Shown here piece by piece: positions 1 to 64,000 of a stretch of 64,000 nucleotides of DNA. Location of the stretch: contig JAHBXN010000001.1 of NCBI GenBank assembly GCA_019636475.1, positions 248,001 through 312,000 on the forward strand, read 5' to 3'. A program made the translations under genes and the position numbers. How positions within the stretch are numbered: position 1 is the stretch's first letter; each line of letters begins with the position of its first letter. The DNA is from Phycisphaerae bacterium. Lineage in GTDB: Bacteria > Planctomycetota > Phycisphaerae > UBA1845 > UTPLA1. The notes beneath the pieces are model-generated. The model was not told the origin of the DNA, searched no databases, and saw nothing but the letters and a program-made list of their open reading frames with translations.

Positions 1-805
1 GAGCGAGCGGCAACCATGTATGAAACGGGAAGAGCGGCACCTTGATCGCGAACCCGGCGAAAAATGCAATAAACAGCCAGAATTGCTCGCGATCGGTCAG
101 ATGCGGCGCGAGTTGGTACAGCACATCGAGATCGAATGTCAGCGCCGTCGGAAGCCCGGTATCCCCGGCAATCCATGCCGCCTTCCAGCCCAGATAGAGC
201 ACGCCGGCGAACGTCAGGAGGCTTCCGGCCAGCGTGTAAATAAAGAACATGTTGGCGGCCTTGGCGCGTTCCTTGCCGCCCCAGATGCCGATCAGGAAAA
301 ACAGCGGGATCAGTGTGAACTCGAAAAAGACGTAGAAAAGCAGCAGATCCCGGGCGCAGAACACTCCGAGCATTGCGCCGTGCAACAGCAGCATCAATGC
401 GTAATACTCACGCTGCCGCGTCTGAATGCCCGTAAAGCTGGACCAGATTGCCAGCGGCGTCAGCATGGCCGTCAACAGCAGCAGCGGCATCGAGACGCCA
501 TCAACACCCAGCTTGTATTGAATTCGGATCGCCGAGTCGCCGGCTGCCTCGCCCCCCATGATCCAGTCCGACTGCTCGACGAGACAGTAGCCGCCGGTAC
601 GCCACATCGATGATTGATCGAGGAATGCCGCCAGGGCAATCGCCGCGACGATGAGCGTCGCGATTGAGATGCCCAGCGCGAATCGGCGTGTCGCGACCGC
701 ATCCCAGGCCGATCGTGAAAAAATCACGACTGAGCCGATGATCGGCAGGAGGATGAGCACCGTCAGCAGATGCCGCCCCATGAAATTGTTCAAAATCGAT
801 TCCAT
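1..805 (-). CDS. nuoM: NADH-quinone oxidoreductase subunit M (NuoM), C-terminus off the left edge
   Basis: Proton-pumping antiporter-like membrane subunit of complex I. About 268 N-terminal residues lie in the window and the frame is open to the left edge. The protein starts MESILNNFMG and has an N-terminal membrane segment. It then shows NuoM hallmarks: a YKLGVDGVSM stretch, the FFEFTLIPLFFLIGIWGG helix with the conserved membrane glutamate, and FAIKVPLFPFHTWLP just before the edge. The start at 805 is chosen because it is the first ATG after the nuoL stop, 60 bases away; an ATG at 781 is an alternative. It is the last complex I gene visible in the G-H-I-J-K-L-M order, and nuoN probably follows outside the window. 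The family call is firm; only the end is unknown. Confidence 0.93.
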   Translation of the reverse strand, partial: MESILNNFMGRHLLTVLILLPIIGSVVIFSRSAWDAVATRRFALGISIATLIVAAIALAAFLDQSSMWRTGGYCLVEQSDWIMGGEAAGDSAIRIQYKLGVDGVSMPLLLLTAMLTPLAIWSSFTGIQTRQREYYALMLLLHGAMLGVFCARDLLLFYVFFEFTLIPLFFLIGIWGGKERAKAANMFFIYTLAGSLLTFAGVLYLGWKAAWIAGDTGLPTALTFDLDVLYQLAPHLTDREQFWLFIAFFAGFAIKVPLFPFHTWLPLA

Positions 806-865
806 TGCGTTGCGAGTTTCAAGTTACGGGTTTCGTGATCCGTTTCCGTTGAGGCGACCGAAGTC

Positions 866-2971
866 TCACGCGCTCGAAAGCACCCACCAGAGAATCGCGA
901 CCAGTCCCAGCATCATGCCCAGCGCATAGCCCTGCATGGCTCCCTGCTGCCAACCGCGAAGCAGGAATCCGATCGCGCGGGGCAACGCCGCAATGATCCA
1001 GAGCAGTGTGTTGATGACAAATCGGTCGCACGCATAGCACAGGTCGCCGATCCGCCGCAGCGTTCGAACAAAGGCATAGTCGTACAATTCATCCACGTAG
1101 TACTTGTGATAAAACAACTGATAGATCGATCCGCTTGCCAGTGCGATGGCCAGCGGGATACCCGGTCTTCGCGTGTAGAAATACCAGGCATTGAAGATGC
1201 CGTATGCCGCGATACCGGCCGAAAGCCACATCAGCCAATGGCCGCCCGCATGGGCCGCCGAGCCGGATGCCGCGTGTGCGTCACCGCCCGCATGCGAGAG
1301 AATCGGCGCTGCCGCCACGGTCATTTCGTGGTGCTTCGCATCGGCGAACACCGGCTCGAGGAAATGGTGGAACGCCCCGTGCGGTTCGAACATGCCCAGG
1401 AAACGACCCTCGCCGGGCCCGACGCTCACGCCGACATATCCGGCGAAAACCGCCCCGATCGCGAGCACCACCAGCGGCACGGCCATCCAGAAACCCGATT
1501 CGTGTGCGTGTTCCACGCCCCGCGGCAGTCGCACTTCATTGTGAAAGGCCATATAGATCATGCGGAACGTGTAGAACGCCGTCAGCAATGCGGTCAATAG
1601 TCCGATCCAGCCCAGCCAGGGCGTCGAACTGGACAGTGCGGCATGAATGATTTCGTCCTTGCTCCAGAAAGCCGCAAGCAGCGGGACGCCCGCAAGCGCC
1701 GCCCCGGATATCAGGAATGTGAAATACGTCACCGGCATGCCGCGACGCAGGCCGGAGAAACGTCGTATATCAATCTCCCCGGCCATCGCATGCATCACGC
1801 TGCCCGCGCCGAGAAACAGGCAAGCCTTGAAGAATGCGTGGGTGTAAAGGTGGAATACGGCCGAATCAAAAGCGCCGACGCCGAGAGCCAGGAACATGTA
1901 GCCCAACTGGCTCAGCGTGGAGTAGGCGAGGATGCGCTTCATATCGAACTGCGTCAGCGCAATGGTGGCGGCAAAGATCGCCGTCGCCGCGCCGATGCCG
2001 CCGACAACCCACATGGCAATCGGTGACGCGGCAAAAATGATGCTGCAGCGGGCCACCATGTACACACCGGCCGTCACCATCGTCGCGGCATGAATGAGTG
2101 CGCTCACCGGCGTGGGGCCTTCCATCGCGTCGGGCAGCCAGACATGCAGCGGCAACTGCGCACTCTTGCCCATCGCACCACAGAACAACAGCAGGGCGAT
2201 CGTCGTAATGCGTTCCGTCGTCAACGGCATGCCGCCGGCCGTGACGCCCTCGGCCACCTGCGAGAAGACCCCTTCGTAATCGAGCGTGCCGAAAGTCAGG
2301 TAGATCAGCAGGATTCCCAGACCGAACCCGAAATCGCCGATGCGGTTGACCAAGAAGGCCTTCTTTGCGGCGGCCGCCGCGGCGGGCTTGTCGTAGTAAA
2401 AACCGATCAGGAGATAGCTGCAAAGGCCGACCAGTTCCCAACCGAGATAGAGCAGAAGGAAATTGCCCGCGAGCACCAGCGCACACATCGAAAACACGAA
2501 CAATCCGAGAAAGGCGAAGAAGCGCTCATAGCCCCGCTCGGCATGGCCGTGGTGGTCTCGCATGTATCCAACGGAATACATGACAACCATGGTCGAGACG
2601 GAAAGAACGGTGAGCAGCATGACGATGGTGAGCGGATCAACGCGGAAAGTGACGTTCAGCCATTCCGACCTGCCCGCGCTGATCCACTCGTAGATTGGAA
2701 TGGAGTGTTTGAGCTTCTCGTAGCCGACTTCGTGGGACGGATCGACCGTTGCCTGTGCGGATACTCGATCGACCAGATCCGCCGAGCCGCGCGCGGTCTC
2801 GCCTTTCACCTGGAAGAACAGGCTCACGGCGAAGAAGAGCGAAGCCGCGACTCCCAGGAGAACCAACCAGTGCGATCGGTCCTTCAACATGCGCAGGCCG
2901 ACAATTCCGACGAGCGCACTACCGGCCAGAGGAAGCAGCGGAATTAGAATCGCGAGTGTCCGGGTGTCCAT
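866..2971 (-). CDS. nuoL: NADH-quinone oxidoreductase subunit L (NuoL)
   Basis: Largest antiporter-like membrane subunit of complex I, with the long lateral helix that couples electron transfer to proton pumping. At 701 residues it is slightly longer than the usual 600-670. Conserved features seen are the WELVGLCSYLLIGFYY segment near residues 175-190, the KAFLVNRIGDFGFGLG segment near 205, the PLHVWLPDAMEGPTPVSALIHAATMVTAG core near 275-300, and LTQFDMKRILAYSTLSQLGYM near 340-360. A His- and Ala-rich extramembrane stretch near residues 550-580 precedes the C-terminal helices. It sits 12 bases after nuoK and was probably translated from the same message. Confidence 0.97.
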   Translation of the reverse strand: MDTRTLAILIPLLPLAGSALVGIVGLRMLKDRSHWLVLLGVAASLFFAVSLFFQVKGETARGSADLVDRVSAQATVDPSHEVGYEKLKHSIPIYEWISAGRSEWLNVTFRVDPLTIVMLLTVLSVSTMVVMYSVGYMRDHHGHAERGYERFFAFLGLFVFSMCALVLAGNFLLLYLGWELVGLCSYLLIGFYYDKPAAAAAAKKAFLVNRIGDFGFGLGILLIYLTFGTLDYEGVFSQVAEGVTAGGMPLTTERITTIALLLFCGAMGKSAQLPLHVWLPDAMEGPTPVSALIHAATMVTAGVYMVARCSIIFAASPIAMWVVGGIGAATAIFAATIALTQFDMKRILAYSTLSQLGYMFLALGVGAFDSAVFHLYTHAFFKACLFLGAGSVMHAMAGEIDIRRFSGLRRGMPVTYFTFLISGAALAGVPLLAAFWSKDEIIHAALSSSTPWLGWIGLLTALLTAFYTFRMIYMAFHNEVRLPRGVEHAHESGFWMAVPLVVLAIGAVFAGYVGVSVGPGEGRFLGMFEPHGAFHHFLEPVFADAKHHEMTVAAAPILSHAGGDAHAASGSAAHAGGHWLMWLSAGIAAYGIFNAWYFYTRRPGIPLAIALASGSIYQLFYHKYYVDELYDYAFVRTLRRIGDLCYACDRFVINTLLWIIAALPRAIGFLLRGWQQGAMQGYALGMMLGLVAILWWVLSSA

Positions 2972-2983
2972 GCGATCAGCAAA

Positions 2984-3286
2984 TCAGCCTCTCAGGCTTC
3001 TCCAGTTTTCTGCATCCAATGTCCCGCGGCGGCGATATAGCATGACGACGATCGCGAGACCCAGTCCCGCTTCCACCGCGGCAATCACAAGCACGAAGAT
3101 GCCCAGCGCCTGCCCCTGCAGATTGCCGTGCATCAGTCCGAACCCAACCAGATTCACCAGGACTCCCTGGAACATGACTTCCGTACACAGAAACATGACG
3201 ATCATGTTGCGCCGGGTCAGAAAGCCGACAACGCCGATGGCAAACAGGAAAGCGCCGACGAAGATGAGTGCGATCGGATGGGGCAT
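2984..3286 (-). CDS. nuoK: NADH-quinone oxidoreductase subunit K (NuoK)
   Basis: Small three-helix membrane subunit of complex I, homologous to MrpC and mitochondrial ND4L. The 100 residues match the family length. The second helix carries the conserved glutamate in FLCTEVMFQGV (about residue 37), and the third carries the second conserved glutamate in LVIAAVEAGLGLAI (about residue 72). Both belong to the membrane proton path in the family. It lies between nuoJ (68 bases upstream) and nuoL (12 bases downstream). Confidence 0.96.
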   Translation of the reverse strand: MPHPIALIFVGAFLFAIGVVGFLTRRNMIVMFLCTEVMFQGVLVNLVGFGLMHGNLQGQALGIFVLVIAAVEAGLGLAIVVMLYRRRGTLDAENWRSLRG

Positions 3287-3354
3287 TGCGAATTTTCGAT
3301 CTCGTGTCCTGGGTTCCCGTATCTAATTCGACGCGATATACGCACGCTGATTTG

Positions 3355-4128
3355 TCAGAACGGCTCCACCGTCCGGCCCGCATGGCCGGGGACCACGTGA
3401 TCCCCAGGCTCGTCCGGGCGCGGCAATCGCTTCCGCGCGATGGCAATCGCGCCGACCATGGCGACCATCAGCAGCACAGCCGCAAGTTCCACGCTTACGG
3501 CGAAGTCCGTCATCAGCAGCCTGCCGAGTTCGATCGTGTTCCGAACCGAAGTCGCCTCCGCCGCAGCCGCGTCAAAACGCTCCCAGTTGCGACCGGCGAT
3601 CATGCCGGTCAGTGCGGCCATCAGCATGAATCCGCACAGCGCGGCCCAGACCGGCTCGCGAGCGTTGCGATCGTAATCGAGCACGGCGGCCACTCGCCCG
3701 CGCATCGCCGGTGACTGCTGCGACAGCATGATGACGAAAACATAGGTCACGAGAATCGCACCGGCATAGACGATCACCAGCGCCGCTCCAAGGAATTCCG
3801 CGCCGCAGAGGATCAACATCGCCGCCGTCGTAATCACGACTGCAACGAAATACAGCGCCGCGTAAACCGGCTTGGGATGAGTCACGACGCGGACAGCCGA
3901 CCCGATTCCGAGCAGTGCCAGCACACAGAACGTAACCTGGCCGGGATCGGATCCAAGCGCGGTGAACAGCGCTTCGAGCAGGTACACCATCGCCGCGGCC
4001 CCCGCGGCCAAGACAAGAATGAAGCCGCCGCTGCGCGGTGCGCGGCCCTGCTTGGGCAGTCCGACGTAAATGCCGAACGCGACCAGTGCCGCGACAAGAT
4101 ACGAGATGTATGCAAGCGGGACGGACAA
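3355..4128 (-). CDS. nuoJ: NADH-quinone oxidoreductase subunit J (NuoJ)
   Basis: Membrane subunit of complex I related to ND6. The family core is in the middle: HPKPVYAALYFVAVVITTAAM (split over the conserved helix near residues 85-105), then EFLGAALVIVYAGAILVTYVFVIML near 110-135, which contains the conserved YAGAI segment. The protein has 257 residues against the usual 165-210. The excess is mainly an N-terminal extension with two extra predicted membrane helices before the core. The start at 4128 gives a hydrophobic N-terminus (MSVPLAYISY); a shorter start inside the extension cannot be excluded. The gap to nuoI is 122 bases and holds nothing recognisable. Confidence 0.92.
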   Translation of the reverse strand: MSVPLAYISYLVAALVAFGIYVGLPKQGRAPRSGGFILVLAAGAAAMVYLLEALFTALGSDPGQVTFCVLALLGIGSAVRVVTHPKPVYAALYFVAVVITTAAMLILCGAEFLGAALVIVYAGAILVTYVFVIMLSQQSPAMRGRVAAVLDYDRNAREPVWAALCGFMLMAALTGMIAGRNWERFDAAAAEATSVRNTIELGRLLMTDFAVSVELAAVLLMVAMVGAIAIARKRLPRPDEPGDHVVPGHAGRTVEPF

Positions 4129-4250
4129 CTCGAAACTCCATCAGGCCGTTCGGACCGCAATCGACGAATCACGCCGCGTTCGGACCGAGTCCTTCGTCAA
4201 TGCCACCGGCGAGCCGCTTCACACATCGCGCGCCGGGCGCTTAAGCCCAA

Positions 4251-4820
4251 TCAATACCCCGTAATGGCCGGACTCTTCCGCGGCTTCTCATCCTTGGTTC
4301 GATCGAAGACGGTCAGCAGCTTCTCCTTGTCGAAGATCATCTCCTCGCGGCTGGAGCCGACAAGATGGTACTCTGGTGTCAATTCAATGGCATCAACCGG
4401 GCAGGCTTCCTCGCACATGCCGCAGTAGATGCATCGAAGTTCGTCGATGTCGAACTGGATCGGGTATTTCTCGCGGTCGGGCCACGGGCTTTCGGCGCCC
4501 TGAATATGGATGCAATGCGCCGGACACGCCGTCTCGCACATGAAACACGCCACGCACGCGACGCGACCTTGTTCATCGCGATTCAGACGGTGCACGCCGC
4601 GATAGTTTTCCCGGCGAACCTGACGCCGCTGCTCAGGATACTGGATGACTTTCTGCTCGCGAACCTTCGTCGCGAACAGGTGTCGAAGCGTCGTCTTCAG
4701 GCCGCCGAAGACCTGCGGCAGATACAACCGCTCGGCCATCGTCAGCTCAGGCTGATCGACGAAGACGACGTCGGTTTCTCTCCAATTCGGCCTGGACACC
4801 TCAGTCCACCTCGTTTCCAA
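4251..4820 (-). CDS. nuoI: NADH-quinone oxidoreductase subunit I (NuoI)
   Basis: Peripheral-arm subunit carrying two [4Fe-4S] clusters (N6a and N6b) that pass electrons toward quinone. Both ferredoxin motifs are present: CVACFMCETACP near residue 88 and CIYCGMCEEACP near residue 130, each CxxCxxCxxxCP. An N-terminal amphipathic region (LPQVFGGLKTTLRHLF) would lie on the membrane, as in the family. The length of 189 residues is normal. It starts 20 bases after the nuoH stop. The conserved block after the second motif (PVDAIELTPEY) is also present. Confidence 0.96.
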   Translation of the reverse strand: METRWTEVSRPNWRETDVVFVDQPELTMAERLYLPQVFGGLKTTLRHLFATKVREQKVIQYPEQRRQVRRENYRGVHRLNRDEQGRVACVACFMCETACPAHCIHIQGAESPWPDREKYPIQFDIDELRCIYCGMCEEACPVDAIELTPEYHLVGSSREEMIFDKEKLLTVFDRTKDEKPRKSPAITGY

Positions 4821-4840
4821 ATCAACTCAGTCCCGCGATC

Positions 4841-6043
4841 TCAGGAGCCGATCGCACGTTCCTTCTTCAAAAGGCTCGTCTGCCGGCCAGTGATGGGCCG
4901 GGAAACCGCGGCGCCAAAAACGCCGCACACCAGAAGGATCACGACATTTCCCACCACTGAATACCACTGCGGCAGCCGGTTATACACAATCCAGATTTGC
5001 AGCAGCACGAGCATCATGCCCATCGGCACGAGCGATTTCCACGCTAGGCCCATGAGCTGGTCATACCGGAATCTCGGCAAAGTCCAGCGGACCAGCATGT
5101 ACGCGCAGATGAACAGCCCGATCTTCCCAAAATACACGCCCATCCGAACGAGCATGGCGAACACGCCCGTCGATTCATTGACCCATGCCGAACCAGGGAA
5201 GAAGTCCGGCAGAAGATAGCCCCCGAAAAAGAGGGCAACCATGAACGCGCTGGCCGTGATCATGTGGGCATACTCACCAAGAAAGAACATCGCCCACTTC
5301 ATCGCGCTGTATTCGGTGTGGAATCCGCCAATAAGCTCCTGCTCCGCCTCAGCCAGATCGAACGGTGCGCGATTCGCCTCCGCCAGCGCTGTGATAAACA
5401 GCACCAGCGCGGCCAGCGGATGGTACGCAACCGTCCACCAACTCCCCGCCTGCACGGAAACGGCCTCCTCCAGGCGCATGGAACGTACCGTCAGAATCGC
5501 GACGAGCACCATCATCGCCATAGGAATCTCGTAGGAGAGCATCTGCGCCGCCGCACGCATGCCGCCGTAGAAGGCATACTTGTTGTTGCTTGCCCAGCCC
5601 GCCAGCACCACGCCGTACACTCCGAGTGAACCGACCGCGATGATATACAGCAGACCGACATCGATGCTCGCCACCTGGCAATGCAGCGTCTCGCCTTCAG
5701 GCATCCACGGCCAGCGGAATTCGCCACCCCAGGGTATCACCGCGTAGCCGATCATCGACACGACAAACGCGATGAACGGCGCGATGATGAAAAGCCCGCG
5801 TTCCACATTAAGAGGAATAATGTCCTCTTTCATGAAGAGCTTGATGCCGTCGGCCAGCGGTTGCAGCAGACCAAGTGGACCGACCCGGTTCGGACCGTAC
5901 CGATCCTGCACCCAGGCTGAGATTTTGCGCTCAAGCAGGATGCAATACGCCACCGCCGTCATGATGACGCCGAATATCGCCAATGCCAGCAGGAGGCTGA
6001 AAGAAAACTGATCGGCGAGAATGTCCTTAATCAAGTCGACCAT
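4841..6043 (-). CDS. nuoH: NADH-quinone oxidoreductase subunit H (NuoH)
   Basis: Heel subunit of complex I, homologous to ND1, forming the quinone-access chamber. Family signatures are the RKISAWVQDRYGPNRVGPLG loop (about residues 39-58), LQPLADGIKLFMKED just after it, the ANRAPFDLAEAEQELIGGFHTEYS segment (about residues 223-246, which carries the acidic residues of the quinone channel) and the C-terminal TLPRFRYDQLMGLAWK block. The length of 400 residues is slightly above typical. It lies between nuoG (25 bases upstream) and nuoI (20 bases downstream). Confidence 0.97.
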   Translation of the reverse strand: MVDLIKDILADQFSFSLLLALAIFGVIMTAVAYCILLERKISAWVQDRYGPNRVGPLGLLQPLADGIKLFMKEDIIPLNVERGLFIIAPFIAFVVSMIGYAVIPWGGEFRWPWMPEGETLHCQVASIDVGLLYIIAVGSLGVYGVVLAGWASNNKYAFYGGMRAAAQMLSYEIPMAMMVLVAILTVRSMRLEEAVSVQAGSWWTVAYHPLAALVLFITALAEANRAPFDLAEAEQELIGGFHTEYSAMKWAMFFLGEYAHMITASAFMVALFFGGYLLPDFFPGSAWVNESTGVFAMLVRMGVYFGKIGLFICAYMLVRWTLPRFRYDQLMGLAWKSLVPMGMMLVLLQIWIVYNRLPQWYSVVGNVVILLVCGVFGAAVSRPITGRQTSLLKKERAIGS

Positions 6044-6068
6044 GGCCTTCGCAACTCAATCGCACCAC

Positions 6069-7688
6069 TCAATGTGCATGTTCCGGCATTTCCGGTGGAA
6101 CATGCGGGTTGGCAAACTGCGGCAGGGTCTTTGCCATCAATTCTCTCACGGCACTGGCGCTGTAAATACCGGGCCGGCCGGACAAGGCGTACAGGTACTG
6201 GCCATCCCGCTGGCAGCCTTCGATCGGATTGATTGCCGCATCAAACGGTTGAATCATGTTCTGCGAATTAACGAACGTGCCGGATCGTTCCGCCCAGGAG
6301 CAGGCGGGAATCACGATGCTCGCTGCCTCCGTCACGGCATTGGGAAGGATATCCTGAGCGATCAACGTGTCGATCTTCGCGACGGCCGACGCCAGTTCCT
6401 TCGGCACCCAGTCGCCCGGATACCCGCCGACGATCCAGGCCGCTGAGACGTTGCCGCCGGCTGAATTCTGAACGAACTCGTCAAACGAGCACGTCGGCCC
6501 GCCGAGCGCAGCCATTACCATCTCAATTCCACGACGATTCGGGCACTTTTCCGCGCTGATCGTGAAACGCACCGGTCGGCCATCGCCAATCGGAAATCGC
6601 TTATCCTCGCCATCGACTGGAATGAAGCCGGACGACAGCAGCGCACCCGGCGCGATCTCGCGGACAAATGTCCCGAGCAGCCACGCCTCCTCGCACGACA
6701 TGAACGGCGAGAGCACGACCGCCAGGCGCTCGGCGCCTTTTTCATTCACCGCGGCAGTTAGCCACAGCCGCACGATCTCACTCAATGCGGTCCATTCCGG
6801 ATGACTCACATCAACGCCACGGCGGACAGACAGTTTGTTCAGCCGGCGATCATCGTGAACATATTTCCAGCCGTAGCGGCCTTCGTCACACATCCACCAG
6901 TCATTCACGCCCGGGTTGTATCGAGGCTTCAGCCGCCAGACCTTGCCGTCGTTATGATCCACGCGGATGGCACAGCCGGTCGCGCAGCCGGCGCAGACGC
7001 TCGGCGTTTCCTTGAGAAACCAGACGCGCTGCTTCATGAGGAAGTCTTTGTCGAGCAGCGATCCAACGGGGCAGATATCGACCACGTTGCCCTGAAGCTC
7101 GTTCTCAAGCGGCACACCGGGAAATACATCAATCTCGGCCTTGCTGCCGCGCTGAACAACGGCCAGCTCGCCGGTGCCGACGACCTCGTTGCAGAATCGC
7201 ACGCAGCGTGTGCACATGACGCAGCGATCCTGATAGAGGAGTGTTTTGCTGCCGATGTCTTTCTTGGGATTCTTGTTCTTCGCCTCCACCATTCGGCTGC
7301 TGGCCTCGCCGAATTTCAGCGAATAATCCTGTAGGTAGCATTCGCCGGCCTGATCGCAGACCGGACAGTCCAGGGGGTGATTCAGAAGGAAGTACTCCAT
7401 GCACTCCCGCTGGTTTTCCTGAACCTTGTCGGATGCGAACCGAACCTCCATGCCGTCCTTTGCAGGCGTCTGGCAACTTGGGAAGAGCTTCGGGGCCCAA
7501 TCCATCTCCTTGGTCTTCGGATTGGGCATCTTCATTTCCATCAGGCAGAGCCGACACGACGCGACGACCGGCAATCCGGGATGGTAGCAGTAATGCGGAA
7601 CATCCCAGCCCGCTTCCAGCGCGGCCTGTAGCACCGGGACGTTCTCCCTGCACTCCACCGTCTTGCCGTCAATGATGATCTTGGCCAT
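6069..7688 (-). CDS. nuoG: NADH-quinone oxidoreductase subunit G (NuoG)
   Basis: Peripheral iron-sulfur subunit that relays electrons from NuoF. The start at 7688 (MAKIIIDG) is chosen because a plant-type ferredoxin domain begins there; the frame is open upstream to 7775 but that part looks non-coding. The [2Fe-2S] ligands are C34, C45, C48 and C72. The His/Cys cluster (HPLDCPVCDQAGEC), a [4Fe-4S] CVMCTRCVRFC motif with a later CPVGSL, and a molybdopterin-type CAGCATGC motif with a distal Cys follow in order. The last corresponds to the optional N7-like cluster. At 539 residues it is short: the degenerate molybdopterin domain is cut down compared with 680-900 residues in many bacteria. It is the first gene of this nuo run. 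Confidence 0.93.
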   Translation of the reverse strand: MAKIIIDGKTVECRENVPVLQAALEAGWDVPHYCYHPGLPVVASCRLCLMEMKMPNPKTKEMDWAPKLFPSCQTPAKDGMEVRFASDKVQENQRECMEYFLLNHPLDCPVCDQAGECYLQDYSLKFGEASSRMVEAKNKNPKKDIGSKTLLYQDRCVMCTRCVRFCNEVVGTGELAVVQRGSKAEIDVFPGVPLENELQGNVVDICPVGSLLDKDFLMKQRVWFLKETPSVCAGCATGCAIRVDHNDGKVWRLKPRYNPGVNDWWMCDEGRYGWKYVHDDRRLNKLSVRRGVDVSHPEWTALSEIVRLWLTAAVNEKGAERLAVVLSPFMSCEEAWLLGTFVREIAPGALLSSGFIPVDGEDKRFPIGDGRPVRFTISAEKCPNRRGIEMVMAALGGPTCSFDEFVQNSAGGNVSAAWIVGGYPGDWVPKELASAVAKIDTLIAQDILPNAVTEAASIVIPACSWAERSGTFVNSQNMIQPFDAAINPIEGCQRDGQYLYALSGRPGIYSASAVRELMAKTLPQFANPHVPPEMPEHAH

Positions 7689-7913
7689 CCAACACACTTC
7701 GGCCGCCCGGAAGACCCGGTCCCGCCGACACCTCTGATGCCTGTCCACCTGTCTCGCGCGGAACGGACTTGTCACCGACGCGATCGCAAACCCCGGCAGC
7801 CGTTGGGCCTGACGGAGTTCGTGAAAAATATCACATAGTTGCGGCGGATTCTAGCCCAAATTCCGCCGCATCGCGAGAGCCGGAAAAGCGGGGATTGCCG
7901 GCCGCCGTGCTCG

Positions 7914-9938
7914 TTAGATCAGCAGTGCGCGGTTCCGGCTTCGCTCGAGTTGTGAATTGATTGAGGCGAAGAGTTTTTCGCGTTCGATCGGCTTGGTGGC
8001 GTAATCATCGCACCCGGCCCGGATGCATTTTTCGCGATCATCAGCCATGGCATGCGCGGTTAAGGCGATGATCGGCGCGGAATATCCCCGGGCGCGCAGC
8101 GCCATTGTCGCCTCAAGGCCGTCCATCTCCGGCATCTGCACGTCCATGAGAATCACGTCGAATGGACGCCCCCGAAGAAGTGCGTCGGTCGCCCCGTTCA
8201 AGGCTTCCCTGCCGGAATTCACAACCGTGACTTCCGCTCCGGCTCGCTGAAGGATGTAGCAGATCAAGCGTTGATTGTCGGGCCCGTCTTCCGCGAGCAA
8301 AAATCGCCGACCCTTGAAGCATACCGGTTTAGGCTTGGCGGTCATGTTTTCATCGATAAGTTCATTCGCCGCCTGCTTTTCGACCATTGCGAGCGCCGGA
8401 TCCCTGATCCACTTCAATGAAGAAACATCCCCGATGGCGATCCGGCAGCGGAAAGTCGTTCCGATTGCGGGTCGTGAATAAATCAGCTCGATATCGCCGC
8501 CGAGCAGTTGGGCCAATCGCTTGCTGACCGCGAGTCCGAGGCCGGTGCCTCCGAAACGCCGAGTCATCGATGCATCAGCCTGCGAAAACGCCCGGAACAG
8601 GGCGCGGGCCTGCTCATCCGTGATGCCGATTCCGGTATCATGCACGTCAAACTGGAGCGAGTGTGTCGGCTCCGCGACATAGCGTACAGAGAGTTTCACT
8701 CCCCCGTTCTCGGTGAATTTGATGGCGTTGCCGAGGAGGTTGATCAGTATCTGGCGAAGGCGTGTCGGGTCGCTGATGACCGTTTCGGGAATCGGGCCTG
8801 TGAATTCGACTTTGATCGCCAGATTTTTTGAATCGGCCCGTACTCTCATGAGTGACAGGACGTCGGACACGACCTGAATCGGCGCACAGGGCACCTGCTC
8901 GACCGGCATTCTCCCCGATTCAATCTTCGACAGATCCAGAATGTCGTTGATGATCCGCAGCAGGTGATCGCCGTTGCGTTGAATGGTTCGCAGCGCGCTG
9001 ATTCGTTTTTCCGGCGCACGGTTGATATCGCCGTCTTCGATCAGCAGGTCCGCGTAGCCGAGAATCGCCGCCATGGGCGTCCGAATTTCGTGACTCATGT
9101 TTGCGAGGAATTCGCTCTTTGCGGTGTTTGCCGCATCCGCTTCGGCGCGCGCTCGCTCTAATTCGCCATTGACCGACTCCAGTCTTTCGACCATCGCCTC
9201 CATTTCGAGCTTGTGCTCCGCAAGTTCCCTGTTCGCGATCTGAAGATCGCACGTCCGATCCGCCACTTCGCGTTCGATTCGTTCATTCGTTCCCTCCAGT
9301 TCGGATTGCTGGCGCGCAAGCTCGCGCAGCCGGGATACCCCCTGAATGCAGGACTGGATCAGGAAGATGTCCTCAAATACCACCCAGCCCGCGTGCTCAA
9401 GCGTGCGCCAGGGACTGGCCAGAAGCACGCCATACACTGACTGGGGCCAATAGATGCCTCGAAATGCGTGGTCGGCCGTCACAACCGCTGTTGCTGTCAG
9501 CAAGACCCGCCAATCGCGATAGAACGCGAGGAATGCCAGCGAACCAAACACATGGAAGTGGGTTTCGATTCGCCCGCCCGTCAAATGGATCAGCAATGCG
9601 GACCAGACTGTCTGTGCGATCGCAATGACATGCCGTGTCACCGCTTCGCCGGGTCGCGTGATCGCCAGGTAGATCGGCAGGCTGCTGATGATCGCACCGA
9701 GAATCAGCGCCGCATAGACATGGATGTGAAGCCTGTTGATCGGACCGGACCAGGTCCTGGGGGAAACCAGCAACGCCGCGATCACGCCGAGAACGAACTG
9801 CGACAACATCAGAACGATGAACATTCGATCGGTTCTGGTTCGGATCGCCAGAAGGCTGTTGCACAGAATCGCCTCGCCACGTGCGGTCAGCGGCGCGGAC
9901 GCACAGTTTTCCGAGGATGCGGTCTGAGCGGGGATCAT
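7914..9938 (-). CDS. Membrane-bound hybrid histidine kinase with C-terminal receiver
   Basis: Two-component signalling protein of 674 residues. Residues about 38-190 form five or six membrane helices, including a histidine-bearing [19 protein letters not shown] segment. A coiled coil (about 200-270) leads to the HisKA domain with the H-box [10 protein letters not shown] (His283), then an ATPase domain with visible N, G1 and G2 boxes ([25 protein letters not shown]). A receiver domain follows at about 540-674 with the phospho-acceptor Asp in [13 protein letters not shown]. The start ATG at 9938 overlaps the upstream stop as ATGA, so the two genes are probably translationally coupled. The signal sensed is unknown; the upstream thioredoxin-like gene suggests redox or a metal, which is inference. 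No separate DNA-binding output is present nearby. Confidence 0.9.
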
Positions 9939-10585
9939 CTCGCCCCCTCCAGTCCCGACTCTGAAGGATGCAAAAGGCCGCAACCAAAGACCGGGGTCGC
10001 GATGGTGTCGGATCGCCCCTTGAACACCCATTCCTCGATCGCCATTTGACCCAGGTTGTCCCCGGAGTGGCCCCTTGCACCGGTGATACCACCATCGAAA
10101 ACCAGGCGGCCGTCTCGCGCGAAGAGGAATGCGTGACCCGACGTTTGAGCTCCAAAGGCTCGAGCCTCGGACGTGTCGCGATCGACCACGGATTCGAACC
10201 CCGGATTCGCAATCGAAGATCGATAGGTCATTGATGCGTCCAATTGCGAGCTGCCGCCGGACCAAACGAAGACGACATAGAACTTCAGTCGCTCGCCGCA
10301 GTGTGCCTGAATTCGAGCGAGTTCTTCGATCGACGCCATGGAGCAGGGGCACGCGGGATGAATGAACGTGACGAGCGTCATTTGATCGGAAGCGCAGGTG
10401 AGCTTCGATCGGTCCGGCCAGTTGCCTGGCGCCATTCCTCGAGAGCCATTAACGAATGAGTGGGCTACGAGGAGGTATATTCCCACGATCAGCGCGGCCG
10501 CCCAGACACCAAGAGTCATGGTCAACGACTTTGCCGACCGAGTATGTCGACGATCTGGATTGTCTGAATGCCGGATCCGTGACAT
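9935..10585 (-). CDS. RedB-like membrane-anchored thioredoxin-fold protein
   Basis: Protein of 216 residues with one N-terminal membrane segment (about residues 23-42, [20 protein letters not shown]) and a periplasmic thioredoxin-like domain. The redox-type motif is HPACPCSM at about residues 75-82, a CPC arrangement instead of CxxC, followed by a helix (SIEELARI). A later [20 protein letters not shown] stretch matches the beta-strand region carrying the cis-Pro-like turn of thioredoxin folds. Genome annotations often name such proteins RedB; I use that label from memory only. The stop overlaps the start of the hybrid kinase by ATGA. A role in sensing with the kinase is inferred from that coupling. 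An internal ATG at 10519 is an alternative start. Confidence 0.72.
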
Positions 10586-11024
10586 CGGTTAGTCCCTTCC
10601 GCGACCATCGAATCCCGTCGATTCATTCAGTGCCGCAGGCGCGCGTCCGCTCCGGATGCTCTGCCGGCGAATGTAAAGAGTGGAATCTCCAACCCGCTGG
10701 CGTGCATGAACTTCCATTAGTTGATCGGGGTTCAAATCAAGACACTTGACTGGGCAATTTTCCGATCTGCGAGGAATGCCGGCGACTCAATGCGCTCCGC
10801 GGATTTTGAACACCCCGTTTCCCGCCCCACGTCGAAGTACCCATATTCCATTCATTTGCGACAAGTCCGTGCAGTACGGAATCGCCGCTCGCTAAGAGGC
10901 GGCAGTTTCAACGGGATCGGCGGGAATCGCCGGATGAAGAAGAAGCGATCACCGTACCGGACCTTCACGGCGCGTTGCGGCTTCTTAGTGGAGCTGGCGC
11001 GGCACACTGCTTGCGCCGTGGACT
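10586..11024. other. Intergenic region between redB-like gene and pncB
   Basis: A stretch of about 440 bases between two divergent genes, with no convincing coding sequence. A 103-codon open frame at 10721-11032 has no ribosome-binding site, no family resemblance and would overlap the pncB operator. The region should hold the minus-strand promoter of the redB-kinase pair and the plus-strand pncB promoter. I could not fix either -35/-10 pair with confidence. A weak half-site pair resembling the pncB operator (TAGTG near 10986 and CACACT near 11003) is visible but badly spaced. Confidence 0.5.
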
Positions 11025-11043
11025 TAGTGTAATAGAAACACTA
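11025..11043. promoter_or_regulatory. Candidate NrtR operator upstream of pncB
   Basis: A perfect inverted repeat TAGTGT-N7-ACACTA lies 28 bases before the pncB start and just before a GGGGCAGGAG ribosome-binding site (11051-11060). The operon it precedes encodes NrtR, a Nudix-fold repressor known in other bacteria to bind palindromes upstream of NAD genes and to autoregulate. The size (19 bp) and position fit such an operator. The assignment is inferred from context; binding is not shown by the sequence. Confidence 0.65.
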
Positions 11044-11070
11044 TGATTGCGGGGCAGGAGATGAAAGCCG

Positions 11071-12543
11071 ATGAGTTCGCCCCCTGATCTCTACCGCACG
11101 TCACTCGGCCTGCTGACAGACTTTTATCAATTAACGATGGCATACGGATACTGGAAATCCGGCGTCGCGGACCGTGAGGCCGTCTTCACCCTGACCTACC
11201 GGAAGAATCCGTTTGACGGCGGTTTCAGCATTGCGGCGGGCCTCGGCTCCCTGATCGGATTTCTCGAACGATTTCGGTTCGATGAATCCGACCTGGACTA
11301 TCTATCCGGCCTGACGGGCAATGACGGCAAGCGGCTGTTCGAGCCCGCATTCATTGACTATCTCGCCGGTCTGCGGCTGACGTGCGATATCGACGCGATT
11401 CCGGAAGGAACATCGGTCTTTCCCCACGAGCCCCTCGTGCGCGTCTGCGGGCCGATCATCGAGAGCCAACTGCTGGAGTCGCCGATTCTCAACATCATCA
11501 ACTTTCAGACGCTCATCGCGACCAAGGCGTCCCGGGTCTGCATGGCCGCGCGCGGCGAGCCCGTCCTCGAATTCGGTCTGCGACGCGCCCATGGCATCGA
11601 CGGTTCGCTCTCCGCGAGTCGTGCGGCCTATATCGGCGGATGCACGGCGACATCGAATGTCCTCGCGGGGAAATTGTTCGGCATCCCGGTTCGCGGCACG
11701 CACGCTCACAGTTGGGTGATGTGTTTCGATTCGGAGCGAGAGGCCTTCGAGGCATACGCCGCGACGATGCCGAACAACTGTGTCTTCCTCGTGGACACCT
11801 ATGACTCGCTCGATGGCGTGCGGCGCGCCGTCGAGATCGGGAAGCGCCTTCGCGAGCAAGGCCACGAACTGGGAGGCATCCGTCTGGATTCTGGGGACCT
11901 GGCTTATCTGAGCATTGAAGCACGAAAAATACTGGACGAGGCGGGTTTTCCCGGCGCTGCGATTGTGGCGAGCAACGATCTCGACGAGAAAATCATCGAG
12001 AGTCTGTGGGATCAGGGCGCCAAGATCAGCGTCTGGGGAGTCGGCACGAAGCTGGTCACGGGCCACGATCAACCCGCGTTGGGGGGCGTTTACAAGATGA
12101 CGGCGGTCCGAAAGCCCGGACAGCCCTGGCGATATACGTTGAAGCTCTCCGAGCAGTCGGTCAAAATCTCCACACCCGGCATATTGCAGGTGCGGCGTTA
12201 TCGCGACGATGGTCTATTTTCAGGCGATGCGATTCACGATATCAACACAGATCTGACCACCGGCTGCACCATCGTCGACCCACTTGATCTGACAAGACGA
12301 AAGCACCTTCCCGCGACGGCGCCGCACGAAGATCTGCTGGTGCCGGTCTTCCGAGGCGGCGAATGTGTTTACGCCATCCCGCCACTATCGGAATCACGGC
12401 GCGTGGCGGCGGAACAACTGGCCAGCCTCCACCCAAGCATCAAGCGTTTCACCTTTCCGCATGGCTATCCGGTCGGCCTGGAGAAAAGCCTGCACGATCT
12501 CAAGACGCGGCTCATTCTTGAAGCGAGAGAGCGTGCCGAATGA
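11071..12543 (+). CDS. pncB: Nicotinate phosphoribosyltransferase
   Basis: Makes nicotinate mononucleotide from nicotinate and PRPP with ATP, the entry of the Preiss-Handler NAD salvage route. The 490-residue length fits the family. Visible landmarks are the N-terminal [15 protein letters not shown] motif (residues 10-24), EFGLRRAHG near 165, the conserved catalytic-histidine segment GTHAHSWVM near 210, and the PRPP/substrate loop [12 protein letters not shown] near 270. A purine-rich ribosome-binding site GCAGGAG sits 10 bases upstream. The stop overlaps the start of nrtR as ATGA, so the two are coupled. A palindromic candidate NrtR site precedes the gene. Confidence 0.96.
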
Positions 12544-13229
12544 GTTTCACCTACGAATATCCGAGGCCGATGGTTGTGGTCGATTGCGTCGTGTTCGGAT
12601 TGGCTGATGACGCGTTGAAAGTGCTGCTGATTCGGCGAGCCCGCTCGCCCCACCAGGGCGCGTGGGCACTACCCGGGGGCTTCATTGAAATGGACGAGCC
12701 GCTCGAAACCGCGGCGCTTCGCGAACTGCGCGAGGAGACGGGCGTCCGGGATCTCTATCTAGAGCAGCTTTACACCTTCGGCGATCCCGCGCGCGATCCA
12801 CGCGGCCGGGTGATCAGCGTTGGTTACTATGCGCTGGTGAAGCCTGAGTTGCACCAGACGAAAGCGGGTGACGACGCGGCGGACGCGAAGTGGGTGGATG
12901 TGATGCGCGTGGGGCCGATGGCGTTCGACCATGCCCAGATACTCCAGGTGGCATGCGACCGCCTGAGAGCCAAGGTGCGGTATCAGCCGATCGGGTTTGA
13001 GTTGCTGCCGCGAAAGTTCACGCTTTCCCAGCTGCAGCGCATGTACGAGGTGATCCTCGGCCGTCAGCTCGATAAGCGTAATTTCCGTCGAAAGATGCTG
13101 AAAATGAAGATACTGATCGAGCTGCCGGAACGGCAGGCGGACGTTCCTCACCGGGCGGCGCGACTCTACCGATTTGACCGACGACAGTATCAGCGGCTCG
13201 CCAGTGCGGGCTTCAATTTCGAAATCTGA
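12540..13229 (+). CDS. nrtR: NrtR-type Nudix transcriptional regulator of NAD metabolism
   Basis: 229-residue protein with an N-terminal Nudix domain and a C-terminal winged-helix DNA-binding domain, the architecture of NrtR repressors, which sense ADP-ribose. The Nudix box is intact (Gx5Ex7REuxEExGu, residues about 42-64, ending RELREETGV), so hydrolysis cannot be ruled out; many NrtR proteins have lost it. The wing-helix part ([16 protein letters not shown]..., about 160-215) contains the typical NFRRKML stretch. Start overlaps the pncB stop (ATGA). The location between pncB and pncA fits a local NAD-salvage repressor. Confidence 0.92.
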
Positions 13230-13282
13230 TTCTTCAGTCGGTCTGCATTGAGCCGTTGCGAAATCACATGCGGGATCCAGCC

Positions 13283-13903
13283 ATGAATGCACTCCTTCTG
13301 ATCGATCTGCAATACGATTTCATGCCGGGCGGTGCGCTGGCGGTTGCGGATGGCGATGCCGTCGTGCCGATCGCGAACCGAGCGATGGCAGAATGTGATC
13401 TTGTCGTCGCGACACAGGACTGGCATCCATCGAACCATGCAAGCTTCGCGGCAAATCACCCCGGCCGGTCGGTGGGCGATCGGATCATGCTTGACGGCGT
13501 CGAGCAGACGTTGTGGCCCGTACACTGCGTGCAAGGTACCCACGGGGCTCGACTGCATGCAGACCTTGATGACTCACGAATCGCGCACGTCGTGCGAAAG
13601 GGAATGAATCCGGCCGTGGACAGCTACAGCGGCTTCTTTGACAACTCCCGCCGCGTCGCCACGGATCTGGCCCCCTATCTGCGAAGTCAGGGCGTGATCC
13701 ATCTTTTCGTCATGGGGCTTGCGACGGATTACTGTGTCCTTGCGACGGCGCTCGATGCGCGATCGCTGGGCTACGAAGTCACACTGATTCTCGACGGATG
13801 TCGCGGGGTGGAATTGAATCCGGGCGACATCGACTCGGCCATTGCAAGAATGTCGGATGCCGGCGTTCGAATCGGCACGAGCCATTCAGTCGCCGAAAGA
13901 TAA
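13283..13903 (+). CDS. pncA: Nicotinamidase
   Basis: Hydrolyses nicotinamide to nicotinate and ammonia, feeding PncB. 206 residues, normal for bacterial nicotinamidase/pyrazinamidase. The catalytic Asp is in LLIDLQYDF (about residue 8). The metal site is DWHPSNHASFA (about 50-60, DxH...H). The nucleophilic Cys lies in GLATDYCVLATALDA (about residue 153), with a conserved Lys in HVVRKGMNP. The start at 13283 is preferred over upstream in-frame codons because the conserved fold begins immediately. It is the last gene of the operon and is followed at once by a terminator hairpin. Confidence 0.95.
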   Translation: MNALLLIDLQYDFMPGGALAVADGDAVVPIANRAMAECDLVVATQDWHPSNHASFAANHPGRSVGDRIMLDGVEQTLWPVHCVQGTHGARLHADLDDSRIAHVVRKGMNPAVDSYSGFFDNSRRVATDLAPYLRSQGVIHLFVMGLATDYCVLATALDARSLGYEVTLILDGCRGVELNPGDIDSAIARMSDAGVRIGTSHSVAER

Positions 13904-13939
13904 AGCGCCCCGGCCGACTTCGATCGACCGAGGCGCTTT
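13902..13939 (+). terminator. Terminator after pncA
   Basis: AAAGCGCC at 13902-13909 pairs with GGCGCTTT at 13932-13939 around a GC-containing loop, immediately after the pncA stop. The T stretch is only three bases, partly within the stem. The A-run on the other side means it could also act on the convergent minus-strand PDZ gene. Predicted only. Confidence 0.6.
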
Positions 13940-14018
13940 GCCCTACGCGTTCCGCCAACTACGCGAAACATTTCAGGTGTGGGTGGAGTGGGGTACTGTA
14001 ACTCGCACGTGGGGCGGA

Positions 14019-15365
14019 CTATTCGCCGGCCGCACTTCGGAGCGAGTCATATTTTGCAGCCAGTTCGGGACGGGCGGCTTTCATCGCGTCGATACTGCTG
14101 AATCGCTCGACGATTTCGGAATCGCCGTTTCGCGTGGTAACCCGCACGGCGCCATCGGCCTCAACCTCGAAGACTGTCGCCGCCTTGCCTTCGACGATCA
14201 CGTCGGTCGTCTCGGCGCCTGCGCCGTCGCCGCGTCGGACGATGACCTTCTTTCGAAGGGTCTGCCGGAGGGAATCAGCGCTTTGCTGCGCGGCCTCGGC
14301 CTCTTTTCGCATGGCGTCCGCGGCTTCGTGCAGTTCCTTCAGTTCGATCTCAAATCCGAACGGTTTGCCGTCGGGACCCTGCCCGATCGTCGAGGGATTG
14401 AACTTGAAAAACATGCGGCCTTCGCCGCCGAATCCGCCCTTGTATGACTTGTATGTCTCAGGATCAGCGGCTTTGAAGGCGTCCTCGTTGTCGTAGGTTG
14501 AGGAACTGGTCTTGGTCTGGTCACCATCCCGCTCGGTGCGATTCACGGTGATTTTGCCGTCATCGCCTCGTTCGATTCGCAGCTCAACGCCCTTGTTCAC
14601 AAAGACCTGCACCTGGTTTTGTGCGTCCGGACCCGACTGCTGCCACGAGAACTGGAGATCGTCCGGATTGAACTGCGGAATGTGGGACCAGATGTCGCTC
14701 ATCTCGTTGAGCTGATCGAGATCCTTATACATCCAGTTTCCCTGGGCGTCTTTCTCCAACATCCCACCCCGGCGGAAGAGTTGCCGCCCTGCAAAAGGAA
14801 CTTCCTCATCCATCTCGTACTTGTATTTCAAGTCGGCCCAGTTCTCCGGGCGGGAGCCGACGACCAGTTTGACCTCAATGGGCGCCCCCTCGCGAATGAC
14901 CGACAACAGGTGCGTTTCGTTCGGAGCGAACGCTCGGATCGAGTCAAGGAATGCGCCCATGTCGCTGGAGGACTCGCGGCCGTCCATGGCGGTGATGATG
15001 TCGTATTGCTGGATGCCGGCCGCTTCGGCGGGTGAGCCTTCCGCAACATTCAGGACCATCTGGCCGACACCGGCCGACAGCTTCAGGTGTGCACGCAGGG
15101 GCTTGGGCAAGGGACCGAACTGCACGCCGATCCATGGACCGCCAGCGGCGATGTCGGTTCGATCGATCCGTGCGATGTTGGGATCATCTGAAGTGGCGAC
15201 ACGACCGAGGACGACCACCTTTGGCTGCTGGCCCGGTTGATCCGTCGGAGCCAGCTTGACGATCACCGGCGCCGCGGACGGATCGGCCAAGGCCGCAGAC
15301 TGCACGGAAACGGATGCCGCCGAAAGGCAGGCCAGAAAAGAAACAACACTGTGGAACGATAACAT
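14019..15365 (-). CDS. Secreted PDZ-domain protein
   Basis: 448 residues. The start at 15365 follows a clear ribosome-binding site (GAGGAG, about 8 bases upstream) and gives a signal peptide (MLSFHSVVSFLACLSAASVS, cleavage near ALA-DP at residue 28). Residues about 100-165 form a PDZ domain (VLNVAEGSPAEAAGI, then YDIITAMDG). No protease catalytic triad is present, so it is not HtrA-like on its own. The rest is a hydrophilic alpha/beta region with a coiled-coil stretch rich in Ala, Glu and Gln (about 350-380). It lies 96 bases after the anti-sigma gene in the same direction, so it may be part of an envelope-stress unit with the ECF sigma factor. Its precise role is unknown. Confidence 0.8.
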   Translation of the reverse strand: MLSFHSVVSFLACLSAASVSVQSAALADPSAAPVIVKLAPTDQPGQQPKVVVLGRVATSDDPNIARIDRTDIAAGGPWIGVQFGPLPKPLRAHLKLSAGVGQMVLNVAEGSPAEAAGIQQYDIITAMDGRESSSDMGAFLDSIRAFAPNETHLLSVIREGAPIEVKLVVGSRPENWADLKYKYEMDEEVPFAGRQLFRRGGMLEKDAQGNWMYKDLDQLNEMSDIWSHIPQFNPDDLQFSWQQSGPDAQNQVQVFVNKGVELRIERGDDGKITVNRTERDGDQTKTSSSTYDNEDAFKAADPETYKSYKGGFGGEGRMFFKFNPSTIGQGPDGKPFGFEIELKELHEAADAMRKEAEAAQQSADSLRQTLRKKVIVRRGDGAGAETTDVIVEGKAATVFEVEADGAVRVTTRNGDSEIVERFSSIDAMKAARPELAAKYDSLRSAAGE

Positions 15366-15460
15366 AACCGATGCTCCTCTCAAAAAAACCGGCTCACAAA
15401 CCGCGAATTGCCATTTCGGCGGCACGCACGATCCGGTTCCACACCGGACGACAACAGCCG

Positions 15461-16078
15461 CTAGAAGTCTCCGGAAACCGGCACGCGCCGAGTCGCCTGC
15501 GCCTCGCGTTCGAAAACAAAAATGCGATTCGGATCGGAACCGCGGATTCCGATCAGGTCGCGATATACATTCTCAACCCGGACGCCAGGCTGATAATCGG
15601 GTATTCGATAGTCAGCGAACTCGACGGCCGGCGTGACGCCGAGCGGTCTGGTTCGTTCGGATCCGAAATCCTGAAGCGACGGCCGGACCTGCCGGGAATT
15701 CGTCGCCACAGACGGCTCTGTCGGGCTGGTCCGCATGAAGGCTGCGATGCCGATGACCGCCGCAGCCGAAAGAATCGCACCGGCCGCACCCACAAACCAG
15801 GGATGCAACACGCGTTGCGGTGGACCAGCGCGATTTGGAAAAGAGTCTCGCGGCGCCGGACGCGTTGCGCCGGACGCATCAGCCCGCAGCGCGGTTCGGG
15901 CGATCGCATCAATTTCGCGATATTCCGCAAGCATTGCCCGCGCGTCGGCATTTTCGTTCAAGATCTGAGCCAGACGTGCCTGATCCGCCGTCGATATCTC
16001 TCGATCAAGGTGTCGAACGATCAGCCGTTCGATGTCTTCGTTGATCGAATTCGGGATATTCGGGTCTATGTGCTTCAT
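15461..16078 (-). CDS. Probable anti-sigma factor, single-pass membrane protein
   Basis: 205 residues with a cytoplasmic N-terminal helical part (DIERLIVRHLDREISTADQ) resembling the start of anti-sigma domains, one membrane helix at about residues 93-115 (WFVGAAGAILSAAAVIGIAA) and a periplasmic tail ending in a compact region with YRIPDYQPGV. No HxxxCxxC zinc motif is present. The ATG overlaps the stop of the ECF sigma factor (ATGA). Coupling to the sigma gene and the membrane topology are the main reasons for the call; the sequence alone would be only suggestive. Confidence 0.75.
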   Translation of the reverse strand: MKHIDPNIPNSINEDIERLIVRHLDREISTADQARLAQILNENADARAMLAEYREIDAIARTALRADASGATRPAPRDSFPNRAGPPQRVLHPWFVGAAGAILSAAAVIGIAAFMRTSPTEPSVATNSRQVRPSLQDFGSERTRPLGVTPAVEFADYRIPDYQPGVRVENVYRDLIGIRGSDPNRIFVFEREAQATRRVPVSGDF

Positions 16079-16671
16079 CGTGCGTCGGTGTTTCGTTCAG
16101 TTCCGGTATCAGTTAACGCAGCTCTTAACAGCCGCCGCGCTCGAACCAACCGCGTTTCGACGGTGTCGACCGGGATCGACATGGCGTCCGCGATTTCCGC
16201 ATAGCTCCAATCCTCCAGATGCTTGAGCACGAACGGCTCCCGATATATTTCCGGCAAGCCGTGAATCGCGTCGAGCATCCGGTGATACTGCTCCGACTCA
16301 ATCGCCGTTCGAGCGGGATCGGCTCGATCACTGGCGACCGGATCGCCATCGCAAATCGGGCGTCGGCGACGTCCTTCCCGTGAGCGCTTCAGTCCGGCAT
16401 CGATCGCGGCATTGCGGGCCAGCCTGAAGAGCCACGAGCGCCAACGTTCCACATCAACAAGCGATCCGATCTGCCGGACGACGTTCGCCCATACATGCTG
16501 AACGACATCATCAACCAGCGACGGTTCGCCGAGCGTGGAATACACGACATGGCGCACCCATCGTTCGTGTCGGCGAATGAACACGTCCAACGCGGTCCAT
16601 TCACCGGCTCGGGCCGCTGCGATCAAGTCCTGATCGCTCGGGTCCACGCTCATGGCCACCACCATACTCAC
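16075..16671 (-). CDS. ECF-type RNA polymerase sigma factor
   Basis: 198 residues with sigma region 2 (residues about 20-95: DVFIRRHERWVRHVVYSTLG, DDVVQHVWANVVRQIG, WLFRLARNAAIDAGLKR) and region 4 (about 133-185: LPEIYREPFVLKHLEDWSY, then IADAMSIPVDTVETRLVRARRLL). Regions 1 and 3 are absent, as in ECF sigma factors. An ATG at residue 7 is an equally plausible start. It is translationally coupled to the following membrane protein, which should act as its anti-sigma factor. It likely directs transcription of an envelope or stress regulon including its own operon. Confidence 0.93.
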   Translation of the reverse strand: MSMVVAMSVDPSDQDLIAAARAGEWTALDVFIRRHERWVRHVVYSTLGEPSLVDDVVQHVWANVVRQIGSLVDVERWRSWLFRLARNAAIDAGLKRSREGRRRRPICDGDPVASDRADPARTAIESEQYHRMLDAIHGLPEIYREPFVLKHLEDWSYAEIADAMSIPVDTVETRLVRARRLLRAALTDTGTERNTDAR

Positions 16672-16709
16672 AGGAATAAAGACGACACCATCCGCCGGTC
16701 ACTGTCAGT

Positions 16710-16739
16710 ATTATCGAAAATCGGACCTGGAATTTGCAA
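16710..16739 (-). promoter_or_regulatory. Candidate promoter of the ECF sigma operon
   Basis: On the minus strand TTGCAA (16739-16734) and GATAAT (16715-16710) are separated by 18 bases, a housekeeping-type promoter about 40 bases before the sigma gene. A six-base inverted repeat TCAGGC-N7-GCCTGA at 16741-16759 lies directly upstream and may be the end of the preceding rRNA methyltransferase-like transcript or an operator. Confidence 0.45.
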
Positions 16740-16813
16740 ATCAGGCTGATTTTGCCTGAATGGAAGGGAAACCCGCGACCCACCAAGCCGAAAACGCATG
16801 CCGCGAACAGGCA

Positions 16814-17794
16814 TCAATCAAAACGGGCCAGGACCGTGTGCGAATAATGCGGATCGCCGGCGAAATCCAACTGCAGACCCGGACGCTCGATGATGCGGCA
16901 TTTGCGGCCCCCCGCCGCTCGGTGCAGTTCGCGGTCGATTCGGCCGCCGTTCATTGCTCTGTTATTCGTGGCGAAGAGAAGCACACCGCCCTTGTCCAGA
17001 ACTCTGGCCGCACCGGTCAGCAACGCGCCAAGCTGCTTTTCAAGAACGAATGTCCGGGCCGGTCGGCGCATCCGGGCGAACGTGGGCGGATCGAGGATGA
17101 CGATGTCGAAGAGCCGACCCTGGCGTTCGACACGCCGAAAGTAGTCAAGCGTGTCAGAGCAGTAGAACCGATGGGCCCCAGGATCCAAGCGGTTCAGTTC
17201 GAAGTTGGCTCTTCCCCAGTCCAGATACCGCTTTGAGAGGTCCACGCTGCACACTTCTGACGCGCCGCCCTGGGCCGCCGCAATCGAGAAGCCGCAGGTA
17301 TAACAAAACAAATTAAGTACCCGGCGACCTCCAGCGAGCTTTCGAATCCGCTCGCGATTGTCCCGGTGTTCCAGGAACAGTCCATACGAGAAGCCGTCAT
17401 ACGGGCGGATGATGAACGACGCGCTCTGCTCCCGCACCGTAATGCGCGGTTCGACGGTTGCCCCGAGCCACGGCGCCGATCGCGTATGCTCCGCCGCCTG
17501 CGCGGGGGTCAGTTCGCTTCGATCTCGTACAAAATACTTTGCATAGGCCGCTTTGACGCCGAACGTGTGCATCAGACGCTCGACCGCCGGCCGTGCATCG
17601 TCTGGCGACACCGAGAGTCGCCCTTCGTGAAACTGCACGATCAGAACGGGACCGAGCCGCTCGATGACCATGCCGGAAACACCGTCGCTTTCGCCGTGAA
17701 AGAGCCGATACGCGTCGAGGTCGGATCGTTCGATCAGCGGTCGCCGGCGATTGACGGCCGCATCAATCCTTGATTGGAGGTCTCCACGGTCCAT
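16814..17794 (-). CDS. RlmI-like class I SAM-dependent (rRNA) methyltransferase without PUA domain
   Basis: 326 residues. The fold is that of RlmI/RlmK-type methyltransferases: an N-terminal EEHEE-like region (about 20-90, with YRLFHGESDGVSGMVIE), a SAM site RVLNLFCYTCGFSIAAAQGGA (about 185-205), the acidic CSVDLSKRYLDW motif, and the catalytic LDPPTFAR loop near 250. The N-terminal PUA domain of E. coli RlmI is absent. Likely target is a cytosine or other base in 23S rRNA; specificity is not known. The start at 17794 overlaps the MnmE-like stop by one base (TGATG), so translation is coupled. Confidence 0.85.
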   Translation of the reverse strand: MDRGDLQSRIDAAVNRRRPLIERSDLDAYRLFHGESDGVSGMVIERLGPVLIVQFHEGRLSVSPDDARPAVERLMHTFGVKAAYAKYFVRDRSELTPAQAAEHTRSAPWLGATVEPRITVREQSASFIIRPYDGFSYGLFLEHRDNRERIRKLAGGRRVLNLFCYTCGFSIAAAQGGASEVCSVDLSKRYLDWGRANFELNRLDPGAHRFYCSDTLDYFRRVERQGRLFDIVILDPPTFARMRRPARTFVLEKQLGALLTGAARVLDKGGVLLFATNNRAMNGGRIDRELHRAAGGRKCRIIERPGLQLDFAGDPHYSHTVLARFD

Positions 17795-18909
17795 CAGTCG
17801 CGCTCGTCGCCCTCGATCGAAAAGAATGCGGTCGGAAGCCGATCTTCCAGCCGGTCCAGTCCGAGCATGCGGCATAGTTGCCGCTCAAGTTCGACGATTC
17901 CTCCACCGAATTTCGCCGAAACACTGCACGATGGAGCGGAATCAAACGGCCCAGTGCGTGACCGGCGTGCGATTTCATCGGTGAATCGATCGCCCCGTCC
18001 GGAAGCGGCTGTACTTGAAAGAAGGTCCGACTTATTCCAGACAACGACGACCGGTTGAGTCGCATCGACCATTGCAGCCAGCGATGAACCGATCCGGTCC
18101 ATCTCGCTCGGCGGTGTGGCCGCATCCATCACGACGACCACCAGATCCGCGATGCGTGCCTGCTGCCGGCTCCGATGAATCGCCTCTGATTCGATCGCAC
18201 ATTCCGTGTGCCGGATTCCGGCGGTGTCCGTGAGTGTCACCGGCCAGCCGTCGATGAGCGCGGTCTCGCTGATCCAATCCCGTGTCGTGCCGGGCGCATC
18301 GGATGTGATGATGCGGTCTCGGCCAATCAGGCAATTGGCAAGTGTGCTCTTGCCGGCATTCGGCGGACCGATGAGCGCGACCCGGAGTCCTCTCATCAGA
18401 GCGACCGCGATCTTCGATCGCTCCCGAAACTCCGCACGCTCGGAAGGCGCAACCGTTGACAACCTTTGCAGATAAGCCGGCAGAATCAATCTCTGTGCGA
18501 GCAGCCACTTCAGAAGCCGGCGCGAAGGGGCCGCGATGATCGCATCGTCGATTCTCCGGACCACGGCATCATCCGATCTGAGGACATGCGAAAACTCACC
18601 GGCGGGAACAGCGGTGGCCCCGGCCCGCTCCAGAACCATAAGCACGCGCTGGACGACTCGCACACCCCCATGAACATGAATTTCAGCAAAGGTCGAACCG
18701 GCCTGATGAAAAACGCAGACAATTGCGTCGTCCAGCACCGCGTCCCGATCCTTGATCCTGCAGAATACCGGTCGGCCCACCGGCCATTCCGACTCCTCGC
18801 ACCTTCGACTCGTGACCGAGTTCAGAATCGTGATTACGTCCGGCCCGTGTATCGCGACGACGCCGATTGCGCCGGGCGCCGGCGGAGTCAAGATAGAGGC
18901 CGTGTTCAT
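17794..18909 (-). CDS. MnmE/TrmE-like GTPase, truncated C-terminus
   Basis: 371 residues against about 450 for MnmE. The start at 18909 (MNTASILTPPAPGAIGVV) fits the family opening. The N-terminal folate-binding-like domain (HVHGG motif, about residue 80) and a helical part are present but diverged. The GTPase domain has GPPNAGKST (G1, about 188), a following TT (G2), DTAG (G3) and NKSD (G4). The protein ends soon after the G domain at FFSIEGDERD. The C-terminal helical half and the CxGK-type motif with the catalytic cysteine of MnmE are missing. It may be a MnmE paralogue with another role, or tRNA wobble-uridine modification may work differently here. It lies 17 bases after coaX. Confidence 0.82.
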   Translation of the reverse strand: MNTASILTPPAPGAIGVVAIHGPDVITILNSVTSRRCEESEWPVGRPVFCRIKDRDAVLDDAIVCVFHQAGSTFAEIHVHGGVRVVQRVLMVLERAGATAVPAGEFSHVLRSDDAVVRRIDDAIIAAPSRRLLKWLLAQRLILPAYLQRLSTVAPSERAEFRERSKIAVALMRGLRVALIGPPNAGKSTLANCLIGRDRIITSDAPGTTRDWISETALIDGWPVTLTDTAGIRHTECAIESEAIHRSRQQARIADLVVVVMDAATPPSEMDRIGSSLAAMVDATQPVVVVWNKSDLLSSTAASGRGDRFTDEIARRSRTGPFDSAPSCSVSAKFGGGIVELERQLCRMLGLDRLEDRLPTAFFSIEGDERD

Positions 18910-18926
18910 CGCCAGTTCGATCCCGT

Positions 18927-19739
18927 TCACTGTTCTTCGCCGGAATCCGCAAGAGGTGAGAAGTGCATCCGGTATGCGACGGCGACGCCACGGATGCACA
19001 AATCAGGAACGATGCGGTCGATTATCTCGGCATGTCGCCCGATCAGTTCGGCGTTGCCGCCGCAGGCGACGAGATCGGGCCAGGATTTCAGCTCTGTTGC
19101 GTAGCGTTCGGTAATTTCACGAAGCCCACCGACAACTCCGTACACAATGCCCTGGCGGATGGCCTCGGTTGTTGATCCGCCGTAGGTACCTTCCGGCGAT
19201 TCAATCGTGACGCGCGGCAGTTGTGCCGTATGTTCATTCAGTGACCGCGCCTGGAGATCCAGTCCCGGCAGAATCGCCCCACCCATGAACGCGCCCTCGT
19301 CATTGACGCAGTCGATGGTGATCGCCGTGCCGAAGCTGGCCACGACGCAGGCATGCTTCAACGTGTCATACGCGGCAGCAGCGGCGCAGACCCGGTCGAT
19401 ACCAACCGATTCGGGGGATTCGACTGCAAGCGACAACGGCCGATGGAGGTCCTCCCCGACGATGAGCAACGGAGACTGAAGCAGATCCTCGATGGGTCCG
19501 CGCAGTCGCTCCAGCACCGCCGGGACCACCGACACACCAGCCACAGCTCTCAATCGATCCGGAGGAAGCGCGTTCCATGCGGCTTCGGCCGCATTCAGAA
19601 CGGCCTCAATCTCGTCATGGCTGAATCGTTCGTGGGAGAAAATCTGCCCCGCGACCGAAGTGGCCACGGAGATGTGCGAATTTCCGATTTCAATGATGAG
19701 CAGCGATGCGCCGGCTCGTGGGTCATTCAATACGCTCAC
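18927..19739 (-). CDS. coaX: Type III pantothenate kinase
   Basis: Phosphorylates pantothenate in the first step of CoA synthesis. 270 residues, normal size. The fold is that of ASKHA type III kinases: IIEIGNSH near residue 15 (usually DxGN; here Glu replaces the first Asp), GIDRVCAAAAAY near 115, the SFGTAITIDCV signature near 135, and GGAILPGLDLQARSL near 155. A further VACGGNAEL motif is near 225. The unusual Glu in the first phosphate motif is conservative. It is first in a run with the MnmE-like and RlmI-like genes. Confidence 0.9.
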   Translation of the reverse strand: MSVLNDPRAGASLLIIEIGNSHISVATSVAGQIFSHERFSHDEIEAVLNAAEAAWNALPPDRLRAVAGVSVVPAVLERLRGPIEDLLQSPLLIVGEDLHRPLSLAVESPESVGIDRVCAAAAAYDTLKHACVVASFGTAITIDCVNDEGAFMGGAILPGLDLQARSLNEHTAQLPRVTIESPEGTYGGSTTEAIRQGIVYGVVGGLREITERYATELKSWPDLVACGGNAELIGRHAEIIDRIVPDLCIRGVAVAYRMHFSPLADSGEEQ

Positions 19740-19852
19740 GCGGTGTCTCCTGCGTCAGACCGTCGCGAGGCGGGTCGCTGATCGCGGAGGGGTCTTCAGT
19801 CCAGTTTGAAGATTATATCGGGACGCGGGAATAGGGCACACGTGGGTCAGGT

Positions 19853-19965
19853 TATAGTGGATGAGGTCATCACGACCTCGCTTTCCTCTCTCCTTTCTGC
19901 GCCCCGGGAACCATGCCTGGGAAACGCAGTTTCGCCCCGTTACCCGACGGGGCGAACTTTTTTTT
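19853..19965 (+). ncRNA. Candidate structured RNA ending in a strong terminator
   Basis: A plus-strand stretch without an open frame holds three successive hairpins. They are GAGGTC-N5-GACCTC (19863-19879), CTGCG...CGCAG (19897-19929) with an inner CCC.GG/CC.GGG helix, and a perfect ten-base stem (19931-19940 with 19947-19956, loop TACCCG) followed by C and eight Ts. The last is a textbook Rho-independent terminator for plus-strand transcription, but no plus-strand gene precedes it; both neighbours are on the minus strand. A TATAGT at 19853-19858 may mark a start region but lacks a -35 match. It does not match 6S, SRP or tmRNA by eye. The alternative is a leftover or antisense transcript against the coaX leader. 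Confidence 0.4.
19931..19965 (+). terminator. Strong Rho-independent terminator without an upstream plus-strand gene
   Basis: Stem of ten perfect base pairs (TTCGCCCCGT with ACGGGGCGAA), loop of six and an eight-T tail. On the minus strand there is no T-run after the stem, so it works in the plus direction. It lies eight bases from the stop codon of the minus-strand Hpt gene. Confidence 0.8.
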
Positions 19966-19972
19966 GCCCACG

Positions 19973-20332
19973 TCAATCGCGAATACGACTCCGCGAGTCA
20001 ATGCCCTCCCGGATGCGGTCTGTCAGCGAGCGAAGCTCGGCAAGTTGGGTTTCGAGCGACTTGACCATCCCTTCCCGAGCAGACCGCTCGATCGCCGAGG
20101 CGTACGCAACCAGCTCCGGATAACCATGACCACCGCCGGACAGAGCGAGGGCGCGGGCCGATTCGATCAGTTGATCAAAAGCCGACTGATCCAGCGCATC
20201 CTGCAATTCCTGAATCGTCTGGGGTAATGCCCGCGCGAACATGTCAACGACATCCCAAAGCTCGGGGCATTCCGCGAGGATGTTCGAAAACTGTGGATCG
20301 GACTGACTGGATTGGGGGTTCGAGTCGCTCAT
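19973..20332 (-). CDS. Hpt-fold protein lacking the phospho-accepting histidine
   Basis: 119 residues, all helical, with the spacing of single-domain Hpt proteins common in planctomycetes: an N-terminal helix (LWDVVDMFARALPQTIQELQ), then ARALALSGGGHGYPEL near residues 60-75, then AYASAIERSAREG. The family motif would be HxLKGxxGxYGYPE; here Arg stands at the His position and Ala at the Lys position. Phosphotransfer as in ordinary Hpt proteins therefore looks impossible. It could bind a receiver domain without taking phosphate, as histidine-less Hpt-like proteins do in some systems. That role is inference. No partner receiver gene is adjacent. Confidence 0.65.
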   Translation of the reverse strand: MSDSNPQSSQSDPQFSNILAECPELWDVVDMFARALPQTIQELQDALDQSAFDQLIESARALALSGGGHGYPELVAYASAIERSAREGMVKSLETQLAELRSLTDRIREGIDSRSRIRD

Positions 20333-20529
20333 CGGTCACCTCTCATTGGTCATCATCGAAAGCCGAACCAGGCCGCTTGAACCCCGTTCAGCCGAGGCCC
20401 GATAAGCACGCCTCGGGACCGGAGCCAGATTGCCGGTTCGAGCATCCGCTTCGGACGGCAGCCCGAGTCCCTGTCGATCCGCATGGCTTGCCGCTACTAT
20501 CCGTCCCGCCAGAACAAAGGAGTGGATGA

Positions 20530-21303
20530 ATGGCGACAATCAAGACCCCCGTAAAGAAGAAAACCGCTGCCCGATCCGCATTGCGCAAGCGGGTTTACCG
20601 GCGCGTTCTGTTAAAAATCTCCGGTGAAGGCTTCGCTTCGAGTCACGGCGATTTCGGCATCGACGGCGAAGCGGTCCGACGGATCGCGGCCGAGATCATC
20701 GCGGTTCGCGAACTGGGCGTGGATGTGGCGGTGGTGGTTGGCGGCGGCAATTTTATCCGCGGCACCACGCTAGCCTCGCAGGCCCGAATCCAGGAAGCGA
20801 CGGCCCATTACATGGGCATGCTGGGAACAGTCATTAACGCGCTGGCCTTGCAGGACGTTCTCGAAGACCTCGGTCAGCCGACGCGTGTGCAATCGTCGAT
20901 CGCAATCCACAGCGCCTGCGAGAATTTCATTCGACGTCGCTGCATCCGCCACCTTGAGAAAGGGCGCGTCGTCATCCTGGCGGCGGGCACCGGCCGGCCG
21001 TTCGTCACGACCGACACCGCGGCCGCGCTCGCATCGGTGGAGATCGGAGCGGACATCCTGTTCAAGGCAACCAAGGTTGACGGCGTGTACACCACCGACC
21101 CCAAAAAGGACAAACGTGCCGAGTTTCTTCCGACACTCACTTATAATCAGGTGATTGACAAACGATTGAAGGTCATGGACGTGTCGGCCGTCGACATGTG
21201 CCAGCGGCATGGCGTGCCGATCAAAGTGTTCAACCTGATGACGCCGGGGAACATGCGTCGCGCCGTGATGGGTCAGAATGTTGGAACGCTGATCGGCGAA
21301 TAG
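20530..21303 (+). CDS. pyrH: UMP kinase
   Basis: Phosphorylates UMP to UDP, essential for pyrimidine nucleotide synthesis. 257 residues; the first about 20 are a basic extension (TPVKKKTAARSALRKR) before the usual RVLLKISGEGF start. The family signatures follow: VVVGGGNFIRG near 75, YMGMLGTVINALALQ near 97, AAGTGRPFVTTDTAAALA near 155, and FKATKVDGVYTTDPK near 180. AAAGGAG lies 8 bases before the ATG. Gene pyrH is often next to tsf or frr in bacteria; here it is followed by rlmN instead. Confidence 0.96.
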   Translation: MATIKTPVKKKTAARSALRKRVYRRVLLKISGEGFASSHGDFGIDGEAVRRIAAEIIAVRELGVDVAVVVGGGNFIRGTTLASQARIQEATAHYMGMLGTVINALALQDVLEDLGQPTRVQSSIAIHSACENFIRRRCIRHLEKGRVVILAAGTGRPFVTTDTAAALASVEIGADILFKATKVDGVYTTDPKKDKRAEFLPTLTYNQVIDKRLKVMDVSAVDMCQRHGVPIKVFNLMTPGNMRRAVMGQNVGTLIGE

Positions 21304-21324
21304 GACGCAAGTTCCGCGATAACC

Positions 21325-22455
21325 ATGTCTGATACTCCCAGTCCATCCAGTCGCCGGCATCTGCTCTCAATGTCGCTGCCGGAATTGGTTCGCGATTTTG
21401 AAGCGATCGGCGAACCCGCGTACCGCGCGACGCAGGTCATGCAGTGGATTTACGAGCGCGGCGCAACTTCATTTGAGGCGATGACGAACCTGTCGAAGCA
21501 ACTCCGCTCCGCAATGGCCGATCGATTTGTCCTGTTCACCTCTGAGATCACACGACGGGCGGCATCCAGCGATGGAACAGTCAAGCTGCTGCTGCAGTGG
21601 GAGGATTCCCAGACCAGTGAATGCGTGATGCTCCCATCGGAGCACCACATCACGGGCTGCATCAGCTCGCAAGTGGGCTGTCCAGTCGGGTGTCGTTTCT
21701 GCGCCAGTGGTCTGGACGGCCTGAAGCGGAATCTGACGTCCGGCGAAATCGTGGAGCAGGTGCTGCGCGTCGCCGCCGAGGCCGCGACAGCGGGCGGCCG
21801 ATTGTCCAATCTGGTGTTCATGGGATTAGGCGAACCGCTCGCCAATTACCAGAACGTGATCTCGGCGGTTTATACAATCAACGCTCCGTGGGGGCCGAAC
21901 ATCGGCGCAAGAAAAATAACGATCAGCACGGTCGGACTGCCCAAGCAGATTCGCAAGCTGGCGGACGAGGGACTCCAATTGAATCTCGCGTTATCGCTGC
22001 ACGCGCCCAATGACGAGTTGCGGCAGCAGTTGATCCCCTGGGCGGAAAAGATCACGATCCGTGAACTGGTGGATGCCTGCCGCTACTACTTCAACCAGAC
22101 CGGCCGCGAAATCACGCTTGAATACGCACTGCTCCACGGCACGAACGATTCGCCCTCCCATGCCCGCGAGCTCGCTCAATTCGCCCGGCAACTCCGGTGC
22201 AATGTCAACCTGCTGCGGTACAATCCGGTTGAGCCGCTTCCCTATCGACGGCCGTCGAGTGAAGACGCATTCACCTTTCAGCAGGCGCTGCGTAAGCACG
22301 GAGTCAACGCGCACATTCGCAAGTCACGCGGCCTGGATATTGACGCCGCTTGCGGGCAACTGCGCCGCAAGGCGATGATGAATGCAGATTCCGCCGATGC
22401 AGTCGCCGATGCGCGCGCGACCATCGAAATCAACATCGATCGCAAGGACGAATAG
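21325..22455 (+). CDS. rlmN: Dual-specificity RNA methyltransferase RlmN
   Basis: Radical-SAM enzyme that makes C2-methyladenosine at position 2503 in 23S rRNA and position 37 in some tRNAs. 376 residues. The radical SAM cluster motif is CPVGCRFCASG (CxxxCxxC, about residues 118-128). The substrate-loop cysteine appears in the late segment (AACGQLRRK, near 350), consistent with the methyl-Cys of the family. Other landmarks are the N-terminal YRATQVMQWIYERG and GLGEPLANYQNV. It begins 21 bases after pyrH and probably shares its transcript. Confidence 0.96.
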   Translation: MSDTPSPSSRRHLLSMSLPELVRDFEAIGEPAYRATQVMQWIYERGATSFEAMTNLSKQLRSAMADRFVLFTSEITRRAASSDGTVKLLLQWEDSQTSECVMLPSEHHITGCISSQVGCPVGCRFCASGLDGLKRNLTSGEIVEQVLRVAAEAATAGGRLSNLVFMGLGEPLANYQNVISAVYTINAPWGPNIGARKITISTVGLPKQIRKLADEGLQLNLALSLHAPNDELRQQLIPWAEKITIRELVDACRYYFNQTGREITLEYALLHGTNDSPSHARELAQFARQLRCNVNLLRYNPVEPLPYRRPSSEDAFTFQQALRKHGVNAHIRKSRGLDIDAACGQLRRKAMMNADSADAVADARATIEINIDRKDE

Positions 22456-22584
22456 GATCGGCCGGAAGTTGAATTTGTCGAAATTCGGATGCGAGGCCCA
22501 TTGGGCGCGAACGGAGGATGCGAATCCCGGCGTGCCCGGCCCGTCAAAGTCATGGCATGATTCCCGTTGACTCGGTGCACGGCG

Positions 22585-23661
22585 ATGGACACGCGCCGCT
22601 TCCACAAACTCCTGTATGAGGCGACTGTTCGGCTCCTGCCGCGCGAGGCAGCCGTTGTCTGCGCCGTGTCGGGCGGCTGCGATTCGATCGCCCTGCTTCA
22701 CGGACTTTTCCGGATGAACCAGCTTCGTAAATGCGGACTGCATCTGTGCGTCGCGCATCTGGATCATCATCTGCCGCCAGGCAGCTCCGCGCAGATGGCG
22801 GAGTTCACGCATCGAAACGCGGCCGGGCTGGGGCTTCCGTTCTACGAGGAGCGGATCGACGTGCCGGCACGATCGGCGTCGACGGGCGAATCGTTCGAGG
22901 AGGCCGGACGAAAGGCCCGTTATGAATTCTTCGAACGTGCGGCCGATCAGTTCAATGCGAAATTCGTAGCGGTCGCCCACCAGGCGGACGATCAGGCCGA
23001 GACAGTGCTGCACCGTATCCTCCGTGGCACAAGCCTGAAAGGGCTTGCGGGCATGTCCGAATCGCGTCGCCTCCGGCCCGACCGTGAGATTCGGATTGTT
23101 CGTCCGATGCTCTCGCTGAGACGATCGGACGTGACCGACTATCTGCACCGGCGCGACATTCCATTCATGCACGATCCGACGAATGATGACACAGCCGTGG
23201 CAACGCGCAATGTGCTGCGACACGCGCTACTCCCGGAAATTCGCCGATTGATCAACCCGAACGTGGACGGGGCCCTGACTCGTCTTGCGGCCCACGCCCG
23301 CCACGCGGCCGATTTCGTTTCCGAAACGGCCGCTGGACTGTTCGATGCCGCCGCGGCCTGCGCCGATTGCGACGCCATCACACTCCGTGCAGCCGCCTTG
23401 TCCGACGCATCGGCGGCGGTCCTGGGCGAAGTCGTTCTCATCGCGCTGCGTCGGTGCGGCGCGGGATTGAAGGCGGTCAGTGCGGAGCGAATTGAAGCGG
23501 TGACCCGGGCCGTCAGGCCAGAGATCGCGCATCGAATCGTCGAACTGCCGGACAGAATGATCGCGGAACGCCGCGGGAAATATCTGTTCATCAAGAGACG
23601 CCGACCGGAAGCCAGGCCTGATGCCACGATCGATACACCGGAGGTGCACCCGGTTCGATGA
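22585..23661 (+). CDS. tilS: tRNA(Ile)-lysidine synthase
   Basis: Modifies C34 of tRNA-Ile(CAU) to lysidine using ATP and lysine. The PP-loop is present as VSGGCDSIALLHGLF (SGGxDS, about residues 31-36), with LHLCVAHLDHHLPP following. The central part, HQADDQAETVLHRILRGTSLKGLAGM, is the family core. At about 358 residues it has a short C-terminal substrate domain. I chose the ATG at 22585; a TTG at 22567 is another possibility. The stop overlaps the next start as ATGA. Confidence 0.92.
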   Translation: MDTRRFHKLLYEATVRLLPREAAVVCAVSGGCDSIALLHGLFRMNQLRKCGLHLCVAHLDHHLPPGSSAQMAEFTHRNAAGLGLPFYEERIDVPARSASTGESFEEAGRKARYEFFERAADQFNAKFVAVAHQADDQAETVLHRILRGTSLKGLAGMSESRRLRPDREIRIVRPMLSLRRSDVTDYLHRRDIPFMHDPTNDDTAVATRNVLRHALLPEIRRLINPNVDGALTRLAAHARHAADFVSETAAGLFDAAAACADCDAITLRAAALSDASAAVLGEVVLIALRRCGAGLKAVSAERIEAVTRAVRPEIAHRIVELPDRMIAERRGKYLFIKRRRPEARPDATIDTPEVHPVR

Positions 23662-25055
23662 ACGTCAGCGACGCCATTGCGAGTGAGAACCTGCGGGCCG
23701 ATTGGGCATCGGCGAGCTATCGCAGGGGCCTTCGTATCGCGGTCGTTGCGGCGTGCATCGCTCGAATCGCGGTGCTCGCCTTTGCCGAACGGCGACCCGC
23801 GCGATTCGATTTTCCGGATTCTCATCGGTATGTGCAGGTTGCGCGGCACATCGCAGCCGGTCTGGGTCCGATCGATCATGAGCAATTGCGAAGCGGCACC
23901 GATCCGCTGTATCCATTTGTCCTGTCGGTAGCGCCGCTGGCCGGTTTCAACTCGGAAGACGCCATCCTGCGATTCGGCCGCATCTGCAATTCAATTTTCG
24001 GGATCGCATCGGTCCTGCTGCTCGCTGGTTTGGGACGGAGGATACTTGGCGAGCGGGTCGGCCTGATTGCGGCGTTCATTCTCGCGCTCGATCCGATTCT
24101 CCTCTTTTTCAACGGATTGGTCCTGACCGAGTCGCTCTACATTCTCCTATTGCTGGCGAGTGTTTATTCGATGACTCGCTCCGCATTGCGCCGGACCGGC
24201 GAATCCGCCGCGTCGGTTCGCGCGGAACGGGACTGCATCGCATGGGCGATGCTCGCGGGAATCTGCATCGGTGCGGCGACACTGACCCGAAGCACCAACT
24301 TGTTCCTGCCGATCGCGCTTTGCCCGATTTTTCTCATCCTACTCACAAGGCGGCCCTTTCGATCGGCCGGGCTACCAGCGCTCGGCGCGACAACGGGCGG
24401 GCAGGCTCAAAACGGCCTGAACTTGCCTGTCGCAGGAATCCCGTACACCAACATGCGTAATCTGTCGGCAGTGGGCACATTCTTGGTTTGCAGTGTCCTT
24501 GTCCTGACGCCGACCATGATTCGCAACTATGGAATCTATGGCGCATTCGTCCCGACGCGAATCGGCGGCGGCGCAAGCCTCATGGAAGCGCTCGGACCGT
24601 GGGCCGATGGAGCTCCCGGGATGGATCGCATTCAGTATCCGCCATTCCCGCCGACTGCGGACGAACTCAAACGCGATCGTATCTGCCGTCAGGCCGCCAT
24701 TGACTGGGCTGCGGCGCATCCGGCGGATACAGTGCGGCTGGCTTTGGCAAAGCTCAAAAGAACGTGGTCGATTGAGATCAACGCATCTGGCTATACAACG
24801 CCTGTTCTGCGTGCGGCGTGCTGGTTGACCGTTGCACCCGAGTTTCTTCTGACGATCGTCGGAGTCGGGTTATTGCGGCGGCGGCCGGACCTGATCGCGT
24901 TATTGCTCGCACCCGCTGTCTACTTTAGTCTGGTGCATGTGGTATTCGTTGGTTCAGTACGCTATCGGCTTCCGGCGATGCCTTTTCTATTCCTCCTCGC
25001 CGCATCGGCCATCGCGGCGTTTCGGTCGGGCCGCCGGGTGGCACGCACCGGCTGA
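23658..25055 (+). CDS. Polytopic membrane glycosyltransferase-like protein (GT39/ArnT fold)
   Basis: 465 residues with about 10-12 predicted membrane helices. The first luminal loop holds DFPDSHRYVQVARHIAAGLG (residues about 50-69), the acidic DxxxY-type motif of the GT-C superfamily used with dolichyl or undecaprenyl-phosphate sugars. SGTDPLYPFVLSV and LNGLVLTESLYILLLL, with the second Glu, also fit. It would transfer a sugar to lipid or protein on the outer side of the membrane; donor and acceptor cannot be told. It is coupled to tilS by an ATGA overlap and lies 15 bases before the AsmA-like gene. Confidence 0.8.
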   Translation: MNVSDAIASENLRADWASASYRRGLRIAVVAACIARIAVLAFAERRPARFDFPDSHRYVQVARHIAAGLGPIDHEQLRSGTDPLYPFVLSVAPLAGFNSEDAILRFGRICNSIFGIASVLLLAGLGRRILGERVGLIAAFILALDPILLFFNGLVLTESLYILLLLASVYSMTRSALRRTGESAASVRAERDCIAWAMLAGICIGAATLTRSTNLFLPIALCPIFLILLTRRPFRSAGLPALGATTGGQAQNGLNLPVAGIPYTNMRNLSAVGTFLVCSVLVLTPTMIRNYGIYGAFVPTRIGGGASLMEALGPWADGAPGMDRIQYPPFPPTADELKRDRICRQAAIDWAAAHPADTVRLALAKLKRTWSIEINASGYTTPVLRAACWLTVAPEFLLTIVGVGLLRRRPDLIALLLAPAVYFSLVHVVFVGSVRYRLPAMPFLFLLAASAIAAFRSGRRVARTG

Positions 25056-25070
25056 TCGTTGCGAACGTTG

Positions 25071-28000
25071 ATGCCTCAGACATCATACAGACCATCCCGA
25101 CTGGAGCATTGGCGAAGATTCTTCGCGAGCACGACATTCCTGCGCCATCCGGTCTCCGTGGCCCGTGAGCGCATCGGAGCGGCCACGCTTGCCTTGCTTC
25201 TAACCGGCTTCGGCATTTATCTATTGACGACGCGTGACGCGGCAATTCGGCAGCGTGCGATTGACTTCATCAGAAAATCAACGCCGGGCGGACTCGAAAT
25301 CTCGGTCGGCAGCGCCAGCTTTGGTATGTTTGATGGCATTACGCTACACGATGTGCAGTTGGCCGTGCCCAGCGACGATCGACTTGATCCGACCGCGAAG
25401 GACTTTTCATCGCGTTTGATCTTCTCGTCGCCCGCGCTGAAACTCGTTCACAACCCCTGGCTGCTGATTCTTGGGAAACTGCGCGTCGAGCAGGTGACCG
25501 CCGTCGAGCCGACGATTTACCTGCGCCACAACGTCGATACGGGCCTTCGAAACTGGCAGCTCCTGACCGCCGAGAAAAAAAACGTCGGAGACCGCCGACA
25601 AACCTATCGACCGATCATCACGCTTCGGTCCGCGCGGGCGGTCGTGGTCGGCATCGATTCAACGGGAACCCGAGAAACTCGTGAGGAGCGGCTCGACGCG
25701 GATGTCCGGCCACACCCTCAAGCCGAAACCGGCTATTACATTGAGGTCCGTCGCTATTCGGAGCCCGTGGAACGGACCACGGTTTATTTCGATCCCGGCG
25801 AGCGGATGGTGGCAAACACGCCGTTTGTCGATGCCCGCACGATCCGCCTGCAACTTCCCAAAACCGCGCGCGATCTGTTCGATCGAATCGCGCTGCGCGG
25901 CGAGGTGCGACTTTCGCGGCTGCTTTATGACTCGCTCAGCCAGGAAAATCGAGACACCGAAATCGTTCTTCGCCGGGTGCAGTGCGATATCCCGCTGGCA
26001 ATTCTCGAGAGCGAGAAGCCAAAAGAACCCGCCGACGCCGGATCGCCGCCGACGAGCGATGAGAGCCTGGTGCACATGAATGATGTGCGCGGCTCGATCA
26101 CGATCATCGGTGATCGTTTTCATATGAACATAGCCGGACAAGTCAATAACGCCCCATGTCGCGTCCATGGAGAGCTTTGGAACACGACAGCCGACGAATT
26201 CAAGGATTTCGGAGTCAATGTCACCGTTGAAGCACGGGATCTTCCCGTACCCGAGGGCAAAGCGCGCAATCGGCTGCTCGCCGAGAATGCCCGAACGCCC
26301 GGAGCGCTGCGGAATTTTCTCGAGGACTACGGCCCGCACGGAAAGCTCAACGCCTACCTGAAATTTACGCGGCGTGCGAACCAGGCCGGCACGATGCGCA
26401 CGGACGGCTATGTCATACCGCTGGGCATGCGAGGCTCCGCAAAATGGTTCAAGTATCCGCTGGACGAGGTTCGTGGAACCATCCATTTCGCGGGAACGCA
26501 TGTGCGAATTGAAAATCTGCACGGGCGCCACGGTTGCGGGAGTGCCAACATCAATGCGCTCATTGACGTCCACACCTATTATCCTGATGTCGATCTGGAC
26601 ATCCAGGCCACATCCATCCCGCTTGACGCCAAACTCTTCGAGGCCCTGCCGGATCGCTACAAAAGCGTATTGCAGCGGTTCCGGCCGCGCGGAATGGCGC
26701 ATGTCAGGACACGGCTTCAACGCCCCGGCGTGTTACAGGATCAACCGAAGCCGAAATGGACTCAGTTGTTCACCATCGACCTGGTCGATGTCAGCGCATC
26801 GGTTCAGCCGCACCCGTATGTGCTTGAAAATATCCACGGCCGGCTTGAAGTGGATGGTGATCGCATTCAGATCAACCGCGTATCCGGCGATTCGAACGGC
26901 GCATCGATGGAGTTCGACGGTTATGCCATCGTCCCGGCCGACGGCGATCCGGAAATGGAAGTGCGCGTCGAGGCGACTGGCATTCGCATGGACGCCGAGT
27001 ATGTCGCATCAATGCCTTCGAAGATCGCAGCGGAACTTTCGCAGTTCCGCCCGGTCGGAGTCGTCGATCTTGTCGGCATCGTGTCCACGCACAAATCCGG
27101 CGGCGACATGCAGTGGGATCTTTCCGCGCAGCTTCAGGACGCGACAATCCAGTATGCACAGTTTCCCTATCTGCTCGAACATGCCGCCGGCGAACTCGAA
27201 ATCGACAACGATGGCGTGCGAATTCTCGAACTGAATGCAAGTCACGGCGCAGCCGCGATTCAGGCTTCAGGCGACGTCCGCCGCTCGACGCAGGGCGGCC
27301 GTGTGGTCGATCTCGATTTCAACGCCAGGGGCGTGCTGCTGGATGAGACGCTGCACGAATCGTTGCCGACGGGCCTGAAGGACATCTGGGCAATGCTCAA
27401 TCCGCATGGCAAGGTGCGCATTCGAACGCACATCCGAACAGAAACGGACGAGCTGAACAGCCGGCTACTCCATCGCACCGAAATCGAACTGATCGACGCG
27501 GCAATCCTCTTTCGACCTTTCCCGCTGCCATTGACCGCGGTCAACGGCAAGCTCATGGTCATCAACGACCGCGTTGAAATTGTGCAGCTTTCGGCCCGGT
27601 CCCAAGACGCGACGATTCAGATTCGTGGCGATTTTCAGTTCGGAGCGTCGGGACTTCAGGGCGTGCTGCGGATCGAAGCGCAGGATCTGTCCTTTGACGA
27701 GACCCTCGTTTCGGCATTGCCCACGGCGCTTCAGGAATTCGTCCGAGCCACCCAGGCGACCGGCCGATTCAACCTTTCACTTCTCCCGCTGCAATTCACG
27801 ACAGACGAAGAAGGCCGGCTTGAATGGCGTTTTTCCGGCGCCATGACGATGGCGGCGACCAACGCGAAGATCGGACTGAAATTGGAGAGTTTCAACGGAT
27901 GCATCACCGGGCAGGGGTTCGTTGCCGGCGATGGCAGCGTCGATCTGGATGCAAGAGTCTCCGCACAGACGGTCAAAATGGCCGGATGGCTGGTGAACGG

Positions 28001-28736
28001 ATTGGAAGCGCGCCTCCGGACTTCAGAAGACCGCAGGGTCATCACCATCGATGAGGCCCGCGCAAAGATGTACGGGGGCGATGCAGTCGGATCCGTCGAG
28101 ATCGAGCTCGGAAAGCGCCGCGCCGAGTACAGAGCTTCGATCACGGCCAGGGACATGCAGCTCGATCAATACATCATGATACACCATCCACCCAGGTCCC
28201 CCACGGCAACCCCGGCGAATGCGGACATTGCAAAGGGGAGCGTGACCGGCAATCTTATTCTGAGCGGCATGACCGGACGGAACGGGTACAACGAGGGCAG
28301 CGGAGAATTCTACATCCGCGAGGCCCAGGTCTGGAAGCTCCCGTTGATCCTTGCGATATTCCAGGTTCTCAATCTCACACCGGATGAAAACGTGTTTCAC
28401 GACGGACTCCTGAAATTCTATCTTTCAGAAGATCGCGTGACGTTCCAGAAGATCGACCTGCAAGGCAAGGCAATGTCATTCATCGGGAGCGGAACCCTCG
28501 ATCTTGGGTCGAATCAGATCGATCTCGTGCTGCTGGCTGGCAGCCCGGTGCGCATCAAAGTCCCATTGTTGAGCGATCTTCTCGAAGGTGCGGCGAGGGA
28601 AATCATGGAGGTTCGCGTCACGGGCACGCTGGCTGAGCCGATAATCACGCCGCAGCCGCTCAAGAGCCTTACAAAGGCTCTGAAAACCGTATTCCCCGAT
28701 GCACCGCCGCCGCGGAAGCGGGAATCCCCAAACTAG
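25071..28736 (+). CDS. AsmA-like / DUF3971-type large envelope protein
   Basis: About 1221 residues. An N-terminal membrane anchor lies at about residues 40-60 (IGAATLALLLTGFGIYLLTT), followed by a very long beta-rich region built of repeated units of the type LHGRHGCG/GDSNGASMEF/ASHGAAAIQASG, as in AsmA, TamB and related bridge-type proteins. The last about 150 residues carry the AsmA-like C-terminal domain (GSGEFYIREAQVWKLPLI, VTFQKIDLQGKAMSFIGSGTLDL). Such proteins in Gram-negatives span the periplasm and move lipids to the outer membrane; this is the likely role but not shown. The ATG at 25071 is preferred over a TTG at 25059. It follows the membrane glycosyltransferase by 15 bases. Confidence 0.82.
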   Translation: MPQTSYRPSRLEHWRRFFASTTFLRHPVSVARERIGAATLALLLTGFGIYLLTTRDAAIRQRAIDFIRKSTPGGLEISVGSASFGMFDGITLHDVQLAVPSDDRLDPTAKDFSSRLIFSSPALKLVHNPWLLILGKLRVEQVTAVEPTIYLRHNVDTGLRNWQLLTAEKKNVGDRRQTYRPIITLRSARAVVVGIDSTGTRETREERLDADVRPHPQAETGYYIEVRRYSEPVERTTVYFDPGERMVANTPFVDARTIRLQLPKTARDLFDRIALRGEVRLSRLLYDSLSQENRDTEIVLRRVQCDIPLAILESEKPKEPADAGSPPTSDESLVHMNDVRGSITIIGDRFHMNIAGQVNNAPCRVHGELWNTTADEFKDFGVNVTVEARDLPVPEGKARNRLLAENARTPGALRNFLEDYGPHGKLNAYLKFTRRANQAGTMRTDGYVIPLGMRGSAKWFKYPLDEVRGTIHFAGTHVRIENLHGRHGCGSANINALIDVHTYYPDVDLDIQATSIPLDAKLFEALPDRYKSVLQRFRPRGMAHVRTRLQRPGVLQDQPKPKWTQLFTIDLVDVSASVQPHPYVLENIHGRLEVDGDRIQINRVSGDSNGASMEFDGYAIVPADGDPEMEVRVEATGIRMDAEYVASMPSKIAAELSQFRPVGVVDLVGIVSTHKSGGDMQWDLSAQLQDATIQYAQFPYLLEHAAGELEIDNDGVRILELNASHGAAAIQASGDVRRSTQGGRVVDLDFNARGVLLDETLHESLPTGLKDIWAMLNPHGKVRIRTHIRTETDELNSRLLHRTEIELIDAAILFRPFPLPLTAVNGKLMVINDRVEIVQLSARSQDATIQIRGDFQFGASGLQGVLRIEAQDLSFDETLVSALPTALQEFVRATQATGRFNLSLLPLQFTTDEEGRLEWRFSGAMTMAATNAKIGLKLESFNGCITGQGFVAGDGSVDLDARVSAQTVKMAGWLVNGLEARLRTSEDRRVITIDEARAKMYGGDAVGSVEIELGKRRAEYRASITARDMQLDQYIMIHHPPRSPTATPANADIAKGSVTGNLILSGMTGRNGYNEGSGEFYIREAQVWKLPLILAIFQVLNLTPDENVFHDGLLKFYLSEDRVTFQKIDLQGKAMSFIGSGTLDLGSNQIDLVLLAGSPVRIKVPLLSDLLEGAAREIMEVRVTGTLAEPIITPQPLKSLTKALKTVFPDAPPPRKRESPN

Positions 28737-28791
28737 CGACGCTTCGGCCAGTGCCCTATCATCGATCCCGGCTCCTGGCCGAATTGAAAAA

Positions 28792-30900
28792 ATGCTCGAT
28801 GCTTCTGCTTCCATCATGCGCGGCATGGCCGACCTCCGCGGACCGGCCGGCCGCTGGACACGCCTGTTCGCTCTCGGCATTGTCGTCGGTGTCCTCGGTG
28901 GGCTTGCCGCCGCCGCCCTCCATGCGCTGCTTGAGTTTGGAACGCACCATATCGTGGGCCGTGTGGCAAACCTCGGCGGCCTGGATACGTTCCGATTTGA
29001 ATGGGTCCTGCTGCTGATTCCGGCGATGGGCGGACTGGCGTCGGGAATCATCACGACGCGATTTGTCCCGACGGCGCGCGAGCACGGAACCAATGCCGTC
29101 GCCCGGGCATTCCATCACAGCCTCGGTCATCTTCCGCTCAAAGGTCCGCTTGTTCGAAGCCTGGCCTCGGTCGGCGTCATTTCCTGCGGCGGATGCGCCG
29201 GGCCGGAAGGCCCCATCGCAGGTCTGGGCGCGGCGATCGGTTCTGCTGTCGGACGGCTTTTCAAATTGACCGCGCGCGAGCGACGATACATGCTCCTGGC
29301 CGGCTGCGCAGCCGGCGTCGGCGCGATTTTTCAATGTCCTCTGGGCGGCGCGCTGTTTGCAACGAGCGTTCTATACAGCGAAGAAGAGTTCGAGTCCGGC
29401 GCGATGGTGCCTTCGTTTGTCGCCTCGGTTATCGCCTACACGACGTTCAAAACGATTCTCGGGGGTCTGGGCAGCGGCGGTTTCCTGCTGTCCACCAATC
29501 TGAGCGGCGGATTGACGTTTGCTCACCCGTGGGAACTCGTCCCCTACGCATTTCTCGGCCCGCTCTGCGGGCTGATCTCGATTTTCCTCAGCGCTTCATT
29601 CTTCTACGCTGAGCATCGCCTCGTGCCCAATTCGTCCCTGCCGAAATGGTTGCTGCCGGGAATCGGTGGACTGGCTACCGGCGCGCTGGCCTGCATGCTC
29701 CCCCAGGTCATGGATTATCGATACGAGTTCGTTCAGAACGCCATGACCGGATTCCGCGAATCGGGCATCGAATCCGCCTTTGGTTCGTGGAACTTCGTGA
29801 AGCTATTCGGCGCGGTGGCTGTTGCAAAGTGCATCGCAAATGTCTGTACGGTCGGGAGTGGCGGCTCGGGGGGAAACTTCGGCCCCTGTGTTTTCATCGG
29901 CGGGACCGTGGGCGCCTTCATGGGAGCACTGCTCGAAGCGCTCTTTCCAGGGCAGATACCGGAACATCTCCGACAGGCGTTGATTCCTGTCGGCATCGGA
30001 GGCGTTCTCGCCGCGGGGATGCGCACGCCCGTCGCCGCGATGGTCATGGTGATGGAAATGACAGGCAGCTACGGCCTGATCGTCCCGCTTATGCTCGTAT
30101 GCATGAGCGCTTACGTGGTCGGCCGTCGCTGGGGACTGAATGATGAACAGGTTCCAACATCCGCGCAGTCGCCGGCTCACGCGGGAGACGCCGTCGTCCA
30201 CCTGCTGGAGAACTGGCAGGTCGCGGATGTCATGGAGCCGACATGGCCTGACACCGTGTCACCCGAGACGCCGCTCCGAACAATGATCGAGCGGATTCGC
30301 CCCGGTACCCGCCCGGTCTTCGCAGTCACCGAACAAGGCAGGCTGCGCGGCCTCGTGTCAGTGCCGGACATCCAGCGAATCATGGAAGAGCCTTCGATGG
30401 CCGAAGTGGTCATCGCCGCCGACATGATGACCGAGCAGCTTGACACTGTTCACCCGGACACGGACGTCTACAGCGCGCTGGCGGTCTTCCGCCGGGGTAA
30501 TCACGAGGTTCTCCCCGTCGTGCAGCGCGGTCCCGAGGCAAACTGGGTCGGAATGCTCTCCCGAAAACAGGTCTACGAGCAGATTCAGAATCACCTCGCC
30601 GAAATGCACCGGGTCATGTTCCGCGAACACACGGGCCTAGTGGCGATTGAGCAGGAGGGCAAGCTGCAGCAGCTGGTCATGGGCGTCGCGCCCATGAAGT
30701 CCGACATGATACAGCGGCTGCTCGTCCCAATTGATGTCGTTGGCAAGTCACTACGCGACGCCGATTTCCGACGGCACTACGGCGCTCAGGTCATCGCCAT
30801 CGAAAACCCTGACGGCCGGATCGAATGTCCGCCGAATCTCGATACCCCGCTCATGACCGGCCAGCGGTTGATCGCGATTGTCTGGACCGGCGAGAAGTAG
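28792..30900 (+). CDS. ClC-type chloride channel/antiporter with CBS and RCK-C domains
   Basis: 702 residues. The ClC core occupies about residues 15-440, with the selectivity-filter helices GCAGPEGPIAGLG (with the gating-type Glu, about 135-147) and SGGSGGNFGPCVFIGG (about 355-370), and the third conserved PVAAMVMVMEMTGSY. Two CBS domains follow (about 465-590), then a TrkA-C/RCK-C-like domain near the end (IDVVGKSLRDADFRRHYGAQVIAIE, about 640-665). The presence of the external Glu suggests a proton-coupled antiporter. The CBS and RCK-C parts suggest gating by nucleotides or ions. It begins 55 bases after the AsmA-like stop. Confidence 0.9.
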   Translation: MLDASASIMRGMADLRGPAGRWTRLFALGIVVGVLGGLAAAALHALLEFGTHHIVGRVANLGGLDTFRFEWVLLLIPAMGGLASGIITTRFVPTAREHGTNAVARAFHHSLGHLPLKGPLVRSLASVGVISCGGCAGPEGPIAGLGAAIGSAVGRLFKLTARERRYMLLAGCAAGVGAIFQCPLGGALFATSVLYSEEEFESGAMVPSFVASVIAYTTFKTILGGLGSGGFLLSTNLSGGLTFAHPWELVPYAFLGPLCGLISIFLSASFFYAEHRLVPNSSLPKWLLPGIGGLATGALACMLPQVMDYRYEFVQNAMTGFRESGIESAFGSWNFVKLFGAVAVAKCIANVCTVGSGGSGGNFGPCVFIGGTVGAFMGALLEALFPGQIPEHLRQALIPVGIGGVLAAGMRTPVAAMVMVMEMTGSYGLIVPLMLVCMSAYVVGRRWGLNDEQVPTSAQSPAHAGDAVVHLLENWQVADVMEPTWPDTVSPETPLRTMIERIRPGTRPVFAVTEQGRLRGLVSVPDIQRIMEEPSMAEVVIAADMMTEQLDTVHPDTDVYSALAVFRRGNHEVLPVVQRGPEANWVGMLSRKQVYEQIQNHLAEMHRVMFREHTGLVAIEQEGKLQQLVMGVAPMKSDMIQRLLVPIDVVGKSLRDADFRRHYGAQVIAIENPDGRIECPPNLDTPLMTGQRLIAIVWTGEK

Positions 30901-30968
30901 ATCGGCCTCCGAGGAGAATTCCACACCTCAACGAAGATCGGCGAATCGGAATGAAATCAGGCCCGAAC

Positions 30969-31042
30969 TGCTGGCGACTGGAGTCGAACCAGTGACCTTG
31001 GGTTTATGAATCCCATGCTCTAACCAACTGAGCTACGCCAGC
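30969..31042 (-). tRNA. tRNA-Met (CAU anticodon)
   Basis: Minus strand, 74 bases with the discriminator A. Acceptor stem GCTGGCG/CGCCAGC is perfect, D stem GCTC/GAGC, anticodon arm TGGGA-TTCATAA-ACCCA with CAT and one A-A pair at the loop end, and T stem ACTGG/CCAGT with TTCGAGT loop. The CCA end is not encoded. It could be an elongator Met tRNA or the Ile2 tRNA that TilS modifies; the mismatched initiator-type acceptor end is absent. Confidence 0.93.
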
Positions 31043-31174
31043 GATTGACTGCCCTACTTTATACGACTCTCCGTCGGATTCGGCAAGCAGCCGTTGCGGG
31101 ACTTCGCCCACCCGGGCGGCCGTCCTGCATCGCCGATCGCGACGAGCCAGGCGGCGACATACCCCCGGTTGTGC

Positions 31175-31882
31175 TCATTTTCGCTTCCGGGGATTACTCG
31201 GTCTTTGAGTCTTCTTCGGTCGTCCGCGAACCGGACTGGCGGCGGTTCGCAGCGCTTCCAGTTCAGCACGAAGGACGTCCATCTGCTCTCTCAGGGCGGC
31301 CAGCGAACCCGGATCGCTGTCAGGCTCGCCTCCCGGGTCCGATCGCCCGCCGCCCATGACCGGTTCGACGGGAGACTCGCGCGCCGCATCGGCGGACGGC
31401 TGATTCGAACCGCTTTGTGCACCCGAGCCGAATCCATGCGGCCCCGCGCCGGAGATCCCGCCATTCGGAATGAGCATGCGCACCCAGTCAAATGGCGCCA
31501 TGGGCGTGAGCGCGCTGAATCCGATTCGCCGGAGGTAATCGTCGAATTGCCTGCGGGACTGGACAAACGCGTCCATCGCGCCGGCGAAGTACTGATCGAT
31601 GAACTTCCGGATCATTTGTTCGTTGGCCTGAATCGCCTGGTGCAGCAGTGAGGACGGAAACAAATCAAGTTTTGGCGGATCGTGTTCAAGGATGATCAGG
31701 GCGAGCACGACGTTGGTGATATCGGTACCGGTGGCGGAGTCCGTGACGTGGATCTGGTTGCCGCTTCGAACGAGATCGTGGAGGTCCGAGAGCGTGACAT
31801 GCCGGCTGCGAGAGACGTCATAGAAGCGGCGATTGGGATATTTTTTGATCTCGAAACGCCGCGGTGCACTGGACTGGGTCAT
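31175..31882 (-). CDS. phaR: PHA accumulation regulator PhaR
   Basis: 235 residues. The first about 65 residues are the PHB/PHA regulator DNA-binding domain (FEIKKYPNRRFYDVSRSRHVTL..., with ITNVVLALIILE), which in other bacteria binds phasin promoters and is released by binding nascent polymer. A second domain (about 70-125, FPSSLLHQAIQANEQMIRKFIDQYF) is the family accumulation module. The C-terminal about 90 residues are low-complexity, rich in Gly, Ser, Pro and Asp. A GAGGAAGG ribosome-binding site precedes the ATG. It is divergent from the phasin gene, as in other PHA loci. Confidence 0.93.
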   Translation of the reverse strand: MTQSSAPRRFEIKKYPNRRFYDVSRSRHVTLSDLHDLVRSGNQIHVTDSATGTDITNVVLALIILEHDPPKLDLFPSSLLHQAIQANEQMIRKFIDQYFAGAMDAFVQSRRQFDDYLRRIGFSALTPMAPFDWVRMLIPNGGISGAGPHGFGSGAQSGSNQPSADAARESPVEPVMGGGRSDPGGEPDSDPGSLAALREQMDVLRAELEALRTAASPVRGRPKKTQRPSNPRKRK

Positions 31883-31945
31883 GACTTTACCCTTCCTCGT
31901 TATTTCGCGAACGCAATAAATTTACGTTAATCGCACAATCCACCA

Positions 31946-32052
31946 ACATTCAGTAAATGTAAAGCATTATATTCAATGCTCTTACGTGTATCCAGGTATT
32001 TTTTGCGATTGCACAAATTTCTGTTGCCGACCGCAAAAGACGACGATATAGT
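31946..32052 (+). promoter_or_regulatory. phaR-phasin intergenic region: candidate phasin promoter and PhaR sites
   Basis: The phasin promoter is TTGCCG (32024-32029), 17 bases, TATAGT (32047-32052). The -35 box is part of an inverted repeat TTGC-N5-GCAA (32024-32036). Further palindromes are ACATT-N5-AATGT (31946-31960) and AGCATT-N6-AATGCT (31963-31980). GCACAA occurs at 31933-31938 and 32011-32016. The region is AT-rich compared with its surroundings. An operator for PhaR over the -35 box fits known PhaR control of phasins; this is inference. Confidence 0.55.
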
Positions 32053-32118
32053 TATAGCAGAAATCGGGAACAACACCGAACTGAGGAAAAGGAAAGTTTC
32101 GAGTAAGGAGCAACGACG

Positions 32119-32595
32119 ATGGCAGCGCAGACGATGGACAGCAAGACGATGAACAACAACGGCGTGGACAACATGTTCAAGACCGTTAACGAGAACTTCC
32201 GAACTGCTTACGATAACAGCGTGAAGTTCCAGCAGGACACCATGAAGGCTGTCACCGGCATGTTTAACGGTTGCGATTCCATGGATGACTATCGCAGCAA
32301 GTTCGAAGTCATGGCAAACGACACGATCAACATGGTCCGCAAGAACGCCGAGCAGACCCAGAAGTCCTTCGACGAGAACTGCAAGAATGGCATGAACGTC
32401 ATTAAGAAGGCGTTCGAGACGACCCGGGGCGACAACAAGGACATGTTCGTCATGAGCCGCGACATGTTTTCGACCATGTTCGACATGATGAAGTCAAATG
32501 TCGAAATGTTCACCAGGACGACCACGGCCACCATCGAGAACATGAGCGATTTCGTCAACAAGTCGATCAGTTCGACCGCGCCCAAGGGCAAGTGA
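32119..32595 (+). CDS. phaP: Phasin, PHA granule surface protein
   Basis: 158 residues, entirely helical and amphipathic, without Trp and rich in Met, Asn, Lys and Asp. It has the heptad pattern of phasin-family proteins (ENFRTAYDNSVKFQQDTMKAV, then NDTINMVRKNAEQTQKSFDENC). It coats PHA granules and limits their size. AAGGAG lies 8 bases before the ATG. The call rests on composition and on the phaR-phaE-phaC surroundings; a precise subfamily is uncertain. Confidence 0.85.
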   Translation: MAAQTMDSKTMNNNGVDNMFKTVNENFRTAYDNSVKFQQDTMKAVTGMFNGCDSMDDYRSKFEVMANDTINMVRKNAEQTQKSFDENCKNGMNVIKKAFETTRGDNKDMFVMSRDMFSTMFDMMKSNVEMFTRTTTATIENMSDFVNKSISSTAPKGK

Positions 32596-32772
32596 TAAAC
32601 TGCCCGCCCGGCAGGCCGGCCTTCGCGGCCGAAGGTCGATCCGGACAGATGCCACCGGCATCCATGTTCATTGCGGCAGCCGATTTGCAATAACAACAGC
32701 GACTGACTCCCGGCATTTCGGTGCCCATCATGAACAGGACAACACCCCGCACGCCGGTGTAACGATTCCGAG

Positions 32773-32809
32773 GCCACGGGCGCGACCCAGTCGTTCCCGT
32801 GGCATTTTT
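32773..32809 (+). terminator. Rho-independent terminator downstream of the phasin gene
   Basis: GCCACGGG (32773-32780) pairs perfectly with CCCGTGGC (32796-32803), followed by ATTTTTC. It lies about 180 bases after the phasin stop and 42 bases before the next start, so the phasin message is likely separate from phaE-phaC. The rest of 32596-32772 shows no gene. Confidence 0.75.
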
Positions 32810-32850
32810 CATTCTACGTGCGGCGCAGTCGCCGCCAGGGAAGACAAAAC

Positions 32851-33354
32851 ATGGCTGATCAGCGAATCACGACCGATCCATTCGCAAATTTCTGGAACGA
32901 ATTCATGTCGCGCGTCGGCGTGGACGGCTCTGCCGCAAACAATGGCGCCGGTCCTGTCCCGGCATTTACGGAGTCATCGCGTCAGATGCAGCGCATCTTC
33001 TTTGATACGATGGCGAAGTACGCCGACGACTTCATGCGATCAGAGCAGTTTCTGACAGCCATGAAGCAAACCATGGATCAGTCGCTGCAGATGAAGCGGC
33101 TTTTCGACGACTTCCTCGTGAAGGCCCAAAGAGGAATGCAGGCGCCCGTGCGGGCCGACGTCGACGACATCGCGAGCCTCATGCGGGGAATTGAGAATCG
33201 CGTATTAAACCGTCTGGATGCACTGGAGGAGAAGGTCGCAGCAGTGGAAGAGTCGCAGCGGAGCGGACGCGGCGTCAAGGCGAGCCTGACGAAGCGTCCC
33301 TCCGTTTCGGCGACCCGCGCCAAACGGCAGGCGGGCGGCAAAGGCAAACGCTAA
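32851..33354 (+). CDS. phaE: Short PhaE-like subunit of class III PHA synthase
   Basis: 167 residues, mainly helical (FFDTMAKYADDFMRSEQFLTAMKQTMDQS...). The segment PVRADVDDIASLMRGIENRVLNRLDALEEKVA (about residues 100-130) resembles the C-terminal conserved part of PhaE, which reads PTRxEVDEL... with a coiled coil. A basic tail (AKRQAGGKGKR) ends it. Classical PhaE has 350-400 residues, so this is a half-size form lacking most of the N-terminal region. The position directly before a class III phaC supports the call; sequence alone is modest. Confidence 0.75.
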   Translation: MADQRITTDPFANFWNEFMSRVGVDGSAANNGAGPVPAFTESSRQMQRIFFDTMAKYADDFMRSEQFLTAMKQTMDQSLQMKRLFDDFLVKAQRGMQAPVRADVDDIASLMRGIENRVLNRLDALEEKVAAVEESQRSGRGVKASLTKRPSVSATRAKRQAGGKGKR

Positions 33355-33416
33355 ACAGAACCACGACCCGGACGAGACGTTTCACGATTACAGCACGGTC
33401 TCGAGAGGCCCCACTC

Positions 33417-34523
33417 ATGAACAGCACCTTTACGAACCCGTTCGCGGCGATGTTCCCGCAAAACGCATCCGCCTTTCTCCCTGATGTCGAGGGCTTTCGC
33501 CAGCGCATGATGGCCATGCCGAAGATCATGGAAATCGCCCAGCGCGTGAAGGTCGGGGCTTCACCCAGCGAGGTCATCTATCAGGAAGACAAGCTGCGTG
33601 TTCTCCATTACGAGTCCGATGTCCCGAAGCAGTATCGCACGCCGATCATACTCTGCTTCGCACTTGTCAATCGGCCGTACATTCTGGACTTGCTGCCGCA
33701 CAAAAGCGTCGTTCAGCAGTTTCTCCGCGCGGGCTTCGACGTCTTCCTGATTGACTGGGGCGTGCCTTCCGAATCCGACCGCCACCTCACCATCGAACAC
33801 TATGTCGAGCGCTACCTGCACAACGTCGTCCGCGAGGTCGCCAAGTTCTGCGAGGTCGATCAGGTTTCACTTCTTGGCTATTGCATGGGTGGAACGCTCA
33901 GCGCGATGTACACTTCGCTCCACCAGGAAATGATTCGCAACTTCATACTGATGGCCGCTCCGATCGACTGGTCCAGCCGCGAAAGCCTCCTGGGTGCATG
34001 GACGGATCCGAAATACTTCGACGTCGATGCAATGATCGACGCATTCGGCAACGCGCCGCCCCAGTGGCTTCAGGGATCCTTCGCCATTCTCAAGCCGGTC
34101 AGCAATTTGATCGAGAAGTGGTTCGGCTTCTATGAGAAAATGACGGACGAAAAATTCGTCGAGGAATTCGTCGCGATGGAAACATGGGGCAACGACAACA
34201 TCCCCGTCGCCGGCGAAACATTCCGGCAATTCGTGAAGGATTGCTTCCAGAAAAACCTGCTCCTCCAGGGTAAGATGCGACTGGGCACAAAGCGGATCGA
34301 CCTTCGCAACATCACCTGCCCCGTGCTCAATCTCATGGCATCGAACGACCACCTCGTACCTTGCGGCCAGAGCGCGCCGTTCAACGACGCAATTGGCTCG
34401 ACCGATCGAAAGTCGATCACATTCCCGGCGGGCCACATCGGATTGTCGGTCGGCAGCAAAGCGCACAAGGAGTTATGGCCCAGGGCTTGCGAGTGGCTGG
34501 GAGAGCGCAGCGAGAGAATCTGA
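33417..34523 (+). CDS. phaC: Class III poly(R)-hydroxyalkanoate synthase
   Basis: Polymerises (R)-3-hydroxyacyl-CoA into PHA. 368 residues, the length of class III PhaC rather than the about 560-600 of class I. The catalytic Cys is in the lipase-like box GYCMGGTLSAM (about residue 163). The catalytic Asp is in NLMASNDHLVP (about 310) and the His in FPAGHIGLSVGS (about 340). The DWGVPSESDR motif is also typical. It follows the short PhaE-like gene by 62 bases. Confidence 0.95.
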   Translation: MNSTFTNPFAAMFPQNASAFLPDVEGFRQRMMAMPKIMEIAQRVKVGASPSEVIYQEDKLRVLHYESDVPKQYRTPIILCFALVNRPYILDLLPHKSVVQQFLRAGFDVFLIDWGVPSESDRHLTIEHYVERYLHNVVREVAKFCEVDQVSLLGYCMGGTLSAMYTSLHQEMIRNFILMAAPIDWSSRESLLGAWTDPKYFDVDAMIDAFGNAPPQWLQGSFAILKPVSNLIEKWFGFYEKMTDEKFVEEFVAMETWGNDNIPVAGETFRQFVKDCFQKNLLLQGKMRLGTKRIDLRNITCPVLNLMASNDHLVPCGQSAPFNDAIGSTDRKSITFPAGHIGLSVGSKAHKELWPRACEWLGERSERI

Positions 34524-34641
34524 CGTATCGTCCACGGAACGGAAATCGCCGCCCAGCGCGGCATGTGCAAGGATGCAATGATCTGGGGGAGTCGTCTCGG
34601 CACGCAAAGCGCCGAATGATCCGGCAAAGGGGTATTAAATC

Positions 34642-35457
34642 ATGGAACTCAAAGGTAAAACAGCGGTCGTCACGGGCGCAGCCAGCGGTATTGGCCTGGC
34701 CACCTGCGAAGCAATGGCAAAAGAGGGAGTCACCGGCATCGCGATGGTCGATCGAAGTGCGGCCGTTTCCGATGCCGCACAAAATCTGAATTCGACGGCA
34801 GGGCGCGAAGTCGCCTTTCCGTTCATCGGCGACGTCACGAGTCAGGATTTTCGCAAATCGGTCTTCGCCGCGATGCACCAGCGGTTTGGCGCGGTCCAGC
34901 TCTGCGTTCCGGCAGCAGGGATCACGCGCGATCGCCTGTCGCTCAAAATCGATAAGGAAACCGGCAAGGCCGACATCTATCCACTGGACGACATGCGGAC
35001 ACTGCTCGACATCAACCTGATTGCACCCATCTACTGGGCCATCGAGACCATCGCAAGCATTGCGGCAGATCGCGTGCGCCGGCGACTGGGTCGATGGGAT
35101 TCTTCAGAAGGCGCGCAAGGCTGTGTCGTCTTGATCGGTTCTGTGTCGTCATCCGGCAACAAGGGTCAGATCTCGTACGCGACAGCAAAGGCCGGACTCG
35201 AAGGCGCACAAGCAACGCTCGCCAAAGAGGCCATCTACTTCGGCACGCGGTGCGCAATCATCCATCCGGGCTATACAGACACGCCGATGGTTCGATCACT
35301 CGGTGAGGATTTCATCAGGGAGCAAATTCTCCCCCACACGCAACTGAGGCGACTTTGCCGCCCCGCCGAGATTGCCGATGCGATCGTCTTCATGCTCAAG
35401 AACTCGGCGGTCAGCGGTTCGCTCTGGGTCGATGCCGGCTGGCATCCGGCGGCGTGA
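34642..35457 (+). CDS. Short-chain dehydrogenase/reductase, likely acetoacetyl-CoA-type
   Basis: 271 residues. Rossmann motif TGAASGIG (about residue 11) and catalytic YATAKAG (YxxxK, about 178) with the Ser in IGSVSSSG. The usual NNAG is AAG here, the specificity loop has an unusual insertion (about 125-145, ADRVRRRLGRWDSSEGAQG), and VDAGWHP ends it. The family includes FabG/PhaB-type enzymes that reduce 3-ketoacyl-CoA. It follows phaC and probably feeds (R)-hydroxyacyl-CoA to it. Substrate and cofactor are unproven; the segment before the insertion resembles FabG4-type proteins. Confidence 0.75.
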   Translation: MELKGKTAVVTGAASGIGLATCEAMAKEGVTGIAMVDRSAAVSDAAQNLNSTAGREVAFPFIGDVTSQDFRKSVFAAMHQRFGAVQLCVPAAGITRDRLSLKIDKETGKADIYPLDDMRTLLDINLIAPIYWAIETIASIAADRVRRRLGRWDSSEGAQGCVVLIGSVSSSGNKGQISYATAKAGLEGAQATLAKEAIYFGTRCAIIHPGYTDTPMVRSLGEDFIREQILPHTQLRRLCRPAEIADAIVFMLKNSAVSGSLWVDAGWHPAA

Positions 35458-35802
35458 GGCCGCGCCCCGCCGAGCCGCCCGACATTCTGTTTCCCAACCC
35501 AACGGATCGCCGCTGCAGCCCGACCGAAGATCCGCTCCGCCGGAACATTGCCGGCTCTGCCGCACGCTGGATGTCGATCGGGGTCCGCCGCAGGTGCAGG
35601 TTGGTGCCGCGCGCAGCTCCCGAACCCCTTCGGGCGAGCCAGCGTGTGCCGTGCCACTCACTGGACAAGCGAGCAATGGGCCGCCGCCCGTTTTTCGCTT
35701 CGCATTTGCCCGCCGACCCCGTTACAATCCGCTTTCGCAGGTCCGATCCGGAAGTTTCTCCGGCCGACGGTTGCACGTCTTCAGAAACTTGAGGTGACAA
35801 TC
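35458..35802 (+). other. Gap between two SDR genes
   Basis: 345 bases. Long open frames on both strands are without a start signal or family resemblance. A short GGGC-CGCC-GCCC stem followed by GTTTTT is near 35680-35700 and could terminate the first SDR message. A TACAAT at about 35720 might be a -10 element for the next gene, but no matching -35 was found. Nothing else is evident. Confidence 0.4.
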
Positions 35803-36549
35803 ATGGGCGTACTCGACGGCAAGGTGAGTCTGGTCACGGGCGGCTCACGCGGAATCGGTCGCGCCATCTCCATCGCGCTGGCGGAAGCAGGCTCCGATGT
35901 CGCGATCAACTATGCACACAACCGCGCACGGGCCGAGGAAGTCGCCGACGTAATCAACAAGATGGGCCGCAAGGCCCACGTCTACATGGCCGACGTTTCA
36001 AAAACCGAAGACAACGATCGCATGGTCGAAGCCGTCTTCAAGGACTTCGGTTCAGTCCAGATCGTCGTCAACAACGCGGGCATCACGCGCGACAAGTCGT
36101 TCGTCAAGATGGACCGGCAGATGTGGGATGAAGTGCTAACGACCAATCTCACAGGCCCCGCAATGGTCATCTACCGCACAATCAAGCCGATGATCGAGTC
36201 CGGCTGGGGCCGCGTGATCAACATCAGCAGCATCGTCGGCCAGATGGGCAACTTCGGTCAGGCCAACTACGCCGCCGCCAAGGGCGGTCTGGCCGCCCTC
36301 ACAAAGACTCTCGCACGCGAGTTCGCCAAGAAGAACGTCACGGTCAACGCCGTGGCCCCCGGATTCATCGAAACCGATATGACCGCCGACGTCCCCGATG
36401 CCGCGCTCGATGCCGTACGCCAGCTCACTCCGATGGGCCGGCTGGGCAAGCCGGAGGAAGTGGCTGCGACGGTTGTCTTCCTCGCGTCGCCGGCGGCCTC
36501 GTTTATCACGGGCGAAGTCATCGGCGTCAACGGCGGCATGTACATGTAA
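35803..36549 (+). CDS. 3-oxoacyl-ACP / acetoacetyl-CoA reductase (FabG/PhaB-like)
   Basis: 248 residues with the full classical SDR set: TGGSRGIG (about residue 12), NNAG (about 90), Ser in NISSIVGQMGNFGQ (about 140) and YAAAKGG (about 156). FIETDM and the VNGGMYM end are typical of FabG and PhaB. GAGGTG is 6 bases before the ATG. In this PHA locus PhaB-type supply of (R)-3-hydroxybutyryl-CoA is likely; a FabG role in fatty acid synthesis cannot be separated by sequence. No phaA thiolase is in the window. Confidence 0.9.
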   Translation: MGVLDGKVSLVTGGSRGIGRAISIALAEAGSDVAINYAHNRARAEEVADVINKMGRKAHVYMADVSKTEDNDRMVEAVFKDFGSVQIVVNNAGITRDKSFVKMDRQMWDEVLTTNLTGPAMVIYRTIKPMIESGWGRVINISSIVGQMGNFGQANYAAAKGGLAALTKTLAREFAKKNVTVNAVAPGFIETDMTADVPDAALDAVRQLTPMGRLGKPEEVAATVVFLASPAASFITGEVIGVNGGMYM

Positions 36550-36735
36550 GTGCATGTTCGGTGGTGACCCGGCCTGCGACCTCGCGGGTGAGCAAATCGC
36601 CTACTCTGTCCACACGAAGCTTCGCCGTGCATCCGTCGTGGCACGCTCGGATCCGATGCTGAAACCCAGTCCACTGGACGAGCATCACATTCGCATTGCA
36701 GCCATTGGCTTGCATCGGCTGCGGCCCGCGACACA

Positions 36736-38022
36736 ATGGCGGCCACGATGTCAGGTCGGCTGCGTCAAATCCTCATTTCACTCGCGCCCGGAATACTCGT
36801 CGCCGCGACGGGAGTCGGTTCGGGCGATCTGATCACCGCGGCCTTTGCGGGTTCACGCGTCGGCGCAGGACTGGCGTGGGCGGCCGTCGTTGGCTCCGTG
36901 CTGAAATGGTTTCTCAATGAGGGCCTCGCCCGCTGGCAGATGGCGACGGAGACGACGCTGCTCGAAGGCTGGCATGAACAGCTCAGCAAATGGGTTCGCT
37001 ACGTTTTCTTCGGTTACCTGCTGATCTGGGCTTTCGTTACCGGTGGCGCGATGGTCAATGCATGCGGAGTCGCCGGGCTGGCGCTTTTTCCGATCGGCGA
37101 CGATCCCGCTCGCGCCAAGATCATCTGGGGAGTCGTTCACTCCATCGTCGGCCTGGTGTTCGTGCTGCTGGGCGGTTTCCGGCTGTTCGAACGCGTCATG
37201 GGCGTCTGCATCGGTGTCATGTTCGTGACCGTCCTGGTCACCGCGGCATTGATCATCATTCGGCGCGACGCTGCCGCGGACCTGGCCAGCTTGCAGTTCC
37301 CGACCGATCCTTCAGGCCGAAAGTGGCTGCTGGGCGTGCTCGGCGGTGTCGGCGGAACGGTGACACTGCTCTCCTACGGGTACTGGATTCGCGAAGAAGG
37401 CCGGCGCGGAGCGGATGGCGTGCGAGCCAGCCGCATCGATCTCGCGGCAGGCTATGCCATGACCGGGCTTTTCGGCGTGGCGATGATCCTGATCGGATCG
37501 CAGCTTTCGCTGTCCGGCGGGGGCGATTCAGTCGCACTGCAACTGGCTGAGCAGTTGCAGAATGCCGTCGGCACGGCAGGCCCCGTCTGTCGTTGGGTGT
37601 TCCTGATTGGTTTCTGGGGTGCGGTGTTCTCGAGCTTGCTCGGCGTCTGGCAGAGCACACCCTACTTCTTCACCGACCTCATCCTGCTCGGCCGTCGCCA
37701 CACGGCGCAGGAGCGGCGGATGATTGTTTATGACCGCACTACGACCTACCGCGTCTGCCTGGTGCTGATTTCGATTGTCCCGCTTATTCTACTGTGGCAG
37801 CCGTCTGCGACGATTCAACTCGCCTACACGGTCCTCGGCGCCTTCTTCATGCCGTTTCTCGCGCTGACACTGCTTCTGCTAAATAACAGCCGCGCGATCC
37901 CTCGCGAATTTCGCTCCGGGCACCTCACCAACGCCGCACTGGTCATCACGCTCTGCTTCTTTGGATATCAAGGCGGGCTCGAAATCTACGAAACGATCGT
38001 TCGCGCATCAACCGGTTCATGA
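36736..38022 (+). CDS. Nramp-related membrane transporter lacking the canonical metal-binding motifs
   Basis: 428 residues, about 11 membrane helices. The overall pattern is Nramp/SLC11: ISLAPGILVAATGVGSGDL in helix 1 and GVGGTVTLLSYGYWIREEG in the helix 6 region. Helix 1 carries GSGD where canonical Nramps have the metal-binding DPGN. Helix 6 carries SYGYW where MPH would be. The Asp, Asn, Met and His metal ligands are thus missing, so divalent-metal transport by the standard mechanism is doubtful. It may belong to a divergent Nramp-related clade. Another ATG lies four codons in. Confidence 0.78.
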   Translation: MAATMSGRLRQILISLAPGILVAATGVGSGDLITAAFAGSRVGAGLAWAAVVGSVLKWFLNEGLARWQMATETTLLEGWHEQLSKWVRYVFFGYLLIWAFVTGGAMVNACGVAGLALFPIGDDPARAKIIWGVVHSIVGLVFVLLGGFRLFERVMGVCIGVMFVTVLVTAALIIIRRDAAADLASLQFPTDPSGRKWLLGVLGGVGGTVTLLSYGYWIREEGRRGADGVRASRIDLAAGYAMTGLFGVAMILIGSQLSLSGGGDSVALQLAEQLQNAVGTAGPVCRWVFLIGFWGAVFSSLLGVWQSTPYFFTDLILLGRRHTAQERRMIVYDRTTTYRVCLVLISIVPLILLWQPSATIQLAYTVLGAFFMPFLALTLLLLNNSRAIPREFRSGHLTNAALVITLCFFGYQGGLEIYETIVRASTGS

Positions 38023-38056
38023 CGAGCGACGATCGCGTCCATCGCCGGGACAGCCG

Positions 38057-39292
38057 TCAACGCGCGCCTGGCGCATCCGCTTCGCCGGATTCCTTCGCGA
38101 CCCACGTCAGATGATAGTCCTTGTCCTCCAGTTCATGCGCGAGCTTCGTCAATTTCAACTGCTTATATGTATCGCACATGACCGCGAGTTCGCTCGTGCG
38201 ATCGTGTCCGATGCTCCGCTCATAGGTGCCGGGATGCGGCCCGTGAGGGATGCCCGCGGGATGCAGGCTGATGGATCCGCTGTCAATTCCGCGCCGGCTC
38301 GTGAAATTGCCGGCGACATAGAAAAGAATCTCGTCCATATGCACACTCGCATGGCCATAAGGACAGGGTATCGCCTTCACACCGTTACGGTCGTAGTAGT
38401 CCACCTTTCGCGGAACGAAGCTGCACACCACGAACTCATTGCCGGCAAAGGTGATGTGGGTCGTCGGCGGCAGATGCACGCTGGCCGTGCGCGGCTGATA
38501 GTCCTCGATATTGAAGGCCACGGGATAAACACTGCCGTCCCATCCCACCACCTCGTGAGGAAAGTGTTTGAACAAGTGCACGGTCAATGTGTCCTCGCGT
38601 TTCACCACAAGCTTGTACGGCGGCTTGCCGTGCGACGCCTCACTATACATCAGCAGCGATTCCGGTCCGCGAAAATCCCGATGGCAATAGGGTGCATAGT
38701 CTGTGATCTGACCGTGGGAATTACGAAACTCCTTGGGAATATCGATCCAGCCTCGCCCCTCAAACACGAGGTACTCAGGTGACTCGCCCCCCGTCCCGGT
38801 TGCATCCCATGCGATGCGATAAGGCGTGCCGCGCGGGATCAGCACATAGTCTCGCTCGCGAAACGGCGTAATACCAAAGATCGACTCAACGCGGCCGCTG
38901 CCCTTGTAGATGAAATAAAGTTCCTCTCCATCGCCGTTGCAGAAAAACCGACTCGACATCTGAGTCGGCTTGACCATGCAGATGTGGACGTCGCTGTTGT
39001 ACATCAGCACGCGGCGCGCATCGAGAAAATCACCCGACAGCTTCAGAGCCTGCGTCCTGACGTGCCGTCGATACAGCGGCTGCTCGTCAAGCGGTTCGAA
39101 CGGGCAGAACCCGTCGATCGAAAGCCGCTCCACCGCGTTTTCGTCGGTGGGTGGCGTGCGAAAATACAGCGTCGAGTACGGCCCTTCGAATCCCTGGCGT
39201 GTAAAACACTGCTCCATCAGCAGCTTGCCTTCGTCGTAGAAGCTGACGTGCTGCTTCGGCGGTATCTTTCCCAGACGCATATATTGAATCAT
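38057..39292 (-). CDS. hmgA: Homogentisate 1,2-dioxygenase
   Basis: Cleaves homogentisate to maleylacetoacetate in tyrosine and phenylalanine breakdown, using Fe(II). 411 residues, close to the family's 430-440. Iron ligands are recognisable in HPAGIPHGPHPGTYE (about 345-360) and in HMDEILFYVAGNF (about 318-330). The N-terminal cupin part holds ELYFIYKGSGRVESIFG. No other gene of the tyrosine route (hppD, fahA, maiA) is in the window, so it stands alone. It is divergent from the acyltransferase-like gene. Confidence 0.9.
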   Translation of the reverse strand: MIQYMRLGKIPPKQHVSFYDEGKLLMEQCFTRQGFEGPYSTLYFRTPPTDENAVERLSIDGFCPFEPLDEQPLYRRHVRTQALKLSGDFLDARRVLMYNSDVHICMVKPTQMSSRFFCNGDGEELYFIYKGSGRVESIFGITPFRERDYVLIPRGTPYRIAWDATGTGGESPEYLVFEGRGWIDIPKEFRNSHGQITDYAPYCHRDFRGPESLLMYSEASHGKPPYKLVVKREDTLTVHLFKHFPHEVVGWDGSVYPVAFNIEDYQPRTASVHLPPTTHITFAGNEFVVCSFVPRKVDYYDRNGVKAIPCPYGHASVHMDEILFYVAGNFTSRRGIDSGSISLHPAGIPHGPHPGTYERSIGHDRTSELAVMCDTYKQLKLTKLAHELEDKDYHLTWVAKESGEADAPGAR

Positions 39293-39494
39293 GAGGAACT
39301 CCGTACTGGATCAATTCCCTTTAGCCACACGAGCGGCAAAAAGCCCTTCGAGCCGAATGACCGCATTATAAGGCAATCACGCCAAATCACACGGCCCGCG
39401 CATCGTCGCTCGCCGCGAAACCGCTCCCCGCCGCATGGCGCTCACAATCCGCCACGTTGCATTTCCCGCGATGTCTTCCATAATCGCTTTCACG

Positions 39495-40874
39495 ATGGCC
39501 CAGCACTTCCGTCTCAATCCTTGTGATTACCTCTTCTGGGGTCAGCACCGAATGAATGCTCGGCGCGGCCAAGGCGGAAACGTCGCGTTCATGCTCATGG
39601 ATCTGGAGGGAGAACTGAGAGCGGACTGGCTGCGAGACGCCTTGGCTGCCGTTATCAAGGAGCACCCAGTGATTCTGGGCCGCTTTGATTGCACCCTCAT
39701 CACCGGGCGACCGATGTGGACCGTACATGCTCCCGCGCGTTCTGATCTTGATCGCGCGGTCGATCGCGCGTTTCGCCACGAAGACCTGCGAAATGATCCG
39801 CACTGGCGGGAAACGCTCGCGGAGCGCTCCGCGGTCGGAAACGTCACCAACTGGAATACAAACGCCGACCCGCTCGTTCGGTTGGAGCACTACGCCCTTC
39901 CGAACTACTCCGCTCGCCTGATCATCCGCTGGCCACATGCGCTGATGGACGCGGAAGGCGCGCAATGGTTTCTCGGCGAGTTGTCACGATGTGGAGCGGG
40001 TCAGTCGCCAAGGCCAGCATCCCTCGCCGACGATCACGAGATTATTGATCCGATCGCAGCACACGGCTTGCCGACCCGCTGTCGGCTGTTCGCACGCGGC
40101 GCGAGTTATCAACGCACCCACAGCAAATCCCGGATTCGCTTGATGCCGCCCGAATCTACGACCGGGCCTATCGATCACCGCGTGATTCATCGAAATCTGT
40201 CTGCGGAGGAAACACGTCGCGTGCAAGCCGCCGCCAGGCTCACAATGCCATCCGGCCCGCTCCTCTACGCAAGGCATCTTGCAGCCAGCATCGTTCGAGC
40301 GGTCCATCGATTGTACCTTCAGCGCGGCATCGAAACGGACGCCTACCTGATCACCCTGCCCATGCGCGTCGGCTCATCCGATCCGGCCGGCAAGCTCTTC
40401 AGCAGGCGACCCATGAACGGCAACTATCTTATCTCGCCAATGCTCTGCATCCCGCGCGGGATCGCCGCCGATCCGCAGGCCATCGGTGAGATGATCACAA
40501 ACCAGCTCACAAGTTACCACGAGCGCCGCGGCGACCTGCTGCAATGGACGATGATGTGGGCCGCATCGCTGATTCACGCATGGGTCTATGAGTTGGTGTT
40601 CGCTCTGCCATTCGGCGGAGGGAGTTTCGCGACAGGCAATTCGTTCTACGGCGAAATCGACTCGCCGGTCCGACGGATGGGGGACGCCACCGTCTCGAAT
40701 CTCTGGGGCGGCGGACCCAATACGACGCCACCCGGCTTGAATCCCGTCTTTTCGAGATTCGCAGATCGACTGAATCTGACGCTGACATACACTCGCCCGG
40801 CGATCTCGGATGCGACCGCCGCCGAATATGTTAAACTGATCGAATGCGAGATGACTGGCGAATCGTTGAAATGA
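39495..40874 (+). CDS. Condensation-domain / wax-ester-synthase-like acyltransferase
   Basis: About 459 residues from the ATG at 39495; ATGs at 39471 and 39435 extend it by 8 and 20 residues, none with a clear ribosome-binding site. The N-terminus FRLNPCDYLFW resembles the SPLDxxFL start of the superfamily. The catalytic-type motif is WPHALMDAEG (about residue 153), matching HHxxxDG with the first His replaced and the Gly shifted. The fold of two CAT-like lobes joined by GKLFSRRPMNGNYL and a late SNLWGGGPNT stretch is consistent. It likely transfers an acyl group to an alcohol or amine; the substrate is unknown. Confidence 0.65.
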   Translation: MAQHFRLNPCDYLFWGQHRMNARRGQGGNVAFMLMDLEGELRADWLRDALAAVIKEHPVILGRFDCTLITGRPMWTVHAPARSDLDRAVDRAFRHEDLRNDPHWRETLAERSAVGNVTNWNTNADPLVRLEHYALPNYSARLIIRWPHALMDAEGAQWFLGELSRCGAGQSPRPASLADDHEIIDPIAAHGLPTRCRLFARGASYQRTHSKSRIRLMPPESTTGPIDHRVIHRNLSAEETRRVQAAARLTMPSGPLLYARHLAASIVRAVHRLYLQRGIETDAYLITLPMRVGSSDPAGKLFSRRPMNGNYLISPMLCIPRGIAADPQAIGEMITNQLTSYHERRGDLLQWTMMWAASLIHAWVYELVFALPFGGGSFATGNSFYGEIDSPVRRMGDATVSNLWGGGPNTTPPGLNPVFSRFADRLNLTLTYTRPAISDATAAEYVKLIECEMTGESLK

Positions 40875-41027
40875 CAATTCCGATTCACCATCGCCCTTGG
40901 GGATGCCGGAGAATCGGCGAATGCCGCGGCAGACCGGCTCGCTCCGATGACTACGACGTACGAAGATGGGTCAGAGGACCCGAATGTCGCGGCTCAAACC
41001 AGGGCTCACATTTCGAATCGCAGGCAT

Positions 41028-42383
41028 ATGTCGCTGTCGATTATTAATGCCACGCTCTTCCACCTTGATCCAGTGAGGATCGAATGCGGTGCAATTCGCG
41101 CCGTCGGCAATCGAATTGATGCCGCCGGAACGGGCGTCACCGCGCAACCCGGCGACGACGTCATCGACGCCGGCGGAGCGGTCGTCCTGCCGGGGCTTGT
41201 CAATGGGCACACCCATCTCTACTCCGCGCTGGCCGCGGGGATGCCCATGCCGCCGATCGCACCCGCCGACTTCCACGAGATTCTGAAGTTCATCTGGTGG
41301 CGGCTTGACCGCGCGATGGATGCCGAATCGATCGAAGTCTCCGCGCGAATCGGCGCGATGGACGCAATGGCTTGCGGCACCACCACCCTCATTGATCATC
41401 ACGCCTCGCCGAACCACATCGATGGATCCCTCGATCTGCTTGAGCGCGGCATCGCTGAAGTCGGCCTCCGCGCCATTCTCTGTTACGAGGTCACCGATCG
41501 TAACGGACCTGCCCGCTTCGAGGCCGGGCTCTTCGAAAATCGCCGCTATCTGGACAAGCTTCGACTGAACGACCCCAATGGCCGATTCGGCGCGATGGTC
41601 GGTGCACATGCCGCTTTCACGCTATCGGACAAGTCATTGCTGGCATGTGCCGGCCTCGCGGAGGAATACAGATCCGGGCTGCATATTCATGTCGCCGAAG
41701 ACCCGTGCGATGACAAGATTTGCCGACAAATCCACGGCCTGCCGCTTCTCGACCGGCTTCGGAATTGCGGACTGTTGCCGCCTGGCGAGGCTGCCGCGGA
41801 CAGCCTGATCGCGCGATCCATTCTCGGCCACGGCACCCATCTTTCGCCGGCGGATGCCGCGCGTCTGTCATCCATCGCCGCGGGAATAGCCCATAACCCG
41901 CGATCCAATATGAACAACGCCGTGGGCTACGCCCCCATCCGCCACATGACCCGCGTCATGCTCGGAACCGATGGCATTGGCGGCGACATGTTCAACGAAT
42001 GCAGAACCGCGTGGTTCAAGTATCGCGACTCGTGCGCGAACGGTGACGCGGGACTCGCACCGGCACGATTCCTCGACATGCTCGCCCACAATGCACGGGT
42101 CGCCAGCGGGGTTCTCGGCGTGACGCTTGGCCGGTTGGAAGCCGGAGCGGCTGCCGATCTGATCCTGACGAACTACGTACCCGCGACGCCGCTATTGTCG
42201 GAGAATGCGCCGGCCCACTTCATCTTCGCGATGGGTCCGCAGCATATCGATTCGGTCTTCATCGACGGGGAAGCGGTCTTTCGCGACCGGACGGCCACCC
42301 GTGTCAATGCACGCGCGGCCAGAGAACACGCCGCCCACTGCGCCGCCGGGCTTTGGGACCGAATGCAACAATTGACCGCCTGA
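41028..42383 (+). CDS. ssnA: SsnA-type amidohydrolase / aminohydrolase
   Basis: 451 residues from the ATG at 41028. Metal-dependent amidohydrolase: HTH in VNGHTHLYSAL (about 58-60), HHASPNH near 122, HVAEDPCDD near 221, and HNPRSNMNNAVGYAP and LGTDGIGGDMF (the catalytic Asp) near 290-320. The pattern of the last two motifs is that of SsnA and related purine-ring deaminases. In E. coli ssnA is part of the yge/xdh purine cluster. It faces the carbamate kinase operon tail to tail (120 bases). Confidence 0.82.
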   Translation: MSLSIINATLFHLDPVRIECGAIRAVGNRIDAAGTGVTAQPGDDVIDAGGAVVLPGLVNGHTHLYSALAAGMPMPPIAPADFHEILKFIWWRLDRAMDAESIEVSARIGAMDAMACGTTTLIDHHASPNHIDGSLDLLERGIAEVGLRAILCYEVTDRNGPARFEAGLFENRRYLDKLRLNDPNGRFGAMVGAHAAFTLSDKSLLACAGLAEEYRSGLHIHVAEDPCDDKICRQIHGLPLLDRLRNCGLLPPGEAAADSLIARSILGHGTHLSPADAARLSSIAAGIAHNPRSNMNNAVGYAPIRHMTRVMLGTDGIGGDMFNECRTAWFKYRDSCANGDAGLAPARFLDMLAHNARVASGVLGVTLGRLEAGAAADLILTNYVPATPLLSENAPAHFIFAMGPQHIDSVFIDGEAVFRDRTATRVNARAAREHAAHCAAGLWDRMQQLTA

Positions 42384-42503
42384 GCCTAATCCTGCGATCG
42401 TCGGGCTCCGGCGATTCCGGTTTGAGACCTCTCGCCGAAATAAATCCGGCCGGGCGCCTCATTCGAGCGGCGATTCATAACCACGTCAGCTTCGGCGAGC
42501 GCC

Positions 42504-43448
42504 TTACAACGTGATCGTCGTGCCGGTTTCGCCCGCCAGCGCGGCAGGAACCTTGTCCAGATCGGCAATGACGGCACGCGCCGTTGGATCTCCGCGATCC
42601 TTTAGAAACTGCACCGCGGCCTGAATCTTGGGCAGCATCGAACCGGCCGGAAATTGCCGGTCGGCGATGTGCCCTTCGATCTCCGCGACGCGCACATGGG
42701 TCAGTCCCCGCTGATCCGGCTTTCCGTAATTCACATACACATGATCGACGGCCGTGACGAGAACCAGTACGTCCGCCTCAACAGATGCCGCTATTATGGC
42801 ACTCGTGAAGTCCTTGTCGATCACGGCTTCCACGCCGTGTCGCTCCCCTTTTTCATTGATGATGACCGGGATGCCGCCCCCGCCCCCCGCGATGATTAGC
42901 TCGCCGGCTGCGACCAGCTTCTTGATCGTGTCGATGCACTCTACCGCCACAGGCTTCGGCGACGCCACGACCCGCCGCCAGCCTCGACCGGCGTCCTCAA
43001 CGATTTTCCAGCCGTCGCGCTCGGCATGCTGCCGCGCGCGCTCCTCCGAAAGAAACGGGCCGATCGGCTTGGTCGGATTGGCGAATGCCGGATCATCCGC
43101 ATCGACAATGACCGGCGTGACGATTGCAATGCACTCACGGTCACGCCCCCGATTGTGCATCTCGTTGCGCCAGGTCTGACTGATCATGTAGCCCATGCCC
43201 GCCTGCGTGTCCGCGACGGCCAGACCCAGGTCGATCGGATAGACCTCGCCGGAGGAAATCTCCACGCGGCGCATGATCGAACCGACCTGCGGTCCGTTCC
43301 CGTGAGTCACGGTCACCTGACATCCCTGGAAGACTAGGTCCGCGAGTGTTCGGGCGACGAGGCGACTGCGGGCAAACTGCTCGCCAATGTCACCACGCCC
43401 CCCCGGAGCGATCAGCGCATTGCCGCCGATGGCGACGACGGTTTTCAT
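42504..43448 (-). CDS. arcC: Carbamate kinase
   Basis: 314 residues. Makes ATP from carbamoyl phosphate and ADP. Visible motifs are VVAIGGNAL at the N-terminus, THGNGPQVGSI near 49, IAGGGGGIPVI near 190, and VIDKDFTSAIIA near 212, with TAVDHVYVNYG near 235. It is the E. coli YqeA/ArcC fold. It follows the YgeW-type carbamoyltransferase by 92 bases in the same direction, which together make ATP from a carbamoylated substrate. Confidence 0.95.
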   Translation of the reverse strand: MKTVVAIGGNALIAPGGRGDIGEQFARSRLVARTLADLVFQGCQVTVTHGNGPQVGSIMRRVEISSGEVYPIDLGLAVADTQAGMGYMISQTWRNEMHNRGRDRECIAIVTPVIVDADDPAFANPTKPIGPFLSEERARQHAERDGWKIVEDAGRGWRRVVASPKPVAVECIDTIKKLVAAGELIIAGGGGGIPVIINEKGERHGVEAVIDKDFTSAIIAASVEADVLVLVTAVDHVYVNYGKPDQRGLTHVRVAEIEGHIADRQFPAGSMLPKIQAAVQFLKDRGDPTARAVIADLDKVPAALAGETGTTITL

Positions 43449-43540
43449 TTGGACGTTCCACCTGACCTGGTTGAGAAAATCGGCTCTACGTAGAAGATCT
43501 TGAGGGCGACCTCATCCCGCGGCTCCCGCGCACCACACGC

Positions 43541-44578
43541 TTACTTGAACGGCCGCTCTCGCATCGTCGACGCCATGATTGCCTTCGCCGTATGCAAGCG
43601 GTTTTCCGCCTCCTGAAAGACCACGGACTGCGGACCATCAATCACGGCATCCGTCACCTCGGCGCCGCGATCGGCCGGCAGGCAGTGCATGTATATCGCG
43701 TTGCTTCGCGCAAGTCTCATTCGCTCCGAGTTGCAGATCCACGGCTTGTACTTCGCATTCATCGAAAGCATCCGTTCCTCGATCTGCTTCATCTGGGCGT
43801 CGCTCCGCGCGTCTCGTCGCTCCATCATCAGGTCGTACGGACCCCAGCTCTTGGGATACACGATGTCCGCGTTCTTGAACGCGTCGTCCATGTTCTCGAC
43901 GACCTCGAACTTCGTCCCGGCCGCCCTGGCGTTTTCTCGTGCGGCTTTCATGCACTTGTCCATCAGCCGATACTCCGGCGGATGGGCGAGTGTCACGTCC
44001 ATGCCGAATCGCGTCATCAGCGTGATCAAACCCTGAGGCACGGAGAGCGGCTTGGCATAGGACGGTGAATATGCCCAGCTGACCGCGATCTTTCGACCAC
44101 GCAGGTCGTCTCCGAAAACCTCACGGATCGTCATGATATCGGCAAGCGTCTGCGTCGGATGATCGATGTCGCATTGCATGTTCATGACGGGAACTTCCGT
44201 CGCCGCCGCCACATCGCGCATGTATTTATTGCCTTCGTCCAGAATCAGATCATGGCGAATTGCAATGCCGTGTCCCATCGATCCAAGGATCAGTCCGGTG
44301 TCCTTCGCTGTCTCGCCGTGGGCGATCTGCGTGACCTTGCTATCCAGGAAATGCGCGTGAGCGCCGAGCTGAGTCGCTCCGGCCTCGAAGGCGTTTCGCG
44401 TGCGGGTGCTGTTATCGAAAAAGAGCAGGAACACAGTCTGATGGGGTAACAGGATCGTCGGTTCGCCGCGATGAAATCTCGCCTTCAGATCCTTCGCGAC
44501 TTCGAGCAGATGGTTGAGTTCCGCCAGCGTAAAATCCTGCGTCTCGATGTAGTCGCGGCCTTTGAGATTGATCGCCAT
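43541..44578 (-). CDS. ygeW: YgeW-type (knotted) carbamoyltransferase
   Basis: 345 residues from ATG 44578. Carbamoyl-phosphate site NSTRTRNAFEAG near 56 and the HCLPAD motif near 303. The segments IAHGETAKDT, NMQCDIDHPTQTLADI and VSWAYSPSYAKPLSVPQG match E. coli YgeW closely, together with MTRFGMDVTLAHPPEY and DIVYPKSWGPYD. This puts it in the knotted carbamoyltransferase group rather than ordinary ornithine carbamoyltransferase. In the purine-ureide pathway YgeW phosphorolyses a diureido compound. It lies between the symporter and the kinase. Confidence 0.88.
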   Translation of the reverse strand: MAINLKGRDYIETQDFTLAELNHLLEVAKDLKARFHRGEPTILLPHQTVFLLFFDNSTRTRNAFEAGATQLGAHAHFLDSKVTQIAHGETAKDTGLILGSMGHGIAIRHDLILDEGNKYMRDVAAATEVPVMNMQCDIDHPTQTLADIMTIREVFGDDLRGRKIAVSWAYSPSYAKPLSVPQGLITLMTRFGMDVTLAHPPEYRLMDKCMKAARENARAAGTKFEVVENMDDAFKNADIVYPKSWGPYDLMMERRDARSDAQMKQIEERMLSMNAKYKPWICNSERMRLARSNAIYMHCLPADRGAEVTDAVIDGPQSVVFQEAENRLHTAKAIMASTMRERPFK

Positions 44579-44626
44579 GTGGTTCGGTCTCCCGTCGATG
44601 GTTCGTCCGTCGTTCAAAACGCGGCA

Positions 44627-46357
44627 TTATACCGACCCGTTTTTTCCGCGTCGCGGGTGGCCCAGCACCCATCCCACGAAGACCGTCACAACCGTCCCCA
44701 CTGGAAAACCCCAGAACGGATGAGCATAGACCGGACTGCCGTCAATCCCCTTCCCGGCGGCCACATGATGCAGCACCAGAACCAGCACCGAGGTCAACGA
44801 GATGCACCCGACCCGGGACAGATCATCGCGAAAACGCCGAACCGCAAGCAACAGCGCCGACGAACATCCCAGCCACACCAGACCGTCCGACCAGGCGATA
44901 CGGAAATCGCCGATGATCCACGGAGTTGAATGCACCACCAGACCGAACACCGACAGTACCGACATCGCCACCGCCCAGACCAACCCCCGGTCATCCCTGT
45001 TCAGCGGCAGAAACGCCAGCAGAAAGATCCCCAGCAGCGGCCCATACGTGAAGGCCACCAGCCCAAGCACCAGTTCGATCACGCTTTCAAACTGGTTGCG
45101 AATCGGAATGCACGCCGTTGCCATCAGACACAACGTGACACCCCAGATTACAACAAGCGCCTTCGATAGCCCGATGTCACTCGGCGCACGACCTCGAATC
45201 AGCCCGATGCGACGAGCAACTTGTATCGCACGCTGCTTGAACGCGCTGACCGTCGTCTGCGACAGCGCGGCCAGCGCCGAATCCAGCGAGGAGATTGCCG
45301 CCGCCAGGATCGCAGCGACGATGATCGCGCGGATGCCATGAGGCATCTGACGCGCGATGAAATATGGAAGGATATTCGTCGCCTCTTTCGCCATCAACGC
45401 CGCCGCATCGGCCGGCAATGGATGATGCTGGTAGTACGCATAAATGGCGACACCAACGAGGAGCATCAGCAGCGCGATCAACTGCCCCGCACTGCTCACG
45501 ATAATCGCCAGCCTCGCTTGCGAGCGAGTCTTACAGCAGAACATTCGCTGAGCCATGACCTGATCCAGCCCAAGCGCGGCCAGATTCAGAAATGGCATCG
45601 CGATCAGGCCCGTCCAAAGTGTCAGTCCCAGCGTCAGATCCGCCCGCGTGTCCAGCAACCTCAGCTTCCCGGCGTCATTGGCGATTCGAACAACCTCATC
45701 CACGCCACCCTCCACCGCCGAGACGCTGTAGAAAAGTGCAGCCATCGCCCCGAGAATCAGAACGCCGAACTGAATCAAATCGGTCCAGATGACCGTCGTG
45801 ATGCCGCCCAGAAGAGTCCATCCGATCGCGACCACGCCGATGATCCAGATCGAAGCGATGAATTCAATCTGGGCGACGTTATGCAGAATAAAAGCCGCGA
45901 CATACACGCGCGCTCCCTGTCCCAGCACCCCCCCGACAAAGAACAACAGCGTCGTCATGGTCTTGACGCGCGGACCAAGTCGCGCGCCCATGTAGTCGTA
46001 TGGACTGTAAATCTCCTCGTCGAAATAGCGCGGCACGAAAAATAGGCCGATGATCACCCGCGCCAGGATCGCCCCCAGTCCCAGTTGAAGATAGGTCAGA
46101 TCACCCCCCGCCGCGAAACTCGTCGCCGGCACCGCGATAAACGTTGCGGCCGAGATCTCCGTGGCAATGATCGATCCGCAAATCGCCCACCACGGAAGCT
46201 TCCTCCCACCCAGGAAAAACTCCCGAATCGTGGTCTGCTTACCGGACAGTCGCGCGCCCAGCAGGGTCGTCAGCGCGAGGTAGCCCGCGATGACCAGCCA
46301 GTCTGTCCATCCGAATGCAGTCGTCGGCATCCCTTCCGAGAGCATCATGACCGGCAA
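44627..46357 (-). CDS. Sodium:solute symporter family protein
   Basis: 576 residues, about 13-14 membrane helices of the SSS (LeuT-fold) family. Helix 1 region is WTDWLVIAGYLALTTLLG, followed by FFLGGRKLPWWAICGSIIATEISAATFIAVP, the conserved sodium-binding segment, and GGITTVIWTDLIQFGVL. Late helices run to GWVLGHPRRG. First gene of an operon with ygeW and arcC (48 bases to ygeW). Substrate is unknown; a ureido or purine compound is inferred from its neighbours. Starts at residues 4, 5 and 10 are also possible. Confidence 0.85.
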   Translation of the reverse strand: MPVMMLSEGMPTTAFGWTDWLVIAGYLALTTLLGARLSGKQTTIREFFLGGRKLPWWAICGSIIATEISAATFIAVPATSFAAGGDLTYLQLGLGAILARVIIGLFFVPRYFDEEIYSPYDYMGARLGPRVKTMTTLLFFVGGVLGQGARVYVAAFILHNVAQIEFIASIWIIGVVAIGWTLLGGITTVIWTDLIQFGVLILGAMAALFYSVSAVEGGVDEVVRIANDAGKLRLLDTRADLTLGLTLWTGLIAMPFLNLAALGLDQVMAQRMFCCKTRSQARLAIIVSSAGQLIALLMLLVGVAIYAYYQHHPLPADAAALMAKEATNILPYFIARQMPHGIRAIIVAAILAAAISSLDSALAALSQTTVSAFKQRAIQVARRIGLIRGRAPSDIGLSKALVVIWGVTLCLMATACIPIRNQFESVIELVLGLVAFTYGPLLGIFLLAFLPLNRDDRGLVWAVAMSVLSVFGLVVHSTPWIIGDFRIAWSDGLVWLGCSSALLLAVRRFRDDLSRVGCISLTSVLVLVLHHVAAGKGIDGSPVYAHPFWGFPVGTVVTVFVGWVLGHPRRGKNGSV

Positions 46358-46483
46358 TATCGCGGAAACGAATCATATTGGCGAGCCGATAACCGTCTCG
46401 TCCGCCAACCTTTGAATCGATCAACCGGCCAAATGCCAACCGAAAGGGACAATCCCGCGACCGGCGTAAACGGTGACCTTTCG
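46358..46483. other. Start of the divergent region between symporter and pilM
   Basis: About 125 bases between the symporter start and the plus-strand promoter at 46484. It should contain the minus-strand promoter of the symporter-ygeW-arcC operon, which I could not place. No coding sequence is evident. Confidence 0.4.
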
Positions 46484-46512
46484 TTGACTGAACCGACGCT
46501 GGTCGCTACAGT
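46484..46512 (+). promoter_or_regulatory. Sigma-70-type promoter for the pilM operon
   Basis: TTGACT (46484-46489), 17 bases, TACAGT (46507-46512) point toward pilM. Transcription would start near 46519, leaving a leader of about 310 bases before the pilM ATG. Confidence 0.65.
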
Positions 46513-46518
46513 AAAACA

Positions 46519-46828
46519 GCTATAGGAACCGATCGCCGACGTCCGGCGGACCGCTGATTCGGCCTTGCCGATGGGGGTCCGTTCCTACCGACAAACCCAC
46601 CTTGGCCGATTGCAAACGCAAGCTCGAGGACGTCTGCAGCCGACTCCGACTCGACAGGATTGAATTCGGCTGTAGCGCAGCGAGCGGTATGACGCGGTCG
46701 CTGAAAGCGATGCAAGGTGCGAGGAACGATCACGAGAGCGCGACGCATGCATGCGCACCCCGACGTAGCGCCCGTTCAAGGTGCCACCTGACGGATGCGA
46801 CTCGCTTACGGTCACCCGGGAGATACAA
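46519..46828 (+). promoter_or_regulatory. Long structured leader of pilM
   Basis: The leader has no credible open frame. It shows CGGACC (46547-46552) pairing with GGTCCG (46576-46581), AGGAA (46524-46528) pairing with TTCCT (46582-46586) around it, and GGTGCG (46716-46721) pairing with CGCACC (46754-46759). A GGGAG ribosome-binding site is at 46818-46822. It could be a cis-regulatory RNA. I looked for a c-di-GMP GEMM core and did not find it. Confidence 0.4.
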
Positions 46829-49030
46829 ATGGCAGCCAGGCAACCTGTTTGGGGAATCGATGTCGGCCAGTGCTCACTCAAAGCGGTGAAGCTCCAGGCG
46901 GCCGGCGACAAAGTCGAACTGCTCGGCTTCGATCTCGTTGAGCATTCCCAGTTTCTTTCCTTGGCCGAATCCGACGCCGGAGACATTGTTCGCTCGACGA
47001 TCCGCACGTTCGCCGAACGAAACGATCTGTCCAATTGCCAGATCGTCGTTTCCGTGCCCGGCCAGCAGACGCTCACCCGCTTCACCAAAATGCCACCCGT
47101 GGACAAAAAGAAAATCCCCGACATGGTCCAGTACGAGGCCAGTCAGCAGATTCCCTTCGACATGGACGAAGTCGTCTGGGACTATCAGGTCATGACCGAG
47201 GGCGAGGCGGCGGAGTTCGAAGTCGGCATCTTCGCAATTCGAAAGGAACTGATCCGCAATTACCTGCAACAGTTCACCAGCCAGAAGGTCGAGCCGGTCA
47301 TGGTGCAGACCAGCCCCATGGCTTCCTACAACGCCGCAAGGTTTGAGCTGGATCTTCCCGAAGGCGAAACCTACGTCCTGCTCGACATGGGAGCTCTCGC
47401 CACCGATCTCATCGTCATGGAAGGTAAAAGAATCTGGGCCAGGCCCGTGCCGATCGGCGGCAATCGCTTCACCGAATCGCTCGTTTCGGCCTTCAAAGTC
47501 CCCTTCGCCAAGGCCGAAAAACTCAAGCGGACCGCTGCGACTTCAAAATACGCTCGCCAGATCTTTCAGGCGATGCGGCCTGTCTTCGCCGATCTCGTGT
47601 CCGAGGTCCAGCGTTCGATCGGATACTACACCTCGACGCATCGCGAGTCGCACATCACCCGAATCATCGGAATGGGAAACGCCTTCAAACTCCCGGGCCT
47701 GCAGAAATTCCTCCAGCAGAACGTGCAGATGAAGGTCGATAAGTTCCCCGGATTCTCAAGGATGGTGCCCGTCGCGAACCAGAAGCATGACGAGTTCGAG
47801 GAAAACCAGATGAGCCTCGGCGTCGCCTATGGACTCGCACTGCAGGGCCTCGACCTCGCTGCCGTCAACTCAAACCTGCTGCCGCTCGAGGTGCGACGTA
47901 CGCTCCTCTGGCAGAAGAAGCAGCCATGGTTCATCGGTGCGGCCGCCAGTCTGGCCGCGGCCGCCGGCATCATGTTCATCGGCAACGTCATGGCGTCAAG
48001 CGAAGTCCAGAGCGCACGCGGAGGCGTGGAGCCCGGACAGCTTCGGGCGGCGAATTTCAGCCAGGTCGATGCCGCAATGGCGGCACTGAACCCTTCCGGC
48101 ACGGCAACGCCCGTTCAGCGTGCGATGCAGGTCGCTGGCGCGGCCAAGTACCTCAAGTCCGAGTACGCCAAATACACCGGCGGCAGCAAGGAGGCCGGCA
48201 CGCTGGTCACCCTGGCCAAATTCCCCCAGAACAACGTCTTCGTGCCGCGTATCCTCGATGCCATCCACCGCGCTTTCGAGGAAGCCGTGCCCCCCGACAT
48301 CCGCAACACGAAATCGCCCGAAGATTACCTGCGTGTTGCAAGCCGGATCAAACGCGCGGAACGAAAGGAACTATGGGTCAGGCAGATTCAAATGCGCTAC
48401 TCCGATGACCCCGGACAGGAATTCCGCAACGCCTTCGGCGAATCGAAAACCGCGCGAGGAAAGCCTGGATGGGCCATTCTGGTCAACGGCATCACAACGG
48501 AACCCACCCCCGCGACCTGGATTGAAGAGAACCTCAAACGCATTCTCCTCGAGCTTGGTTGCGAACCCGGAAAAGGCTTCTATATCGACACCGTGACACT
48601 CAGCAAGGTCACCGAACGATCCAAGGATTCAAAGCTCGTATCCGAAGGTTCCGCATTCTCCGGAGCATCGGAAGGCGGCGGGGATGGCGGCGGGCGACGA
48701 GGCGGAGGCCCACCACGAGGCGGCGGGCGACCGGGAAGCGACGGCCGCGATGATCGACGAGACCTCAGCGGCGGCCCCATCGTCGGGGGGCCGTTCGGCG
48801 GCGGACCGTCCGGTCCGCGCGGAGGCAGTTCCGTTCGCGACGATCTGCGCAAACTTTCCGAGGAACTCGCCAAGAAGGATCCGCTGACAAAAGAGAGCAT
48901 CGATCGCGACTATGCCTTCGAGCTTCAGATCGTTGTACGTAAGGACGAGCCACCAAAGGATCGAATCCCCGAGAAATTCAAGGAGCCCAAGCCGGATACG
49001 GCCGGCGGTGGTACACCGCCGAAATCTTGA
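46829..49030 (+). CDS. pilM: PilM-like type IV pilus assembly ATPase-fold protein with long C-terminal extension
   Basis: 733 residues. Residues 1-350 are a PilM-type actin-like domain: VWGIDVGQCSLKAVKLQ (phosphate 1), VSVPGQQTLTRFTKMP near 85, VLLDMGALATDLIVM (phosphate 2) near 190, and GMGNAFKLPGLQKFL (adenosine region). Residues about 370-395 form a membrane helix (QPWFIGAAASLAAAAGIMFIG), unlike ordinary cytoplasmic PilM, followed by a large C-terminal part. A Gly/Arg-rich linker (about 610-670) precedes the tail. The domain may combine PilM with a PilN-like membrane-anchored region. RBS GGGAG is 6 bases upstream. It heads a three-gene operon. Confidence 0.8.
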   Translation: MAARQPVWGIDVGQCSLKAVKLQAAGDKVELLGFDLVEHSQFLSLAESDAGDIVRSTIRTFAERNDLSNCQIVVSVPGQQTLTRFTKMPPVDKKKIPDMVQYEASQQIPFDMDEVVWDYQVMTEGEAAEFEVGIFAIRKELIRNYLQQFTSQKVEPVMVQTSPMASYNAARFELDLPEGETYVLLDMGALATDLIVMEGKRIWARPVPIGGNRFTESLVSAFKVPFAKAEKLKRTAATSKYARQIFQAMRPVFADLVSEVQRSIGYYTSTHRESHITRIIGMGNAFKLPGLQKFLQQNVQMKVDKFPGFSRMVPVANQKHDEFEENQMSLGVAYGLALQGLDLAAVNSNLLPLEVRRTLLWQKKQPWFIGAAASLAAAAGIMFIGNVMASSEVQSARGGVEPGQLRAANFSQVDAAMAALNPSGTATPVQRAMQVAGAAKYLKSEYAKYTGGSKEAGTLVTLAKFPQNNVFVPRILDAIHRAFEEAVPPDIRNTKSPEDYLRVASRIKRAERKELWVRQIQMRYSDDPGQEFRNAFGESKTARGKPGWAILVNGITTEPTPATWIEENLKRILLELGCEPGKGFYIDTVTLSKVTERSKDSKLVSEGSAFSGASEGGGDGGGRRGGGPPRGGGRPGSDGRDDRRDLSGGPIVGGPFGGGPSGPRGGSSVRDDLRKLSEELAKKDPLTKESIDRDYAFELQIVVRKDEPPKDRIPEKFKEPKPDTAGGGTPPKS

Positions 49031-49143
49031 CGCGCGCCGGCCCGTCCCGGACGGAGCCATCTGAATTGCGAGTCGGGCTTGGACCAACACAGGGAAGCAG
49101 CCAACACAACCGCAGACGACACTGATCACCGGAGCCGTTGAAA

Positions 49144-50382
49144 ATGGACTTCGTTCGTAAGCACTGGATATACCTCACGCTCGGCGTTGTCGCCGTGGGC
49201 TCGATCGGTACCGCCGCATGGGCCTACCTGGCCGGCGATGCAATCATCGAAGAATTGTCGGAGCTTGACCGTCTTCGTGGAGAAGTCGAACGCGAAGGCA
49301 ATGGCGCACAGAACGCCTCCACGATCGAAGCGATGAAGACCAGGCAGGCCGCCCTCATTGCGGAGCAGGAGGCCGCATTGGCCGCCTCGCTCAACGCCCA
49401 GAAGTTCAATCATTACGAAAACCGGGAGCGACAGACGCTCGTGCCGGACGTGCTGCCCGAGCCAAGGAGCAACGGGGCTCGCATCGAGTTTCGCGATGCC
49501 TACCGCGCGGCATTCGCCGATCTTCGCCGCCGTCTCCGGGCTCGAGGACCGGCCACTTCGGCCGAGATCACCCGGCAGCAGGCAATGGAAGACGCCAAAA
49601 ACCAGCAATCCTCTTCGGACGAAAACCTCGGCCCGTGGCTGCCCAAACCGGAGAAGCCCAGCGACTCCGACGCAGTGCAGCCACAGCAGACCGATCGGAC
49701 GATCGCCGAAATCCTAAAGGCCTATCCGAAGGCCAAGGCTGCCGAAGTTGTGGCCCGTTCGATTTACATGTACTACGACAATCTGGCTTTCGCGCCGCAT
49801 GCCATGCTCGAATACTCCGAAACCCCTCCGGCCACCGACATCTGGCACGCACAGATGACACTCTGGATCGAGCAGGACTTTGCCTACGCCATGTCCAGCC
49901 TGAACGAAGCCCGGGCCGAATCACTGAAAAAGCAGAACCGTGCGTATGATTGCTGGGTCGCCAACATGCCCATCAAACGCATCAAGTACCTCGCCAGTGA
50001 ACCCTGGCTCGGACGCGGCGGCGGAATGAACGATTTGCTCAAGCTGCCGTTCGCCCAGTCGTTCACAGGCCACGCCAACGATTCAACCAAGTTCGTTGTC
50101 CCGCTTCAGATCCGGCTCATCATGGAGGAGGCCGCGATCTTCGATTTCCTCGATGAGATCTGCCGGGTCGGGTTCTACACGCCGATTCAGGTCGAATACC
50201 GCGCTGTGCCGGCCAACCCGCTGCAGGATGAATACATCTACGGCAATGCCCCCGTCATCGATGTAACAATCGACATCGAGGGCGTCTTCTTCCGAAAGGT
50301 CTTCGATACGTGGATCCCGAAGGACCTCGCGCCGATACTGTCTCGGCCAAAGGCGGAAGAAGAGCTGAATCAACGTCGATAG
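49144..50382 (+). CDS. Membrane-anchored protein of the pilM operon, gene 2 (no family recognised)
   Basis: 413 residues from ATG 49144. The first about 25 residues are a membrane segment (WIYLTLGVVAVGSIGTAAWAYL). A coiled coil of about 80 residues follows (IIEELSELDRLRGEVEREGN...), then a mainly alpha/beta extracytoplasmic domain. The layout resembles PilN/PilO-type inner-membrane proteins with a short cytoplasmic start, one helix and a coiled coil. By position between pilM and a third gene it likely fills a PilN/PilO-like role; I do not recognise a specific family. It is 113 bases after the pilM stop. Confidence 0.65.
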   Translation: MDFVRKHWIYLTLGVVAVGSIGTAAWAYLAGDAIIEELSELDRLRGEVEREGNGAQNASTIEAMKTRQAALIAEQEAALAASLNAQKFNHYENRERQTLVPDVLPEPRSNGARIEFRDAYRAAFADLRRRLRARGPATSAEITRQQAMEDAKNQQSSSDENLGPWLPKPEKPSDSDAVQPQQTDRTIAEILKAYPKAKAAEVVARSIYMYYDNLAFAPHAMLEYSETPPATDIWHAQMTLWIEQDFAYAMSSLNEARAESLKKQNRAYDCWVANMPIKRIKYLASEPWLGRGGGMNDLLKLPFAQSFTGHANDSTKFVVPLQIRLIMEEAAIFDFLDEICRVGFYTPIQVEYRAVPANPLQDEYIYGNAPVIDVTIDIEGVFFRKVFDTWIPKDLAPILSRPKAEEELNQRR

Positions 50383-50435
50383 TCCAAACACAAAACGCGC
50401 AACCACCCGCGACGAATTGACACCTGAGGTGATGG

Positions 50436-52109
50436 ATGGCGAAAAAAAACGTCGGCTTTGTGGACGAGCACATTGAAAAGGTCGTCGTCGGCCTTTGCGC
50501 GCTGTTCTTTATTGGCAGCCTCTATGTCGCTTTCTTCAGCGGCCGCTTCACGATCAACGAGAACAAGCCCGGAAAGCTGGCCGAGGCCGTCGGCGCGGCG
50601 GCCGAATCGACCGCTTCCGCCATCATGCGTAAACAGCCCGAACCGAAACAGGCCGCCGGAAACACCAAACCGGGCGCCACGGAAGACGCCGTCGAGTTGC
50701 TGAAACAGTGGTTCGGAGATCAGGCGCGCGGCCTCATCGCCATCGCCGGATTGAAGTCGCCGGCCGGCCGAACCCAGCCGTTTCCACCCTCCTTCGTCTC
50801 CACGACCGAGGTCGCGCCGGAGGATCGGCACCATCTCGCGCAGATGGTCGCGCCCGGTCTGCCGGTCGTCTCCACGGGACAGAGCATCTTTGAGTTTCCG
50901 GCACAGTTGCCGTCACTCAGTGAGTACACCCCCGGCCCGGTCAAGGACACCTTGCCGGCAACGAAACGCAACTGGGTCGCTGTCGCGGCACAGGTCGACC
51001 TGATTCAGCAGGACATCAACTTCAAAACAGAAAAATACCCGGACAACTCCTACCCCAGCATCGTCAAGGTGCATCTCGAACGATTCGATCAGAATGAACC
51101 CTGGCGCGGCTGGCAGACGGTCAACACCACGCTGCCATTCAAACCGATCGAGCGGCCGAACATCGTGAACCGGATCGACGACGGAATGAATCTCGAAGGT
51201 TTCTCCGAATTCAAGGAACTGATCGATCGTTCACAGGAAGTTATCGCGCGGCCGATGCTCAACGCTCGCACCGGCGGCGGTCGCCTCGATTACCCGGCTG
51301 TGCCCTACTTCCCGGATCCGCCGAAGTCGTCCGGCGAGGATCCCGCGGCCCGCGCCAAACGATGGCTCCAGTTGGCCCAGAAGGCAAAGGATGGCAAAAC
51401 GCCGTTCTCCGAAGAAGACGCGGATGCCGCGGCCATCCTGCTTCGAGCGGTGATCGGCACCGCCGGCGCCGCCGGTTCCGATGTCGACAAGGCCCGGTCG
51501 ATGCTGGCGGCCATCGTCAGCAGTGCCAAGGGTCAGCGCAAAGGCATCCTGTCTGATTCAACCATTCGCCCGCCGGAAAAGTTGATGCCGATTCTTGCGT
51601 ACGATCTGGATGTCGTGCCCGGACATACCTACCTTTACCGCACCCGCTATGAAGTCATTAACATTTTCGCCGGCAACGTCGGCGAATTGCTCGATCCGGC
51701 GGACGCAAGGAAGCTCACGATTTTCAGCGGATGGTCCCCTCCGAGCCGGCCGGTCACTGTCGAAAGCGACACCTACTTCTATCTGACACGGGCCGACGAC
51801 AAGAAAAACGAAGTGACCGTCACCGTCTTCAAACGAAAAGGAAAAGAGACACCCAGGGAATCCACCTTCAAAATCTCGATCGGCGATGAGATCGGAGGCG
51901 AGAAGAAAACGGGGGCAACCAAGACGGATTTCTCAACCGGCGCCGTCTGCATCGACATACAGTTCAATCGTAAACTCAACGATAAGAATGACGTGGTAAT
52001 GGTCTACGTCGACCTGAGCGACGGCAGCGTTCGAGAGAAATACCTCTCCGTTGATCGCAACGACAAGTTTCGCAAATCACTGACCAGCGACCGCACCGCG
52101 GGCCGCTAA
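50436..52109 (+). CDS. Membrane-anchored protein of the pilM operon, gene 3 (no family recognised)
   Basis: 557 residues. An N-terminal cytoplasmic stub is followed by a membrane helix at about residues 17-36 (VVVGLCALFFIGSLYVAFFS). The rest is a large extracytoplasmic domain with Pro-rich linkers and a repeated beta-type region; the C-terminal part (about 370-557) contains TFKISIGDEIGG. GAGGTGA precedes the ATG. It is 53 bases after gene 2 and ends the operon. Function unknown; a PilO/PilP-like adaptor is only a guess from context. Confidence 0.6.
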   Translation: MAKKNVGFVDEHIEKVVVGLCALFFIGSLYVAFFSGRFTINENKPGKLAEAVGAAAESTASAIMRKQPEPKQAAGNTKPGATEDAVELLKQWFGDQARGLIAIAGLKSPAGRTQPFPPSFVSTTEVAPEDRHHLAQMVAPGLPVVSTGQSIFEFPAQLPSLSEYTPGPVKDTLPATKRNWVAVAAQVDLIQQDINFKTEKYPDNSYPSIVKVHLERFDQNEPWRGWQTVNTTLPFKPIERPNIVNRIDDGMNLEGFSEFKELIDRSQEVIARPMLNARTGGGRLDYPAVPYFPDPPKSSGEDPAARAKRWLQLAQKAKDGKTPFSEEDADAAAILLRAVIGTAGAAGSDVDKARSMLAAIVSSAKGQRKGILSDSTIRPPEKLMPILAYDLDVVPGHTYLYRTRYEVINIFAGNVGELLDPADARKLTIFSGWSPPSRPVTVESDTYFYLTRADDKKNEVTVTVFKRKGKETPRESTFKISIGDEIGGEKKTGATKTDFSTGAVCIDIQFNRKLNDKNDVVMVYVDLSDGSVREKYLSVDRNDKFRKSLTSDRTAGR

Positions 52110-52210
52110 TAACGCAGACTGCGTTCCGGCTGCGGCCGCCCGCGTGTCGGCCTGACGTCAAACCATCCGCAGGGTTTGGCACATCGACCGCGCAATTAGG
52201 CTGATAAATA

Positions 52211-52249
52211 AAAACGGCGGTTCTCCGCTCAGAGGAAAACCGCCATTTC
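52211..52249 (-). terminator. Bidirectional terminator between pilM operon and sigma factor gene
   Basis: GGCGGTT (52216-52222) pairs with AACCGCC (52238-52244) around a GC-rich loop. On the minus strand the stem is followed by GTTTTTATTT, a strong U tract for the sigma gene. On the plus strand the tail is weaker (ATTTCAA), so it may also end the pilM operon. Confidence 0.72.
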
Positions 52250-52279
52250 AAATACTCAATTCGCGATCAGCGCTCTCGG

Positions 52280-53113
52280 TCAGATCAGGACCGGATCGTC
52301 TCGAATCGCACGCCGCAATTTGGCGATCGCTGACAACTGAATCTGCCGGACGCGCTCCTTGCTCACATGCATCCGGCGTCCGATGTCTTCCAGCGTCAGT
52401 CGCGGCTTGTCGTCGGCAAAGGGGAAGCGCCGAGCCAGCACGCTCTTCTCGACGTCCGTCAACTCCGCGTTATCCAACTGAAGAATCTGCCCCAGCCGTT
52501 CCGTGAAAAGGGCTTCCTGATCCGTTCGCATTGATTCGATCGCGTCACTCTTTTCGAACTCGACGTCGAACGGGCCGGCAATCCGGCTGCGACGCTTCGA
52601 GTCCATCAAGGCCGCGCGGGAAAATGCCCGAATGATCGCATTGCAGGCATACGTGCTGAAACGGTAGCCCCGCCAGGGATCAAACGTATCCGCCGCACGC
52701 AACAGCGCCATCATCCCTTCGCTCGTCATTTCGTCGCGGTCGAGCACTTCAAATCGTGTCCGGCCGATCATGTCGTAAACAAGACCGAGGTTCGCTTCGA
52801 TGATCCGCGTGCGGATCAGATTGTAACGCTGAACCCACACATTGAATTTTTGCCTCAGCCCCTTCGTCGGTCGCTTCGATGCCTGTTTGTAAAGCGTGCT
52901 CAGCTTGAATCCGCAGAAGTGCAACTGCTTGAAAAGGAGCACTTCGCCATCCGGCGTGAGGCGACCAGAGTCCCCGACGATCCCCGGCCAATCCGAAAAC
53001 AGCCGATCCTCGGTCGATGGTCGGCGAAGTTCCGCATTCATGATGTACGGCGGCGGAACCATCCAATCCTTCATCGCAGATCTTGCTGAGCTGGGCGTCG
53101 TTACACGTCGCAT
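52280..53113 (-). CDS. Sigma-70 family RNA polymerase sigma factor
   Basis: 277 residues from ATG 53113, chosen for an AAGGTG ribosome-binding site 8 bases upstream. Region 2 is IEANLGLVYDMIGR (about 110-125) and DPWRGYRFSTYACNAIIRAFSRA (about 155-180, the -10 recognition helix). Region 4 has LTLEDIGRRMHVSKERVRQIQLSAIAKLRRAIR near the C-terminus. Region 1.1 is absent. It is longer than an ECF factor and shorter than RpoD, so a group 2/3-type alternative sigma factor, often multicopy in planctomycetes. The upstream region carries a long inverted repeat. Confidence 0.9.
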   Translation of the reverse strand: MRRVTTPSSARSAMKDWMVPPPYIMNAELRRPSTEDRLFSDWPGIVGDSGRLTPDGEVLLFKQLHFCGFKLSTLYKQASKRPTKGLRQKFNVWVQRYNLIRTRIIEANLGLVYDMIGRTRFEVLDRDEMTSEGMMALLRAADTFDPWRGYRFSTYACNAIIRAFSRAALMDSKRRSRIAGPFDVEFEKSDAIESMRTDQEALFTERLGQILQLDNAELTDVEKSVLARRFPFADDKPRLTLEDIGRRMHVSKERVRQIQLSAIAKLRRAIRDDPVLI

Positions 53114-53569
53114 CACGCACTCACCTTTCCGGCGCCAGTAGGTGGCGGCCACGTCGAACGACCGTCCGTAAACGACAACTGGCCAATCGACCTTTCTAAT
53201 TACTACTTCTCTTGGACGTTTACGGTTCCCGGGCGTTACTTGGAATTCGCCTCATTTTGATACGAATTAAATTCCCAACATCCCGGTCCGTTCTTGCCAT
53301 CCATTACCAGACACCGTTCATCGAGTTAAAGTGGTAGTTTCATCCAGCGCCTTGATACATATGATAACGGACTTTCGGCGCAGATCTCACTCAAAAGAAC
53401 GTTTTTTCGTTCAGGATTTTCCTGAGTCCAACGGATTTCGTGGACCCATTCTGCCCGCATTTTGAAGCGGTCGATCTGCAAACTGCTTATATTAAATAAC
53501 TTGCGCGCCGCTCGCGAAGTGCGCGACGCCGAAAGTGCCCAGAACGACTCGTTCCCGTGGACGAGAAAA
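53114..53569. other. AT-richer region upstream of the sigma factor gene
   Basis: About 455 bases without a convincing gene. CCGTAAACG (53166-53174) is a perfect inverted repeat of CGTTTACGG (53217-53225) with 42 bases between, in the leader of the minus-strand sigma gene. The rest is AT-rich with runs like ATTAAATTCCC. A minus-strand open frame over 53326-53748 overlaps the lipoprotein gene in another frame and is not believed. Confidence 0.5.
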
Positions 53570-53845
53570 TTACCGCCTCGAACCGGCGGAAGATGGAGTG
53601 CGCGGATCGATGATCGCCCCAAGCCCCTCGAACAGCGCCTGGCCCAGTCGCCGAAAGCCGAGTTGCGATTGAGCAGGATTTTCAATCGCCATCGAAAGCC
53701 CCTCCACGAAACCAGGTTCGTAGGCCTCGCGGAATCGCTTGAAAACATCAGAATCCAGACACCCGTTTAGGACCGGGACCCCGCCGACTAGCGTCGCAAT
53801 CGCAGAAATCTTCAACTTACGGAGCATCTTCGAATAGCGTCTCAT
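53570..53845 (-). CDS. Small predicted lipoprotein
   Basis: About 91 residues from ATG 53845 (MRRYSKMLRKLK); a start at 53827 is also possible. The signal peptide ends in a lipobox VLNGC-L (about residue 28). The mature part has FKRFREAYEPGFVEGLSMAIENP, then GLGAIIDPRTPSS. The same size and composition recur in small planctomycete lipoproteins in my memory, without known function. It is tail-facing to nothing: the next plus-strand gene starts at 54108. Confidence 0.6.
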   Translation of the reverse strand: MRRYSKMLRKLKISAIATLVGGVPVLNGCLDSDVFKRFREAYEPGFVEGLSMAIENPAQSQLGFRRLGQALFEGLGAIIDPRTPSSAGSRR

Positions 53846-54107
53846 CGATTGGCCTCCCGCTGCAACGCGAATCACAAGTCACGATTCCCTTTGGCAATGC
53901 ACCTCCATTCCTTTCGGATGGACCGGAGGCGGCTTCCGAAACGAGATGGCAGAGGTAAGTGCATATCGGACCTTCGGCCGGTTTAGCGCGGCCGACCGCG
54001 AAGCCTGCGGGGCCCGCACGCGACTCGACCGTCCCGCAATGCCAGATCGACTCTGAACTGGCCTGCCAATCGCCCCGATAAACGATGAGACGCCAAAGGG
54101 TTTCATC

Positions 54108-56792
54108 GTGCGCACATATCGATCCCGCATTGCAATTTGCATCGCTCTCCTGCTCGGACTGACCGCTCCTTCACTCGATGGAGTTGCAGTTGGACAGCCC
54201 GCCACCACAACGACCCAGAGCATGCAGAATGACAGCCTTGCGCGAATCGTGCGTTCCTTCGACTTTGACGAGCGGAAGTTCGGCAACTACGACTCGATGC
54301 CGATGAACTGGCGGCAGATTGTCGAACCGGGATATCCCCGCTTTCTGGAACCTCGCATCGACGAAACAATCGGCCATGACGCCCCGCCGTCATTTCACCT
54401 CGCGCTTCAGGGCGGCAATCTGGGTGCGGTGTACGTCGGTCGTGAAATTCCAATCGACCCGCGCTGCGCTTATCGCATTGTCGGCTGGATCAGGCCGCGA
54501 GGATTGAAACATGCCGGCGCGTTTATCTCCGCGCACTACCTCGCCGCGGATGGATCGATACTGCCCAACACCGAGCGGCGAAGCGATGTCGCTCGCGACA
54601 ACGGTGAGCAGTGGGTCGAAGTCTCGATCGACCTGGCTCCGAGTGCGGAGCACGCGCGTTGGATTTCTCTCGCATGTCGGGTTGAACAGTCGCCGATCGG
54701 CGGCGAGGCGTCCGAGTCATACAAATCGATTGAACATCGCGATGCGCGCGGCGAGGCGTGGTTTGACGACATATCCGTGATTCGCATGCCGTATGTGTCG
54801 CTCGAACTCAATCGGAAGGACAGCATCTTCGAGAAGGGTGAAGCACCGGAGGCATCGATCCGGCTTTCAGACGTCGACGGCCGCGGGATTCGAGCTGAAC
54901 TAACGCTAGTCAACGCCGACGGCCAGCCGGTCGAGCAGCGCGAGATCGACCCATCCAGCATGATCGGGACCATCCACACATATCGCCCGTCGCCGCTGAA
55001 GTACGGCCGCTACACGCTGCGTCTGACGCTCCATTCCGAACAACATGAATTGCAGTCGGTCGAACGATCGTTCGTCGTACTCGCGGATGCGCTAAGCGAC
55101 GCCCAAGGCGCGAAGTCCGGATTCGGCATCGTTCTCGACGGCAACAGCATGAGCCAGCCAAAGGCCATGCTCCGGTGGATGGAGGTGCTTAAGCCCGATC
55201 GCGTGAAAGTCCCGGTGTGGCGCGCGGACATGAACGACGAGACCGTACTACTCGGTTCCGCCGAATTCGATCGTGCCGTCCGCTCACTGCACGAGAGAGG
55301 CATGGGGTTGGCAGCCGTGCTGGAATCGCCCCCCGCGGGCCTGGCGATGCAATATCCCAAAGGCCGTCGCGGACTGTTCCATGTCCTGTCGGAGGATTCG
55401 TCGCTCTGGCAGCCGTACCTTGCGATGGTTGTGACACGCTACGGACTGTGGGTGGATCAGTGGCAGCTCGGATCAGACGCAGTGGACCCGCTCTTCGATC
55501 GCGATCTGCTGAAGAGTGCGATACGCAATTCAGTCAATGAAGTGAAGCCCCTGATCGGCTCGGCGAGCTTCGTACTGCCGCAATCGAGTGATTCTCCGAT
55601 GGATGTGGAACTCGATCGCGGCGACATCATGGCCTTCGCACAGCCGGCCCATCGACCCGCCGAACAAGTTGCCCGCCAACTGTTCGATGTTGATCGTGAA
55701 AGCAGTAAAGACCGGTGGGTGACCCTTCAGTCTCTCCCCTCCGATCGATACGAGCGTAACAGCCGGCTGGCGGATTTTTCCCGCGGCCTGCTGCTCGCGC
55801 GATGCCATGGCGCTGCCACCGTATTCACCCGAATTCCCTGGCAGACCCGGACGACCGCGAGCGGTGTCCTTGTTGAGCCGACCGAAGAACTGATTCTGCT
55901 TCGGACGATCTTCGGAATCCTGCATGGCTATCGACCGGTCAAGCCGCTTCGCATGGGAAGAGGAATCGAAGCATGGCTGCTGGCGGATGAATCGGGCAAG
56001 CAAGGCGTCGTCGCCGCATGGACCCGCGGGGAAAGCCCGATCCCCACGCACGTTCGATTCGATTTGGGACAGGATATCGAATTCGTCGATTTGTGGGGCA
56101 ATCGATCGACACACTCCCGCAGCGATGACGGAAATGATCTGACGCTGACCGCCATGCCCGTGCTGCTTCGAAAGATCGATCCGGGTATCGCACAACTCGC
56201 TGAAAGTCTCGAGATCGACGAGCCGTCTTTGCCGCCGAGAATCAAGACCCATCAGCGAACTATTCGATTAACCAACACAACCTCGCGTCCGCTGCGCGGC
56301 TTGATCCGATTCAGCGCACCGGCCGGATGGAGTTTGACCCCCTCAAGCTTTCCGATCGACGTCCAGCCCGGCGTTACCACGACCTTCACGACGCGAATTC
56401 GCATTCCGGCAAATCAGGCCGTGGGTGAATTCGAGCTGATCGGCCGATTAACGGCCGGCGTCGCAGGCAAAGCGCTGACGCTCCGGGTACCCGTGGAAGT
56501 GAAGTCGGAGGAACTGCGGGTCGACGTCGCGGCTGTACGCGACGTGGATGGATATAAAGTGATTCAGCGTGTCACCAATATGACATCACGTCCGCTTGAT
56601 CTTAAGGCATCGTTGATTTCGCCGGACCATGCTCGACAGTGGCGGACGATCTCGCAGCTCGGCGCCGGCGAGTCGGCGACACGCCAATATGCCGTCAGCG
56701 TGCCCGCCGCGTCGGACGATCGGCCGATTCGTGTATCGGTCGAGCAGATCGGCGGGGAAATCCGCCATCACACCCTGCTCAACCTGAAGTAA
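54108..56792 (+). CDS. Large secreted protein with TIM-barrel-like core, unknown function
   Basis: 894 residues with a GTG start and an N-terminal signal peptide (IAICIALLLGLTAPSL, cleavage about residue 30). Residues about 50-220 form a beta-sandwich resembling a carbohydrate-binding module (FHLALQGGNLGAVYVG, WFDDISVIRMPYVSLEL). A central part about 340-640 looks like an alpha/beta-barrel (GIVLDGNSMSQPKAMLRWMEVLKPDRVKVP, RYGLWVDQWQLGSDAVDPLF). The C-terminal about 230 residues are immunoglobulin-like beta repeats. A glycoside-hydrolase fold is possible but no catalytic pair is evident. Stands alone in its transcript. Confidence 0.55.
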   Translation: MRTYRSRIAICIALLLGLTAPSLDGVAVGQPATTTTQSMQNDSLARIVRSFDFDERKFGNYDSMPMNWRQIVEPGYPRFLEPRIDETIGHDAPPSFHLALQGGNLGAVYVGREIPIDPRCAYRIVGWIRPRGLKHAGAFISAHYLAADGSILPNTERRSDVARDNGEQWVEVSIDLAPSAEHARWISLACRVEQSPIGGEASESYKSIEHRDARGEAWFDDISVIRMPYVSLELNRKDSIFEKGEAPEASIRLSDVDGRGIRAELTLVNADGQPVEQREIDPSSMIGTIHTYRPSPLKYGRYTLRLTLHSEQHELQSVERSFVVLADALSDAQGAKSGFGIVLDGNSMSQPKAMLRWMEVLKPDRVKVPVWRADMNDETVLLGSAEFDRAVRSLHERGMGLAAVLESPPAGLAMQYPKGRRGLFHVLSEDSSLWQPYLAMVVTRYGLWVDQWQLGSDAVDPLFDRDLLKSAIRNSVNEVKPLIGSASFVLPQSSDSPMDVELDRGDIMAFAQPAHRPAEQVARQLFDVDRESSKDRWVTLQSLPSDRYERNSRLADFSRGLLLARCHGAATVFTRIPWQTRTTASGVLVEPTEELILLRTIFGILHGYRPVKPLRMGRGIEAWLLADESGKQGVVAAWTRGESPIPTHVRFDLGQDIEFVDLWGNRSTHSRSDDGNDLTLTAMPVLLRKIDPGIAQLAESLEIDEPSLPPRIKTHQRTIRLTNTTSRPLRGLIRFSAPAGWSLTPSSFPIDVQPGVTTTFTTRIRIPANQAVGEFELIGRLTAGVAGKALTLRVPVEVKSEELRVDVAAVRDVDGYKVIQRVTNMTSRPLDLKASLISPDHARQWRTISQLGAGESATRQYAVSVPAASDDRPIRVSVEQIGGEIRHHTLLNLK

Positions 56793-56855
56793 GCGACCTG
56801 CGTCCATCTCGATGGACTTGTGCAGCCGACAGACGCGGAATCGAATGTCGAATCG

Positions 56856-57563
56856 CTACGACGATTGAAATGGAAGGCGAATCGGACCGCTTCGCAAAAG
56901 GGCGGAGTCCCCGATGAACAGAATTGACCGCTGCGGCTGTTCACCCGCGGCAATCAATCGCTCGTATGCTGTTCGCCGAATCGACATCCTCACGAATTCG
57001 TGACGAGTTCTCGATTCCTTGAAATACTTGAACTCGCGTCCCACCGCCTTCATGCCGCCACACTCGTAGGCGCGGATTGCCGGGTGGTTGTCCGGAAAGA
57101 CAACCAGTGACACTTCGCGCGCGTTGAAATCGAGAAACCCGCGAGCCAGCACGGCACGCACGAAATTCTTGCCCAGCCCGCGACCGCGCAGGTGCGGCGC
57201 AAGCAGAAAATGGCCGATCCAGAGATGATCGCGCTCGCCAGGCATTTCGTTCAGCTCGGTGTAGCCGACTGGTGTCGCCGACGCGGCATCCCAGAGAAGC
57301 ATCCGGCTCGATCGATCACGCCCCCATGCCATGACCTTTGATGCACTGAGCGGCGGCGGCGTTCGCGGAGCCAGCCAGAGCAGTTCCCGATCGTTTCGCA
57401 CCCAGGTCGCAACAGTCGGGGCGTACAGCGCATCAAAATCACACAAACAAAGCGACATCGGCCGGCGCGTTCGCGCACGGCGCAGAGCGACTCGATCCCG
57501 CGCGGCGACAGATCGGCGTGACGCGGGTTTCGATGCGGGATCAGGCTGCCCGGGCTGAATCAT
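56856..57563 (-). CDS. GNAT-family acetyltransferase
   Basis: 235 residues. The acetyl-CoA motif is LLAPHLRGRGLGKNFVRAVLA (about residues 125-145, RGxGxG/A), with FPDNHPAIRAYECGGMKAVGRE further on, as in GNAT enzymes. An N-terminal part of about 35 basic residues may be a non-coding start; an ATG at residue 36 (57458) is the safer choice for the fold. Substrate unknown. Follows ribBA in the same direction by 15 bases. Confidence 0.8.
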   Translation of the reverse strand: MIQPGQPDPASKPASRRSVAARDRVALRRARTRRPMSLCLCDFDALYAPTVATWVRNDRELLWLAPRTPPPLSASKVMAWGRDRSSRMLLWDAASATPVGYTELNEMPGERDHLWIGHFLLAPHLRGRGLGKNFVRAVLARGFLDFNAREVSLVVFPDNHPAIRAYECGGMKAVGREFKYFKESRTRHEFVRMSIRRTAYERLIAAGEQPQRSILFIGDSALLRSGPIRLPFQSS

Positions 57564-57578
57564 GGACTCATTCCGTGC

Positions 57579-58832
57579 TTATTCGTCCTTCAGCGTATGG
57601 CCCAGCTTGTCGCGTTTGGTTTGCAGATATCGCCTGTTATGAGGATTTGATGCGACCTGAAGCGGCAATTGATCGACCACTTCAAGACCGTACACCTCAA
57701 GCCGGCTGACCTTCTTCGGATTGTTGGTCAGAATGCGGACGCGCCGCACGCCCAGATCACGAAGCATCTGCGCACCCACGCCGTAATCGCGCTTGTCCGC
57801 GGGGAAACCGAGCTTCTCGTTGGCTTCGACCGTATCGAGCCCTTCATCCTGAAGGCGATATGCATGCAACTTGTTGCGCAGTCCGATGCCGCGGCCTTCC
57901 TGCCGTAGATAGAGAATAACGCCTTCACCGGCCCTGGCGATCGTCTGCATCGCCAGATCGAGCTGTTCACCGCAATCACATCGTGCCGATCCGAAGACAT
58001 CACCGGTCAGACATTGCGAGTGCGCACGCACGAGAACCGCGTGGTCGATGTCGATCGGTTCACCATCCGGACCGAGCTTGCCGATGTCCCCCATGCACAA
58101 TGCAACGTGCGGCTCCGCGTCGGTCACGGACTGATAGGCGTGGAGCGTCCACTGACCGTAGGCGTTCTGCATGGGCACTGACTCAACGCGCATGACCGAA
58201 CGTTCGCGCTGCAATCGATACTCAATCAGCGATTCAATCGTGCAGATCTTCAGATCATGCCGCGCAGCGAATTGCACCAGATCGTCCAGCCGGGCGATTT
58301 CGCCATTCTCCTTGAGTACCTCGATGATGACACCCGCCGGCTTCAGGCCGGCAAGCCGGGCGAGATCGATGCTCGCTTCCGTGTGGCCGGCGCGAACGAG
58401 CACGCCGCCGGGACGACCTTTGAGGGGGCTGATGTGACCGGGGCGATCAAAGTCGCCCGGCCGGGCATCGTCCGCCAGACATCGGCGAATCGTCGCGCAT
58501 CGTTCCGCGGCCGAGACGCCTGTCGTGATTCCGAATTGTGGCTTCGCGTCGATGGAAATCGTATATGCGGTGCCATGCGGGGCGGTGCTGTCACTGGTTT
58601 GCGGGTAGAGGTGCAGTCGTTCGCAAATTTCAGCGGAGAGCGACAGGCACAGCTTGCCGGCGGCCTGCCGAATCATGAAATTGATCATCTGCGGCGTTAC
58701 CAACTCCGCCGCGCACACCAAGTCGCCCTCGTTTTCGCGATCGGCATCGTCAACCAGAATGACGAGTCGGCCGGCCCTGATGTCTTCGAGTGCTTCCGTG
58801 ACGGACGAAAACGGTTTGGCAACGGACGCCAT
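57579..58832 (-). CDS. ribBA: Bifunctional 3,4-dihydroxy-2-butanone 4-phosphate synthase / GTP cyclohydrolase II
   Basis: 417 residues from ATG 58832. The first half (about 10-205) is RibB: VILVDDADRENEGDLV near 30 with the acidic metal site and GHISPLKGRPGGVLVRAGHTEAS near 145. The second half is RibA: HSQCLTGDVFGSARCDCGEQL near 265 with zinc Cys residues (CLTGD...CDC), and YLRQEGRGIGL near 308. The end carries GVGAQMLRDLGVRRVRILTNNP. These give two entry reactions to riboflavin. It is 34 bases after the CDP-alcohol phosphatidyltransferase and may share its transcript. Confidence 0.95.
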   Translation of the reverse strand: MASVAKPFSSVTEALEDIRAGRLVILVDDADRENEGDLVCAAELVTPQMINFMIRQAAGKLCLSLSAEICERLHLYPQTSDSTAPHGTAYTISIDAKPQFGITTGVSAAERCATIRRCLADDARPGDFDRPGHISPLKGRPGGVLVRAGHTEASIDLARLAGLKPAGVIIEVLKENGEIARLDDLVQFAARHDLKICTIESLIEYRLQRERSVMRVESVPMQNAYGQWTLHAYQSVTDAEPHVALCMGDIGKLGPDGEPIDIDHAVLVRAHSQCLTGDVFGSARCDCGEQLDLAMQTIARAGEGVILYLRQEGRGIGLRNKLHAYRLQDEGLDTVEANEKLGFPADKRDYGVGAQMLRDLGVRRVRILTNNPKKVSRLEVYGLEVVDQLPLQVASNPHNRRYLQTKRDKLGHTLKDE

Positions 58833-58866
58833 CAGGCAATTCTCCAATTGAAGTCGCCCGCGTCGG

Positions 58867-59478
58867 TCAGGCGAACGACCAGGCCTCAAGCGCACGAATC
58901 CCCACTGCAACATAGTCAGCCGCCGCGGCGACCGCCAATGCCGACGAGATCCACCAGCATATGACCGGCAGGTTCGCGGCTTCGCCCGGCAATCCGGGCA
59001 ACAATAGCATAGCCAGAACCAACGCCAATTGCGCGGCCGTACACCACTTCCCGAGCGTCCTGGCCTGCAAGCGAACCGGAACTGCAAACAGCCGTGATGC
59101 CAGCGCCCCCAGGCAGACCAGCAGGTCTCGGCTGATTGCAATTCCGACAACCCAGCCCGGCAGCCGAAATTGATGCAGGTCCCCTGATTCGGTGGGGCAC
59201 GCGACCCCCAGACGCCAGAGCAAGACTACGGCGCAAATGACCAGAAGCTTGTCGGCAGCCGGGTCCAAAATGCGCCCCAGTGCGGTTTCCTGGCGCAGCC
59301 TGCGAGCCAGGTAGCCGTCAACCCAGTCACTCAACGCCATGACGGCGAAGACGCCGATCGCCAGCAACCGGTCTCGGACCCGGCCGGAGTCGGCTTGTCT
59401 CACCAGGAAGAAAACGAACACCGGAACGAGGAGAATTCGTCCCAGACTGATGCAATTGGGCAATCCGAGCCGGGACAT
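58867..59478 (-). CDS. CDP-alcohol phosphatidyltransferase (PgsA-like)
   Basis: 203 residues from ATG 59478 (MSRLGLPNCISLG); a long upstream open frame to 59676 looks non-coding. The signature SDWVDGYLARRLRQETALGR with ILDPAADK (D..DGxxAR...G...D...D) is intact near residues 50-75. About six membrane helices follow. It probably makes phosphatidylglycerophosphate; phosphatidylserine or inositol-type products cannot be excluded. It precedes ribBA. Confidence 0.88.
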   Translation of the reverse strand: MSRLGLPNCISLGRILLVPVFVFFLVRQADSGRVRDRLLAIGVFAVMALSDWVDGYLARRLRQETALGRILDPAADKLLVICAVVLLWRLGVACPTESGDLHQFRLPGWVVGIAISRDLLVCLGALASRLFAVPVRLQARTLGKWCTAAQLALVLAMLLLPGLPGEAANLPVICWWISSALAVAAAADYVAVGIRALEAWSFA

Positions 59479-59872
59479 CCACAAGACCGCGTTCCTTCCA
59501 ATCTCAACCCATTGAGTGTACTTGCTCAGCGCTCTGTCGCCGAAGGTCCCGTGGCATCGTAAGCTCCGATAAGAACAGGAACAACGTCGGTTCCGGTGCG
59601 GGGATCCCGGCGGAATGGTGCATGGAGCGGGCAGGTTGGGGCCGGAATGCGGGTGCCCGCACTTTTGTAGGCGCATCAGACAGCGACTATACTACGGGGT
59701 TCGCGATGATCGCGTCAGAAACGATTGTCGATGGGTTTCACGCGCCGTGTCGCCCCGTTGTTGCTGGGCCCATCGAACACGATGAAATAGACCAAAAGTA
59801 AGGGCGAAATCGTCAGTCGTGGCGGCGATCGGCCGGTCCGGTCACCGGAATGCCCGACCTGAAGGAAGTTTT

Positions 59873-60949
59873 GTGAGCAAGATTGTTTCAGAATCAGCGA
59901 GAGAATCGGAGCCACACCAGAGCCCGGAAGAACGCGCCGCCCGCGATGCAGCCATCCAGGAATTTGTGGACAGGTACGCGAGCGGACCGGATACGGACCT
60001 GTACGCGAACATGATCAAGACGGTGTGTCGCATGTCGCGCGACGGGACAGATCGAGCCGAAGTGAAGCTCGTGGACAAGGCCCTCGCGGAATTGCGATAC
60101 GCCTTCAAGACGTTTGCGCCGTACGAGCACATTCCCAAGGTCTCAATCTTCGGATCGAGCCGCACGCCGGAGAATCACCCCGAGTATATCCAGGCAGTTC
60201 GATTCGCCGAGCGCATGCGCGAAAGCAACTGGATGGTCATCACCGGCGCTGGCGACGGCATCATGAAGGCCGGCCATGGCGGGGCCGGCGCCGAAGCGAG
60301 CTTCGGGGTCGCCATTCGCCTGCCGTTCGAACAACGCACGAATGACATCATCGAAGGCGATCAAAAGCTCATCAACTTCAAGTATTTCTTCACTCGCAAG
60401 CTCATGTTCACGAAGGAAGCCAAGGCGGTCGCCCTGTTTCCGGGCGGGTTTGGAACGCAGGATGAGGGCTTCGAGGTGCTGACGCTGGTTCAGACCGGCA
60501 AGGCGCAGCTTGTGCCGATCGTCATGCTTGACGCGCCCGGCGGAACCTACTGGCAGCATTGGCGAACGTATGTGAAGGCGGAGTTGCTGCACACGAACAT
60601 GATCAGCCCCGAGGACATGAGCCTGATCAAGTTCACCGACGATGTCGAAGCGGGGGTCGAGGAGATACTCACCTTTTATCGCCGCTTCCATTCGTATCGA
60701 TATGTTCGCGAGCGTCTTGTGATGCGATTGAATTCGCCGCTGCCTGACGGCGCCCTTGAGCAGATTCAGAAGAACTTCGCCGGCATCCTGGAACTGGGGA
60801 CTTTTGAAGTCGGGGGGCCGCTGCCGGAAGAAGAGAATGAACTGCCGGGCATGCCGCGTCTGATCTTCCGGTTTAATCGCCGCTCGCACGGGAAGCTGAG
60901 GCAATTGGTGGATTTCATCAATCACTGCGACCTGCCGGCGAAGAAATAA
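59873..60949 (+). CDS. LOG-family nucleotide-processing protein
   Basis: 358 residues with a GTG start after an AAGGAAG ribosome-binding site. The Rossmann-like core has VSIFGSSRTPENHPEY (about 93-108), VITGAGDGIMKAGHGGAGAEAS (about 125-145), and the LOG signature ALFPGGFGTQDEGFEVL (about 190-206). Extra N-terminal helical and C-terminal about 100 residues are present. LOG proteins release cytokinin bases or process nucleotide 5'-monophosphates; the exact substrate here is unknown. Annotated elsewhere as TIGR00730-like or lysine decarboxylase; the latter name is misleading. Confidence 0.85.
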   Translation: MSKIVSESARESEPHQSPEERAARDAAIQEFVDRYASGPDTDLYANMIKTVCRMSRDGTDRAEVKLVDKALAELRYAFKTFAPYEHIPKVSIFGSSRTPENHPEYIQAVRFAERMRESNWMVITGAGDGIMKAGHGGAGAEASFGVAIRLPFEQRTNDIIEGDQKLINFKYFFTRKLMFTKEAKAVALFPGGFGTQDEGFEVLTLVQTGKAQLVPIVMLDAPGGTYWQHWRTYVKAELLHTNMISPEDMSLIKFTDDVEAGVEEILTFYRRFHSYRYVRERLVMRLNSPLPDGALEQIQKNFAGILELGTFEVGGPLPEEENELPGMPRLIFRFNRRSHGKLRQLVDFINHCDLPAKK

Positions 60950-61070
60950 AGGGGCGTGGAATCAAACGCCCGGATACCGGCGCAGAAGCCGAGCCGAATT
61001 CGAACGGCATGATTTCGTTGAATCCGCGGTCGATTTCAATTGGGCCGAATACCGGCCTCGACGCGATGGC

Positions 61071-61733
61071 ATGACGATGACACGCAAGATCCTGCTCATG
61101 CTTCTGTTGATTGCACCGCCGATTGCGACGGCCATCGTCACTCGACTGCAATCGCAGCCCCGGCGATTCGCCGAGGTTGTTCCCGGTGCAATCTATCGGG
61201 GCGGCCGACCGACGCCGGAACAAATTCGAGACCTTGGGCGAGATCGTCATATCCGCACGATTCTGAGCCTTCTCGAAGACAAGAGTACGCCCGAAGACCG
61301 CGATCGGCGGCGCGCCGCCCGCGCGTCGAACATCCGTCTGATGTGCATTCCGATGCCCGGAAACGGCACAGCCGAGTTCGCGCTTCTGGATATGGCGGCC
61401 GATGCGATTGCCAATCCGAGTAATCAGCCTGTTTTTTATCACTGCGCGGCGGGTAAGCAACGATCAAACGCGGTGCTCGCGGCGTATCGATTGCGCCATT
61501 GCGGCTGGACGCTGGAACAGGTGATCGATGAACTGGTGGAGAAATACGACCTTGAAAAGGACGGCGAAGAGAAGCCGCTGATGGACTACCTCGCGCGCTA
61601 TGCCAGCTGGCTGGCCGTCCAGCAGGATCGTCCTTCGAGCGGAAATGCCAGCGCGAAGGCACGGAACCGGGCCCAACAATCGAGCGCCAACCTCGGAAGG
61701 TCGCCGCCAGCCTCGGCGAATACGCCGCAGTAG
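61071..61733 (+). CDS. Membrane-anchored dual-specificity/tyrosine phosphatase
   Basis: 220 residues. An N-terminal helix (LLMLLLIAPPIATAIV) anchors it. The cysteine phosphatase motif is VFYHCAAGKQRSN (HCxxGxxRS, about 120-132), and the start GAIYRGGRPTPEQIRDLG with LSLLEDKSTPEDR is like DSP proteins. The tail is a low-complexity, Ser/Ala-rich region of about 35 residues. It could act on proteins, lipids or carbohydrates. No operon partner is evident. Confidence 0.82.
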   Translation: MTMTRKILLMLLLIAPPIATAIVTRLQSQPRRFAEVVPGAIYRGGRPTPEQIRDLGRDRHIRTILSLLEDKSTPEDRDRRRAARASNIRLMCIPMPGNGTAEFALLDMAADAIANPSNQPVFYHCAAGKQRSNAVLAAYRLRHCGWTLEQVIDELVEKYDLEKDGEEKPLMDYLARYASWLAVQQDRPSSGNASAKARNRAQQSSANLGRSPPASANTPQ

Positions 61734-61802
61734 GCCGGCCCGCGTCCGTTGTTCGAGTGTCCCCGTCCTCAATCGACCAGATCAAGCTCAAAGAAATTTC
61801 CC

Positions 61803-62813
61803 ATGCTCATCCTGATGCAAAAGAATGCCACCGAAGATCAGATTAAGGCCGTCTGCCGGCGGATTGAGCAGATCGGCTACCGCGCTCATGAAATACCGGG
61901 ATCGACGCGCGTGGCCATCGGCATCACCGGAAACGAAGGCGCGGTCTCCACGGAACACTTCATTCATCTCCCCGGCGTGGCCGAGTGCGTTCCGGTCTCA
62001 AATCCGTACAAACTCGTGAGCCGGGAAGTAAAGCCTGAACCGACGGTTGTGAGCGTCGGAGGCGAGAAGATCGGCGACGGTCGCTTACAAATCATTGCGG
62101 GTCCGTGCTCCGTTGAATCACGAGACCAGATTTTTCGGGCAGCCGAGGCGGTCGCAAAGAGCGGCGCCAAGTTCCTCCGGGGCGGCGCGTTCAAGCCTCG
62201 CACTTCGCCTTACGCGTTTCAAGGTATGAAGCAGGAAGGGCTCCGGCTGCTGGAGGAGGTTCGGCAGGCATTCGGCCTGCGCATCGTGACGGAAGCAAAA
62301 GATTCCGAGACGCTCCCCGAAATCGCAGCGGTCGCGGACGTGATCCAGATCGGCGCGCGCAACATGCAGAACTTTTCACTGCTGGAGGCGTGCGGTCGGC
62401 TTCGCAAACCGGTTCTGCTCAAGCGGGGCATGATGGCCACGCTGAAAGAACTGTTTATGGCGGCCGAGTATCTCCTGTCGCTGGGCAACTACGAAGTCAT
62501 CCTGTGCGAGCGCGGCATCCGTTCGTTCGAGACCATGACGCGAAACACATTTGACATCTCGGCCATTCCGCTGATTAAACGGCATACGCATCTGCCAGTG
62601 GTTGCCGATCCGTCGCACGGAGTGGGCATCGCATGGGCCGTACCGGCACTCGCCAAGGCAGCGGTCGTCGCAGGCGCGGATGCGGTCATGATCGAGGTAC
62701 ACCCGCAGCCGGACGAGGCCTTGTCTGATGGCCACCAGTCGCTGAATTTCCAAGTCTATGAGAAGCTGATTCGCGAGATGGCGTCGCTCGCGAAATGGCG
62801 CAACGATCAATAA
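61803..62813 (+). CDS. aroF: 3-deoxy-7-phosphoheptulonate (DAHP) synthase, type I beta
   Basis: 336 residues. First step of the shikimate pathway, condensing PEP with erythrose 4-phosphate. The first about 70 residues are a ferredoxin-like regulatory domain of the type I-beta form. The barrel carries IAGPCSVESRDQ near 99, FLRGGAFKPRTSPYAFQG near 121, VLLKRGMMAT near 205, CERGIRSFE near 236 and ADPSHGVG near 267. The ATG at 61803 is preferred to upstream open frame. It converges with the sulfatase-TPR gene 19 bases away. Confidence 0.95.
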   Translation: MLILMQKNATEDQIKAVCRRIEQIGYRAHEIPGSTRVAIGITGNEGAVSTEHFIHLPGVAECVPVSNPYKLVSREVKPEPTVVSVGGEKIGDGRLQIIAGPCSVESRDQIFRAAEAVAKSGAKFLRGGAFKPRTSPYAFQGMKQEGLRLLEEVRQAFGLRIVTEAKDSETLPEIAAVADVIQIGARNMQNFSLLEACGRLRKPVLLKRGMMATLKELFMAAEYLLSLGNYEVILCERGIRSFETMTRNTFDISAIPLIKRHTHLPVVADPSHGVGIAWAVPALAKAAVVAGADAVMIEVHPQPDEALSDGHQSLNFQVYEKLIREMASLAKWRNDQ

Positions 62814-62831
62814 CTCCCGTCGTCATCGGCG

Positions 62832-64000
62832 CTACTGACTGCGAAACGGTTTTCGAGCCTCGTAAAGTTTCGCGCGAAATCCGATCCTGGCGGTCAGGTC
62901 TTTGTCACCCATCGCTTCCGCAGCGGATAGAGCCTGCCTCGCCGTGGCCAATGCATCCTCGAATCGCCCCACGGCCGCATAAATCGCGGCGAGGGCGTCC
63001 AGCGTCCGCGCATCACCCGGATTGGCCTGGGCCTGGGACTCGCCGAGCTTCACGCATTCGTGCAGTGTCTGGGCATCGACACCTTCGGTGGTCGCGGCCA
63101 TCCAAACGAGCGGAGTCTTCATCGAATTCTCGCCCGGGTTCGCTGCGAGTGCGCCCTTCATCGCGGTAATCGCGTCGAGCTTCCGGCCGCTACCGATCAG
63201 TGCCTGGATATAGGCCTGCCTGGCCATCAGATTCGCCGGATCGATGACGAGACTCTTCTCGTATGCGGAGATCGCTTCGCTGGTCCGGCCGAGAGCTGCG
63301 CACACGTTGCCCAGATCGATCCATCCGGCAGCAGCCTGAGGCTTCAATTCGGTGTAGCGACGGAACGGCTCGTATGCCGCTGCAAAATCTCGCCGCTTCC
63401 AATGCACCATTGCAATGCTTCGCTGCGCATCGGCCATTTCCGGAAGCAACTCGGCCGTCCGCGAAAAGCACTTGAGCGCCGCTTCCAGCTTGTCCTGACG
63501 CTGAAGCGCTTCACCGAGCATCCACAACTTGTACGGGTCATCGGCACGGGTGCGAAGACTCATCGCCAGCGCACGTTCGGCATCGGCCGGTCGCCCCAAC
63601 GTCAGGTAGGATGAACCGAGTGAGACATAGAGTTCGTCTGACTCGGGCGAGTCCTTTACGACTGACTCGAGGATCGGCATTGCCTCATTGATGCGGCCGG
63701 ATTTCAGCATTTTCTGGGCAGTGACGTAGCGCAAGTAGGTTTCAAGCATCTGCTTGGGATCCCGCTCGCGGCCGGTCGGATCACTCGCGGTCGCCGATGC
63801 CCCAACGTAACCGAGGCTTTCAAGCATGCCGCGCGATGTCGCATCGGGTAAAACCGCGTTCGTTTCAATCGCGACAAACCGCGACGTCATCTGCACGAGC
63901 AACTCGCGAAATTCATCCGCGAGATCGGCGCGCTTCGAAGCGAGATTCACTGTTTCGCCCGGATCGGTTTCGCGATCGTACAATTCGCGAATCGGCGCTT
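62832..64000 (-). CDS. Sulfatase/alkaline phosphatase-superfamily protein with C-terminal TPRs, 5' end off the right edge
   Basis: The frame is open to the right edge; about 390 residues are visible. The first ones (ELYDRETDPGETVNLA) are the conserved C-terminal end of sulfatase-type domains, so the catalytic part lies outside the window. The rest is TPR-like repeats: YVSLGSSYLTLGRPADAERA, WMLGEALQRQDKLEAALKC, IDLGNVCAALGRTSEAIS and others, at least six in a row. Sulfatase-TPR fusions are common in Planctomycetota. The enzyme's activity cannot be judged from the visible part. Confidence 0.85.
   Translation of the reverse strand, partial: APIRELYDRETDPGETVNLASKRADLADEFRELLVQMTSRFVAIETNAVLPDATSRGMLESLGYVGASATASDPTGRERDPKQMLETYLRYVTAQKMLKSGRINEAMPILESVVKDSPESDELYVSLGSSYLTLGRPADAERALAMSLRTRADDPYKLWMLGEALQRQDKLEAALKCFSRTAELLPEMADAQRSIAMVHWKRRDFAAAYEPFRRYTELKPQAAAGWIDLGNVCAALGRTSEAISAYEKSLVIDPANLMARQAYIQALIGSGRKLDAITAMKGALAANPGENSMKTPLVWMAATTEGVDAQTLHECVKLGESQAQANPGDARTLDALAAIYAAVGRFEDALATARQALSAAEAMGDKDLTARIGFRAKLYEARKPFRSQ

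Follow-up and report, generated by a model that had tools for sequence, protein, structure and literature searches.

A short-form YgeW carbamoyltransferase, carbamate kinase and SsnA in a planctomycete: a probable part of a dispersed, selenium-linked reductive urate degradation pathway

A window of 64,000 nt from a planctomycete genome was found to carry genes for a short-form YgeW carbamoyltransferase, a carbamate kinase, an SsnA-like aminohydrolase and a sodium:solute symporter. These probably provide two parts of a dispersed, selenium-linked pathway for reductive urate (purine) degradation, namely the reaction of SsnA and the step that yields energy. The reading builds on observed gene presence, family placement, pocket conservation and co-occurrence. 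A tie to the yge/xdh urate cluster of E. coli had been proposed in the original prediction, and is backed by homologues of its components in one genome, identity of the YgeW pocket residues compared and co-occurrence in relatives. Coordinates given below are positions within the window, unless preceded by a genome contig (C3, C4, C6 or C8).

The minus strand encodes, in order, the symporter (44627-46357), the YgeW-like protein (43541-44578; 345 aa from an ATG common to homologues) and an ArcC-type carbamate kinase (42504-43448; 314 aa), with the ssnA-like gene (41028-42383; 451 aa) on the plus strand and convergent with them. Intergenic gaps are ~48 bp between the symporter and YgeW, 92 bp between YgeW and the kinase, and ~120 bp between the kinase and ssnA. 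An upstream TTG at 44617 would extend the YgeW-like protein to 358 aa, while the ssnA start at 41028 is a likely ATG inside a longer ORF (40947-42383). Gene calls and protein-family matches agree with the original prediction on the presence, placement and orientation of the four genes, and their family E-values of 1e-31 to 1e-117 exclude chance. Directly upstream of ssnA on the plus strand lies a gene for a 479 aa protein (39435-40874) that matched no Pfam or NCBIfam family and whose only PDB match, to a condensation domain, was marginal. The gene keeps its place beside SsnA in the two nearest genomes (loci L137 of G294 and L136 of G295; 35-42% identity), and its product is a possible member of the module.

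Among NCBIfam models, the YgeW-like protein scored highest against those for YgeW (318 and 297 bits), with OTC models at 241 bits and below. Both YgeW scores are under the curated cut-offs (297 bits vs 500 for TIGR03316 and 318 vs 453 for NF005538) because the protein lacks the loops and end helices of the E. coli type, and we therefore assign the protein to a short-form YgeW clade rather than to the equivalog itself. A tree of YgeW, ornithine (OTC), putrescine (PTC) and acetylornithine (AOTC) carbamoyltransferases, containing no SOTC sequence, gave support of 99/98 both for all YgeW-like sequences and for the branch shared with canonical YgeW. Approximately unbiased (AU) tests rejected grouping with OTC/PTC (p 0.005) and with AOTC (p 0.009). 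The placement with YgeW, as opposed to any of these three enzymes, thus stood as predicted. The tree also suggests an origin of the loop-extended YgeW of E. coli from within the short-form clade.

The carbamoyl-phosphate motifs SxRT, HPxQ and HxLP and the conserved Arg are all present (STRT 57-60, HPTQ 140-143, HCLP 298-301 and R108, in 345-aa numbering), as is the proline-rich loop that marks knotted transcarbamylases (AYSPSYAKPLSVPQG). All nine of the E. coli YgeW ligand or pocket residues compared, as named in PMC4581275, are identical in the short-form protein; the second-substrate residues Q98, D124, Q160, S200, K203, K270, D334 and E344 correspond to Q84, D110, Q135, S173, K176, K243, D303 and E307. 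K243 and K176 occupy positions at which OTC and PTC carry Asp, and the Glu of AOTC is replaced by Gln. An AlphaFold model (pLDDT 90.8) found its best PDB match in Enterococcus faecalis YgeW (2yfk, Z 42.5), followed by AOTC and OTC as the nearest folds. Helices are modelled at 248-256 and 260-275, in a region 3 residues shorter than in E. coli. The 120's loop has 11 residues fewer than the extended E. coli form, the extra N- and C-terminal helices are absent, and no insert follows HCLPAD; the C-terminal motif EAENRLHTAKA resembles that of OTC and AOTC. Ordinary OTC, PTC or AOTC identity was rejected on the trees, AU tests and pocket residues.

The SsnA-like protein also scored under the curated NCBIfam cut-offs (366 bits vs 455.5 for TIGR03314 and 391 vs 444 for NF005540). 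In a tree it separated from guanine and 8-oxoguanine deaminases, the SsnA clade being supported at 100/100 and the branch it shares with E. coli SsnA at 100/99; it is 38% identical to the E. coli protein, with the His/Asp residues kept. Orthologues with 55-59% identity occur in the five nearest genomes. The kinase is above the NF009007 carbamate kinase cut-off (333 bits vs 266), slightly under that of arcC TIGR00746 (341 vs 358) and far under that of the YqeA model NF006926 (218 vs 416), and its closest solved structures are carbamate kinases. Its description as YqeA-like in the original prediction was accordingly not borne out, YqeA identity being rejected on these family scores. A carbamate kinase of the same family was found in 27 of 36 clustered YgeW-like loci (the window included), nearly always directly 3' of YgeW. 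The symporter belongs to the SSS family (PF00474, 107 bits; TIGR00813, 174 bits vs a cut-off of 184), its nearest solved relatives being the bacterial sodium:solute symporter 5nv9, SMCT1 and the iodide cotransporter. It was also found within ~7 kb of YgeW in a single other genome (L023).

The remark that ygeX, ygeY, hydA, ygfK and xdhD are missing holds for the window, to which it was confined; candidates for most of these partners are present elsewhere in the genome, the assembly of which is 95% complete in 18 contigs. YgeY is encoded at C6:325028-326212 (TIGR03526, 538 bits vs a cut-off of 321.5). A selenium-dependent xanthine dehydrogenase at C4:60243-62930 matched TIGR03311 (924 vs 830), the kind found linked to YgeY-YgeW in related genomes, and scored only 205 bits against the E. 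coli XdhD model TIGR03313 (cut-off 1102); this dehydrogenase is fused and has no YgfM subunit beside it. A short YgfK-like protein at C4:269524-271233 covers positions 5-398 of TIGR03315 (379 bits, cut-off 835) plus a C-terminal stretch, and no Fer4_20 or Pyr_redox domain was found in it, the NAD(P)H-FAD module thus being missing. A hydantoinase/dihydropyrimidinase at C8:55960-57324 exceeded its cut-off (448 vs 393) with 37% identity to the cluster type, and could instead serve pyrimidine breakdown. SelD is present with its selenocysteine codon kept, which makes an orphan SelD improbable; the sequence around selD yielded no tRNA. YgeX was the one partner that the whole-genome searches did not recover: at a threshold of E 1e-15, Desulfosporosinus YgeX had no hit in this genome, and of the 17 other YgeW-bearing genomes searched, 15 likewise gave none. 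Since candidates for most partners were located, the earlier suggestion of a reduced route is rejected. Two PLP enzymes (clusters c12 and c20) were observed as a pair close to YgeW/SsnA in several genomes, in some of which they could take the place of YgeX.

In a sample of 294 genomes from the phylum, YgeW co-occurs with YgeY (Fisher p 1e-14) and SsnA (1e-12), p-values that are uncorrected for relatedness, and the expected co-occurrence in related genomes therefore holds for these two partners. SelD is present in all 18 YgeW-bearing genomes of the phylum vs none of 12 same-class genomes without YgeW. Two Sumerlaeota (G297 and G298) have YgeW and SsnA, with no selD found. Several relatives link the genes physically. 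One planctomycete has SsnA-YgeY-YgeW-kinase (L072), a second has YgfK-like-kinase-YgeW-YgeY-like (L081), and in a member of the Phycisphaerae a selenium-dependent xanthine dehydrogenase is divergent from YgeY-YgeW-kinase (L028). SsnA adjoins the YgfK-like gene at three further loci (L124, L125 and L142), and near-complete clusters occur in Desulfosporosinus.

Based on the chemistry of the reductive urate pathway (Li et al. 2025, PMC12507026), we infer each reaction, the pathway direction and the transporter role as follows. The symporter is a predicted importer of the pathway substrate. The selenium-dependent xanthine dehydrogenase would reduce urate to yanthine, which the short YgfK-like flavin/iron-sulfur protein would dearomatise, probably with ferredoxin as donor because the NAD(P)H-FAD module is missing. 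SsnA is predicted to open the six-membered ring of dihydro-yanthine, and the contig 8 hydantoinase, whose assignment is uncertain, may then yield 2,3-diureidopropionate. Short-form YgeW would phosphorolyse one ureido group of this compound to carbamoyl phosphate, from which the kinase, with ADP, would form ATP, while YgeY may take off the second ureido group. The proposal that YgeW and carbamate kinase gain ATP from a diureido compound is thus supported by inference.

The E. coli pathway (xdhD-ygfM, ygfK, ssnA, hyuA, ygeW, yqeA, ygeY, ygeX; PMC12507026) has homologues of XdhD, YgfK (in part), SsnA, HyuA, YgeW, carbamate kinase and YgeY in this single genome, and the YgeW pocket residues compared are identical. 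In contrast to E. coli, the planctomycete genes are dispersed, YgeW is short, the kinase is ArcC-type and not YqeA-type, YgfK is without Fer4_20 and Pyr_redox, the dehydrogenase is of the TIGR03311 type without an adjacent YgfM, and YgeX was not found. The E. coli cluster holds the xanthine permease xanQ, whereas the planctomycete YgeW adjoins a sodium symporter. A reductase without the FAD module and a dehydrogenase without YgfM are shared with the Clostridioides difficile variant (UacX, UacY; PMC12507026), which by analogy suggests ferredoxin as a candidate donor. The planctomycete reductase is, however, YgfK-derived and not UacX, and the ureido group is predicted to be removed by YgeW and kinase rather than by UacY hydrolysis. 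In the yge/xdh clusters of Desulfosporosinus (L038-L056), carbamate kinase likewise follows a short-form YgeW (~46% identical); ygeY, hyuA and xdh lie alongside, as do ygeX and ygeV in most. Unlike the planctomycete genes, those of Desulfosporosinus are nearly complete in one cluster, and their YgeW lacks the D124-equivalent residue and forms a separate branch. The gene set of selenium-dependent molybdenum hydroxylases (Haft and Self 2008, PMC2276186) shares SelD, selenium-dependent xanthine dehydrogenase, an XdhC-type maturation factor, YgeW, YgeY and SsnA, but among the genes flanking the planctomycete dehydrogenase neither of its marker accessory proteins, TIGR03309 (YqeB) or TIGR03310 (YgfJ), was recognised, and the selenocysteine-encoding SelD also differs from that set.

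Several observations tell against a urate pathway, including the YgeX result, the sub-cut-off YgeW-like and SsnA-like scores, the spread of genes over at least four contigs, the possible pyrimidine role of the hydantoinase, the dehydrogenase without YgfM, and the two Sumerlaeota without a detected selD. In an unlikely alternative, the short-form enzyme would be a knotted carbamoyltransferase acting on another ureido compound, such as a carbamoyl amino acid derived from a hydantoin or a pyrimidine, and would make up, together with the kinase and the symporter, a fermentation module of its own that merely resembles the urate pathway. The YgeX result, the missing YgeW features (long 120's loop, end helices and HCLPAD insert), the dihydropyrimidinase-like hydantoinase and a symporter without assignable substrate would fit such a module, but the nine identical residues, the linkage, in several relatives, of YgeY, SsnA and selenium-dependent xanthine dehydrogenase to this short clade, and YgeW co-occurrence with YgeY and SsnA favour the urate pathway. 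We consider it very improbable that the set is a decaying or partial remnant persisting without a working pathway: the genes are scattered with YgeX not found, and neither YgeW nor YgeY was present in any of the 20 same-class genomes listed, but reading frames are intact, catalytic residues and the SelD selenocysteine codon are kept, and nearby MAGs retain YgeW and SsnA at 55-88% identity. An OTC-, PTC- or AOTC-type enzyme with carbamate kinase, serving an ATP module of the arginine deiminase/agmatine type or arginine synthesis, is scarcely credible despite the OTC score, C-terminal motif and neighbouring folds, given the AU rejections, the Asp-to-Lys and Glu-to-Gln replacements, a separate OTC-like gene on contig 3, and no arginine or agmatine deiminase among the scanned genes around YgeW.

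Work on gut bacteria established the reductive urate pathway, and the SsnA survey of Li et al. 2025 (PMC12507026) names Pseudomonadota, Bacillota, Chloroflexota, Actinomycetota, Spirochaetota and Elusimicrobiota; Planctomycetota, Sumerlaeota and Zixibacteria are not named. No paper tying planctomycetes to this pathway was found among the open-access papers searched, which is not proof of absence. A more specific proposal, possible but rather doubtful, is that environmental planctomycetes and Sumerlaeota degrade urate reductively by a route that depends on selenium and ferredoxin and has its genes dispersed, in which a short, ancestral-form YgeW and an ArcC-type kinase provide ATP and which ends in another use of 2,3-diaminopropionate rather than in YgeX-made pyruvate. 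The missing YgeX is in this respect a testable gap in the pathway, namely the fate of diaminopropionate. If the urate-pathway reading is true, reductive urate degradation would also run in environmental bacteria with unclustered genes, and would therefore be missed by cluster-based surveys.

The four-gene module lies at the place and in the orientation originally predicted, as confirmed by gene calls and family searches; the window is positions 248001-312000 of contig 1 in a 4.41-Mb source assembly of 18 contigs (95% complete, 0.4% contamination) whose closest relatives, judged by the YgeW-like enzyme, are Planctomycetota MAGs. On the minus strand, the gene for a sodium:solute symporter (44627-46357), a generic SSS protein whose substrate would be a guess, is followed by a YgeW-like carbamoyltransferase gene (43541-44578 from the ATG common to homologues, which has a GGGAG stretch upstream, or from 44617 if a TTG start is used) and a carbamate kinase gene (42504-43448), the latter convergent with a plus-strand ssnA-like gene (41028-42383). 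Immediately 5' of ssnA, a 479-aa protein (39435-40874, plus strand) belongs to no Pfam or NCBIfam family and occupies the same place in two related genomes (35-42% identity); its only PDB match is a marginal one to a condensation domain (E 6e-4), and its HALMDAEG stretch resembles the HHxxxDG acyltransferase motif. An Nramp-family divalent metal transporter (36736-38022, plus strand; 154 bits, above the cut-off of 50) is encoded near the module, and a homogentisate 1,2-dioxygenase-like protein (48 bits, far under the curated cut-off of 510) at 38057-39292 on the minus strand.

Among NCBIfam models, the YgeW-like protein scored best against those for YgeW (318 and 297 bits, short of the curated cut-offs of 453 and 500), versus 241 bits for ornithine carbamoyltransferase (OTC), and its closest PDB sequence match was E. 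coli YgeW (3q98). In a 52-protein tree every YgeW-like row fell into one group (99/98) separate from OTC, putrescine (PTC) and N-acetylornithine (AOTC) carbamoyltransferases, where the window protein branched (99/98) with canonical YgeW and with Phycisphaerae and Sumerlaeota sequences. AU tests argue, as do the trees, against an OTC-type module: joining the window branch to OTC/PTC was rejected at p 0.005 and joining it to AOTC at p 0.009. The comparison was fixed by the refutation criterion of the original prediction (placement with these enzymes), although the 11-row window set was chosen post hoc with the tree already seen, and the tree includes long branches. The proposed YgeW placement was upheld. 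For the short enzymes of Desulfosporosinus and genome G005, family scores prefer OTC or AOTC to YgeW, so that naming them from family models alone would go wrong; the tree puts both with YgeW.

All nine ligand and pocket residues of E. coli YgeW (Q98, R122, D124, Q160, S200, K203, K270, D334 and E344; PMC4581275) are identical in the aligned window protein (in order, Q84, R108, D110, Q135, S173, K176, K243, D303 and E307), with Asp at both Lys positions in the E. coli OTC, P. furiosus OTC and E. faecalis PTC rows and Glu at the Q160 position in the AOTC row. Compared with E. coli YgeW, the window protein has a 120's loop shorter by 11 residues, and neither the insert that follows HCLPAD nor the terminal helices are present. 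Its AlphaFold model (22 sequences, mean pLDDT 90.8, pTM 0.90) does contain the two extra 240's-loop helices. The top PDB fold match of the model was 2yfk, the YgeW of E. faecalis (Z 42.5, with an rmsd of 1.8 across 331 residues); because AOTC came second (Z 40.6), ahead of E. coli YgeW (Z 39.8), fold ranking alone does not separate the two families. The window carbamoyltransferase is here termed a short-form YgeW, outside the curated YgeW equivalog.

The kinase passed carbamate kinase model NF009007 (333 bits, cut-off 266) and fell slightly short of arcC (341 vs 358); its earlier description as YqeA-like was not borne out, the score lying far below the YqeA cut-off (218 vs 416). The SsnA-like protein also fell short of SsnA cut-offs (391 vs 444), but a tree placed it within SsnA (100/100), where it grouped with the E. 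coli protein (100/99). Guanine and 8-oxoguanine deaminases were set apart in that tree.

Although ygeX, ygeY, hydA, ygfK and xdhD are indeed missing from the window, the reduced route suggested on that basis was not supported, as counterparts or candidate counterparts of four were found elsewhere in the genome. YgeY is encoded on contig 6 (538 bits, cut-off 321) and is 80% identical to the YgeY lying directly 5' of YgeW in the related locus L023. On contig 4, a fused dehydrogenase clears the TIGR03311 cut-off for selenium-dependent xanthine dehydrogenases (924 vs 830); its neighbours include a MobA-like protein and an XdhC-type factor, with no FAD subunit recognised among the genes beside it. 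A 688-aa protein of the same contig covers the first 400 YgfK positions (379 bits) and a C-terminal ferredoxin stretch, and has neither the Fer4_20 nor the Pyr_redox_2 domain, present at 453-532 and 552-839 in E. coli YgfK. The pathway role of a hydantoinase/dihydropyrimidinase on contig 8 (448 vs 393) is a guess. A second, multi-subunit xanthine dehydrogenase on contig 5 adjoins an 8-oxoguanine deaminase (577 vs 532 bits); the stretch (L071, 6755-12175, minus strand) is a possible source of urate. The selD gene on contig 2 (L135, 8580-9560, minus strand) passes the SelD cut-off with an in-frame TGA read through in CAG-U-AGK; SelD is therefore a predicted selenoprotein, and the codon implies, at sequence level, selenocysteine decoding in this planctomycete. 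YgeX was not found in the genome search, and may lie in the missing part of the 95% complete assembly.

Selected loci of relatives link these genes physically, an association rather than evidence of function because the genomes from the enzyme search were picked for carrying the YgeW-like enzyme. In L023, whose YgeW is 86% identical to that of the window and shares its pilM-type neighbours, YgeY-YgeW is followed by a kinase 0.7 kb further, with a symporter about 7 kb off. The dehydrogenase is divergent from YgeY-YgeW-kinase in L027, L028 (also above the TIGR03311 cut-off, 980 bits), L029 and L031. Gene order is SsnA-YgeY-YgeW-kinase in L072 and YgfK-like-kinase-YgeW-YgeY-like in L081, and SsnA adjoins the YgfK-like gene in L124, L125 and L142. 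In Desulfosporosinus, near-complete clusters surround a short YgeW that shares about 46% identity with the window enzyme. The five closest genomes carry SsnA orthologues (55-59% identity) away from YgeW. PLP-dependent enzymes (cysteine synthase-like, threonine synthase-like) occur near YgeW/SsnA in L032 (5104-6564, plus), L034 (4373-5614, plus), L036, L043 and L045, where ygeX is absent from the stretch examined; they are candidate YgeX replacements.

YgeW co-occurred with YgeY and with SsnA across 294 genomes drawn from the phylum (YgeW-type and SsnA matches at E 1e-60 or better, YgeY over cut-off). YgeW, pooling long and short forms, was found in 18 and YgeY in 15 (both 12, neither 273; Fisher p 1e-14), while YgeW and SsnA were shared by 14 genomes (YgeW only 4, SsnA only 16, neither 260; p 1e-12), both p-values treating related genomes as independent. 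SelD was present in 18/18 YgeW-bearing phylum genomes and 0/12 same-class genomes without YgeW, groups that differ in taxonomy, and in eight of ten genomes reached via loci, with no match in the Sumerlaeota genomes G297 and G298.

In E. coli, XdhD converts urate to yanthine, YgfK dearomatises it, SsnA opens the ring, HyuA opens the hydantoin, YgeW phosphorolyses one ureido group, YgeY takes off the other and YgeX converts 2,3-diaminopropionate to pyruvate (PMC12507026); two 2025 studies disagree on which ureido group YgeW attacks (PMC12990295). One rival reading takes the planctomycete gene set as a remnant. The serious one, given the missing YgeX and loops unlike those of E. coli YgeW, is that the window enzyme acts on a different ureido substrate. 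Under the urate reading, there is a parallel in C. difficile, where neither the reductase nor the dehydrogenase has an FAD module and ferredoxin is the probable donor (PMC12507026); FAD modules are likewise missing from the planctomycete set, here in a YgfK-derived protein. From this analogy we infer that the planctomycete pathway would be a ferredoxin-type variant of the reductive urate route.
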